From contig NZ_CP071793.1 in NCBI RefSeq assembly GCF_017498545.1, positions 7,558,256-7,622,255 of the forward strand: DNA of 64,000 nt, written 5' to 3'. How positions within the stretch are numbered: the first letter of the stretch is position 1; each line of letters begins with the position of its first letter. Under the pieces are notes generated by a model. The model searched no databases and had not been told where the DNA came from. It saw only the letters and a list, made by a program, of their open reading frames with translations. This stretch comes from Sulfidibacter corallicola. Lineage in GTDB: Bacteria; Acidobacteriota; Holophagae; Acanthopleuribacterales; Acanthopleuribacteraceae. This document shows, in pieces, positions 1-64,000 of this stretch. The position numbers and the translations under genes are program-made.

Positions 1-1089
1 GCTCTCGAAGCCGGTTTCCTCGCGCGCCGGTTCGTCCGGAGCATCGGAGAAGAAGTTCGAGTCGGGATCCGTCAATCGGCGGCGATCGGTCAACTTGATC
101 GTTTTGCGGGTCTTGCTGCCGTCCGACAGCAGTTCCAGATCCACGACCGATCCGGGCGGACGGTTGCCGATCAGGGCGATCACATCTTGGGAGTTCCGGA
201 CCTTTTGGCCGTCGACCGCGATGATCACGTCGTCCTTGCGGATACCGGCCTTGGCGGCGGGGAACCCGTTCGCCACGTTCTGGATCAGGGCACCGCCCTG
301 GATGCCGTAATATTCGCGTGCTTCGTCGTCGAGGCTGGCCAGGGTGACGCCCAGTGCGCCGCGCCGCACCTCGCCGTGACGCTTCAACTGGTCGATGCTG
401 TGTTTGAACAGTGCGCTGGGGATCGCGAATCCGTAGGTTTCGCCGCGCGATACGATCATGGTGTTGATTCCCACGACGTCACCGCGGTTGTTGACCAGGG
501 GACCCCCGGAGTTGCCGAAGGTGATGTCCGCATCCGTTTGGATGTACGTGGCCAGATCCACCTGGCCCGCATTCATGTTGCGACCGATGCCGCTGATGAT
601 CCCGCTGGTGACCGAAAATCCCAGGTAGAGCGGGTAACCCAGTGCCAGAACCGTGTCGCCCACACGCATTTTGTCGCTGTTGCCGAGGCGCAGAAAGGGC
701 AGGTTGCCCGCATCGATCTTCAACAGCGCGATGTCCATGCTGTCGTCGCTGCCGATCAATTTGGCCAGATAGCGTTTTTCGTCGTGGAGAATGACGGAGA
801 TTTCGTCGGCCCGTTCGACGACGTGGCGATTGGTGACCACGTACCCGTCAGAAGAAATCAGGAAACCCGAACCCGCTGAGTTGGTGTCCTGGCCGCGTGG
901 CGTCTGCGGCTGGAAGAAGAAGTCGTAGGGGCTGTTTTGGCGGCGGTTGACCTGTTGGGTGGTGGATTGGATGTGAACAACGCTGGATCGAGTCTTTTCG
1001 ACCAGGTCCGCAAAGCCCTCCAGGGGCTGTGCGATGGCAGTGGTGCTGACGATGATCAAACTCAGCGACAAGATCGAGAAAAGTTTCAT
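1..1089 (-). CDS. htrA: HtrA/DegP-like periplasmic serine protease (3' end beyond window)
   Basis: A trypsin-like protease of the HtrA family, which degrades or refolds damaged envelope proteins. The reading frame is open from an ATG at 1089 to the window edge (363 codons), so the C-terminus is missing. The start is supported by AAGGAG about 7 bases upstream. A signal peptide covers residues 1 to about 20 (hydrophobic core, then TAIAQ). The catalytic triad is visible: His89 in TNRHVVE, Asp119 in DSMDIALL, and Ser194 in FGNSGGPLV. A PDZ domain follows at roughly residues 220-325, with the carboxylate-binding segment around YYGIQGG and the motif AAKAGIRKDDVI. The last visible residues are a polar linker, so a second PDZ domain could lie outside the window. 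The family assignment is secure, but the DegP, DegQ or DegS subtype cannot be decided. It is transcribed away from the giant gene and shares a 600-base divergent intergenic region with it. Confidence 0.93.
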   Translation of the reverse strand, partial: MKLFSILSLSLIIVSTTAIAQPLEGFADLVEKTRSSVVHIQSTTQQVNRRQNSPYDFFFQPQTPRGQDTNSAGSGFLISSDGYVVTNRHVVERADEISVILHDEKRYLAKLIGSDDSMDIALLKIDAGNLPFLRLGNSDKMRVGDTVLALGYPLYLGFSVTSGIISGIGRNMNAGQVDLATYIQTDADITFGNSGGPLVNNRGDVVGINTMIVSRGETYGFAIPSALFKHSIDQLKRHGEVRRGALGVTLASLDDEAREYYGIQGGALIQNVANGFPAAKAGIRKDDVIIAVDGQKVRNSQDVIALIGNRPPGSVVDLELLSDGSKTRKTIKLTDRRRLTDPDSNFFSDAPDEPAREETGFES

Positions 1090-23206
<22,117 letters not shown>

Positions 23207-23212
23207 GGTCCG

Positions 23213-23245
23213 GGAATCGGCGCCTGTTTCGGGTGCCGGTTCCCC
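23213..23245 (+). terminator. Terminator-like hairpin after the giant gene
   Basis: A 13-bp stem, GGGAATCGGCGCC (23213-23225) with GGTGCCGGTTCCC (23233-23245), including two G-U pairs and a 7-base loop. It begins 6 bases after the stop codon. No T run follows, so it may be a stabilising 3' hairpin or a Rho-assisted terminator rather than a classical intrinsic one. Confidence 0.55.
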
Positions 23246-23609
23246 CTCCGAATGTGCGCCACGACAACCCACGTTCTCTTTTTTGGGAAAAAATCGATCG
23301 AGCTGCATCCGTACCCAGGATGGTCGCGAAGAGGAAACATGTAACCGGTCGGAAATGACGAAAGTAAGGCCCTTGTCACCAAGCAACATCCTATGCAATT
23401 CAAGTTGCTTGGCTTTACGCTATCGAAAGTTTGGCGAAATTTAAGAAGTTCTGGAAAATTTGCCATGATCGATGACGCCTTCGCTTGTTTCCCCTCTGCC
23501 TTCCGAGTCTTCCGCTTCGGCCACCATCTGAGCGTGCCGGATCCTTCGCTGCATCGTGCACCCGCACGGCGCCAGGGGAGCGGTGCGCCCAAAAATAAAG
23601 GAGATTCAC
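23246..23609. other. Intergenic region with a stem-loop upstream of the unknown-function gene
   Basis: About 360 bases with no gene. A perfect 9-bp inverted repeat, CCAAGCAAC (23379-23387) with GTTGCTTGG (23404-23412), encloses a 16-base loop about 200 bases before the start at 23610. It could be a leader hairpin or an operator; nothing in the sequence decides between them. Confidence 0.4.
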
Positions 23610-25304
23610 ATGACGGACACAGTGATCGATGTAAACGGGACCTCGACCGATTTCTCGACGGAGTGGCCCGGCGTGGCGCCCGCATTCGACTTCTTGCGCC
23701 GGGTCGCCGGCCGTGCCGATGCGGTGGGCATCGCGTCCCAGCTCTTGGAGCAGCCTGGCGTGCGCAACGTCGACGAGGGCCTGCTCCGGAAAATGTTCGA
23801 AGAACTCAACAGCGAGGCGCCGCCCCGGAACCTCGCCGAACTGAAGCACAGGGTGGACGGGCTCGGCGACACGCTGGGCGATCGGCTCACGACGGCGCTC
23901 GCGTTCAACGGCGTGTTGAGGTGGTCCGATGGTCGGTTGCGGCCCGGTTTCGTCGAGGCGCTCGCCGACGAAGGCGTCGATCCCATTTGCGCCTGCCCGC
24001 AGCCCGAGACGGCGCTGGTTCCGCTGGATCTGGATCGGGTCTGTGAGCCGTTCTACCTGGACAAGGTGGGCGTGATCCAAAACCCGGGTTTCGGCAACAC
24101 CGGCTTGGACGCCCTGATCCAGGCTTCGGCGTCGTTTGGGCTGGCCCGGTTGGCGCGGGCCCGAGTAGAGGACGATCCCGTGTTCGTGCCTTTGCTCGAC
24201 GAGTTGGAAGAGGTCGGTTACCGGCTGCTGTGCCGTCGTCCCGAGATCGCGCAACCGCGTGCGGCGATACGGGCCCACATCGATGTCGCGTTGGAGCGAT
24301 TGGCCCGGGGCAAGGCCTCGCGCAATGCCGACCAGCGCCTGGACGATGCCGTCATGCTGGCGTTCAGTGAGTTGTTGGTGGCTTCGCCCGGCCGCATCGT
24401 TCAGTTCCCGCCGGCCTGGAAGGACCGCTTGGAACCGATCGAGATACCGGACGGCGACGACGGCTTCATCGAGGGACCCGTACTGATCGGTCAGGACAAG
24501 GCGTACGAACTGGCGATCAACCTCAACCGCGTGCGCTGCGAAGTGGAGACGACGCCGAAAGCGGGCGAGGACGAATTCCGGATCCAAACCAAATCGACCG
24601 TTCAAAGCAAGAACGTGCTCTCGAAGAATTACGGTCACGATTTCGACGAAGCCGAGGAGGACATTCCCAATCTGGAAATCCTCAAGTTCGCGGTTCCCAA
24701 AAAGGCGGGAAGCACCCAAACCTTCAGGACCTATTTCCAGCCCTACGAAAGCGACGAGCTGACGGCCGGCGACATCACGAGGTTCCTGAACGTGCTGGCC
24801 AAAATCGTGGAGGCCATCGCCAAGGTGGCCGAGGCGGCGTCCAAGAAGAAGGCGGCCAAAACGGCCGAAAAGGCCGGGACCGGTGCGAGCGAAGCCCAAT
24901 TGAAAAAGGTCAAGTCGGTGAAGGAGACGCTTGAAAAGCTTCCCGACAAGAAAGCCATCCAAAAGGCCGTCGAAGGTCTGGGAGAAGCGGGCGCCTTCGG
25001 GTTCTTGAGCTTCCTCAACGGGAACGATGCCTTCACGACGGTGACCATCTCCGGTTCGGTCACCAGCAATGGCCCTCAACTGGCGCCCGACTGGAGTTTC
25101 CAGGTGACCGGCGGCACCTTGAGTGCGAACCAGAAGCGCAAGGTGATGGTGAAAGCCAAGACGGGTGCGCGCAACATCAAACGGTTACAGGTCCACGAAC
25201 TCAACGCCAAAGGCATCGGCCTGGCGCCGGGCAAGGATCCGGAAATCGGCGCCTACCTGCTCGATTTGGCCGTGGTCGTGCGTGAGAAACCGAAGACCAC
25301 CTGA
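23610..25304 (+). CDS. Protein of unknown function, 564 aa, probably cytosolic
   Basis: I do not recognise this protein. The ATG at 23610 is chosen because AAGGAG lies 6-7 bases upstream; an in-frame start at 23556 has no such site. There is no signal peptide and no membrane segment. Residues 1-300 are acidic and alpha-helical in character. Residues about 400-450 are a Lys/Ala-rich helix (SKKKAAKTAEKAG and neighbours) that looks like a linker or coiled coil. The last 90 residues look like a small beta-rich domain (TTVTISGSVTSNG, WSFQVTGGTL). Three cysteines cluster near residues 128-148 (CACPQ and RVCEP), which could bind a metal but may be chance. It stands alone, follows the giant gene by 400 bases, and is followed by a strong hairpin. 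No enzymatic motif was found. Confidence 0.8.
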   Translation: MTDTVIDVNGTSTDFSTEWPGVAPAFDFLRRVAGRADAVGIASQLLEQPGVRNVDEGLLRKMFEELNSEAPPRNLAELKHRVDGLGDTLGDRLTTALAFNGVLRWSDGRLRPGFVEALADEGVDPICACPQPETALVPLDLDRVCEPFYLDKVGVIQNPGFGNTGLDALIQASASFGLARLARARVEDDPVFVPLLDELEEVGYRLLCRRPEIAQPRAAIRAHIDVALERLARGKASRNADQRLDDAVMLAFSELLVASPGRIVQFPPAWKDRLEPIEIPDGDDGFIEGPVLIGQDKAYELAINLNRVRCEVETTPKAGEDEFRIQTKSTVQSKNVLSKNYGHDFDEAEEDIPNLEILKFAVPKKAGSTQTFRTYFQPYESDELTAGDITRFLNVLAKIVEAIAKVAEAASKKKAAKTAEKAGTGASEAQLKKVKSVKETLEKLPDKKAIQKAVEGLGEAGAFGFLSFLNGNDAFTTVTISGSVTSNGPQLAPDWSFQVTGGTLSANQKRKVMVKAKTGARNIKRLQVHELNAKGIGLAPGKDPEIGAYLLDLAVVVREKPKTT

Positions 25305-25312
25305 TCGTGCGC

Positions 25313-25346
25313 TGGCCGTTCGCGGGAGTGTTCCCGCGAACGGCCA
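25313..25346 (+). terminator. Strong hairpin after the unknown-function gene
   Basis: A perfect 15-bp inverted repeat, TGGCCGTTCGCGGGA (25313-25327) with its complement (25332-25346) and a 4-base loop, begins 8 bases after the stop codon. A T run is absent, but the position and strength fit a transcript 3' end. Confidence 0.7.
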
Positions 25347-25940
25347 TGTCCTAACGGGCATACCCAGTTCGTTTCCGAGAGAGAACAAGCCGATTCGAAG
25401 AGCCCGCATGAGCGTAAGCGACGTAAGGCCTGTAGGTTGAGCAGCTTGCTCAACCAATCGAAGCAAATCCCGCAGCGACATAACACCGTGCAAAAGAGCG
25501 GAGCGAACCCTTTTTGGTGAGGAGCATGCAAGGCGTGAATGTGCTTTGTTGTGAATTGTAATATACTGATATATAGCGGGTTGTGTTGGTGGGCCCGCCA
25601 TGGGGCGGTAGCAAACTGATGAACCTACATGCCCGGCGGCTCTCATGGACTATCGGGCTCTGTCGGAATGCGTTTCTAGTGGTGGGGCGCTTCGCGTTTG
25701 TGCGTGAGTCTTTTTTGCCACATGGGTCGCTTCGACTGGTTGAGCAGGGCCGGTAAGGCAGGCTGCTCAACCTACAGGCCTTACGCCCCTCTCGTGATGC
25801 GAACTTCTCGCAGATTGGGGCTTCGATGAACGCGCGACTGCCAACACAAAACGCTTCGCTCTTAAAGAATTCGAAAAGTTGGAGTTACATCGCTTCGATT
25901 GGTTGAGCAGGGCCGGTAAGGCAGGCTGCTCAACCTACAG
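25347..25940. repeat. Intergenic region with dispersed palindromic repeats
   Basis: A non-coding mosaic of short repeats. The unit GAGCAGGGCCGGTAAGGCAG followed by GCTGCTCAACCTACAGGCC occurs at about 25741-25780 and again at about 25904-25943. An inverted relative, GGCCTGTAGGTTGAG, is at 25424-25438. Each contains the CAACCTACAGG sequence that is the target of the nearby IS110 element. No gene with a ribosome-binding site is present. Confidence 0.7.
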
Positions 25941-26383
25941 GCCTTACGACCCTCTCAAGATGCGGGTACTTTGGACTTCACGGCTTTCGATTGGGGTCGT
26001 GAGGGAAATGATCGGCTTCGCTCTTTGGCTCAATTGATTGTTGTTGCTTGGGTTGCTTCGACGCGTCGGCCCAGCGGGCCAACCTACAGGCCTTACGACC
26101 CCCTCAAGATGCGGGTACTTTGGACTTCACGGCTTTCGATTGGGGTCGTGAGGGAAATGATCGGCTTCGCTCTTTGGCTCAATTGATTGTTGTTGCTTGG
26201 GTTGCTTCGACGCGTCGGCCCAGCGGGCCAACCTACAGGCCTTACGACCCCCTCAAGATGCGGGTACTTTGGACTTCACGGCTTTCGATTGGGGTCGTGA
26301 GGGAAATGATCGGCTTCGCTCTTTGGCTCAATTGATTGTTGTTGCTTGGGTTGCTTCGACGCGTCGGCCCAGCGGGCCAACCT
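25941..26383. repeat. 149-bp tandem repeat, three copies
   Basis: Three almost identical copies of a 149-bp unit start at 25941, 26090 and 26239. The last copy is cut by the IS110 element at 26383. Each unit starts GCCTTACGACC and ends AGCGGGCCAACCTACAG, so every junction carries a CAACCTACAGG target site. Because 149 is not a multiple of three, overlapping frames across the array appear as look-alike short reading frames that should not be called as genes. Confidence 0.92.
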
Positions 26384-26504
26384 GTACCATAGAGTTCAAG
26401 CTCTATGGTTAATATTCAGTTCGTCACAGCCGTAGCCTTTTTCTTTTTTTGCTTCTTTTTTTCTTTTTGTGGAAACTGTGAATCTTGTGGAAAACTTTTT
26501 AGGT

Positions 26505-26700
26505 AGACGGTTAGGCGACTCCGGCCGGCCGACCAGAGTCGCCGGGTGAGATGAAGCCTTCGACCAACCTGAGCGCCCTGGTGGGTAGCTCGTCTGTAGG
26601 ATTTTGCTCATCTCACCCTTTCCACACCGTTGAAAACCGCAGACTATCTGGGATTCTTCAAGTCCGTGTTTTTGCAGGTTTGGCTTTTGCGGTGTGTACC
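26505..26700 (+). ncRNA. Candidate bridge RNA of the IS110 element
   Basis: The non-coding left end folds into three elements: a 5' hairpin (GGCGACTC 26514-26521 with GAGTCGCC 26536-26543); a large loop closed by a perfect 11-bp stem (26544-26554 with 26608-26618); and a second loop closed by CACACCG (26623-26629) with CGGTGTG (26690-26696). The first loop contains CCAACCT (26564-26570), identical to the left target plus core. It also contains CTGTAGG (26594-26600), complementary to CCTACAG of the right target. The second loop contains CAGACTATC (26640-26648), identical to the last nine bases of the element at 27841-27849. It also contains TGCAGG (26673-26678), which can pair with CCTGTA at the donor junction using one G-U pair. 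This is the target-loop/donor-loop logic known for the IS621 bridge RNA. The exact RNA ends are not visible. Confidence 0.85.
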
Positions 26701-26734
26701 GTCCTTCACCTCTTCGGCATTGTGGAGGCTCTTC

Positions 26735-27796
26735 ATGACCAAGACCCTAACCGCCTGGACCGGCATTGACGTTAGCAAAAACACCTTCGATATCGCTTAT
26801 GTTTCCACCGAGAAAGGCGTCCCATTCGAGAAAGACATCCCATTTCACCGCATTCCCGCTCGTAAATTCCCAAGGACTCTCACAGGGGCAGAAGATGCCT
26901 TGACCTGGCTTGATGAGGCTCTTGGGTTTCCCGAACCTTTCAAAGAGCATGTCTGGGTCGTGATGGAGGACTGTGGAAGATACGCCGAGGAATTACGTTT
27001 GTGGCTGTCGATGAACAAGGGGCCATCCATCTGTATGATCACCCCCTCGCTCACGGCCGCTTACGCAAAAAGCCGAGGTCTTCGAAATAAAACCGATCGG
27101 GTGGATGCTCGATTGCTTGCCCTTTTCGGTCAAGAACGCAAACCTAAAATTCAAACGATTCCGAGTCGGACCTATCAGATTCTCAAGGACTTGTGGCGAT
27201 GCAGGCAGGAGTATGTCGAACTCCAGGTAGCCGAGGGGAATCGGGCAGGTCAGCCGCTGCAAATCGAAGCGGTTCAGAAGATTCGAAAAAAACATCTCAA
27301 GGAGCTACAAGACCATATCGATCGGGTCGAGAAGGAAATCAAAAAGCTTCTCAACCGGACCCCAAAACTCAAGAAGGATGTGGACTTGTTATGCACGATA
27401 AAAGGGATCGGTTTCCTCACTGCTGTAATGGTCATCGCTGAAATGGGAGATCTCCGAAGATTTGCGCGAAGCCGCCAAGTCGGTGCATTTGCAGGGTTAA
27501 ACCCGTCAAAGTTCGAATCGGGGACCTCGGTGAAAAAAACGACGATTATAAGTCGCAAAGGCTCAGCGGTACTGCGAGCGGGGCTTTACATGCCTGCGCT
27601 GACAGCCTGCCGTTTTAACGAACAAATGAAAACATTCTACGAGCGGTTGATACGCAAAGGAAAGTCGAAAAAGGCCGCTGTCGTGGCGGTCATGCGCAAA
27701 TTGTTGGTGCTCATGCGGGCAATTCTAAAAACAGGAGTTCCGTACCAGGAGGATTTTCAAAAGTGTGCGTCTGCGGAAAAGATGTGCAAAACCTGA
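26735..27796 (+). CDS. IS110-family transposase (RNA-guided recombinase type)
   Basis: A 353-residue DEDD recombinase. The N-terminal RuvC-like domain shows Asp12 in GIDVSK, Glu78 in VVMED, and Asp121 and Asp124 in KTDRVDARLLA. A coiled-coil region covers about residues 175-210 (KIRKKHLKEL and following). The C-terminal Transposase_20 domain shows IKGIGFLTAVMVIAEMG, FAGLNPS and the SRKGSAVLR segment, where Ser277 is the likely nucleophile. The ATG at 26735 is chosen because GGAGG lies 7 bases upstream (26723-26727). The longer frame from 26630 would overlap the candidate bridge RNA. Length and motifs are complete, with no frameshift, so the element may be active. The upstream position of the RNA matches the IS110 group rather than the IS1111 group. 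Confidence 0.95.
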   Translation: MTKTLTAWTGIDVSKNTFDIAYVSTEKGVPFEKDIPFHRIPARKFPRTLTGAEDALTWLDEALGFPEPFKEHVWVVMEDCGRYAEELRLWLSMNKGPSICMITPSLTAAYAKSRGLRNKTDRVDARLLALFGQERKPKIQTIPSRTYQILKDLWRCRQEYVELQVAEGNRAGQPLQIEAVQKIRKKHLKELQDHIDRVEKEIKKLLNRTPKLKKDVDLLCTIKGIGFLTAVMVIAEMGDLRRFARSRQVGAFAGLNPSKFESGTSVKKTTIISRKGSAVLRAGLYMPALTACRFNEQMKTFYERLIRKGKSKKAAVVAVMRKLLVLMRAILKTGVPYQEDFQKCASAEKMCKT

Positions 27797-27851
27797 CAAG
27801 ATTTCCGCATTCCTCCCCCAATTTTAGGGTTGACACACAACAGACTATCCT

Positions 27852-28130
27852 ACAGGCCTTACGCCACTTTCACGATGCGGGGGGCTGTGGACCTTGCGGC
27901 TTCGGACGCTCTGTCAGGGGAGAAAACGGCTTCGCTCTTTTCCCGCTCGATACTGCGCAGCCTTGATCCCTCGAAAAGTCGGGCTAGCGGCCATACCGGC
28001 CGTGCCCAACCTACTGCCGCGCCGACCCTCAAAGCATGCGGGAACTCCTCGCACGGGTCGCTTCGAAAAGTACATCCGGCGGATGTACCGACTGGGCACG
28101 ACGAATCTCTCGGCATTCCAAACCAACTTG
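27852..28130. repeat. Intergenic palindromic repeats downstream of the IS110 element
   Basis: Continues the interrupted target repeat (ACAGGCCTTACGCC). It contains a reverse-complement copy (28006-28047) of a unit also seen at 36588-36660 and 47156-47228. It also has the palindrome GTACATCCGGCGGATGTAC at 28070-28088, a member of the family seen at 39.2-39.4 kb. No gene is apparent. Confidence 0.75.
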
Positions 28131-29105
28131 TCACGGCGCACTTTTGCCGCGTTCGATGCGCAGCAGCACCAGCTCGCTCAGGTCGGCGATGATGCTGGCC
28201 CGCGCGGCGTCGATGTGCCCCGTTTCGGTCCAGATCAATTCCTTTGGATCCCCCGCGGACGCATGCAGTTTCTCGGCCGACCACTGGGGGATGCGCACGT
28301 CGTGGCGGGCGTTGATCTGTACGAAGGGCCGCGGGCTGATGTGCTGAACGTGCTGGTACGGCTCCAGCCGCGTCAGCAGCACCTGGCCCAGCTTGACCAG
28401 GCACGCGCGCAGGGGCCTGAAACGGATCTTGGGCTTCATGGTGTGCTCCAAGAGCCCGGGAATGTCGGCGCCGCCCTGGAGGCTCCATATCCGGGTGAAT
28501 CTTGGGTCGGCGGCACCGGCCACGATGGTGAAGAAGGAGCCCAGGCTGATGCCCACCAATTCGACCTGGCCGCCGTCCACATTCGGCAGCGTCAGCAGGT
28601 AATCCAGGGCCAGCAGGATCGCGGCGGGCGTGTCGTGCAGCCCGGCCCGCAGCTCGCGCAGGGCGATCAGGTACTCGACCCCGCTCATCCGCGTTTTGCC
28701 GCGGTAGGGATACGACAGGGCGACCACCACCATGTGCAGGTCTTCCTCCAGTAGCTTGATGGCGCGATGACCTCGATCGAAGCCACCGATCAGGATCACC
28801 ACCGGCAGCTTTTCCGGTTGGGGCCCGAGCGGACGGCGCACTGCCATGCGAAAGTGCATGCCACTGCTGGAGGTGAGCTCCAGGTACTCGATTTCCGAGG
28901 ATCGCCACGTTTCTGTCGCGGCGAAGGACGTCACGGAACTCAGGCTGCCGCGTCGTTCCTGGATGTAGTCGTCCAGGGGGCCGCTGTAGGCCAGGCCGTT
29001 GGGCCGCAGCCACAGCCAGGCGGCGACCATCAGGGCGATCGTGCACGGGGTTCCGATGAGGAGGGACCATTTGATCAGGCAGAATAGGCGACGCGTCGGC
29101 TTCAC
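28131..29105 (-). CDS. Membrane-anchored alpha/beta hydrolase
   Basis: A serine hydrolase of the alpha/beta fold, 324 residues from a GTG start at 29105. AGGAG lies 6 bases upstream of the GTG; an ATG 150 bases further upstream lacks such a site. An N-terminal transmembrane segment at residues about 11-33 suggests a membrane-anchored catalytic domain facing the periplasm. The fold is indicated by VVILIGGFDRGH (oxyanion region), the nucleophile elbow GISLGS (Ser187), the acid Asp269 in ARHDVRIP, and His297 in TGHIDA. The substrate is unknown; the family includes esterases, lipases and dienelactone-hydrolase-like proteins. It lies downstream of, and in the same orientation as, the regulator that ends at 29440, with a 334-base gap, so co-regulation is possible but not shown. 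Confidence 0.8.
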   Translation of the reverse strand: MKPTRRLFCLIKWSLLIGTPCTIALMVAAWLWLRPNGLAYSGPLDDYIQERRGSLSSVTSFAATETWRSSEIEYLELTSSSGMHFRMAVRRPLGPQPEKLPVVILIGGFDRGHRAIKLLEEDLHMVVVALSYPYRGKTRMSGVEYLIALRELRAGLHDTPAAILLALDYLLTLPNVDGGQVELVGISLGSFFTIVAGAADPRFTRIWSLQGGADIPGLLEHTMKPKIRFRPLRACLVKLGQVLLTRLEPYQHVQHISPRPFVQINARHDVRIPQWSAEKLHASAGDPKELIWTETGHIDAARASIIADLSELVLLRIERGKSAP

Positions 29106-29439
29106 GGGAGACTCCTGGTCAGGTGACGGAGGATCGGCGGTAGTGTCGTGATCTTGAGCCGGGAAGAGGGGGGTTGCGCGGTTTTTGGGGAAATTTCCGG
29201 TGAAATGTCGGCGGATGCGGCGGTTGATCGGCCTGGCTGGGAACCCTATTTTCAATGTGTACAGATAATCTACATTATTTCGGGTATATAGGTCGATAGT
29301 TCAAAGCACATCCGTTCGAATCGCGAACAGATGCGCGGTTGGATCGCTTGGCAGGACGGAATTTTGGCCAAAAGCCCGAGCGTTTTCGGGCCGCCCCGAA
29401 TCCCCTGGAATGAGCGGTGATCACCATCGGGGAAACCCG
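29106..29439. other. Intergenic region upstream of the hydrolase
   Basis: About 330 bases. It should hold the hydrolase promoter and ribosome-binding site (AGGAG at 29111-29116, read on the minus strand). The stretch 29250-29310 is notably A+T-rich. No gene, hairpin or operator could be identified with confidence. Confidence 0.5.
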
Positions 29440-31476
29440 TTAGACGGATACCACCGCTTCGATCGCCGTCTCGGTGCCGAACCGGGCGTCCGGCCGATGC
29501 TCCGGGCACGCGGAGCCCGCGCCCTCGGCCTCGCAGCCTTTTTGGAGGGCGGCGATTCGGGCCTCGCTGGTGCGGTCCTGGAGTGCCGCGGCCAGCGATT
29601 GCGCTTCCTCCAGCAACAGGCGCGCTCGCGACCGATCTCGCTGCCTGATCGCCGATTGGGCTGACGCGATGGACAGGGCGAGCTCGGCGGCCCGGTCATG
29701 GAGCCGCGCGACCAGCGAACGGGTCTCGCGATAGATCGATGCCGCCTCGTCAACCTGGCCGATCCGGTCCAGGGTTTCCGCCAAGCCGATGTGGGAGGCC
29801 ACGCATCGCGCGTCCTCGGGCCATCGGTGCCAGGCGTCGATGGCCAGGCGCCAACAGGCGACGGCTTCCGTCGCGTCCTGCCGCGCCGACGCGACGCGCG
29901 CCATGCGATCGTAAAGCAAGGCTTGGCCCACCAGGTCGCCGCACTGGGTGGCGAGCCCCATCGCTTCGCGCCATCGCGCTCCGGCTTTGGCCGAGAAGCC
30001 CAACGCACTCCAAGCTTCGACCAGTTCGGCGGAGAGGGCGGCGATCATGTTGGGATCGCCGAGGGATTGCCATTTCGCCAGGCTTTGCTCGTAACGGGTT
30101 GCGCGGGTCGCCTGGTCGCCTTGGATGCCCGCGATGTCGCCCTGAAGCCGCAGCAGGTTGGCCGCCAGTGCCTGATCGCCTCGCGTGAGGGACCGTTCCA
30201 GGACCGCGACACACCGGTCGGCTGCCCGCTCGGCCAGCCCGGTTTGCATCAGGCACCGGGCCAAGTGGTATTCGGCCCACAGAAAATCGGGCTCGCGCAG
30301 GATACATCCCTCGAGGAAAATCGCTGCCTTGGCGGCTTCGCCCCGCTCCAGCCAATGAAGTCCCTGGGCGAAGGATTCGTTGGCAAACGGGTTTTCCGTC
30401 AAGACCTCGTAGCGCAAGGTCCCCACGCCCGGCTGCACCAATCCCGCCAGTTGGTTCTGGAGTCGATCGGCGAGTTTTTTGATGGACGTGGTGCGAATCA
30501 TCGATTCGCGAATGCCGAAGGTCGGACTGATGGCGCGGTAGGCGAGAAAGTAGTGATCCTCCTGGCTGTCGATTTCCCCCGAAACGACCCACTCGGCGCG
30601 GAGTTCCCGACTCAGGACGGTCAATTGGGCGATGGAGAGATCGGCCCCGATGTGCGTACCGTGGGCGCCCAGGGCACCGAGCACCTCGTCGGCGGGAATG
30701 GCCAGGCCGGGGGCGGTCAGGTGGAACCAGCGCGAGACCATATCCATCAAACCCAACTCGATCCACTGCAAATCCGGGTCTCCGCCGGCATTGAAAAACG
30801 GCAGGAAGGCGATGCGGGGTGCGCCGGTCTCGCGATGTTTGGCGTTGGGATGGGCGTAGATCGTCGGCATGGGTGCCAGGTCCAGTGCGAGCAGGGTGGA
30901 AGCCACCGGCAAGGCCTGGGTACCCAATCGCCGGAACAGGTCCCGTTGGGTCATGCCGCCTTCGACTCTCGGTCGTGGGGCGCGAGGGGGGTTTTCGGCG
31001 CAGCGAGAGGGGATCGAGGCAGGACGCGTGACCTCCTGCGCGGTGTCTTCCGCGCGACTTGGAGCCCTGGGGGACGGCGTTTCCAGTTCGGGTCGCCGCC
31101 ATTCGGCGAGTGCCGACCGATGCGCCTCGGTGGCCTGCGGCGTCGATTTCGATTCGGCAGGGGTGGGGCGAACCGGGGCAATCCATTGGTAACCCTTGCG
31201 GGGTAGCGTTTTCAGGTATTTCGGGGCCTTCGGATCGTCGCCCAAGACATTGCGCAATTGGTTGATGCCTTGAAACACCGTTTGGTCGTTGACGTAGGCC
31301 CCGTCCCAAATGTCGCGCACCAGGTCTTCGCGGCTGACCACCTCGCCCTTGCGTTGGATGAGGAGCGCCAACAGGCGGCACGTTTGCGGACGAATTTTGA
31401 TGGAGGAACCGTTTTTGATCAGTCGATCCGATTCAGTGAGGAACACGAAGTCGTCGAATGCATATGCGGGCATCAT
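29440..31476 (-). CDS. CadC-like winged-helix regulator with C-terminal TPR repeats
   Basis: A 678-residue transcription regulator. The ATG at 31476 is chosen because GGGAG lies about 6 bases upstream; an ATG 150 bases further out has no site. Residues about 5-100 form an OmpR/PhoB-type winged helix (YAFDDFVF, RLLALLIQRKGEVVSREDL, VNDQTVFQGINQLRNVLGDD, LKTLPRKGYQW), the arrangement typical of CadC-like proteins. After a Pro/Arg-rich linker, residues about 220-340 resemble the TolB-like domain that often follows (RIAFLPFFNAGGDPD). The C-terminal half is alpha-helical with TPR-like units (WAEYHLARCLMQTGLAERA, AAVACWRLA-type helices). A weakly hydrophobic stretch near residue 200 is too short and polar for a sure membrane span. 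The likely target is unknown. A flanking gene such as the hydrolase or the metallopeptidase is an inference from position only. Confidence 0.85.
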   Translation of the reverse strand: MMPAYAFDDFVFLTESDRLIKNGSSIKIRPQTCRLLALLIQRKGEVVSREDLVRDIWDGAYVNDQTVFQGINQLRNVLGDDPKAPKYLKTLPRKGYQWIAPVRPTPAESKSTPQATEAHRSALAEWRRPELETPSPRAPSRAEDTAQEVTRPASIPSRCAENPPRAPRPRVEGGMTQRDLFRRLGTQALPVASTLLALDLAPMPTIYAHPNAKHRETGAPRIAFLPFFNAGGDPDLQWIELGLMDMVSRWFHLTAPGLAIPADEVLGALGAHGTHIGADLSIAQLTVLSRELRAEWVVSGEIDSQEDHYFLAYRAISPTFGIRESMIRTTSIKKLADRLQNQLAGLVQPGVGTLRYEVLTENPFANESFAQGLHWLERGEAAKAAIFLEGCILREPDFLWAEYHLARCLMQTGLAERAADRCVAVLERSLTRGDQALAANLLRLQGDIAGIQGDQATRATRYEQSLAKWQSLGDPNMIAALSAELVEAWSALGFSAKAGARWREAMGLATQCGDLVGQALLYDRMARVASARQDATEAVACWRLAIDAWHRWPEDARCVASHIGLAETLDRIGQVDEAASIYRETRSLVARLHDRAAELALSIASAQSAIRQRDRSRARLLLEEAQSLAAALQDRTSEARIAALQKGCEAEGAGSACPEHRPDARFGTETAIEAVVSV

Positions 31477-32010
31477 CGAGATCTCCCATTCATGTGATTG
31501 AAAGATGAGGAAGGAAAGCGGGATGTCGCGCCTTTCGCCAGCCGGCCCGTCGTCTGCGGGGTGGGTGCCTGATGCCGGTGTGGTGCGCATCCTTGCTTTC
31601 AAGACGCTGTCGCGTTTTCGGATCATCGAGCTTTGACCCGGAGAAACAACGTCGACAGGGGCAGTTACGGCCCATGGTTGTCGATCCCCCTATCGGAGGG
31701 GGCTTCGGTGACCGATTTTTCACGAATTGGTGACCTGTCATACGTGAGACAGCCGTGCGACGTGGGTGTTCGAGTCGTGTGTCTGACGTGATTTTGTGTC
31801 GCCGATCACCAGATACATGGCGTACGTATGACCCATCACCATCCTGAAAAAATAAGTAAGATGTATAAGTATAATGAAAAGAGTGCGTTGGGGTGGTTGT
31901 CCACATCTGAGTTTATCTAAGATCTTCTGAGGAGTTTTTTTGGGTGGCCTCGTTCATACTTCGTCCCACGAAGTTACATGCTTCGGATGAACCATCCTTG
32001 GAGGAAAATT
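31477..32010. other. Divergent intergenic region between regulator and metallopeptidase genes
   Basis: About 530 bases between divergent genes, so it should contain both promoters. The stretch 31840-31975 is A+T-rich. Several short A/T runs could be -10 elements, but none has a convincing -35 partner. No gene is apparent. Confidence 0.5.
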
Positions 32011-34455
32011 ATGAAATGTTTATCGGTTGATAGATTCCGATTCCCCATTCAAACCGTTAAAAGATTCCTGACCTTGAAAAGCCTGGATCTTCCGAAAATC
32101 GTGATGAAGCCTCTGTTGGCATCCTGCATTGCCATGGGGGCCGCCTCGGCCGCATTCGGCGCGGACCTGCCCGCGAACCGTTTCCACAACGACCACCGCG
32201 AGGGCGTTCAGAAAGTCGTGTTCGTCGCGCCCCAGGCAGCCAAAGCCGGGATCGAAGGCGAACAGGCGGCTTGGCACTATCTGCAAAACCACATTCGCCA
32301 ATTCGGGCTCGCCGGCACCGACCAACTGGAACTGGTGCGCCGGAAGGAGAGTTTGTTGGGCGGTCACTACCACTTCAATCAGGTGATCGACGGCGTCTCG
32401 GTGCACCGCGGTGAGGTCGTCGTCTCCGTGTCGTTGGAGGACGGCCAGGTCTACCGCGTCTACAACAACCTCTACCCGGCCGGCGCGGCAAAGAACCTGC
32501 GCACCGAAGCGCAGCTCGACCTCGACGACGCTTACGACATCGCCTGGGAGCAATTGCGTGTCCACGGCGACATGACCTTGCGTCCGGATGCACGGCTGGT
32601 CTTGCAGCCGATCGGCGCCTCGTTGCGCCTGGTGTACCTGGTCGACCTCTCGGTGGAAGCGCCCTACGGCGATTGGCGCCACACCATCGACGCCCAGACC
32701 GGTGAGGTTTTGGAGGTCGAACGTCGCGGCGTATCGAGCAGACCGGAAGATGTGGATCCGGACGACTACGATGGACCGATTCTGGATCGGAGTGAGGCCT
32801 TCGCTCGCTTCGAAGCCCGCAAAAGTGCACGCAAGGCAAAGGGCGTGGCTGCCAAGGCGACGGTGGACGGTACCGGCGTGGTCTTTTTGAACGACCCGCG
32901 TACCGCGCTGATGACGGACGCACTCGAAGACACCTCGCCCGCGGCCGATTTCGATGGTGCCTACGTAACCCGCACCTTGCGGGACATCACGCTCGAGAGT
33001 GGTGAGTACCGCCTCGAGGGGCCCTACGTGCGCATCGTCGATTTCGAAGCCCCACCCACGCCGCCCAGCACCACTACCGACGGTAATTGGGACGCGCGGC
33101 GCGGCGACAACGCCTTCAACGAGGCCAATGCCTATTTCCACATCGATCAGAGCCAGCGCTACCTGCAATCGCTGGGGTTCTCCGGTGCCAAGGGCATTCA
33201 GGACGCCGGGATTCGGCTGGATACCGACGCGGTGAACGGCGACGACAACTCCTTTTACGTTCATGGTCCCAACGTCATCAAGATGGGTCGTGGATGTGTG
33301 GATGATTCCGAAGAGGCGTTCACGCTGCTGCACGAGTACGGGCACGCGATCCATTTCGACATCAACGACAATTGGAGCGGCGGCGACACCGGCGCCATGG
33401 GCGAGGGCTTCGGCGACTACTGGGCCGGTTCCTATCGCTACAGCACGCCCAACGGCAGGGCCTGGAATCCCAACTGGGCGTTTCCCTGGGTGGGTCACAA
33501 CCCCTGCTGGGAAGGTCGGGTGCTGGACAATACCGTGGCCCAGTACGATCCCAGCGAGACCTACGACGCGCACGTCGACGTCCATGGTCACCTTTCCGAC
33601 GAGCTGTGGTCGACCCCGCTGTTCCAGTCCATGAGAACCCTGATCGATCGCGGTGTGCCCCGCGAGGAAGTGGACACCTTGCTGGTGGAATCCCTGTTCG
33701 GCACCAGTGCCGACATGACGATGCGCGACATGGCGACCCTGATCGTCGACACCGCCGAACGACTGTACCCCGCCGGCCCCCACGCCGAAGTCTTTACCGA
33801 GAAGTTCCGCGACCAGAACATCCTCGAGGCCAACGACGGTCAGCTTCAGTCGGGTGTGGCCGTGACCGTCTCGGGTGATCGGAACAGCACCGAGCAATTC
33901 ACCATCGAGGTTCCGGCGAATGCCCGAAAGCTCACCATCGAAACCAAGGGCGGCAGCGGCGACGCCGATCTCTACGTCAAGTTCGGGGCCGAGCCGGGCC
34001 TCTCCGATTTCGATCGCGCCTCCCTGGCCATCGGGAACGGGGAAGATCTGACGTTCCGACGTCCCAAGGAAGGCACCTACCACATCATGCTGCACGGCTA
34101 CAGTGCCTACAGTGATTTGGAACTGGTGGCCACCGTCGAGGACGGCGGTTCCGGTCCGCGCGGTGGCTGGGTCTCGTCGCAGTCGTTCGCCTCGATTCTC
34201 CGTGGCGGCAGCCATCGTGATTACACCATCGACGTGGCGGGCGACTCCCTCTCGCTGGAGTTGGAATGGGGCGGTTCGGTCGATTTCGATCTGGTGCTCC
34301 TGGATGCCTCGGGCAACGAGGTCGGGCGCAGCGTGACCGGGAATCCCGAGACCCTCCAGCTCGACACGACCGGAAAGCACGGTGCCTACACGGCGCGCGT
34401 GATTAACAACGGCGGCAGCTACGCGTCCTTCTCGCTCAAGGCCACCCAACGCTGA
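32011..34455 (+). CDS. Secreted FTP-domain zinc metallopeptidase (M36-like) with PPC domain
   Basis: A secreted protease precursor of 814 residues. The ATG at 32011 has GGAGG 6 bases upstream. The hydrophobic signal core lies at residues 32-50 (MKPLLASCIAMGA...AFGA), so either the signal peptide has a long N-region or translation starts at the internal ATG at 32104. An FTP/PepSY-like propeptide covers about residues 60-260 (GGHYHFNQVIDGVSVHRGEV, IDAQTGEVLEV). The zinc site is HEYGH at 441-445, with a likely third ligand Glu465 in GEGFGDYW, matching the M36 fungalysin/thermolysin arrangement. A PPC domain follows at about 615-710 (GGSGDADLYVKFG), then a second beta-rich C-terminal domain to the end. 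It is expected to act outside the cell or at the surface; PPC domains are usually removed on maturation. An intrinsic terminator follows. Confidence 0.85.
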   Translation: MKCLSVDRFRFPIQTVKRFLTLKSLDLPKIVMKPLLASCIAMGAASAAFGADLPANRFHNDHREGVQKVVFVAPQAAKAGIEGEQAAWHYLQNHIRQFGLAGTDQLELVRRKESLLGGHYHFNQVIDGVSVHRGEVVVSVSLEDGQVYRVYNNLYPAGAAKNLRTEAQLDLDDAYDIAWEQLRVHGDMTLRPDARLVLQPIGASLRLVYLVDLSVEAPYGDWRHTIDAQTGEVLEVERRGVSSRPEDVDPDDYDGPILDRSEAFARFEARKSARKAKGVAAKATVDGTGVVFLNDPRTALMTDALEDTSPAADFDGAYVTRTLRDITLESGEYRLEGPYVRIVDFEAPPTPPSTTTDGNWDARRGDNAFNEANAYFHIDQSQRYLQSLGFSGAKGIQDAGIRLDTDAVNGDDNSFYVHGPNVIKMGRGCVDDSEEAFTLLHEYGHAIHFDINDNWSGGDTGAMGEGFGDYWAGSYRYSTPNGRAWNPNWAFPWVGHNPCWEGRVLDNTVAQYDPSETYDAHVDVHGHLSDELWSTPLFQSMRTLIDRGVPREEVDTLLVESLFGTSADMTMRDMATLIVDTAERLYPAGPHAEVFTEKFRDQNILEANDGQLQSGVAVTVSGDRNSTEQFTIEVPANARKLTIETKGGSGDADLYVKFGAEPGLSDFDRASLAIGNGEDLTFRRPKEGTYHIMLHGYSAYSDLELVATVEDGGSGPRGGWVSSQSFASILRGGSHRDYTIDVAGDSLSLELEWGGSVDFDLVLLDASGNEVGRSVTGNPETLQLDTTGKHGAYTARVINNGGSYASFSLKATQR

Positions 34456-34472
34456 GACATCGCTTCGAAGCC

Positions 34473-34499
34473 GGCCGGGCCCAGCGCCCGGCCTTTTTT
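34473..34499 (+). terminator. Intrinsic terminator after the metallopeptidase gene
   Basis: An 8-bp G+C stem, GGCCGGGC (34473-34480) with GCCCGGCC (34486-34493), a 5-base loop, and an immediate run of six T. It lies 18 bases after the stop codon. Confidence 0.92.
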
Positions 34500-34581
34500 G
34501 CGACGCCGGCGTGCCCCACGCATCACGCGACGAATCATTGAGTGTCCTGGCGCGGAGTGCGTCGAAATGCGGCGTGTCGTT

Positions 34582-34609
34582 CCGGCCGTTCCGGATCCGA
34601 AACGGCCGG
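34582..34609 (-). terminator. Hairpin between convergent genes, downstream of the beta-helix gene
   Basis: A perfect 9-bp inverted repeat, CCGGCCGTT with AACGGCCGG, and a 10-base loop, 15 bases past the end of the leftward gene. There is no T run on either side, so termination is only likely. Confidence 0.45.
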
Positions 34610-34624
34610 GTTCAAGGTTACCGA

Positions 34625-36172
34625 TTAAAAGTGGCAGGCTTCCTCGGCGCTACCGACCATGTTCATGGAACCCTGATCGACGACCCACCAGGCCTGATCC
34701 AGGTTACAGAAATCATTGTTGGCGATCGAAAAGCCGGATGTCGTCGGTTTCATCGAGATTCCCGCGGGCCATGCATAGGACGTCGGGATGGTGCTGCCGA
34801 TCCGATTGTTGCTGATGTTGCCGAAGCTGGAGTGGGCGACATAGATGGCCAGGTTGCCCGAACTGATTTGGTTGTTCAGGATATCGGTGCCGTTGGCGTA
34901 GGCGCACTTGATCGAGAGCGCTTCGGGATCGCTGCCCCAAAACCCGTTGTTTACCAAATCGATACCGACCATTCTCAACCCCGGCTCGCCTTCGAGCACG
35001 ATGCCCCCGTAGGTGTACCCGCGAAGCGTATTGCCGGTGACGGTGATATTGGAGACCGCGTTGGTCGAAAGGCTGTTGGCGATTCTGATCGCCGCGCCTT
35101 GGTAGGGGCTGCCCAGGTTCACGGTGTTGTTGGAGACGGTGGTGTTGGTGATGTCCCCTTCACGTGCGATCAGGCTGATGCCCGAGGAGGTACCGTTGAT
35201 GGTGTTGCCGTCGATGATACTGTTGGTCAGCGTCGCGCCCTTGATGCCGTTGGTGGTCGCGCCGTCACCATCACCTTGGCTGGATCCGCCGCCGTACAGG
35301 GTGTTGTTGCGAACTTGGATGGCGTCGCCGTTCGCGCGGATGCAGTCGATGTTGACGCCGCTGACGTGATTGTAGGCGATGGCGATGTTCGAGACACTGC
35401 CCGGAGCGTCGGGTTGGGTGCGGATACCGTTGTCGGCGATATCGGTGAGGGTGTTCTGTTGAATGTCGATGTAGGAGCTGTACCCATTCTGCGAGCTCAC
35501 GAAAATGCCGATCTGCCAGACTTTGGTGATGGTGTTGCTGCTCGCGGAACCGTTGTGGACGTTCTGAAAGATAATGGCGGACCCGATGTGGTTTCCGGCG
35601 AGGGTTCGGTGGTCGGCGCCGATGTTCCAAAAAGTATTGCCGTTGGCCCAGGCGTTTTCCAGGTTCCAGAGGACCAAACCCGATTGACTGGCGTTGATGA
35701 AGGTGTTGCCCGTAATTTGGGCTTGGTGCAGGTCCCTGATCACCAGGTTGTTGTAGGCACCGTCGGTGCCGAGGCCGCGGACTCCGTCGAACGTCATTTG
35801 GTAGATGTTGCAGCGCGTGGCGCTGTTGCCGGCTTCAAAGTTCAGCTTGAACGTCTTGGCGGAAAACGTCGGATTCCCGGTTCCCCGAATATGGACGTAG
35901 CGCAGGCCGGACATATCCAGGTCGTCGATGTTGTAAGTGGAAGTTTGGGAGGCATCGACCATCAGGGTGTAGTCCTGGCCGAATTGCTCGGTCAGGTTCT
36001 GTACATCCAGGATCGCGGTTTCCAGGGCCAGGCTCCAGTCTCCATTCGAGACCAGGTGCTGGTAATCGTGAAGATAGACGTAGGTTCCTTGAACGGATTT
36101 ATCGTGGGTCTCGGCGGCTACGGGGACGAGCGCCATCGCGACGATGGCCAAAAGGATGGAATGGATTTTCAT
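34625..36172 (-). CDS. Secreted right-handed parallel beta-helix protein
   Basis: A 515-residue secreted protein. The ATG at 36172 follows GGAG by 10 bases; a second ATG at 36181 is an alternative. A signal peptide is clear (hydrophobic SILLAIVAMALV, then PVAAE). Most of the protein consists of short parallel beta-helix coils with the pattern N.I...N.I..., for example NTLTDIADNGI, NTINGTSSGI, NTLRGYTYGGIVLEG and NNQISSGNLAIYV, typical of pectate-lyase-like folds and PbH1 repeats. The protein is rich in Asn, Ser and Gly. Such proteins include polysaccharide lyases, epimerases and phage-type adhesins. I see no catalytic triad of a known lyase family, so the activity is open. Its neighbour, convergent on the other strand, is the secreted metallopeptidase. 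It could process or bind a polysaccharide. Confidence 0.85.
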   Translation of the reverse strand: MKIHSILLAIVAMALVPVAAETHDKSVQGTYVYLHDYQHLVSNGDWSLALETAILDVQNLTEQFGQDYTLMVDASQTSTYNIDDLDMSGLRYVHIRGTGNPTFSAKTFKLNFEAGNSATRCNIYQMTFDGVRGLGTDGAYNNLVIRDLHQAQITGNTFINASQSGLVLWNLENAWANGNTFWNIGADHRTLAGNHIGSAIIFQNVHNGSASSNTITKVWQIGIFVSSQNGYSSYIDIQQNTLTDIADNGIRTQPDAPGSVSNIAIAYNHVSGVNIDCIRANGDAIQVRNNTLYGGGSSQGDGDGATTNGIKGATLTNSIIDGNTINGTSSGISLIAREGDITNTTVSNNTVNLGSPYQGAAIRIANSLSTNAVSNITVTGNTLRGYTYGGIVLEGEPGLRMVGIDLVNNGFWGSDPEALSIKCAYANGTDILNNQISSGNLAIYVAHSSFGNISNNRIGSTIPTSYAWPAGISMKPTTSGFSIANNDFCNLDQAWWVVDQGSMNMVGSAEEACHF

Positions 36173-37284
36173 GAAAGACATGCTCCGTGTTGCATCTTTT
36201 TTCACACCTCCTGGCAAACGAGAGTTACCCAGGTGTGTCAACCCATGAAGTCCTTTTTCCGGTAAAAGTCCGCCAGTCAACTTTCGCTTTTTTTGAAAAT
36301 CCCATGTGTTGTCTCGACGTGGATTCGGTGCTGCGCTCGAGTATTCAGCCCGGCAGGCGTTTTTTCGAGGTTACCCAGCCACGAACCCCTACATAGCGAT
36401 GGATTCGGGAACTTCGGCCAGCGACCTTACCGGGCCTGCCCAACCCAGCCGAGCTTTCCGCGACGACACCACGCTTTTGGTACAAACCTGCTCGGAGTGC
36501 CCGAATGCCGAGAGATTCGTCGTGTTCGGTAGGGGCATCAGGGGCGGTAAGCCAGCCGAATGAACGCGCCGAAGTGATTCATACGAGGAGTTCCCGCATT
36601 TAATGAGAGTCGGCATGGCAGTAGGTTGGCCGGCCCGGCCGACACTTCGAAGCGATCCACGTTTCGCAAGATCGAGCGGGAAAAGAGCGAAGCGGATAAG
36701 TCGATCCTCTAGATATCTCGAAGGCATATCGGCCCAGCGCCCTGGATGGGCAGGGCCGGTAAGGCCCTGCACTCACCGCGACGACGGCTATCTCTGGATG
36801 CGGGAACTGCGAGGTTGAGTCGTTTCGAGGCGTCGGCCCAGCGGGCATACCGCCCGTGACCAACCTATCGCGACGACGGCTCTCTCGAAGATGCGGGAAC
36901 CTTGTACTATGTAACTCCGACAAGTTCAGCGGGCCGCTGAACCTACCGGGCACGACGCCCCTCTCGTGCCTGCGGGAACTCCGAGAGGAACGACTCCGAA
37001 ATGTCGGCCCAGCGGGCCAACCTACTGCGACGACGGCTCTCTCTGAATGCGGGAAATGCCGGCTTGTGTGTTTCGGTGAGCGGACACAACGTCTCTCTCT
37101 GGATGCGGGAACTGCGAGGCTGAATCGTTTCGAGGCGTCGGCCCAGCGGGCATACCGCCCGTGACCAACCTATCGCGACGACGGCTCTCTCTGGATACTG
37201 GAACTGCGAGGCTTGTGTGTTTCGGTGAGCGGACACAACGGCTCTCTCTGGATGCGGGAACTGCCGGGGGCGTGCTTCGGTGCG
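36173..37284. repeat. Repeat-rich intergenic region
   Basis: About 1.1 kb with no gene, composed of related short units. A near-100-bp direct repeat (from TCTCTGGATGCGGGAACTGC through CGGCCCAGCGGGCATACCGC to CTATCGCGACGACGG) lies at about 36791-36895 and 37096-37190. A 73-bp unit at 36588-36660 is repeated at 47156-47228. The sequence CGACGACGGCT followed by CT-rich DNA and GATGCGGGAA recurs at least five times. The first 120 bases (36173-36290) include the ribosome-binding site and promoter region of the beta-helix gene. Confidence 0.7.
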
Positions 37285-38991
37285 TCAGCGGGCGCGCTCG
37301 GGATCCAGGCCCAAGGGTTCCCGGCGCGGGGACTTTTTGCCGAAGCCGAAACGCTTGCCCAGCATTTCGCGGAAAAAGGCCTTTTTGATTGCCTTGTTGG
37401 TCAGGTTCGCCGGCGCATACCACCAGCCGTCCGTCGCCATCTCCTCGGCCGCGGCGACGAAGCGCGTCATCACCGCCTCGAAATCTTCGTCGCGGTAGTT
37501 GTGGCTGAAGATGAAACGACCCGTACCCGTCCAGGCCAGGGCCAAACCATGGGCGCGCAGGTAGTACTGGAACATCCAGTTGTAGCGACCGGGTTTGGTG
37601 TAGGTCACGGTCCAGATCGACACGAGGTTGACGACCCGGACGGGTAGATCCCGTTCCTCGAGGCGCCCGTTCAACGCTGCGGCGCGGTCGTTCCACAGCG
37701 TATCCAGGCCCTCGTAGGTGGCGCGGATCGCCGGCGTTTCGATGCGTCGCAGGAATTCGTTCATCGCGCCCATCACGTAGGGGTGCGAGTTGAAGGTACC
37801 TCGCGCGAAACACACCTGGGTGGGGCGATCCTCCCTGTAGCGTTTCATCAGGCGGCGCTTGCCGCATACCACGCCCACCGGCAGGCCGCCGCCCAGGGTC
37901 TTGCCGTAGGTCACCAGGTCGGCCTTGACCCCGAAGTACTCCTGGGCGCCGCCGTAGGCCAGACGGAACCCGACGAAGATTTCGTCGAAAATCAGGACGA
38001 TGCCGCGCAGGCTGCAGATGGTGCGCAGTTCGCGCAACCAATCCGCATAGGCACGCCGGTCGAAACGGGCCTGGCGGTCGCTGGCGATCAGCATCGCGTC
38101 GCCGGGTGCGTTGGCGTTGGGGTGCAGCGCCTGCAGCGGGTTGACCAGGACGCAGGCGATATCCTTGCGGGTGGCCAACACCGCCAGCGTATCGCCATCC
38201 ATGTCCTTCAGCGTGTAGACGTCGCGGTTGCTGCGCTGATTGCCGACGCCGGGCTGCACGCCGTCCCACCAGCCGTGATATGCCCCGCAGAAGCGGACCA
38301 GTTTCGGTTTGCCGGTGTGGTAGCGCGCCAGGCGCACGGCCTGCATCACCGCTTCGGTGCCGGACATGTGAAACGACACCTCGTCCAAACCGGAAATCTG
38401 CTTCAGTTTCTCCACGTTCTCGGCGATCAACGGGTGGTAACGGCCGAGCACGGGACCCAGATCGCGGACCCGCTCGATCCCGCGGTCCATACACTCCTTG
38501 TAGAAGTCGTAGCCGAAGACGTTGACGCCGTAGGATCCGCCCAAGTCGTAGGCCCAGTGATCGTCCAGGTCGCGGACCCGAACGCCGGCCGATTCCTCCA
38601 ACACGGCGCCCACCTTGAAATGGGTGCTGACGAAGTTGCGAAAGGGGAAGGGGACGCGGTAGGCGTTGATGAAGGGCACGTCGGAAATGCCGTCCTCGAG
38701 GGCTTCGCTGAAGGCGATCGATTGGGGCGATTGGGTCGAAAAGTGCCGTTTCAATCGTTCGAAGCCGGCCCGACGTTGGGCCACGACGGATTCCGGTGCG
38801 CCGTCACAGGAAAACACGCGGGCCTCGTCGTACGCGAAGAAGGGAACCAGCTTCGCCATGTGGCGCGACATATTCGAGTGGCCGCGCAGCGAAGGATGTT
38901 TGGCTTTCGAGAGCCGCAACCGAAAGTAGGCTTTGCGGATCAGGTAGAGACCCGCCGCGGCAAACAGCACGTAGAGAAAATCGTGACCCAC
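37285..38991 (-). CDS. Membrane-anchored class-III aminotransferase (GSA-aminomutase-like)
   Basis: A PLP enzyme of 568 residues from a GTG at 38991 with GGAAGGA about 7 bases upstream. The body matches class-III aminotransferases and is closest in layout to glutamate-1-semialdehyde aminomutase. It has GTEAVMQAVRLAR (residues 211-223, phosphate binding), YHGWWDG at 238-244, the PLP-binding Asp336 in IFDEIFVGFR, and the Schiff-base Lys364 in VTYGKTLGGGLPVG. Residues 1-20 are a hydrophobic segment (FLYVLFAAAGLYLI) followed by basic residues. This suggests an N-terminal membrane anchor, which true HemL lacks, as does the extra N-terminal 100 residues. It is therefore probably not the tetrapyrrole enzyme but a family member acting on a specialised substrate, possibly in lipid or secondary metabolism. 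It stands alone between repeat regions. Confidence 0.85.
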   Translation of the reverse strand: MGHDFLYVLFAAAGLYLIRKAYFRLRLSKAKHPSLRGHSNMSRHMAKLVPFFAYDEARVFSCDGAPESVVAQRRAGFERLKRHFSTQSPQSIAFSEALEDGISDVPFINAYRVPFPFRNFVSTHFKVGAVLEESAGVRVRDLDDHWAYDLGGSYGVNVFGYDFYKECMDRGIERVRDLGPVLGRYHPLIAENVEKLKQISGLDEVSFHMSGTEAVMQAVRLARYHTGKPKLVRFCGAYHGWWDGVQPGVGNQRSNRDVYTLKDMDGDTLAVLATRKDIACVLVNPLQALHPNANAPGDAMLIASDRQARFDRRAYADWLRELRTICSLRGIVLIFDEIFVGFRLAYGGAQEYFGVKADLVTYGKTLGGGLPVGVVCGKRRLMKRYREDRPTQVCFARGTFNSHPYVMGAMNEFLRRIETPAIRATYEGLDTLWNDRAAALNGRLEERDLPVRVVNLVSIWTVTYTKPGRYNWMFQYYLRAHGLALAWTGTGRFIFSHNYRDEDFEAVMTRFVAAAEEMATDGWWYAPANLTNKAIKKAFFREMLGKRFGFGKKSPRREPLGLDPERAR

Positions 38992-39675
38992 TGGGACATC
39001 CTTCCGGTTGCCCGGAACCCTTGCGAGGGCGGGCTCCGCGGCGACGAGGCGTTGTCATGCAGGCCGCGATTCTAGCACCGCTCCCGGGATGGAATTGTGA
39101 GCGGACGGTCGAACTTCGGTGAGATTTCGACGCGAGTTCTCTCCCGAAGCGATTCAACCCAGGGAGAGCCCGCATTCAGAGAGTGTCGTCGTGCCCGGTA
39201 GGTACATCCGCCGGATGTACCCGCCGAAGCGATCCAGCGAGGGTGTGCCCGGATCCAAAGAGTGTGGTCGTGCCCGGCGGGTACATCCGCCGGATGTACC
39301 CGCCGAAGCGATCGAGCCGGGGCGTGCTTGCATGTCGAGAACATCCGCCGGATGTACCCGCCGGAGTGATCCAGCCCCGGTAACCTCGTCTCTCGAGAGA
39401 GACGTCGCCCCGGCCACCCGCACACCGTTCGACACAGGCGGGAGGTGCCACCCTCCGGTCGCACCTCGCCCTCGGTCATGTGGTTCCTGGCTTATGAACC
39501 CAAAGTGTGCGATTCGGGTGGATGCAATCGTGCAAGATGCCGAAGCGAAACGCGTCGAGAAAAGCACGGGCGTACCAGTGAAGCACGTTGAGCATTTTCA
39601 CGATGCGTTGCAGCTCGGCAGATGGTGCGAGTGCGCCGCCAAGGATCGCTCAATTTGGGTTTGACCCGAATGGTT
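38992..39675. repeat. Intergenic region with 80-bp palindrome-bearing repeats
   Basis: About 680 bases without a gene. The palindrome GTACATCCGCCGGATGTAC occurs at 39202-39220 and 39281-39299, with a truncated form at 39341-39355. It is embedded in a direct repeat of about 79 bases (CGTGCCCGG, then the palindrome, then CGCCGAAGCGATC). The stretch 39420-39675 has no feature I can name. The promoter of the leftward aminotransferase gene must lie in 38992-39120. Confidence 0.8.
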
Positions 39676-40284
39676 CTAAAAACGGTTCACCATCGGATCG
39701 AACAACTCGCCTTTCAGCAACTGAATGGGCGACTTGTGGTAGATCTTGACGTCGTGGAAGGGATCCGTAAGGATTTTTGCGGCCCAGACGATTCCGGTCA
39801 TCATGTCATACAACCAGAACAAGTGAATCGTTCGGAAGAGGATGGCTGCGGGAGCCAAGGCCAGCCACATGATGCTGACGTTGTTCAACCAGCCAAGTAC
39901 GTCGTGGTGTGGGCGAAGCAGGCCGAACAGGCTCGGCTCGATGAGCAACACCAAGGGGGACAGCAACCACAGCGACAGCAATATGCGCTTCCGCTTCAGG
40001 TTGTACCCGATCTTGATATCTTCCTTGTGCTCGTGGGTCGCTTCGTTCACATCGTCGTACCCCTTGGGTTCGAAGAAGAAATGTCCGATTTGACGCAGGA
40101 CCATGGCGACGATCCAACCAATCAGGGTCGCGGCCACCGGACTGACGAACAGAAGCACGTAGGAACACAGGAAACTAATCGCACTCAGAAAGTGAAGCGA
40201 TTGATTGATTCGACTGTGGTGGTAATAGCGGTGATCATCCCACCGTTGTTCGCGAAGGTTCTCCAGAAATGTCATAGGTTTCAT
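39676..40284 (-). CDS. Mpo1/DUF962-like integral membrane protein
   Basis: A small membrane protein of 202 residues with about four hydrophobic segments (residues about 32-62, 104-122, 132-155 and a weaker one after it). The N-terminal part HHSRINQSLHFLS followed by a membrane span and then RQIGHFFFEPKG resembles the Mpo1-like (DUF962) pattern, in which conserved histidines bind iron. Mpo1 of yeast is a dioxygenase that shortens 2-hydroxy fatty acids. The resemblance is by eye and limited to the first 75 residues; the C-terminal half looks unrelated. The start at 40284 lies directly behind GGGA, whereas the ATG at 40275 has GGGA at 9 bases and may be the real start. It follows the phosphatidylserine decarboxylase gene on the same strand after 255 bases, which weakly supports a lipid-related role. 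Confidence 0.5.
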   Translation of the reverse strand: MKPMTFLENLREQRWDDHRYYHHSRINQSLHFLSAISFLCSYVLLFVSPVAATLIGWIVAMVLRQIGHFFFEPKGYDDVNEATHEHKEDIKIGYNLKRKRILLSLWLLSPLVLLIEPSLFGLLRPHHDVLGWLNNVSIMWLALAPAAILFRTIHLFWLYDMMTGIVWAAKILTDPFHDVKIYHKSPIQLLKGELFDPMVNRF

Positions 40285-40539
40285 TCCCGTGGAGTCGATC
40301 TCGAATCACAAACCGAATGAAGGTTCGCGGGAAGAAAGATCTTCCGTTGGTTCGCCGGATTCGCTCCATTCGTATCGTTGGAACATCTTGCCAAAGTACC
40401 TCTCATGAAAACCGTTGTCGTGGAGAGGGACAATTCCTGAACTATACAAAAGGCGCCCGGCTCGATGGGTTAGGAAAGCGTTAGCTTTTTCATGGAAGCG
40501 GGATGATTTCGTCCGGCCGTGCGGTGGATGGAGCCGAAA

Positions 40540-41453
40540 TCAGGGCAGCCGCAGCAGGGGTTGACCCATGCGGATCCTGTCTCCGAACGCGACGGCTTCG
40601 TGAAGCTGGTAGTCTTTGTGGGCGAGCACGACGATCGTGGAACCGTGCTGGAAATAGCCCATTTCCTCGCCCTTGGTGAAGGCGGCGTCGCACGCAATGC
40701 GGTTGGGGCCCTTGTAGCGCAGTTCGAGGTTCTGTTCGAGAAAGTGGAGCCGCAGGCTGGCGACCAGGATGGCGGCGATGGGGACCAGGGTCAGCGGCGG
40801 ACGGGACTCGCTGACCTCGAGATCGATGACCGCCCGCTCGTTTTTACAGAAGAGGCGCTCGACGCGCTCCAGTGCGATCGGGTTGACGTTCCAGGTATCG
40901 CCGGAAATGTAGTTCACCTCGCGCACGGCACAGTCGTAGGGCGCGTGGAAGCGGTGGTACATGGTGGATTTGAGCCGAAGTGTGACGTAGGTGCCGTCGC
41001 GGAAACGTGCCACCCGCTCGGGGTCGCCCAGCAGGTCGAGGGCCTCGTAGGGAAAACCCTTGGCCTGAAAAAGCGTGTCGTTCTCGATGCGGCCGTGGGC
41101 GCCGACGACCGCGTCACAAGGGCTGACCATCACTTGGGGATCGGCGTCGATCGGCCGGGCGCCCTCCTTCAATTCGCGAATGAAACACTCGTGCAGGCTC
41201 TTGAACCGCGTCTGCTTGGACTCGTGCAGGTCGAGGTCGTCGGCGAACAGCTTCCACGCGGCGAGCGACACCTTGCAGAGCAATGGATTCTCGATGCGCG
41301 AAAACCAACCGAAAAATAGCGTGGCCCAACGTCGGGGGATGCGGTTGGTCAGCAGAAAATTGATGCGTTCTTGTTGGGTTAGCTGTTTGAGGGGAGAAAT
41401 CGCGGCCTCTTCCTGTTTACGAATGACCCAATCCGGTGTGGAAACACCCCCAT
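40540..41453 (-). CDS. psd: Phosphatidylserine decarboxylase, with frame break in a G run near the start
   Basis: Converts phosphatidylserine to phosphatidylethanolamine at the inner membrane. The family's self-cleavage motif is present near the C-terminus (YFQHGSTIVVLAH; cleavage before Ser yields the pyruvoyl group), and so are the conserved TLRLKSTMYHRFHAPYDC and SPCDAVVGAHG segments. Reading upstream, the frame stays open with family-like sequence (TNRIPRRWATLFFGWFSRIENPLL) up to a stop at 41455-41457, but contains no ATG or GTG. The only good start is the ATG at 41453, which is one base out of frame. It is followed by a run of five G (41447-41451, minus strand), and with four G it would read MGVSTPDWVIRKQEEAA straight into the domain. 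Either the run is a sequencing or assembly error, or expression needs slippage, or a non-standard start is used. The function is otherwise well supported. Confidence 0.88.
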
Positions 41454-41633
41454 TCTACTCGGCTACCGGGTCGAATCAACCGCAAATGCGCGAACCGTAC
41501 GGCCCCCGACAGGCCGTACCGGAAGGAATTTGAAAAATCCCCCCGAAAGGTCGACAGAGCAGCCATCAAAGGGGGCCGCTCGTGGCATAATCGGGGTACT
41601 CCATGAAAACAACCGGTGCAAAGGGAGCTGACC

Positions 41634-42551
41634 ATGACTCAAGCGGACCCTCGTTATCTGGCAGCACGTGATGCGTTGAACGGCCTTTCGGTCGGCGACG
41701 CCTTCGGACAGACCTTTTTCCACACCAACGATCGAGCCGTCTGGTTTCGCGACCGAGCCTTGGCCAAGCCCCCCTGGCGCTGGACGGACGACACGGCGAT
41801 GGCCCTGTCCATCGTCGAGATTTTGGGTGCTTCGGGCGAAATCGACCAAGACGCGCTCGCCGATCGCTTCGCCACCAAATACCGCGAGGAACCGACCCGC
41901 GGCTACGGTGGCGGGGCCCACGACATCCTGGCCCAAATCGGCAGCTTCACCCCCTGGCCGCAAGCTTCCTCCTCCGCGTTCGGCGGCACGGGCTCCATGG
42001 GTAACGGCGCCGCGATGCGGGTCGCCCCGCTCGGCGCCTTCTTCGCACCGGATCTGGATCAGGCCGTGGTTCAGGCCGAGGCGTCCGCCGAGGTCACTCA
42101 CTTCCACACCGAAGGAAAAGCGGGCGCCGTGGCCGTGGCGGTCGCCGCCGCGTTGGCGTGCCGTGCGCGAACGGAGCGGATCGAACGCGGTGCGGCCTTC
42201 ATCGACGCGGTGGCGGAACATCTTCCCGAGTGCCACGTTCGCGAAGGACTCGCCGAAGCGGCGCGGTTGGCACCGGATACACCGATCGCGGCAGTCGCCG
42301 AGAAGCTCGGCAACGGCAGCCGCGTGCTGGCTCAAGACACCGTGCCCCTGGTGATCTGGGTGGCCGCCCATCACCTGGACGATTACGAAGAGGCCCTGTG
42401 GTTGGCCGTTTCCGCGGAGGGCGACATGGATACCACCGCCGCCATGGTCGGCGGCATCGTCGCCTCCAAGGTGGGGACCGAGGGGATCCCGGCCGCCTGG
42501 CTGGAAGCGCGCGAAGCGCTTCCGCCTACCGCCCTCGACGAAGGCTTCTGA
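41634..42551 (+). CDS. ADP-ribosylglycohydrolase family protein (DraG/ARH-like)
   Basis: A 305-residue hydrolase of the ARH/DraG family, which removes ADP-ribose from proteins or small molecules using two Mg ions. The ATG at 41634 has AGGGAG 7 bases upstream. The metal-binding motifs are intact: WTDDTAMAL (residues 50-58) near the N-terminus and GDMDTTAAMVGGI (263-275) near the C-terminus. GLSVGDAFGQ at the beginning is also typical of the family, as is GSMGNGAAMRVAPLG (120-134), which lines the active site. The protein is all-helical and has no signal peptide, so it is cytosolic. It is transcribed away from the decarboxylase gene. No ADP-ribosyltransferase or dinitrogenase partner is in the window, so the target is unknown. 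Confidence 0.92.
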   Translation: MTQADPRYLAARDALNGLSVGDAFGQTFFHTNDRAVWFRDRALAKPPWRWTDDTAMALSIVEILGASGEIDQDALADRFATKYREEPTRGYGGGAHDILAQIGSFTPWPQASSSAFGGTGSMGNGAAMRVAPLGAFFAPDLDQAVVQAEASAEVTHFHTEGKAGAVAVAVAAALACRARTERIERGAAFIDAVAEHLPECHVREGLAEAARLAPDTPIAAVAEKLGNGSRVLAQDTVPLVIWVAAHHLDDYEEALWLAVSAEGDMDTTAAMVGGIVASKVGTEGIPAAWLEAREALPPTALDEGF

Positions 42552-43054
42552 TTCCCTAATTCTTCGTCCGTTATTGCGTTCCTGAACGTTAACCAATAGA
42601 ACCCGACCTGAAGTTGGAAGAGGGCCCGGACGGATTGCAGAGACTGACTTTGAAGGACCCCAAAGGGATTCGCTTTGCCATTCCCCTCGAATGAATGGGC
42701 GCTCGCGACCCGGCCGACCGGTGCCCGTTCCGCATGATCCCATTGGCCCGGGGGTCGGGAGAAGTGGGTGAATACCCGCTTTTTGGATAAATATTTTGCG
42801 ACCCATAACTTGTGCCCCTTCGGAAGCGGAGATGCCGGCACCTGATCATCCCGCGATTTTTCGGGCAATCCGCTGCCCTCGAGATGGGGACCCGGATCGA
42901 CCGATGTGACGAGCCCCATCGGCGTCGCGCGATTGGGTACCTGCGATCGAGGTCCGCCGACATCCTGGCCGAAGCCACCTCGGGCAAGATTTAGTGGCGG
43001 TGTTTTTTGCAAAATGGCGAAAGAGTCGAGTGTAGCGGAAATCACGTAATTGCT
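42552..43054. other. Intergenic region upstream of the TonB receptor regulatory segment
   Basis: About 500 bases between the ADP-ribosylglycohydrolase gene and the receptor promoter. No reading frame with a ribosome-binding site, no clear hairpin with a T run and no repeat relationship to the other intergenic regions was seen. Confidence 0.5.
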
Positions 43055-43083
43055 TGACAGCGGGGAATGCAGCACTTAGTTTA
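43055..43083 (+). promoter_or_regulatory. Candidate sigma-70 promoter of the TonB receptor gene
   Basis: TTGACA at 43055-43060, a 17-base spacer and TAGTTT at 43078-43083. The -35 is a perfect consensus and the -10 is poor. It lies about 125 bases before the start codon, directly ahead of a LacI-type operator, which fits a repressible promoter. Confidence 0.55.
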
Positions 43084-43085
43084 AT

Positions 43086-43099
43086 GGTAACGCTAACAT
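43086..43099 (+). promoter_or_regulatory. LacI-type operator 1 (TonB receptor)
   Basis: TGGTAACGCTAACA matches the palindrome TGTTAGCGCTAACA at 12 of 14 positions. It lies immediately after the -10 element, where binding of a LacI/GalR-family regulator would block transcription. Confidence 0.7.
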
Positions 43100-43173
43100 A
43101 AACATCATGACGCCATCATGAAGCAATAGCGCTTGCCCTAAGCATTTTTCCGTCCTGGAGAATTGCTTCGGTG

Positions 43174-43187
43174 TGTTAGCGTTACCG
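43174..43187 (+). promoter_or_regulatory. LacI-type operator 2 (TonB receptor)
   Basis: TGTTAGCGTTACCG matches the same palindrome at 11 of 14 positions. It is almost the exact inverted copy of operator 1 and lies 88 bases downstream of it, about 22 bases before the start codon. Two spaced operators suggest looping or cooperative binding. Confidence 0.65.
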
Positions 43188-43208
43188 TTCACATCCGAGA
43201 GGGTCATC

Positions 43209-46061
43209 ATGAAACGTGCATTCATTTTTTTTGGCTTGTTCTCTCTTGCTTTGGCTTTCGGTCTTGTTCCGTTGGCTTTTGCCCAAGAGTCCGACCAAGC
43301 CGCCTCCCCGCAGCAAGGCTCGCCCGAGGAGGAAGAGGAGATAAAAATCGACGAACAGATGGAGGTTGTCGGCATCCGTCGTTCGTTGACTACCGCGGCT
43401 GAGATCAAAAAAGTCGAGGTCGGTGTGGTAGACGCCATCACGTCCGAGGGCATCGGCCGTTTTCCCGATACCAACCTCGCCGAATCGATGCAGCGCATTC
43501 CCGGCGTGTCCATCGACCGGCGCAACAACGAGGGCAACCAGGTTTCCGTCAGGGGATTTGGCCCCAGTTTCAACCTGGTCACGCTCAACGGCCGCCAAAT
43601 GCCGGCGGCCGCGACCCAGAAACAAGAAGGGGACAGCACGGCCGAACAGAGCCGGGCGTTCAACTTCGCCGAAATTTCACCCGACTCGATCGCCGGGGTC
43701 AAAGTCTACAAGAGTTCGCGGGCCGATGTGACCACGGGCGGCATCGGTGCCACCGTCGACATCAACACGGCCAGGCCCTTCGACCTGGGTGAACGCACCC
43801 TGGTGGGTTCGATCAAGGGGTTGGCGGACACTTCCAATGCCGAGGGCGAGGATTTCACGCCGGAAGCGTCGTTCCTGGTCAGTGACATCTTCCTCGGCGG
43901 CCGTTTCGGCGCGCTGCTCACCGGGTCCTACTCGGTGCGCGACAGCCGCGAGAGTTTTGTGGGCACCGATGGCTGGTTGCGGGTGGGCAACGCCAACATC
44001 GACGACAGCGCCATCGATCGCAGCCTCAACCCGACCGGCCAGGTTTGGCTGCCGCGCAATCTGGTCGTCGACCAGAGCGACCACGAACGCAGCCGTTTCA
44101 ACGGCCAGGCCGTGTTCCAGTTCGTGCCCAACAGCCGATTCAAGGCGACCATCGATTACACGGTGTCGGAGTACGAGGACACCATCGAGCGCAGCCAGAC
44201 CGGGATTTGGTTCGAAAGCCCCAACCCTTCGGGTGCCACCGATGCCAACGGTACGGTCATCAATCCGACCATCAACTCGAATCCGGCCACCAACGTGGGC
44301 GCACTGGATTTCCAAGGGTACAGCGATGTCGTCAAGACCGAAAACGATTCGGTGGGCATCAACCTGGATTTTCAGTTGGCGGACAATCTCAACTTCACCC
44401 TCGATGTCCACGATTCCACGTCGGAAGCCCAGCCGGATGGCATCAGCAGCGACTTTCTGGTGATTCTCTCGGGCCCGTTGGGGGTGTCCACCACGGTCAA
44501 CTACGATGGCGGCGACATCCCGAGCACTAGCATCAACGATTCGGATGTCCCGATCGTCAATCCCCACCTGTCCGGTGGTTACGACGATGCCCACGGTCTG
44601 CGACCCAATATCGACCTACTGCGCAACAAGGGCGTCAAAAACCAGGTCCAGCAGGCCCAGTTCGCTGGTCAATGGGCCAATCTCAGTGGCGGCGCCCTGC
44701 GATCGATCCATTTCGGTGCCGCGGTCACGGATTATGAAATCGATACCTCCTGGATCTTCGACCTGGGTGTCCAGGGCCAGCCGGCCTGTGCCACCTGCAA
44801 CGACCTGGTCACCCTGTCGGAAACGGAATTTACCGAAGTGTTCCCCACGACCTTGATCTTCAATGCGCGCAGTGTGTTCGACGAATTCGTGGGTGGCCTG
44901 CCGTCGGTCTTCGATTTGACCAACGCCAACAAGCACAGGGTCAGCGAAGAAACCACCTCCGCCTACGTGCAATTCGACTGGGAGGCCGAAATCAGCGGCA
45001 TGCCCTTCAAAGCGTTGGGCGGCATCCGCTACGAGAAGACCGACGTCACCGGGACCACCATCCAGAACAACCCCGAGGCCATGGTCTACATCAGCCCCAC
45101 CGAATTCCGCGCTCAGTTTTCGGATGAAGAGACGGCCTACTCCCTGGCCGACGAATACGACGTATTTTTGCCGAGTCTGAGCACCAGCCTGGAATTGCGC
45201 CAAAACCTGATCACCCGTTTCTCCTACGGTCGATCCCTGGCCAGGCCCGACCTGAACAGCATGAAACCCGCTCTTTTAATTGGAGATGCACGGCCAGGAG
45301 GTCCCTATAACGCCTCGCAGGGCAACCCCGGGCTGAAGCCGTACATTTCCGACAATATCGACCTTTCGATCGAGTGGTATTACCAAAACGGCAGCTATGC
45401 GGCCCTGACCTACTTCCGCAAGTGGGTGGACAACTACATCGTCAGCGTCATCAACCAAGGCACCATCGTCGGTGATTTGGGCTTCGAGCTCACCGATCCC
45501 AATCCCCAGGACGATCCCAACTTCCCGGCGAACACGGCCGGCGGTCCCGATGACGAGGTCATCGTTTGGGACATCCTCTCCTTCGAAAACGGCGAGTCGG
45601 CTTCGGTCGACGGTTGGGAACTCGCCCTGCAGCACATGTTCCAGGGCACCGGTTTCGGTGGCCAGCTCAACTTCACCATGGTGGACGGCGACGTGGAGTA
45701 CGATGTTCGCGCCTTGGACCAGTCCGTGGCCCTGACCGGGCTTAGCGATTCGGCCAACCTGGTGGTCTTCTATGAAACCTCCCGCATCAAAATCCGCACG
45801 GCCTACAACTGGCGCGACGAGTTCTTGCTGTCGGCCAACCAGTTGCGGCAGATGAACGAACCGGTCTTCATCGAAGCGTACGGCCAGTGGGATATCCGCC
45901 TGGGTTACGATTTGTTGATGAGAGGCGGGATGACCATCTATGTCGAAGGCCTCAACGTCACGGGCGAGCCCATGAAGGCCCACGGTCGATTCGACAACCA
46001 GTTCCTGCTGTATGCCGAGCAGGAGCCGCGTTACAACGTGGGGCTCCGCTCCCGATTCTGA
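43209..46061 (+). CDS. TonB-dependent outer-membrane receptor (TIGR01782-like)
   Basis: An outer-membrane, TonB-energised uptake receptor of 950 residues, probably for an oligosaccharide. The ATG at 43209 has GAGAGGG about 6 bases upstream. A signal peptide ends around PLAFAQE. After an acidic linker comes a TonB-box-like stretch (EQMEVVGIR), then the plug domain (RRSLTTAAEIKK, FPDTNLAESMQRIPGVSIDRRNNEGNQVSVRG split over 90-130), then a beta-barrel that ends with an aromatic residue (GLRSRF), as expected for outer-membrane barrels. The plug signature is that of the Caulobacter/Xanthomonas TonB receptor family often linked to carbohydrate uptake. Two LacI-type operators precede it. The secreted GH26-like protein 1.7 kb downstream on the other strand carries the same operators, so both probably serve the same glycan. 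Confidence 0.93.
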   Translation: MKRAFIFFGLFSLALAFGLVPLAFAQESDQAASPQQGSPEEEEEIKIDEQMEVVGIRRSLTTAAEIKKVEVGVVDAITSEGIGRFPDTNLAESMQRIPGVSIDRRNNEGNQVSVRGFGPSFNLVTLNGRQMPAAATQKQEGDSTAEQSRAFNFAEISPDSIAGVKVYKSSRADVTTGGIGATVDINTARPFDLGERTLVGSIKGLADTSNAEGEDFTPEASFLVSDIFLGGRFGALLTGSYSVRDSRESFVGTDGWLRVGNANIDDSAIDRSLNPTGQVWLPRNLVVDQSDHERSRFNGQAVFQFVPNSRFKATIDYTVSEYEDTIERSQTGIWFESPNPSGATDANGTVINPTINSNPATNVGALDFQGYSDVVKTENDSVGINLDFQLADNLNFTLDVHDSTSEAQPDGISSDFLVILSGPLGVSTTVNYDGGDIPSTSINDSDVPIVNPHLSGGYDDAHGLRPNIDLLRNKGVKNQVQQAQFAGQWANLSGGALRSIHFGAAVTDYEIDTSWIFDLGVQGQPACATCNDLVTLSETEFTEVFPTTLIFNARSVFDEFVGGLPSVFDLTNANKHRVSEETTSAYVQFDWEAEISGMPFKALGGIRYEKTDVTGTTIQNNPEAMVYISPTEFRAQFSDEETAYSLADEYDVFLPSLSTSLELRQNLITRFSYGRSLARPDLNSMKPALLIGDARPGGPYNASQGNPGLKPYISDNIDLSIEWYYQNGSYAALTYFRKWVDNYIVSVINQGTIVGDLGFELTDPNPQDDPNFPANTAGGPDDEVIVWDILSFENGESASVDGWELALQHMFQGTGFGGQLNFTMVDGDVEYDVRALDQSVALTGLSDSANLVVFYETSRIKIRTAYNWRDEFLLSANQLRQMNEPVFIEAYGQWDIRLGYDLLMRGGMTIYVEGLNVTGEPMKAHGRFDNQFLLYAEQEPRYNVGLRSRF

Positions 46062-46077
46062 GTTTGATTGGTCGCGG

Positions 46078-46131
46078 CCCGATGCTTACGTCTCGTGGGC
46101 ATCGGGTTGCGGTGGTGACTGCTGTTTTTTT
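46078..46131 (+). terminator. Possible terminator of the TonB receptor gene
   Basis: An 8-bp stem, CCCGATGC (46078-46085) with GCATCGGG (46099-46106), starting 17 bases after the stop codon. A T run follows at about 46124-46131, which is further from the stem than usual, so the assignment is tentative. Confidence 0.45.
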
Positions 46132-47049
46132 ACCACGGAGGTCACAGAGGAATGTGAATTGAGCGTCTTTTTTTGAATGAGGCTATATTGTAATCTATAA
46201 TGTTGTTTTGGTTGAAATGATTTCGTGTCATTGCTCGAAACTATGGTTGACAAATTATCTCGTAATTTGAAATTTTTTTAAGCAATAGTAATGTAATTTG
46301 TCTGAGATGGGTCTAGTCTCCGGTAAAACTATATAATCAAACAAGGAAGAAATGAAACCAAGGAGAGCATGGCCGTGGTGTGTCGCCAAATGCCTACCTT
46401 TCCTGGCTTTCGATGTTCATGGGTTCCTGCTTCATTTTTGGGAAGATGAACTCATGGCCCCCGATGTGGTGTATCTTTCTTCGAATCGAGCTGGATTCCT
46501 GATCCATTTTTCTGAAGCTCTCCTGAAACAAAATGGCACCTTTAATCTGAGCTGGGTCTTACCGTCGTCAAATCTTGATCAGGTAGACAGGAATGATCGA
46601 AAACAGGAAAAGCAGAACCATGACGTGTCACCAAATACCGATCCTTTCCTGGCTTCCAACCTTCCTGGTTTCCTGTTTTATTTTCTGGGTTGAATGACCT
46701 ATGACCCATGACCCTACGCCAGAAACCGGGTATGTTGCTTCTTGCTCGAAATCGAGCTGGATATGCCCGCTGGCCCGGGGATCTTGTGAAGAAATGTATC
46801 AGGCTCAACTATGAAGTTGACATGGTGATTGGGTGTGTAAATCGAGCATTCAGTCAAACGATGTTGGCTCAGCGTTCTGGGCGAGCCTGGCGCCATTGGG
46901 ACGGCGCCTCCCCCCAACATGTGGGGACATTCGTGCGCTTCACTCCGATTCATCTCCGACTCTGTGTTTTTCTGGGCAAAAGCTGGCGTGTATCATGGCT
47001 CGGGATGCTCTGTTCCCTCCGCCACCACGGGGGGACTTTGTGATCTCTG
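46132..47049. other. A+T-rich intergenic region with a 65-bp direct repeat
   Basis: About 900 bases without a supportable gene. 46150-46340 is much richer in A+T than anything else in the window. An imperfect direct repeat (CCAAATRCC, then CCTTTCCTGGCTT, GGTTTCCTG and TTTTCTGGG-like text) lies at 46380-46443 and 46625-46690. Two related phrases with ATCGAGCTGGAT occur at about 46485 and 46752. Reading frames here, such as 46352-46693, are composed of these repeats and have atypical codon use. Confidence 0.55.
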
Positions 47050-47600
47050 CGAACTCTCTTGAAACAAAGTCGCTCGGAGTTCCCGGATGCCGAGAGATCC
47101 GTCGTGCCAGGTAGGTTCATCCGCCGGATGAACTTGTCGAAGCGATCCATGATCAGAGTTCCCGCATGCTTTGAGGATCGGCGCGGCAGTAGGTTGGCCG
47201 GCCCGGCCGACACTTCGAAGCGATCCACACTCCGCAGATGCGAGACGCCAAAGAGCGAAGCACCAATAGAAGCAGGAGCTTTGGAATGTGCGACCAGCGG
47301 TCGCACCTACCTGGCATGACAACCCTCTCAGGCAGCCGGGACCACCATTCTAGCTCACTTCGCCTTGTTTCATTCTCGAAATCGAGCGGGTTAGCCCGCT
47401 GGTGCGTGGCTCTTATGTAACAAACTCTGTAAAGCTCGAAGATAAAGATAAAAACCTAAAAAGGCGGATGTGCAGGGAGTTCGTCGAAAAACGTCGGCCC
47501 GGCGGGCCAACTTACTGCAACGACGCCCCTCTCACAAATGCGGGAACTCCCAAACGATTCGCTTCGATTAGTTACCCACCTGAAACCCGGGCCCCCGGCC
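47050..47600. repeat. Dispersed palindromic repeats upstream (3' side) of the GH26 gene
   Basis: Contains a palindrome variant, GTTCATCCGCCGGATGAAC, at about 47115-47134. It also has a 73-bp unit at 47156-47228 that is also found at 36588-36660 and, inverted and shorter, at 28006-28047. A further unit with CGGCCCGGCGGGCCAAC occurs at about 47495. The same vocabulary (GCGGGAACTC, CGAAGCGATCCA) is used in all repeat regions of the window. No gene. Confidence 0.7.
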
Positions 47601-47665
47601 TGGGCGGCGACTCCGTGGTAAAAAATGCGTTCTCGAGCGCATCACTCCAGAAACTCACCGCCTCG

Positions 47666-47697
47666 AAAAAAAGGGCCGGCTCGTCGTGAACCGACCC
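47666..47697 (-). terminator. Intrinsic terminator of the GH26 gene
   Basis: Read on the minus strand: GGGTCGGTTC, loop ACGAC, GAGCCGGCCC (10-bp stem with two G-U pairs), then seven T. It lies about 56 bases past the stop codon and is the best intrinsic terminator in this half of the window. Confidence 0.88.
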
Positions 47698-47752
47698 CCC
47701 TTCGTGGTGTGTCGTATCGCGGGATGGTTCCCCAATCCCATCCGTTGCCGAA

Positions 47753-50700
47753 TTATTGCAGGCCGACGTCCTGGTTGATCGTCGGACTACCGTTCAGCCA
47801 CACCGAGCTGTCGCTCAGTTCGTCGATCCAGTTGTTGAGAATGACCGAATTGGCTTCGACCCGCGTGTCGCCCCAATAGCCTTCCGGATAGGGCGGACCC
47901 CAGGACCCCTGCGAATCCCAATCGGCATTGATGTAACTCACGGCCTTGATCACATCGCGGTTGTCGTGGATGTAGTCGAAGAGGGGAACGAACCAGGCGT
48001 TCCAGAGCCCGCCGGCGCTCAGGTTCTGTTGATTGCCACCCGCTTGCCCGTCCCAGACCGGGCTGATGTTGCGATTGGTCAGGACATTGATGTCGTAACC
48101 CTGGGCCGTCGATTCGGCGATCATCACCGCTTTCTGGTGGCTGCGTGCGAAATCGAGCACATCGTCGGCCAGTTGGCGCTGGGTGGCCGGACTGCCACCC
48201 ACCGGCGGCAGTTCCTCGGGAAGCAGGAACCACGACATGCCCACCCAGTCCACGTAGTCGTCACCGGGATACCAGTCTCCGATGTTCTCGAAGGTGCCCT
48301 CGATGACGTCGTCGATCGGCGATGCGGAGGACTGCCAGACATAGGCCACGTTGTTCACGCCGCGCGCGCGCAACCCGTCGACGATGCGGCGGTAGGCCGC
48401 GATGTAGACGGACCTGTTTTCGTAGCCGTTGTTCCACAAGCCGTCGAACTCGTAACCGATGCGCAAATACACGGCGACGTTGGGAATCGCCTGGAAGAAG
48501 TCCGCCAGTTGGTCGATTTCGGCCTGACGTTGGCCGTTCGCCAATTGGTTCAGGCAGCCGCCACACCAAATGTTGCCGTTGTTGCCCTCGGCGATGTTCA
48601 ATCCGATCTGGAGGGTGGATTGCGGCCAGCCTACGGCGGCGTTGTAGGCATTCAAGGGGCCGCCACCCCAATCGACGTCCACGTTGTTGGGTTGATCTTG
48701 CGTGTTGAAGCCAAGCGCGCCGTTGACCACGCCGTTGGCGCCGGAATCGTTGAGAATCTCATAAAAGGCCACGTAGGTCGTGATGCCGCCAGGCGTGGGC
48801 GTGCCCGACGCGTTGGCGTATTGCGACACGCTCAGCAGGTCCTGGCCCAGGATCATCAGGGTTCGTCCGTCGACCGGGGCCAGGTAGGTTCCGGTTCCCG
48901 GAGAAGTCGATACGGTGGCGGTGGTCTGGTCGCTGGAGGTCGCGCCCTGATTGTCGGTGACCTTCAGGGTCACGGTATAGGTTCCCGCCGAAGCGTAGGC
49001 ATGGCTGGGGTTGGCCGAAGAACTGCCCTGGCCGTCGCCGAAGTTCCATTGGTAGGACGCGATGGTTCCGTCGGGGTCGTTGGAACCGTTGCTCGAGAAG
49101 GAGATACCCTGACCCGGCTGGCCTTGGTAGGGGCCGTTCGCCTGGGCGACGGGGGGCTGGTTACCTCCCGACGTGGTGAAACTCGCCACCAGGGAGACTC
49201 CCGAAAAACTCCGGTAGGCTCTGATGAACACGTACCACCGACCGCTGTTGGGGCTGGAGACGGAACAGGTCTCGTTGTTGCCGTTGAGGTACGGCCGGCA
49301 ATCGTACGAGCCGGTCGTGGGTTCCTGCTGGAAGCGGGTATAGAGATCGGCATCGCCGCTACCGCCGGAGATGGAAACCTGGAAGTCGCTGGCGTCGCCG
49401 GGAAGGTCGATGTAGTACTGTAGCCAATCTCCCTGACCCGCGGCCAGGCCGCTGACGGGCACCCCGTTTTGGAGGGCGAGCGGACCGCCGGTGCCCGTGA
49501 CGGTGACCGTGGCGGTATCGCTGGCCGATGCGTTTTGGTTGTCGGTCACGGTGAGGGTTACCGTATAGGTTCCTTCCGCCGAATAGACGTGGGAGGGATT
49601 GGCGCCGCTCCCCGTATTGCCGTCGCCGAAGTTCCACTGATACGAAGTGATGTTGCCGTCGGGGTCGTTGGAGCCGGCGCTGCTGAAGGCAATCGCGTTG
49701 CCGACCTGCCCACCGTAGGGACCGTTCGCTTCGGCAACGGGCGGCGTGTTGGACGACCCGCCGTCGAAGGACGCGACCAGCCGCACGCCCGAAAAGCTGC
49801 GGTAGGCCCGCAGGCTCACGTACCAGCGGCCCGCACTGGGGTTGGGTTCCGTGCAGGTTTCCTGGTTGCCGCTGGCGTAGGGCCGACAGGCGTAGGTATC
49901 GGTGGTCGGTTTCTGGTCGAAACGCGTGTAGAGATCGGCGTCACCACTGCCACCGCTCATGGCCACCACGAAATTCGTGGCGCCCGCCGGGATGTCGATG
50001 TAGAAATCCAGGGTCTCGCCCTGATTGGCGGATAGGTTCTCGACCGTCACGCCATTGTGCAATTCGGTGTCGGTCACCGGTGGTCCGCTTCCACCGTGGA
50101 GATAGCGGCTGTTCTCCCCATAGTTGTTCAGCCAATGGTTCAACACGCCGCCGCGCACTTCCACGCGAGAGTCGCCCCATTCCGGGCCCCACCCGTGGGC
50201 CGGCCAGTTGGAATTGATGTAGGCGAGCACGCGGACATCGTAGGTGTCGATGAAGTTGTCGAGCTTGTCGAGATATTCGATAAAGCCGGATTCGGTGTCG
50301 CTGAAAGGGGCTTGTACCGCCGCCTCGGCAACCATCAGGGGTTTGCCGCGACCTTGGGCGAATTGAATGGCTTGTGCGAGGTTGGGATCCACGTCCTGAC
50401 CCTGGCAATTGAAGGTGCCGTTGACCTCGAGACAGATATCGTTGTTGAACACCGAGAACGCGACCCAGTCCACGAAGGAATCGCCCGGATACAGCCAGCG
50501 CGTGTCGTTGAATCCCCGAACGGGGTGATACACGAAATCCACATTGCCGACACCATTGACGTTGCGGAGGCGATTGGCCACGTAGTTGTAGGCGTCGATG
50601 TAGGCCTGGCGATCCAGCTCCGCGATGGCATCGGGGTTCTCGAACACGTTGATCCCGCTGTTCGCCATCTGGTTGACCCAGTCGACGACGAACTGCTGGC

Positions 50701-51205
50701 CGCGATAGGCGAACAACATCAGGCTGACCTCGTAACCGATGCGCAGGAAGAACTTGGTGTTGGGGCGGGCTTTCATCAGGTCGGCGAAGTCGTCGATCTG
50801 TGCATCCCACTGGCCCGAATTGATGTCGCTCATGGCTTCCCAAATGGCGTCGGGGTTGAATCCGGCGCCATTGTCGTCCACCATCTGTCCGTAACCGCCG
50901 GCCGCGGTATTGTCCTTGAAGCTCAAGGCGACGAGGGCGTGGTCGCCGTGTCCGTTCTGAATCACCCAGTCAAGGAAGGCGGCATTCGGGTTGTCGTCGC
51001 CCTGCTCGATGACCCCGAGGTAAAAGGTCGCGTAATGGGATGAGCCCTGGGGGGTGAGGCCAGTCCCATTGAGGTAGCCGGAGTACTCGCTTTGAAAGGT
51101 CTGTCCGACGAGGACCCGGGTCTTTCCGGGACCCGGGTCGAATTGGGCGGCGTAGCCGGCGACATAGGCCACCAGCAGACACCAAAAAATCGAAGCATTT
51201 TTCAT
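47753..51205 (-). CDS. Secreted protein with two GH26-like domains flanking PPC and PKD domains
   Basis: A secreted glycanase of 1,150 residues. The ATG at 51205 has GGAG 8 bases upstream, and the signal peptide ends near VAGYAAQF. The order is GH26-like domain (about 25-375), PPC (377-470), PKD (485-575), PPC (572-670), PKD (680-768), GH26-like domain (770-1150). Both barrels show the GH26 catalytic pair: Glu159 in LRIGYEVS with Glu294 in MVAEAAVQ, and Glu919 in LRIGYEFDG with Glu1031 in VMIAESTA. The two barrels differ clearly from each other, whereas the PPC pair (GGSGDADLYTRF, then CRPY...ETC, then RAYRSFSGV) and the PKD pair (NGPY.GQ, SNDPDG.I.SYQWNFGDG) are close duplicates. GH26 enzymes mostly cut beta-1,4-mannans, some beta-1,3-xylan or mixed glucans; the exact substrate cannot be read. 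Two LacI-type operators lie upstream, matching those of the TonB receptor. Confidence 0.88.
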   Translation of the reverse strand: MKNASIFWCLLVAYVAGYAAQFDPGPGKTRVLVGQTFQSEYSGYLNGTGLTPQGSSHYATFYLGVIEQGDDNPNAAFLDWVIQNGHGDHALVALSFKDNTAAGGYGQMVDDNGAGFNPDAIWEAMSDINSGQWDAQIDDFADLMKARPNTKFFLRIGYEVSLMLFAYRGQQFVVDWVNQMANSGINVFENPDAIAELDRQAYIDAYNYVANRLRNVNGVGNVDFVYHPVRGFNDTRWLYPGDSFVDWVAFSVFNNDICLEVNGTFNCQGQDVDPNLAQAIQFAQGRGKPLMVAEAAVQAPFSDTESGFIEYLDKLDNFIDTYDVRVLAYINSNWPAHGWGPEWGDSRVEVRGGVLNHWLNNYGENSRYLHGGSGPPVTDTELHNGVTVENLSANQGETLDFYIDIPAGATNFVVAMSGGSGDADLYTRFDQKPTTDTYACRPYASGNQETCTEPNPSAGRWYVSLRAYRSFSGVRLVASFDGGSSNTPPVAEANGPYGGQVGNAIAFSSAGSNDPDGNITSYQWNFGDGNTGSGANPSHVYSAEGTYTVTLTVTDNQNASASDTATVTVTGTGGPLALQNGVPVSGLAAGQGDWLQYYIDLPGDASDFQVSISGGSGDADLYTRFQQEPTTGSYDCRPYLNGNNETCSVSSPNSGRWYVFIRAYRSFSGVSLVASFTTSGGNQPPVAQANGPYQGQPGQGISFSSNGSNDPDGTIASYQWNFGDGQGSSSANPSHAYASAGTYTVTLKVTDNQGATSSDQTTATVSTSPGTGTYLAPVDGRTLMILGQDLLSVSQYANASGTPTPGGITTYVAFYEILNDSGANGVVNGALGFNTQDQPNNVDVDWGGGPLNAYNAAVGWPQSTLQIGLNIAEGNNGNIWCGGCLNQLANGQRQAEIDQLADFFQAIPNVAVYLRIGYEFDGLWNNGYENRSVYIAAYRRIVDGLRARGVNNVAYVWQSSASPIDDVIEGTFENIGDWYPGDDYVDWVGMSWFLLPEELPPVGGSPATQRQLADDVLDFARSHQKAVMIAESTAQGYDINVLTNRNISPVWDGQAGGNQQNLSAGGLWNAWFVPLFDYIHDNRDVIKAVSYINADWDSQGSWGPPYPEGYWGDTRVEANSVILNNWIDELSDSSVWLNGSPTINQDVGLQ

Positions 51206-51403
51206 CTGGTTCTCCTCAGTAATTTTCTGAAATGAAAGAAGGCGAATACTCGCCAAAACGAAACAAAAAAACGAAGACTTGTCTGAAACGAGAACGAAAG
51301 CAGGTAAAAAGACGATTTTTAGGCGATCGGGAACGATCGAGACATAAGTCAGGCCACAGAGATCGGAACCCAAAAACAAGGAGTGTAAATCGGGTGTAAA
51401 AAT
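51206..51403. other. Leader region of the GH26 gene
   Basis: About 200 bases of A-rich leader between the candidate promoter and the start codon, with the ribosome-binding site GGAG just upstream of 51205. The frame of the gene is open back to 51379, but the added residues are not signal-peptide-like. Confidence 0.5.
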
Positions 51404-51434
51404 ATTGTAAATGTTAGCGCTAACGGAAAGTCAA
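51404..51434 (-). promoter_or_regulatory. Candidate promoter of the GH26 gene, overlapped by an operator
   Basis: On the minus strand TTGACT (51429-51434) and TACAAT (51404-51409) are separated by 19 bases. The LacI-type operator at 51412-51425 fills the spacer, which would give direct repression. A second -35-like TTGACA is at 51452-51457 but has no good -10. Confidence 0.5.
51412..51425 (-). promoter_or_regulatory. LacI-type operator 3 (GH26 gene)
   Basis: TGTTAGCGCTAACG matches the palindrome TGTTAGCGCTAACA at 13 of 14 positions and is the best copy in the window. Confidence 0.75.
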
Positions 51435-51475
51435 ACATGCAGATCACATTTTGTCAATCGTTTTCGCCGGTTTTG

Positions 51476-51489
51476 TGTTAGCGCTATGA
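51476..51489 (-). promoter_or_regulatory. LacI-type operator 4 (GH26 gene)
   Basis: TGTTAGCGCTATGA matches at 11 of 14 positions, with the left half and centre perfect, 64 bases from operator 3. The paired arrangement mirrors that at the TonB receptor gene. Confidence 0.6.
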
Positions 51490-51845
51490 TTCTCGCTTGT
51501 CAGCTTTTCCCTTTTGGCCAAATTCCGGCTTGTCTTTCATGACCCCGGGTGGGGATTTTTTCAAGCTTGCATGCGGGGAAATCCCGTGAAAACGCGCGCC
51601 ATGGGCACAACCTCCCGAGTGTGGCCCGAAATCGATTGTTCGAAACGTAACTCGGGTTACGCCGAGGCCGGCTGTTCCTCCATCGTAGGTGGTCGTCACG
51701 AAGCTATGGAGGTTCGCCATCTTCGGCCAAGGGAAGGACGTCCTCACCCACGTGGCGCGGCACACGCGGCATCGCGAAGTTGTCACGACCGAACGCGTCG
51801 GGCAGGAGATTTCGCGTCACGGTACCCGATTCGTGTCCTGGTCGC
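51490..51845. other. Intergenic region between the GH26 promoter and the end of the polysaccharide operon
   Basis: About 350 bases at the 3' end of the exopolysaccharide operon. No gene with a ribosome-binding site and no clear terminator hairpin was seen, so termination of the operon is not explained. Confidence 0.45.
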
Positions 51846-54254
51846 TCACCACACCCAGACGTTGATGCTGGCCGGGCCCAGCGGCGTTTGGTACCCGTGC
51901 CCGAATTCCGGGACCTCGAAATCGGCGATGCGCACCTTTTCGTCGGTCTCGTTGTTGTCCGTCAGGTCGAGGTAGCTGAGCTGGTAGTATGTGGCCGGAA
52001 AGGCCGCGCCCTCCGGAAAGTTCAAACGGATCGGGATCGGCTCGTCCAGGTTGAGGTTGAACATCACCAGGGCGCCGCCGCTTTCGCCGCGAAAGGCGTA
52101 GGAGGCGAGATCCCGACCGTTCTCGAAGGCACCATTCTCCCAAACCACCCCGGGCCACTCCGGCAGGCGGCCGCGGTGGCGGGTCACCAACATGTCGCCC
52201 TGCAAGGCCATGTTACAGAGCTGTAGCGCCAGGAAGGTCGGGCGATCCAGCCGTGGTTCGCTGAAATTGCGCACGGCGCCCCACAGCAACACGGATTTTT
52301 GGTCGGCGCGACGGAAGCTGTATTGGCCCAGGTTGTAGAAGCATTGATCGCGGATGTCCAATTCCGCCAACAGGTTGAGCATGTGGAACGCCATACCGAT
52401 GCCGGCCCCGGCCGAGGGGGTCAGGCGGTCCAGCCACGCCTGGGTGATCTCGCCCTCGGTGGTGTGCAGGTTGGTCTCGTAGACGCAAAGCGGAACGGGG
52501 TGCCCCGAGCCGTGCAGCATGTCGTGATTGGCGCGCATCATGCCGTCGCGGGTTTGGGTGCGTACCTCCTCGAACAGCTCCGCGAAAAATTCGCGCGCGC
52601 TGTCCGGCTCGTCCTCGTCGAAAGCGAGGTAGGGCGCGAGGGTGAAGGCGTCGTGCGCCGCGCTCTGCGCCTGGATGGTACGGTTTCTTTCGCCCGTGAT
52701 GGGCTGGCCGCCGAGAATCACCTGATAGCGATCGGCCCGGTAGTGGGGTGACTGCCGGGCCCGGGTGAACAGCCGCAGGCCCCGTTGCCCGTAGGCTGCC
52801 GGATCTTCGAAGGTTCCGCCCCGGAAGGTGGGGTTCCAGGCCTCGTTGCCCAGTTCGAGGTGAATCTTCGGGAATGTCTCGATCCAGGGTTGCCTGAAGC
52901 CTTGGCGGCGGCGCAGGGAACCCATCGCGGTGTCGTCGGCACCGCCGAGATAGGCCAACAAGCGGGTGATCTCGTCCTCGGAGAAGGTGATCGGCAGGAT
53001 GATCCAGGGCTCGGCTTCGATCTCGCCGCAAAGCGCCAGAAAATGGTGGAGCGGGTAGCTGATCGGATCGGGCTCCGGCGACCAATAGCTGTAACCGTGC
53101 ATGCGGCGGCCGAAGGGTTCGGCCAGGAGGTTGTCCAGGGTGTCGCCCATATGGCCGATGTGGTAGCGAAGGATGCCCGGTCTCAGGTCGTGCAGGGCCG
53201 CGACCACTTCTTTCCGGAACGCGGTCGGGTTGGGCGGGTCTTCGGCGCGCGGCAGGCGGACGAGCGACACGTCGTCGAGCAGCACGTCGCCGGTCTCGAC
53301 TTCGAAACTCAATTCGAGACTGCCGGATCGACTGTCGCGTGCGATGGTGAACGGCAGGTGAAACCGCTGCCAGGTTTCGCCGACCTCGGTTTTTCGTTCC
53401 AGCCAGGGTCGCAGCGGTTCGACCAACCGCTGAAAGGTGACGCCCAGTTCGGCCGGACCGGAATGCGATCGCGCCGAAAACGAGAGCCGGTAGTTGCCGC
53501 GCAGGCCCAGGAAGGGTCGATCGCCCGCTTTCAGGGTATCGGCCATGGCGCGCACCACCGCTTTGCCCGGTGGTCCCGGCGATCGCAGGCGCAGCGACTG
53601 GCGACCGGGTGAGTCCGGCCGGGCCTCACCGGTTTCCGTGGTGATGCGGCCGCCGTTCTCCGCTTCCGCCCACCAACCGCGATGACCGTCGCCGTCGCGA
53701 CTCATGCCCAAGATCAGGTGATCGCCTGGCGCGAGGATCAAGTCTCTGGTGGACAAGGTGAAACGGCCGGGACGTCGGTCCTTGCCCGCTTTGAAATGGG
53801 CGATGGTCCCGGTTTTGCCGAGGGCCGCCCCGTGAATGACTTCGAAGGAGGCGCCGTCCCAAAAGTTCTCCGGCCAACCGGAAGCCGGCGGACTGGTCGA
53901 GAACCAGCCGGCCCCGCTCGCCGCCACATCCACCACGGATCGAAATTGCCACCCCTCGAAGCCTGGATTCAGGGAGACCAGGTTCCGCAGCACCTGTTCG
54001 GGTCCCCAATAGGGTTGGCCGGTCATGTTGATGCCGAAGCGCTTGACCTTCGCGACCCGCACCTCGTCCGTGATGTGGATGTCGATGGCGTCCTGTTCGG
54101 GTTCGAGATGCGCGGTGGTCGGTTCGCTGCCGAATTGGCAGCTCGCGCAGAGCACCAGCGCCAAGATCGGCATCGGGCAACGGCGAAGGCCGGAGCCGCG
54201 CGATTGGCGACGCCGGCGTGCTTTGCGTTGGAAAGGGAAGGAGACCAGAAACAT
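51846..54254 (-). CDS. Glycoside hydrolase, GH51-like barrel with N-terminal beta-sandwich, possible lipoprotein
   Basis: The last gene of the exopolysaccharide operon, 802 residues. The ATG at 54254 has GGAG 8 bases upstream and starts 3 bases after the preceding stop codon, so translation is probably coupled. A basic stretch (RKARRRRQ) precedes a short hydrophobic segment and CASCQ, a weak lipobox, so it may be a lipoprotein. A beta-sandwich, possibly carbohydrate-binding, lies at about 150-330 (FRLS-type strands, VETGDVLLDDVSLVRL). A TIM-barrel hydrolase follows with the clan-A arrangement: likely acid/base Glu471 in LELGNEAWNP and likely nucleophile Glu593 in VYETNLHT. The overall look is GH51 alpha-L-arabinofuranosidase-like, although GH39 or another clan-A family is possible. 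Its place in the operon suggests trimming or remodelling of the exported polysaccharide. Confidence 0.75.
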   Translation of the reverse strand: MFLVSFPFQRKARRRRQSRGSGLRRCPMPILALVLCASCQFGSEPTTAHLEPEQDAIDIHITDEVRVAKVKRFGINMTGQPYWGPEQVLRNLVSLNPGFEGWQFRSVVDVAASGAGWFSTSPPASGWPENFWDGASFEVIHGAALGKTGTIAHFKAGKDRRPGRFTLSTRDLILAPGDHLILGMSRDGDGHRGWWAEAENGGRITTETGEARPDSPGRQSLRLRSPGPPGKAVVRAMADTLKAGDRPFLGLRGNYRLSFSARSHSGPAELGVTFQRLVEPLRPWLERKTEVGETWQRFHLPFTIARDSRSGSLELSFEVETGDVLLDDVSLVRLPRAEDPPNPTAFRKEVVAALHDLRPGILRYHIGHMGDTLDNLLAEPFGRRMHGYSYWSPEPDPISYPLHHFLALCGEIEAEPWIILPITFSEDEITRLLAYLGGADDTAMGSLRRRQGFRQPWIETFPKIHLELGNEAWNPTFRGGTFEDPAAYGQRGLRLFTRARQSPHYRADRYQVILGGQPITGERNRTIQAQSAAHDAFTLAPYLAFDEDEPDSAREFFAELFEEVRTQTRDGMMRANHDMLHGSGHPVPLCVYETNLHTTEGEITQAWLDRLTPSAGAGIGMAFHMLNLLAELDIRDQCFYNLGQYSFRRADQKSVLLWGAVRNFSEPRLDRPTFLALQLCNMALQGDMLVTRHRGRLPEWPGVVWENGAFENGRDLASYAFRGESGGALVMFNLNLDEPIPIRLNFPEGAAFPATYYQLSYLDLTDNNETDEKVRIADFEVPEFGHGYQTPLGPASINVWVW

Positions 54255-54257
54255 GAT

Positions 54258-55955
54258 TCAACTCCGGCGCGAGAACCTGCCGGTCAGCTTGGCGGACATC
54301 GAGCGAATGCGGCCACGTTCTTCCTCGTTGAAAAAGAACCAGGAAGCGAAACCGCTCAGCAGGCAGTAGGAGATACCCGCCGGGATCAGCAGGCCGAGCG
54401 TGATCCAGCGGTTGTCCAGGTAGGGTGCCATCAGCGGTCGGAACGGCAGAAAGACCAGGCCGCCGATCAGGTAGGGCACCAGGCCCGGAATCATGGCCTC
54501 CTTGAAATGCTGCCATTGGGAGATGTGGAAGCGCAGGTTGGCGTAGACGAGGTAGATGATCGAGGCCAGCAGTTGCGAGCCGCTGACGACGATGGCGAGG
54601 GTCACCGCCGACCAGCCCGACTCCAGGTAGAAGGCGGCCGGCAACATGACCGCCAGGACCACTGCGTGAATCAGCGGGAACAGCAATTCGCGCTGGGGCT
54701 GGCCGATGCCCTTGAACATCGAGCCGGCGGGGCCCGTCAGCGTGTGGAGGTGGACCGGCAGCGGGAAGAGACTCATCAGCAACACGGCCAGTTCGAATTT
54801 AGGATCGTTGCCGACCCAGGCGGCCATCACCGCGAACGAAAACCACACCATGAAACCCATGATGATGCCGGTGATCAGGCTGGTGTAGCGCGATCCGTCG
54901 AGGTAGAGCCGACTCAGGTCGCTCGGATCGCCGCCCTGTTCCAAATGGGTGGCGGCCGGGAACAGCGCGTGGTTGATGGCGGCGGGAATCGCGGTGGCCA
55001 TGCGCGGAAATTTCTCGCCCAGGTCGAACAGCGCCACGGTTTCCACGTGGAGTTGGAGTCCGGCGATCAGGCGCTGAACGGAACCCAGGAACATCGAGAG
55101 CAGGCCGGTGAGCTGGACGATGCCGCCGAACCGCACGAAATAGTTCACGAACGAGCGGTCGATGTAGCCGAAGCCGATACGGAACCCGGGCAGGGCGCGA
55201 TAGGTCAGCCAGGCGTAGGTGACGGTCGTGAAGATGTAGCGCGCGGCGAAGGCGTAGAGCAGGGCGTAGACACCGAAATCGAGCAGGAACAGCGCGATCA
55301 CCAGGACCCATTCCAGCATGAAGGAGGCGATGTAGACGCTGCGTTCCGCCACCAGTCGATTGAGCCCGGTGAGCACGTACTGAAAGGCGCCGAAGGTCAG
55401 ATCGAGCATGAAGACGGCCATGGTTCCGAAAAACAGGATGAAGGCCGTCTCGTGGAGCTCGGGCGCCACTTCCAGTTCCCGAATCAGGTAGGGCATGCCG
55501 AACCAGAGGCCGACCAGGGACACCGCGGCGCCGGTGCAGGTGATCGCCAGGCCGGTGGAGATCAGGCGGTTGATGCTCGTGATGTCGTCTCGTTTGAAAA
55601 ACACGCCGACAAAGCGGATGTAGGCGTTGGAAATGCCGAAGGCGCCCATGCCGAAGTAACCGATCAGCATGAAGCACATGCCCCAGATCCCCAGGGTTTC
55701 CAAAGAGATGAACACCAACGAAATCGGGGGGATGAAAATTCGCGTCACCAGGTACAGCGCGTTGGCGACCATCGAGATCATCACGTTCTTGGAGAGCGAA
55801 TCGCCGGACGGTGCCGCATCGGCGGCGGGCGGTGCGTCTTCCGGTTCGGGTGGTTCGGGGTGGGGAATGTCGTCGGATGCGAGGACCTGTTCCTGGAATT
55901 CGGGGTGAGAGGCGCTGCTCTCGTCGGCATTCAAATCACGAGGATCGCCGGCCAT
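54258..55955 (-). CDS. Wzx-like polysaccharide flippase (MOP superfamily)
   Basis: A polytopic inner-membrane protein of 565 residues that would flip undecaprenyl-linked repeat units to the periplasm. After an acidic, Pro/Glu-rich cytosolic N-terminus (residues about 1-55) there are about 12-14 hydrophobic helices across the rest of the protein. Family-like segments are SKNVMISMVANALYLVTR (first helix) and FAARYIFTTVTYAWLTYRALPG; the later FKGIGQPQRELLF is common in MOP transporters. The start at 55955 has GAGAGGG 5 bases upstream, and 9 bases separate it from the upstream glycosyltransferase. It sits between a glycosyltransferase and the terminal hydrolase gene, as expected in a Wzx/Wzy-type locus. 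A Wzy polymerase was not found in the window. Confidence 0.85.
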   Translation of the reverse strand: MAGDPRDLNADESSASHPEFQEQVLASDDIPHPEPPEPEDAPPAADAAPSGDSLSKNVMISMVANALYLVTRIFIPPISLVFISLETLGIWGMCFMLIGYFGMGAFGISNAYIRFVGVFFKRDDITSINRLISTGLAITCTGAAVSLVGLWFGMPYLIRELEVAPELHETAFILFFGTMAVFMLDLTFGAFQYVLTGLNRLVAERSVYIASFMLEWVLVIALFLLDFGVYALLYAFAARYIFTTVTYAWLTYRALPGFRIGFGYIDRSFVNYFVRFGGIVQLTGLLSMFLGSVQRLIAGLQLHVETVALFDLGEKFPRMATAIPAAINHALFPAATHLEQGGDPSDLSRLYLDGSRYTSLITGIIMGFMVWFSFAVMAAWVGNDPKFELAVLLMSLFPLPVHLHTLTGPAGSMFKGIGQPQRELLFPLIHAVVLAVMLPAAFYLESGWSAVTLAIVVSGSQLLASIIYLVYANLRFHISQWQHFKEAMIPGLVPYLIGGLVFLPFRPLMAPYLDNRWITLGLLIPAGISYCLLSGFASWFFFNEEERGRIRSMSAKLTGRFSRRS

Positions 55956-55964
55956 AAAGCCCTC

Positions 55965-56936
55965 TCATTTATACTCGATAATCTTGCCGCCGCGATTGCG
56001 CATGCGGTTTAGGTGGTACTGGATCTGGCCGCACATCACGGGCATCCACACCAGGTGGGCGTGCATGCCGTAGAGCAGGAGGGTGCCGAAGGGCAATTTG
56101 CGCCAGCGGTTCTTGGTGATGTTGCGCGCCACCAGCACCGCGTAGCCCAGGGCGATGGGGATCAGGGCCCAGAGCTTCAGCAGGGCCAGCAGGGCGATGG
56201 CGGCACCCATATAGACCAGTGACTGGACCCAGTTGTGCTTGCTCTCGCGGCCGAAGGTCTCGCCGGCGGTGAGCTTGGCGACCTCGGCGTAGGCGTGGCC
56301 GGCGCGGTAACACCGCTTCCAGTAGCCGGCGAACTTGGAGATGTTCAGGTCGTGCCCGGTCATCATGGCTTCGATGGTGTAGATCTTCCAACCGTTGCTG
56401 CGGATGCGATGGCACAGTTCGGGTTCCTCGCCGGCGATCAGATCTTCCTTGTACCCGCCGGCCTGTTCCAGGGCTTCCTTGCGCATCACCGTGTCCCCGC
56501 CGCAGTACTGGCTGTAACCCGGATGGTGGAGCCACTCCAGGTCCAGAATGCGGTTGTAGATCGAGGCTTCCGGGTGAATCTCCTTGCGGAACCCGGAGAC
56601 CGCCGCCACGTCGTCGTGTTCTTCGAGGAACGCGGCCGCCTGGCTCAAAAACGAGGGCTCGACGATGGTGTCGCCATCGAGGAAAAAGAGCAGTGGCGCC
56701 TGGGCCGCACCACAGCCGGCGTTGCGCCCCTTGGCCGCGGTGGGCTTGTCCGTGTCCAGCTCGATCACGCGGGCGCCCAGTTTTTGCGCCTGGTCCACGC
56801 TGGCGTCGGTCGAGCCGCTGTCCACGTAGATGATTTCGTATTGCTCGGGATCGAAGTCCATGTCCTTGACGGACGTGATACAGCGAATGAGGCGTTCGCC
56901 TTCATTGCGGCCGATGATAATCACCGAAACCTGCAC
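55965..56936 (-). CDS. Family-2 glycosyltransferase with C-terminal membrane segments
   Basis: Transfers a sugar from a nucleotide donor to the growing lipid-linked repeat unit. It is 323 residues from a GTG at 56936. The GT-A fold opens with VSVIIIGRNEGERL; YVDSGSTDAS follows, and LFFLDGDTIVEPSFL carries the metal-binding DxD (DGD). Later GGDTVMRKEALEQAGGY and AGEEPELCHRIRSNGW match the acceptor-side motif of GT2 enzymes. Two hydrophobic segments at about 243-275 anchor it to the membrane. It is 9 bases upstream of the flippase gene, so the two are surely cotranscribed. The sugar specificity cannot be read. Confidence 0.93.
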   Translation of the reverse strand: MQVSVIIIGRNEGERLIRCITSVKDMDFDPEQYEIIYVDSGSTDASVDQAQKLGARVIELDTDKPTAAKGRNAGCGAAQAPLLFFLDGDTIVEPSFLSQAAAFLEEHDDVAAVSGFRKEIHPEASIYNRILDLEWLHHPGYSQYCGGDTVMRKEALEQAGGYKEDLIAGEEPELCHRIRSNGWKIYTIEAMMTGHDLNISKFAGYWKRCYRAGHAYAEVAKLTAGETFGRESKHNWVQSLVYMGAAIALLALLKLWALIPIALGYAVLVARNITKNRWRKLPFGTLLLYGMHAHLVWMPVMCGQIQYHLNRMRNRGGKIIEYK

Positions 56937-57117
56937 AATTCACCACCTTTGGCTTGGCCGCAAACGCGGCTCCCATGATATCGAGGATCGAAGATACCCC
57001 ACGGTGGGGTGCCACACGCTACCGCCGGGGTCCGGCGCGTACCGGCGCCTTGACGGCATCGTCGTGCGCGGTGCGATCCGTGCGGGCCGGGCACCGCGGT
57101 CGGGGTGGGCGTGCCGT

Positions 57118-59376
57118 TCACTTTGCGACGTTCCCGCTGACCGCGGTCTTGGCGCCGGCGGTCTCGCTCTTCCCCAGAAGGCGTTTCAGGTCGGCGCGCA
57201 GGTCGAGCGCATCGCGCAGGGCGTTGACGACTTGACGGGCCAGGTGGAAGCGGGGGTTGCCGCCCTCGTACTCCACGATCGCCTTGGAAATGTAGCCGCC
57301 CGCGAACAGCGGCAGGTCGTTGGCGATGATGGCGCACTTCTTGACGCCCAAGCCGCGCAGAATGGTCATGCCCTTCTTCAATTCGCCCGGGTTGTTGTTG
57401 GGGGAGACGACCAGGATCACCACGTCCGAAAGTTTGCACAGCAGTTCCGCTTCCGAGTCCTTCAGCAACGGCGGGGCGTCGACGACCAGCAGGCCGGTTC
57501 GCTCGCGTAACTCGACCAGCAGGCGCCGCAGTAGCTGCTCGTTGGAGACCGAATCCTTGAGGTGGTGCTTGGCGAAATGCAGGAACTCGTTGCCCTGGGG
57601 CGAAACCCGGAGTTTGAGTCCGAAGAGTTGTTCCAGTTCGGGATCCAGATCCAGTTCCTTGGCCTTGAGTCCCCATCCCTCGGTGCGGTCCTGGAGTTCC
57701 TCGCCGCTGCCCGAGATCTCGATCAACGAACCGGGCCGGCTCATCCGCTCGAGGTGGGTCATGCAGTTCAGGGCGATCGAAGTGACGCCGCACCCGTGTG
57801 AGAGCGACACGACCGTCAGGATGTCGCGCCGGTCATCGGAACTCTTGGGGGTGAAGATCTTGGGGAAGAAGCGGCGGAACTGGTCGGCGTGGTAGCGTTC
57901 CGGCGCGTCGCGCAGCAGTTGGCCCGTGTCGTCGAGGTGCTCGACGTGGGGCAGGACCCCGGTAACCGGCGAGCCCACGATCTGGGCGATGTGGCGCGGA
58001 TCCACGATGTTCGGTTTGAGGAAATCCAGGGCGAAGGCCAGGAACAGGCCGGCCGCGAAACTCAAGCCGCAGACCGCGATCAGCAGCAGCTTGCGCTTGT
58101 CCTTCTGGGGGCCGAGCGGCGAGGTCGCCCGCGAATTCTGGCGAATGCGGCTGGGTGCGTTGGATTCCAGCGAGAGATCGTCGATGCGAGACTGGATGAC
58201 CTGGATCCGTTCCTCCAGGTTGGCCAGCTCGACCTTGGTCTTGGCGGCACGCAGGAAGTCGGTGGTCGTACCGATCAGCAACTGTTTTTCCGATTCCATG
58301 CGGGTCTCGAGTTCGCGTTCGGTGTTGCGGCGGGTGATCAACGAGGCTTCGGCCTCGGCCAGTTCGACCTGCTGCTCGATATCCATCCGGCCGCCGTAGA
58401 TGTTCTGTGCCTCTTCACGCGAGGTTTGCTCGGCGTTTTCCAGGCGTATGCGGGCCAATTCCAGGCGTTCCACCATGCGCACGTATTCCGGGTGATCCGG
58501 CTTGTAGACCGTCTGTCCCTCGCGAACCGCGGTCTCCAGCTCCCGCAACGATTCGCGAATGCTGCTGATGCTGCCGTCTTCCTGCACGTACTGGCGGATC
58601 ATCGGATCGATGCCGAGTTCCCGTTCCTTGGCGCCGGAAAAGGCCAGAGCCTCGTACTGGTTCTCGGCTTCGAGGCGGTTGATGTAGGCTCCGTTGAGGG
58701 CGTCGCGCAGGAAGGCGATGTTCAGGTCGTGGGGGTTGGCCTCTTCCGCGAAATTGTAGGTCCCCAGGTTGCGGGTGTACTGGGCCAGGCGCTCGTAGGT
58801 CTGCTGCAGTTCCCGTTGGCGCAGGTCCAATTCTTTTTTCAGGAACTCGATCCGGTTCAGGTTCTGGCCCCGCTCGCGGGCCTTGTGGCGTTCCAGGTAG
58901 GCGTCGGTGACCGCGTTGACCACCACGTCCAGGTCGCGCTGGACCGTACTCTCGGCCCGAATCGTCACCAGGTGGGAATCGCGAACCGGGGCGACGTTGA
59001 GCATGCCGCGCAGCAGGCGCAGGGTGTCGCCTTCCTTTTCACCGGGCGTCAACTGGGCGTTGGGCAGATCCATCTTCTCGATGGCGTAGGTCAGGGTTTC
59101 GTCGTTGACGATGTAACTGAGCTGGGTGTTCACGTAATCCGTGTAGGCCACCCGCGATGCGAACCGCTGTTCTTCCTGGAACACCAGGATCCGCGATTGG
59201 GTTTCGCCGATTTCGATCACCGCCTCGGCCTGGAAACTGGGTTTGACCTTCAACATCACGGCCATGCCCAACAGGAAGGTGCCGGCGATGCCGCACAGCA
59301 CGATCAGCCGCAGGTGGCCCAGGACCGTGGCGATCGGGTGGATCGGTTTGAGTTGGAATCCTTGTTCGTCCGCCAT
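57118..59376 (-). CDS. Wzc-like polysaccharide copolymerase with degenerate P-loop domain
   Basis: Controls chain length and couples polymerisation to export. It is 752 residues. A Wzz domain begins with a first membrane span at about 23-45 (LIVLCGIAGTFLLGMAVML) and a beta-rich start (FQAEAVIEIGE). A long coiled-coil region follows at about 165-400 (LKKELDLRQRELQQTYERL and later repeats), then a second span at about 430-455 (LLLIAVCGLSFAAGLFLAFA). The C-terminal domain has the layout of the BY-kinase CpsD/Wzc, but the Walker A position reads LSHGCGVTSIALN instead of GxxGxGK[ST]. The Lys is absent, and no tyrosine cluster closes the protein. A Walker B-like LLVVDAPPLL is retained. It therefore probably binds or signals without tyrosine-kinase activity. 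It lies between the exporter and glycosyltransferase genes. Confidence 0.9.
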   Translation of the reverse strand: MADEQGFQLKPIHPIATVLGHLRLIVLCGIAGTFLLGMAVMLKVKPSFQAEAVIEIGETQSRILVFQEEQRFASRVAYTDYVNTQLSYIVNDETLTYAIEKMDLPNAQLTPGEKEGDTLRLLRGMLNVAPVRDSHLVTIRAESTVQRDLDVVVNAVTDAYLERHKARERGQNLNRIEFLKKELDLRQRELQQTYERLAQYTRNLGTYNFAEEANPHDLNIAFLRDALNGAYINRLEAENQYEALAFSGAKERELGIDPMIRQYVQEDGSISSIRESLRELETAVREGQTVYKPDHPEYVRMVERLELARIRLENAEQTSREEAQNIYGGRMDIEQQVELAEAEASLITRRNTERELETRMESEKQLLIGTTTDFLRAAKTKVELANLEERIQVIQSRIDDLSLESNAPSRIRQNSRATSPLGPQKDKRKLLLIAVCGLSFAAGLFLAFALDFLKPNIVDPRHIAQIVGSPVTGVLPHVEHLDDTGQLLRDAPERYHADQFRRFFPKIFTPKSSDDRRDILTVVSLSHGCGVTSIALNCMTHLERMSRPGSLIEISGSGEELQDRTEGWGLKAKELDLDPELEQLFGLKLRVSPQGNEFLHFAKHHLKDSVSNEQLLRRLLVELRERTGLLVVDAPPLLKDSEAELLCKLSDVVILVVSPNNNPGELKKGMTILRGLGVKKCAIIANDLPLFAGGYISKAIVEYEGGNPRFHLARQVVNALRDALDLRADLKRLLGKSETAGAKTAVSGNVAK

Positions 59377-59391
59377 AGCGTCGCCGTATCC

Positions 59392-60438
59392 TTAACGTTT
59401 CCCGGAGGTGCCGCCACCGTCGTCGGCAATCGCCTCGCGGATGACCAGCAGGCTGGTGAAGGGGCTGATGGCGCTCAACAGGTACTCGAGCCGGGCCAGG
59501 TTCTTGCGCCGCACGTAGAGGATGTCGCCATCCCGGAGGAGGAAATTCTTGCTGTAGTCGCCGCGGTAGAAGGCGCCCATGTTGATTTTGGTGACCTGGG
59601 CCTGACCATCCACCTGACGGATCAGGGCCACGTTGCGCTTCTTGCCGTCCTCGGTCAGGCCACCGGCCTGCATCAGCGCGTCGAGGAACGACATGTCGGC
59701 CGTGATTCGGTAGACCCCGGGATCGCGAACCTCGCCCATGACGTAGACCAGCGGGTCGCGTACGTCGGGGATGTACACCACGTCGCTGTTGGTGAGCGCC
59801 AGGTTGAGCGACATGTTGCCGCCGACCAACAACTCGTTGAGGTCGACCCAGATGATCTGGTCGCTGCCGCGAATCACGGCGCAGCGTTGCAAATGGTTTT
59901 CGCGATCGCCGGCGGGAATGGCTCCGGCCAGGGACAGGGCCTCCAGCAGGTTGGGGCGTCCGCGAAAGTTGATCATGCCGGGGTTGCCCACCCGGCCGAG
60001 CACGAACACCCGGTTGTTGTGGTATTCGCGAATGCCGAAATGGACCAGCGGGTTCACGTACCGTTCCGCGAAGGCCTCTTCCAGGATGAGTTGCGCTTCC
60101 CTGCGGGTTTTTCCGGCCAGCTCGAGCTCGCCCAGGATCGGAATCGCGATGTGACCGGTGGGATCGATCAGGTGTTCTCCCGAGACCCGTTCGTCGCTCC
60201 ACATCCGCACTTCCACCAGGTCGCCCGGGCCCATGCGGTAGGCTTCGGAAACCGAGGCGTTCAGGCTCTCGATGGTCATTTGGTCGGCGAATTTGGTGAA
60301 GGCCGGGCGCACCGCCTTTTTGAACGAACCGTCGTCGTTTTCGTCCCCGAATCCAAAACAGGGGATCGCGGCACACAGGACCGTGATGACCGCCAACATA
60401 CGAATGAGGCGTGATGACATGGTGGGTTGCATAATCAT
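59392..60438 (-). CDS. Wza-like outer-membrane polysaccharide export protein (SLBB domains)
   Basis: Forms the outer-membrane channel for the polysaccharide. It is 348 residues. The Poly_export domain is seen at about 65-145 (YRMGPGDLVEVRMWSDERVSGEH, then GHIAIPILGELELAGKTRREA). Two SLBB-type domains follow (VFVLGRVGNPGMINFRG and VYVMGEVRDPGVYRIT). A signal peptide is present (LIRMLAVITVLCAAIPCFGFG). The cysteine before FGFG does not form a good lipobox, so lipid attachment is uncertain, unlike classical Wza. The start is uncertain: ATG codons at 60438, 60432 and 60420 all lack a clear ribosome-binding site. The stop is 15 bases before the copolymerase start. Confidence 0.9.
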   Translation of the reverse strand: MIMQPTMSSRLIRMLAVITVLCAAIPCFGFGDENDDGSFKKAVRPAFTKFADQMTIESLNASVSEAYRMGPGDLVEVRMWSDERVSGEHLIDPTGHIAIPILGELELAGKTRREAQLILEEAFAERYVNPLVHFGIREYHNNRVFVLGRVGNPGMINFRGRPNLLEALSLAGAIPAGDRENHLQRCAVIRGSDQIIWVDLNELLVGGNMSLNLALTNSDVVYIPDVRDPLVYVMGEVRDPGVYRITADMSFLDALMQAGGLTEDGKKRNVALIRQVDGQAQVTKINMGAFYRGDYSKNFLLRDGDILYVRRKNLARLEYLLSAISPFTSLLVIREAIADDGGGTSGKR

Positions 60439-60471
60439 ACCGGGGGCGCGGGCAGGAAGGTCGACAAAGAC

Positions 60472-60780
60472 CTAGGCCTTCGCGCTTTCCATGGAATCGT
60501 GAATGTCGCAGATCCGGTCGAAACGCGTGATTTGCAGCAGCAGCCGGACTTCCTGGCCCACGTGCACGAGACGCAGTTTCTTGTTGGCCTTGCTGCTCAT
60601 CTTCAAGGCGGACACGATCACGGAAAGACCTAGAGAGTCCATGAAGTCGCATGCCTGGAAGTCCAGAATGATCAGGTCCGTACCGGAATCGAACGCTTCG
60701 TTGACTTTCTTGCGCATTCCGGACAGGGCGGCACCATCCATTCGCTTGGGCATTTCGATAATCACTGGTTCATTGGCCAT
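60472..60780 (-). CDS. STAS-domain protein (anti-sigma-factor antagonist-like)
   Basis: A single STAS domain of 102 residues, the fold of SpoIIAA/RsbV anti-anti-sigma factors. The key loop CDFMDSLGLSVIV places Ser49 at the site phosphorylated in that family. The strand LIILDFQACDF before it and LRLVHVGQEVRLLLQI after it fit the alternating beta-alpha fold. It has no membrane segment. It is embedded in the exopolysaccharide operon, 33 bases before the exporter gene. That suggests partner-switching control of polysaccharide synthesis or secretion by protein contact, but no kinase or phosphatase partner is in the window. A 7-bp hairpin (GGGCATG...CATGCCC, about 60806-60822) precedes it. Confidence 0.92.
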   Translation of the reverse strand: MANEPVIIEMPKRMDGAALSGMRKKVNEAFDSGTDLIILDFQACDFMDSLGLSVIVSALKMSSKANKKLRLVHVGQEVRLLLQITRFDRICDIHDSMESAKA

Positions 60781-60932
60781 AATTGGGATCGTCCTTTCAC
60801 CCGGGGCATGTGCATGCCCTAAATTCTGAGTTCTCGGGTTGCATGATTGAGAATGCCTAATACTAGATCGAAAACGGGATGGGAATCAACCAAGGGAAAG
60901 CCGGGATTCGACCTTTCTGTCGGCGCCCGGAT
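60781..60932 (-). promoter_or_regulatory. Intra-operon gap with hairpin upstream of the STAS gene
   Basis: A 150-base gap, the largest but one inside the operon. It contains a compact 7-bp hairpin at about 60806-60822 and A+T-rich sequence at about 60850-60880. An internal promoter or an RNA processing site is possible; nothing more specific is visible. Confidence 0.35.
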
Positions 60933-62411
60933 TTAGGGGCGAAAGCGGTGTGCTCCGGGGATCAGGGCCTTGAAAAGCAGCCGCAGATCTTCCTTGAAGG
61001 ATCGTGTCGCATTGTAAAAAATGGCGGTGGCGAGAATTTCGTCGCGGCCGTTGTTTTCCTTGCCGAGCTGTTGCACCATGCCGGTGCAACCGACCTTGCC
61101 CTTGAGCAGGTCCTCGCGCCATTCTTCTTCGAGCCCTTCCAGGTCTTCCCTGCGAAGCGGCGGATTGCCCACGAAACCCAAATGGCCCCTGGCGATGTCC
61201 AGCAGCGACGGCAGCACGTCCAAGGCGAACAGGCCGAAGTTGAAGCGGTGCCAGCGGCGCCACTGGAAGTCGTATTCGCCGCGCAGGTTCTGTTTGACCG
61301 GGTGGCGCAGGATCGTTTCGGTCACCGTCCAGCTTCCCCGGACCAGGCGATGCAGCACCGACAGCAGCAGGATCGGCACGAACATCAGGATGGCCAGCAG
61401 AATGGCGAGCGTGCGTTCCAGGCCCATGCCCCAGGGGGTCGGTCGGGTCAGGTCGCCGAGGATCGAGGGATCGTCCATGATCAACGAAGACTTGTTCTCC
61501 AGGTCCAGCACGAAGTTGCGGCACACGTACTTGCCTTCGAAGCTGGTGTTCTCGCCGATGTAGGTGCCTGGCGCCACCACCGAATTGGCGATGTGGGCAC
61601 CGCTCTCGATGAACGAGGCGTCGCCGATGAAGGCGCCCGGGCCGATGTGGGCCGAGCCCTTGATGAAGGCACCGTCGCCCACCAGGGCCGGAGCTTCCAG
61701 GATCGCCCGGGACGAAATGTGGCAACGCCGGCCGACGCGCACGCCCTCGTGCAGCTCGGCGCCCTTGATTTGGAGGTAATCCGGGTGTTCCTGCAGGACG
61801 CGGTTCATTTCTTTATAGTCTTCCACCGACGAAATGCGTTGGTTGAACGCCTCGACCGTGACGCGCTCGATGTGCGGCAGGTGTGCCAACGCGGCTTCAC
61901 ACAGGTCTTCCATGAAGGCCGCCTCGGTTTTTTCCAGCAGCCTGTCCAAGTCCTCGAGCGTCAACAGGATGACCGGCAACTGCCGCGCCTCTTGGCCGTC
62001 CTCCCGCTTGCGGAAAAAGGCGGTGGAGGTGTCGATCTCGGCCGGGAAGTCGAATCGCATGACCGTGGCACCGTCCACGAGCAGGATGCGATCGCCCATG
62101 CCCGCCAGGTTCTTGCGGATCAGCGACGGCAGATCCAGGAAGTCGGGATCCAGCGAGACGGAGACGTCCGTGCCCCAGCGCGCGCCGCTGCCCACCAGTT
62201 GCTCGGTTTCGCGGGGGCGGTCGCCCAGGCTCAGGCGAATCGACTTGAAGCCGCTGTCGCTCAGCCACTCCAACTGGTGTTCCACCAGGTAGCGGTTGCC
62301 GACGCACAGCAGCGGCAGCGGCAGCATTTTGGTCAGGCTTTGGGCCGTGCGTTCGGCACGGTCGTGGATGAGTAAGCTCGAAACCCCGCGATCCGTGATT
62401 TCCAGGGGCAT
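60933..62411 (-). CDS. Fusion: nucleotidyltransferase-like / hexapeptide beta-helix / degenerate sugar transferase
   Basis: A 492-residue protein that starts immediately after the stop of the upstream sugar transferase (TAAATG), with GGAG 8 bases before the ATG. Residues 1-210 resemble a sugar-nucleotide pyrophosphorylase (LPLPLLCVGNRYLVEHQLEWL, RILLVDGATVMRFDF) but lack the usual GxGTRL nucleotide loop. Residues about 215-310 are hexapeptide repeats of a left-handed beta-helix (GVRVGRRCHISSRAILEAPALVG over 223-245, then IGPGAFIGDASFIES). A membrane span is at about 333-355. Residues about 375-485 follow the C-terminal half of a polyprenyl-phosphate sugar transferase. The aligned catalytic dipeptide Asp-Glu (Asp151-Glu152 in the neighbour) is here Asp398-Val399, and the LVGPRPP motif is FVGNPPL. 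The enzyme half is therefore probably inactive. A scaffold or regulatory partner of the active transferase is an inference. Confidence 0.8.
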   Translation of the reverse strand: MPLEITDRGVSSLLIHDRAERTAQSLTKMLPLPLLCVGNRYLVEHQLEWLSDSGFKSIRLSLGDRPRETEQLVGSGARWGTDVSVSLDPDFLDLPSLIRKNLAGMGDRILLVDGATVMRFDFPAEIDTSTAFFRKREDGQEARQLPVILLTLEDLDRLLEKTEAAFMEDLCEAALAHLPHIERVTVEAFNQRISSVEDYKEMNRVLQEHPDYLQIKGAELHEGVRVGRRCHISSRAILEAPALVGDGAFIKGSAHIGPGAFIGDASFIESGAHIANSVVAPGTYIGENTSFEGKYVCRNFVLDLENKSSLIMDDPSILGDLTRPTPWGMGLERTLAILLAILMFVPILLLSVLHRLVRGSWTVTETILRHPVKQNLRGEYDFQWRRWHRFNFGLFALDVLPSLLDIARGHLGFVGNPPLRREDLEGLEEEWREDLLKGKVGCTGMVQQLGKENNGRDEILATAIFYNATRSFKEDLRLLFKALIPGAHRFRP

Positions 62412-63149
62412 TTAAGAGGCTCCTTTTCCGAGAATTACCGCGGGAATCGTCTTGAGCAACAGCTTGATGTCGTTCCACAGAGACTCGTTTTGAATGTACT
62501 CCACGTCCAGTTTGACCTGGTCGTCGAAGGGGATGTCGCTGCGGCCGCTGACCTGCCAGATGCAGGTGATGCCCTGCTCGGCTTCCAGTCGGCGTCGCTC
62601 TTCGGAGGTGTAGAGGGCGACCTCGCGGGGCAGGGGCGGACGCGGGCCGACCAGGCTCATGTCCCCGCGCAGGACGTTCCACAATTGCGGCAGCTCGTCG
62701 ATGCTCAGTTTGCGAATGATGCGGCCCACCGACGTGATGCGGGGGTCGTTTTTCATCTTGAAGATCACGCCGCCGGTGCTTTCGTTTTGCTGCATCAGTT
62801 GATCTTTCATCTTGTCGGCGTTGACGACCATCGAGCGGAATTTCCAGAACTTGAATTCGCGTCCGTGGCGGCCGATGCGGATCTGGCTGTAGAAGGCCGG
62901 GCCGCCGTCGCGTTTGATGATCAGGATCAGGAAGATGAACAGGGGCGAGAGGCACAGCAGCAGGAAGGAGGAGGCGAAGATGTCGAAGATCCGTTTGAGC
63001 CAGTAGAAGGACCCGGTTCGCATCTTCAATATATACTTGCGCCACATCACCTTCAGGACCATCAGGGCCGAGGTTCGATTGCCGTAGGTTTTGGTCAGGG
63101 TCCGCAACAGGCGATCGTGTTCTTCGGGTTCTGGTCGCGCGTCTTTCAT
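62412..63149 (-). CDS. Polyprenyl-phosphate sugar-1-phosphate transferase (initiating PGT)
   Basis: Starts repeat-unit synthesis by moving a sugar phosphate from a nucleotide sugar to undecaprenyl phosphate at the inner membrane. It is 245 residues from an ATG at 63149 with GAGG 8 bases upstream. A single hydrophobic re-entrant or transmembrane helix at about 54-78 ([20 protein letters not shown]) precedes the catalytic domain. It has [21 protein letters not shown], the essential dipeptide Asp151-Glu152 in [26 protein letters not shown], and the C-terminal [18 protein letters not shown] with the usual Y.....S...D..L..KT ending. Length and all motifs agree with the monotopic PglC/WbaP-C family. 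It is probably the committed step of the locus. The fusion protein next to it is a broken relative. Confidence 0.95.
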
Positions 63150-63339
63150 GGTGTCAACCTCAGATCGTCGGCGCTTGCACCCGCTAGGCGGGTGGGGGTA
63201 CGGTGGTTGCCGGTGAAACGCGGGGCGCGGTCCCGTTTCGGCCCGGCCGCGGCGGTACGGTGCGATGTACCGGAGTGGGCCGATGGCGATGGGGACGAAT
63301 CATGGAGCCGAAGGCTGGACCTGGGTTTCACGGGATCAC

Positions 63340-64000
63340 TCACTGATCGATTTTGGCTTTCGCATGCGGCAGCTTTTCCGGGTGCTTGCCAAAACGCATG
63401 ACGTGCCATAAGAAGACGAAATTTCCGATGACGTATCTTTTCCACAGTCGGCCGGGCTCTTGAATTAGACGGAATAACCACTCCAGGCCAAGCTCGCGCA
63501 TCCATATCGGCGCTCTGGGTATTCTACCCGAAACAAAATCGAAAAGCCCACCCACGCCCATGGCCAAATTGACGGTCAAGTTGGGCCAGTGGGTGTCGAT
63601 CCACCGCTCCTGACGGGGAACGCCCATGGCCACCAGCAGGATGTGTGCACCGGAGGCGTTGATTTCCTCCACCACGGCGGGCATGTTCTCCGGTTCCACG
63701 AAGCCGTGGCGGTAGCCGCAGATGCGCAGGTCGGTATAGGCGGCGTTCAGGTTTTCCACCATGGCGTCCACCACGCCCGGCTGCGCGCCGAACAGGTAGA
63801 TCCCGATTTCCGTGCCCTGGATCCGTTCGCACAGGGCGGGGAAGAGGTCGGTACCATTGAGGTTGTCCTTCATCTGGGTGCGCAGCAGCTTGCAGGCGAC
63901 CTGCAGCCCGATGCCGTCCGGGAAGATGTAGTCGCTGCGTTCGAGGATTTCGCGGTAATCGGCCTCGCGGATGGAGATGTTGATGCAGTCGGGATTGACG
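63340..64000 (-). CDS. WecG/TagA/CpsF-family glycosyltransferase (5' end beyond window)
   Basis: Transfers the second sugar, typically an N-acetylaminosugar or uronic acid, onto the lipid-linked first sugar. The frame is open from the window edge (63999) to the stop at 63340, at least 219 residues, so only the N-terminus is missing. Family motifs are present: PDGIGLQVACKLL (the conserved PDG.G block), a Rossmann-type IGIYLFGAQPGVVD, YRHGFVEPE, ILLVAMGVPRQERWI and the conserved LAMGVGGLFDFVSGRIPRAP followed by WMRELGLEWLFRLIQEP, the family's C-terminal signature. It is the most upstream gene seen of the operon, and a 190-base gap precedes the initiating transferase gene, whose own promoter could lie there. 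Confidence 0.93.
   Translation of the reverse strand, partial: VNPDCINISIREADYREILERSDYIFPDGIGLQVACKLLRTQMKDNLNGTDLFPALCERIQGTEIGIYLFGAQPGVVDAMVENLNAAYTDLRICGYRHGFVEPENMPAVVEEINASGAHILLVAMGVPRQERWIDTHWPNLTVNLAMGVGGLFDFVSGRIPRAPIWMRELGLEWLFRLIQEPGRLWKRYVIGNFVFLWHVMRFGKHPEKLPHAKAKIDQ

What the first reader, a model, noticed from the sequence alone, without database searches (positions are those of the whole stretch)
26505..26700. IS110 element carries a readable bridge RNA whose four guides match target and donor
Seen in sequence: two stem-closed loops upstream of the transposase. The first holds CCAACCT and CTGTAGG, which read the insertion site CCAAC-CT-ACAG on opposite strands. The second holds CAGACTATC, identical to the last nine bases of the element, and TGCAGG, which pairs with the donor junction with one G-U pair. 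Known: IS621 of the IS110 family uses exactly such target-binding and donor-binding loops. Finding both guide pairs from sequence alone, with independent support from the flanking target, makes this a strong candidate for a new programmable-type bridge RNA with a different target.
Basis: partly seen in the sequence, partly recalled or inferred. Interest (0 to 1): 0.92.

Follow-up and report, generated by a model that had tools for sequence, protein, structure and literature searches.

The report
IS110 element with readable bridge RNA
A jumping gene in a coral-associated bacterium appears to carry an RNA whose loops match both its own ends and its landing site; it is a new member of a recently discovered RNA-guided class, with a possibly unusual two-base crossover site.

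Summary
The window carries a 1,466-bp IS110-group element (26384-27849 if the core is read as CT) in an 11,786,365-bp genome, the length published for Sulfidibacter corallicola M133T. Seven identical copies all sit in GGCCAACC-T-ACAG of a dispersed repeat. Segment 26505-26712 folds like the IS621 bridge RNA (z -4.3), and a covariance model built from 13 relatives only finds it as its single hit in 64 kb (19.4 bits, rough E 0.0017). Circularised, the ends form TTGACA-17-TACCAT.

A refinement may be new: aligned to relatives, the crossover core is probably CC, not the near-invariant CT. The base reading the second core position is A in 25 of 25 relatives (donor loop) and 22 of 22 (target loop), but G in both here. 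The recombinase's core-reading loop has T in 40 of 40 relatives, C here. Junctions cannot decide, and the left guide fits CT better. RNA expression and activity are untested.

The parts
26384..27849 (+). IS110-group element (1,466 bp between cores in the CT reading; 26383-27848 in the CC reading)
   Evidence: Seven identical copies with different flanks
26374..26383 (+). Left target half GGGCCAA-CC-T, last unit of a 149-bp tandem repeat array (25931-26383)
   Evidence: GGCCAACCT in 7 of 7 sites, the G before it in 5 of 7
27850..27855 (+). Right target half (CT)ACAG, 7 of 7 sites; the CCT at 27849-27851 is shared with the left junction, so core CC and core CT give the same product
27830..27835 (+). 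TTGACA in the right end, -35 of a promoter completed only in the circular form
   Evidence: RE-core-LE junction printed: 17 bases to TACCAT; IS621 (L049) has TTGCAG-17-TATTAT
26385..26390 (+). TACCAT in the left end, -10 of the junction promoter (4 of 6 to TATAAT)
26387..26408 (+). Perfect inverted repeat CCATAGAG-TTCAAG-CTCTATGG followed by a T-rich leader to about 26504; this left end measures 354 bp against 136-273 in 26 relatives
26505..26712 (+). Bridge RNA, predicted
   Evidence: Fold z -4.32; held-out covariance model hit 26539-26697, 19.4 bits
26514..26543 (+). 5' stem-loop (GGCGACTC...GAGTCGCC)
   Evidence: IS621 has a 5' stem-loop too
26544..26618 (+). Target-binding arm, closed by GGGTGAGATGA/TCATCTCACCC
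26562..26570 (+). Left target guide GACCAACCT, 8 of 9 to GGCCAACCT
26594..26600 (+). Right target guide CTGTAGG, pairs with CCTACAG; its 3' GG lies where 22 of 22 relatives with letters there have AG
26624..26695 (+). Donor-binding arm, closed by ACACCG/CGGTGT
26640..26648 (+). Left donor guide CAGACTATC, identical to the end of the element
26673..26678 (+). Right donor guide TGCAGG, pairs with CCTGTA with one G-T wobble; GG lies at the core-reading positions
26735..27796 (+). IS110-group DEDD recombinase, 353 aa; D12, E78, D121, D124, S262 invariant among 10 aligned; core-reading loop E78-D79-C80-G81

Best explanation
The element is an IS110-group (IS621-like) insertion sequence guided by a bridge RNA encoded in its left end. 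On excision the right and left ends join and complete a sigma-70-type promoter, from which the bridge RNA is transcribed. A recombinase tetramer uses the target-binding loop to read GGCCAACC/TACAG in the host's dispersed repeat, and the donor-binding loop to read the circle junction CAGACTAT-CC-TGTACC. [quoted passage not shown] Shown here: the sequences, ends, seven insertion sites, fold, family covariation of guides with targets, and conserved catalytic residues. Inferred from IS621: transcription, binding, cleavage and strand exchange. The core is more likely CC than CT (about 0.65 within this reading).
For: Recombinase matches ISCro4 and IS621 transposases (9t56, E 6e-47; 8wt6, E 3e-46) and PF01548 plus PF02371 above cut-offs. 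Seven identical copies at one target motif. Bridge-RNA fold and hits with two models built without it (R1 8.5 bits; R2 19.4 bits; the only hit in 64 kb each time). Guide-target covariation: left, 27 elements, 7.70 of 9 own versus 6.07 foreign, 0 of 100,000 permutations; right, 12 elements, 6.33 versus 5.23 of 7, 1 of 100,000. Circle-junction promoter, same geometry in IS621. For the CC core: the donor frame TAT-NN-TGTA aligns without gaps to relatives; the model aligns the window's G under the invariant A in both loops; the left donor guide then pairs at positions 1-8 and the wobble falls at donor position 12, both as in IS621 (PMC11208158 section 8); loop EDCG stands where 40 of 40 relatives have T at the third place.
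Against: No RNA or activity data. Eight of 27 elements have an own left match under 8 of 9, among them four viral-contig elements with the left end CTTGTCTTA (L059, L062, L067, L068). The window's right target, scored as a 7-mer in the CT frame, is matched as well by 9 of 11 foreign left ends. The R1 score is not significant (E 0.38) and the R2 score is modest; the strict-filter genome search listed no match in the window's own genome at E <= 0.01. Against CC: the second core base T is described as almost invariant (PMC11208158); the left target guide fits the CT frame better (8 versus 7 of 9); the free-position score is 14 of 15 for CT and 13 of 15 for CC, the latter reached by 219 of 11,292 control sites; CCT is shared, so junctions cannot decide.
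Confidence: 0.93

Rival explanations
1. Same bridge-RNA element, but the core is the canonical CT and the guides and donor have slipped by one base relative to IS621.
For: Left target guide fits the CT frame better (8 of 9 against 7 of 9), and so does the combined score (14 against 13 of 15). T at the second core position is almost invariant in orthologues (PMC11208158). The junctions fit either reading because CCT is shared.
Against: It needs a one-base slip in the donor frame and in both loops, while a substitution at each homologous position explains CC. The left donor guide would leave the first core base unpaired. The G-T wobble would move to donor position 11. The recombinase's core-reading loop is itself changed.
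Confidence: 0.33
2. The left end carries only the 5' leader of the recombinase mRNA; guide matches are chance or come from sequence shared by repeats, and target choice is by protein alone.
For: The single-element match is only moderately rare (4 of 5,330 CT-centred sites at 14 of 15). All seven targets are related repeat copies, so conservation at the site is partly by descent.
Against: Guides follow targets across relatives. Fold z -4.32, held-out model hit, and an experimentally established homologous mechanism (PMC11208160).
Confidence: 0.04
3. The seven copies arose by duplication of repeat blocks or homologous recombination rather than transposition.
For: All seven copies lie in one repeat family.
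Against: Flanking repeat sequence differs at each copy outside the shared site, and copies lie on both strands, far apart, with identical ends. Only 60-base flanks were compared by eye.
Confidence: 0.02

Closest known systems
IS621 (IS110 group, Escherichia coli)
   Same: Recombinase domains and catalytic residues; left-end RNA with 5' stem-loop, target arm and donor arm; guide order; junction promoter with 17-base spacing; targets in repeats; donor G-T wobble (PMC11208160, PMC11208158)
   Different: 34% protein identity; other target; core probably CC not CT; left end 354 bp against 188 bp by the same measure; seven-base right target guide against four
ISCro4 (solved structure 9t56)
   Same: Best protein match among solved structures, E 6.1e-47
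   Different: Bridge RNA, target and core of ISCro4 not examined here
IS1111 group (seekRNA elements)
   Same: Related DEDD recombinases and RNA-guided target choice (PMC11187229, abstract)
   Different: IS1111 elements usually have the RNA downstream of the gene (PMC11187229 abstract; PMC11208160 section 12); here it is upstream
Elements L092 and L093 (same class)
   Same: Relatives at 41% and 33% identity; read by eye, donor guide and donor end change together: GCA-AT with AT-TGCA in L092, GCG-AG with CT-CGTA in L093
   Different: They keep T as second core base and E-A-T in the loop; L031 in the same output does not fit this pattern cleanly

Membership tests
IS110 family | DEDD RuvC-like domain (PF01548) plus Transposase_20 (PF02371) | tested here: met
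   48.1 and 88.4 bits, cut-offs 29 and 21.3
IS110 family | Catalytic D, E, D, D and S | tested here: met
   D12, E78, D121, D124, S262 invariant in 10 of 10 aligned
IS110 group (IS621-like) | Long left end, short right end, RNA upstream of gene | tested here: met
   Left end 351 bp, right end 53 bp between gene and core in the CT reading
IS110 group (IS621-like) | Bridge RNA sharing structure and sequence with orthologues | tested here: met
   Held-out model R2: 19.4 bits, rough E 0.0017, only hit in 64 kb; R1 8.5 bits, E 0.38, not significant
IS110 group (IS621-like) | Guides complementary to own target and covarying among relatives | tested here: met
   27 elements, 0 of 100,000 permutations; 19 of 27 have at least 8 of 9, eight do not
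IS110 group (IS621-like) | Donor guides complementary to circle junction | tested here: met
   CAGACTATC and TGCAGG, by reading; no chance control was run for the donor guides
IS110 group (IS621-like) | CT core with near-invariant T at second position | tested here: inconclusive
   Frame of relatives gives CC; left guide and combined score favour CT; CCT shared
IS110 group (IS621-like) | Promoter rebuilt at the circle junction | tested here: met
   TTGACA-17-TACCAT; sequence match only, activity not tested
IS110 group (IS621-like) | RNA is transcribed and bound by the recombinase; RNA-guided recombination | not testable with these tools
   Needs small-RNA sequencing and a recombination assay
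IS1111 group | RNA in a long right end | tested here: not met
   Right end 53 bp; the model hit lies in the left end
IS1111 group | Subterminal inverted repeats of 7-17 bp | not tested
   Definition from PMC11208160 section 12; no repeat search of the ends was run

The most novel reading that the evidence does not exclude
A natural IS621-like recombinase that uses a CC core. The near-invariant second core base T has become C in donor and target. The core-reading bases of both loops have changed A to G to match. The core-reading loop of the protein has changed from E-A-T-G (IS621) to E-D-C-G. This would be a natural, fully compensated reprogramming of the core, the position that limits engineered bridge recombinases.
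Probability: 0.62. Interest if true: 0.55.

Novelty: new member of a known kind. Interest (0 to 1): 0.42.

Why it matters
It shows that a complete predicted bridge-RNA system (four guides, core, promoter, target) can be read from one genome and checked with copies and relatives. If the CC core holds, it is a natural answer to an open engineering question: the published core reprogramming changed the first core base (CT to AT, GT or TT), generally with lower efficiency (PMC11208160, passages), and the conserved second T was explained by a main-chain contact of G63 (PMC11208158 section 8). A natural enzyme that reads C there could widen the sites such recombinases can use, and it names two residues (D79, C80) to test.

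Tried and rejected
Rfam gave no match at E <= 1 in 25500-28500. It gave no match to the IS621 bridge RNA at E <= 0.1 either (three loci; its two weak matches in L049 lie elsewhere), so that absence says nothing. A DNA search of plasmids found no relative. The one genome-contig scan returned a single partial relative (L042), and a viral-contig scan with the single protein returned none. Promoter scanning found one site, inside the gene (27012-27039), and none in the left end. The 5' linker length of the target arm and the distance from right guide to 3' stem were considered as register evidence by reading; they vary among relatives and do not decide between CC and CT. Handshake pairing (PMC11208158 section 11) fits both registers by reading. 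Pattern searches for other CC-type loops among the 93 fetched loci found none, but the exact patterns were so narrow that this is weak. The first covariance model (R1) lacked the target-arm stem and scored the window at only 8.5 bits; R2 was given that stem and the inner hairpin by hand from reading A3. In one search, 3 of 29 sources (L029, L030, L092) gave no match at E <= 1 and are missing from the counts. Model hits L090 and L091 were not counted: the stretch of L091 read looked like coding sequence to me, and L090 was only partly read. In the guide test the window and 53 loci were examined: 24 had no left-end motif or had it at the edge of the locus, and 3 were dropped (L032 partial gene, L066 same as L067, L085 an IS621 copy), leaving 27. 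Structure prediction was not used. On rechecking I lowered the CC odds from 0.66 to 0.62, because the CC-frame control had been left out.

Full report
WHAT IS THERE. The window is 7,558,256-7,622,255 of a one-contig genome of 11,786,365 bp. That is exactly the length published for the complete genome of Sulfidibacter corallicola M133T (PMC8841776, passages seen), so I take this as the host. The element lies at 26384-27849 with the bases CCT shared by both junctions. Seven copies exist, identical over all 1,466 bp, on both strands and far apart, with different flanks. The same seven are the only Transposase_20 matches in the genome at E <= 0.001. All seven sit in GGCCAACC-T-ACAG. The surroundings are a dispersed, partly tandem 149-bp repeat. 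The 14-mer GGCCAACCTACAGG occurs in this genome 188 times with up to one mismatch, 94 of them exact by my count of the listing, against 15 for the reversed control. In the six other genomes of the family searched it occurs 0-5 times each. The target is thus a repeat abundant in this genome only, comparable to REP sequences for IS621.

THE RECOMBINASE. The 353-residue protein (26735-27796 with its stop) matches ISCro4 and IS621 transposases (E 6e-47 and 3e-46), PF01548 and PF02371. The five catalytic residues of IS621 named in PMC11208158 (passages) have counterparts D12, E78, D121, D124 and S262, invariant in 10 of 10 aligned proteins.

THE RNA. 26505-26712 folds to -88.0 kcal/mol against -66.9 for shuffles (z -4.32) as 5' stem-loop, target arm and donor arm, the layout IS621 shows (z -3.36; PMC11208158). 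In the lone-strand fold some guide bases pair weakly within the arms. With the leader the z-score falls to -2.76. To test membership without circularity, 13 relatives were aligned without the window (A3). The RNAalifold model scored the window 8.5 bits, E 0.38. With the target-arm stem and inner hairpin added by hand it scored 19.4 bits, rough E 0.0017. Both times the window's only hit was 26539-26697. Of 27 other loci given to R2, 13 matched at E <= 1, two of them only in part. A strict-filter scan of 396 genomes listed no match in the window's own genome at E <= 0.01, so by this model the RNA is a divergent member.

DO GUIDES FOLLOW TARGETS? Of 54 sequences (the window and 53 loci), 30 had a usable left-end motif and 27 were kept (see Tried and rejected). 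Ends were placed by motifs of the donor ends, not by the guides. The left target (7 bases plus core) matched the own left end at 7.70 of 9 on average and foreign ones at 6.07; 0 of 100,000 permutations did as well. 19 of 27 had at least 8 of 9; eight did not. For right targets (12 elements) the values were 6.33 and 5.23 of 7, 1 of 100,000. The window scores 8 of 9 on the left, reached by one of 26 foreign left ends; on the right its 6 of 7 is reached by 9 of 11 foreign ones in that frame. For the window alone, with guide positions free, 4 of 5,330 CT-centred sites (one of them the real target) score as well. Elements are related, so the permutation figure overstates independence. The set L076, L078, L079 is clean: they share ACATCCT, differ at the two bases before it only in the first (C, T or G before GACATCCT), and each guide carries its own version. 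No chance control was run for the donor guides.

PROMOTER AT THE CIRCLE JUNCTION. The right end carries TTGACA and, 17 bases later across the core, the left end has TACCAT. IS621 has TTGCAG and TATTAT at the same spacing. PMC11208160 (section 5) reports that this junction drives its bridge RNA. Here the left end is 354 bp by the measure, against 136-273 in 26 relatives. The extra leader begins with a perfect 8-bp inverted repeat (26387-26408) and has a T-rich tract. If the junction promoter is used, the primary transcript would be about 315 nt and may be processed; this is unexplained.

THE CORE. Of the relatives with both ends placed, eight (two of them IS621 copies) read TAT-CT-TGTA at the donor junction, L074 reads TAT-CT-TATA, and four with the other left-end type (L059, L062, L066, L067) read ATA-CT-TGTC. 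This element reads TAT-CC-TGTA. In the model alignment of 26 matches from 29 sources (13 of the matches are training sequences), the donor-loop base that reads the second core base is A in 25 of 25 relatives, and the target-loop base is A in 22 of 22 with letters there. The window has G in both. In this frame the left donor guide pairs over positions 1-8, the right target guide over 8-14, and the G-T wobble falls on donor position 12, as in IS621 or its extended-guide form (PMC11208158 section 8; PMC11208160 passages). The protein loop that touches the core (E60-A61-T62-G63 in IS621) has T at the third place in 38 of the 38 loci given (three are IS621 copies; one has D for E) and in L092 and L093; here it is E-D-C-G. 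I therefore favour a CC core. Against it: the second T is called almost invariant (PMC11208158); the left target guide fits CT by one base better; in the free-position control the CC frame scores 13 of 15, reached by 219 of 11,292 CC-centred sites, against 14 of 15 for CT; and the shared CCT makes the two readings indistinguishable from junctions.

NOVELTY. The mechanism is published (PMC11208160: outline, sections 5 and 12 and passages seen; PMC11208158: sections 8 and 11 and passages; PMC11187229: outline with abstract, and section 13). Their supplementary data were not read, so a CC core may be among the thousands of natural sites in PMC11208160. My paper searches looked for bridge RNA, ISCro4, seekRNA and core dinucleotides, not for CC as such, and cover only open-licence papers; I saw no CC core in the listings or in what I read. 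The CC core, if right, is a natural compensated variant of a known system.

Noticed in passing
window 25931-26383 and about 27850-28118; genome-wide: A dispersed, partly tandem repeat (149-bp unit, containing the palindrome-like GGCCCAGCGGGCC next to the target), with 188 target 14-mers at up to one mismatch in this genome and 0-5 in six family members; its origin and role are unknown.
   Followed up: partly
window 26384-26504: Left-end leader about 120 bp long between the junction promoter and the bridge RNA, with a perfect inverted repeat and a T-rich tract; the left end is the longest of the 27 measured.
   Followed up: partly
window 1694-23206 (+): Open reading frame of 7,170 aa made of many similar repeats with a hydrophobic C-terminal end; looks like a giant surface protein (no family search was run).
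   Followed up: no
L092, L093: Class relatives in which donor guide and donor end appear to change together: core AT with loop GCA-AT (L092), donor position 10 C with loop G (L093) (read by eye).
   Followed up: partly
L033 (genome G004, same family): IS621-like relative whose recombinase match falls in two frames, suggesting decay, but with a well-matching bridge RNA (83.5 bits, a training sequence).
   Followed up: partly
L076, upstream of the gene at 1201: The left-end start and part of the left end are duplicated in tandem in a Pantoea plasmid element.
   Followed up: no
L049, L051, L078: Rfam 15 gave no match to the bridge RNA of IS621 or of two relatives at E <= 0.1, so annotation by Rfam would miss this class.
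   Followed up: yes
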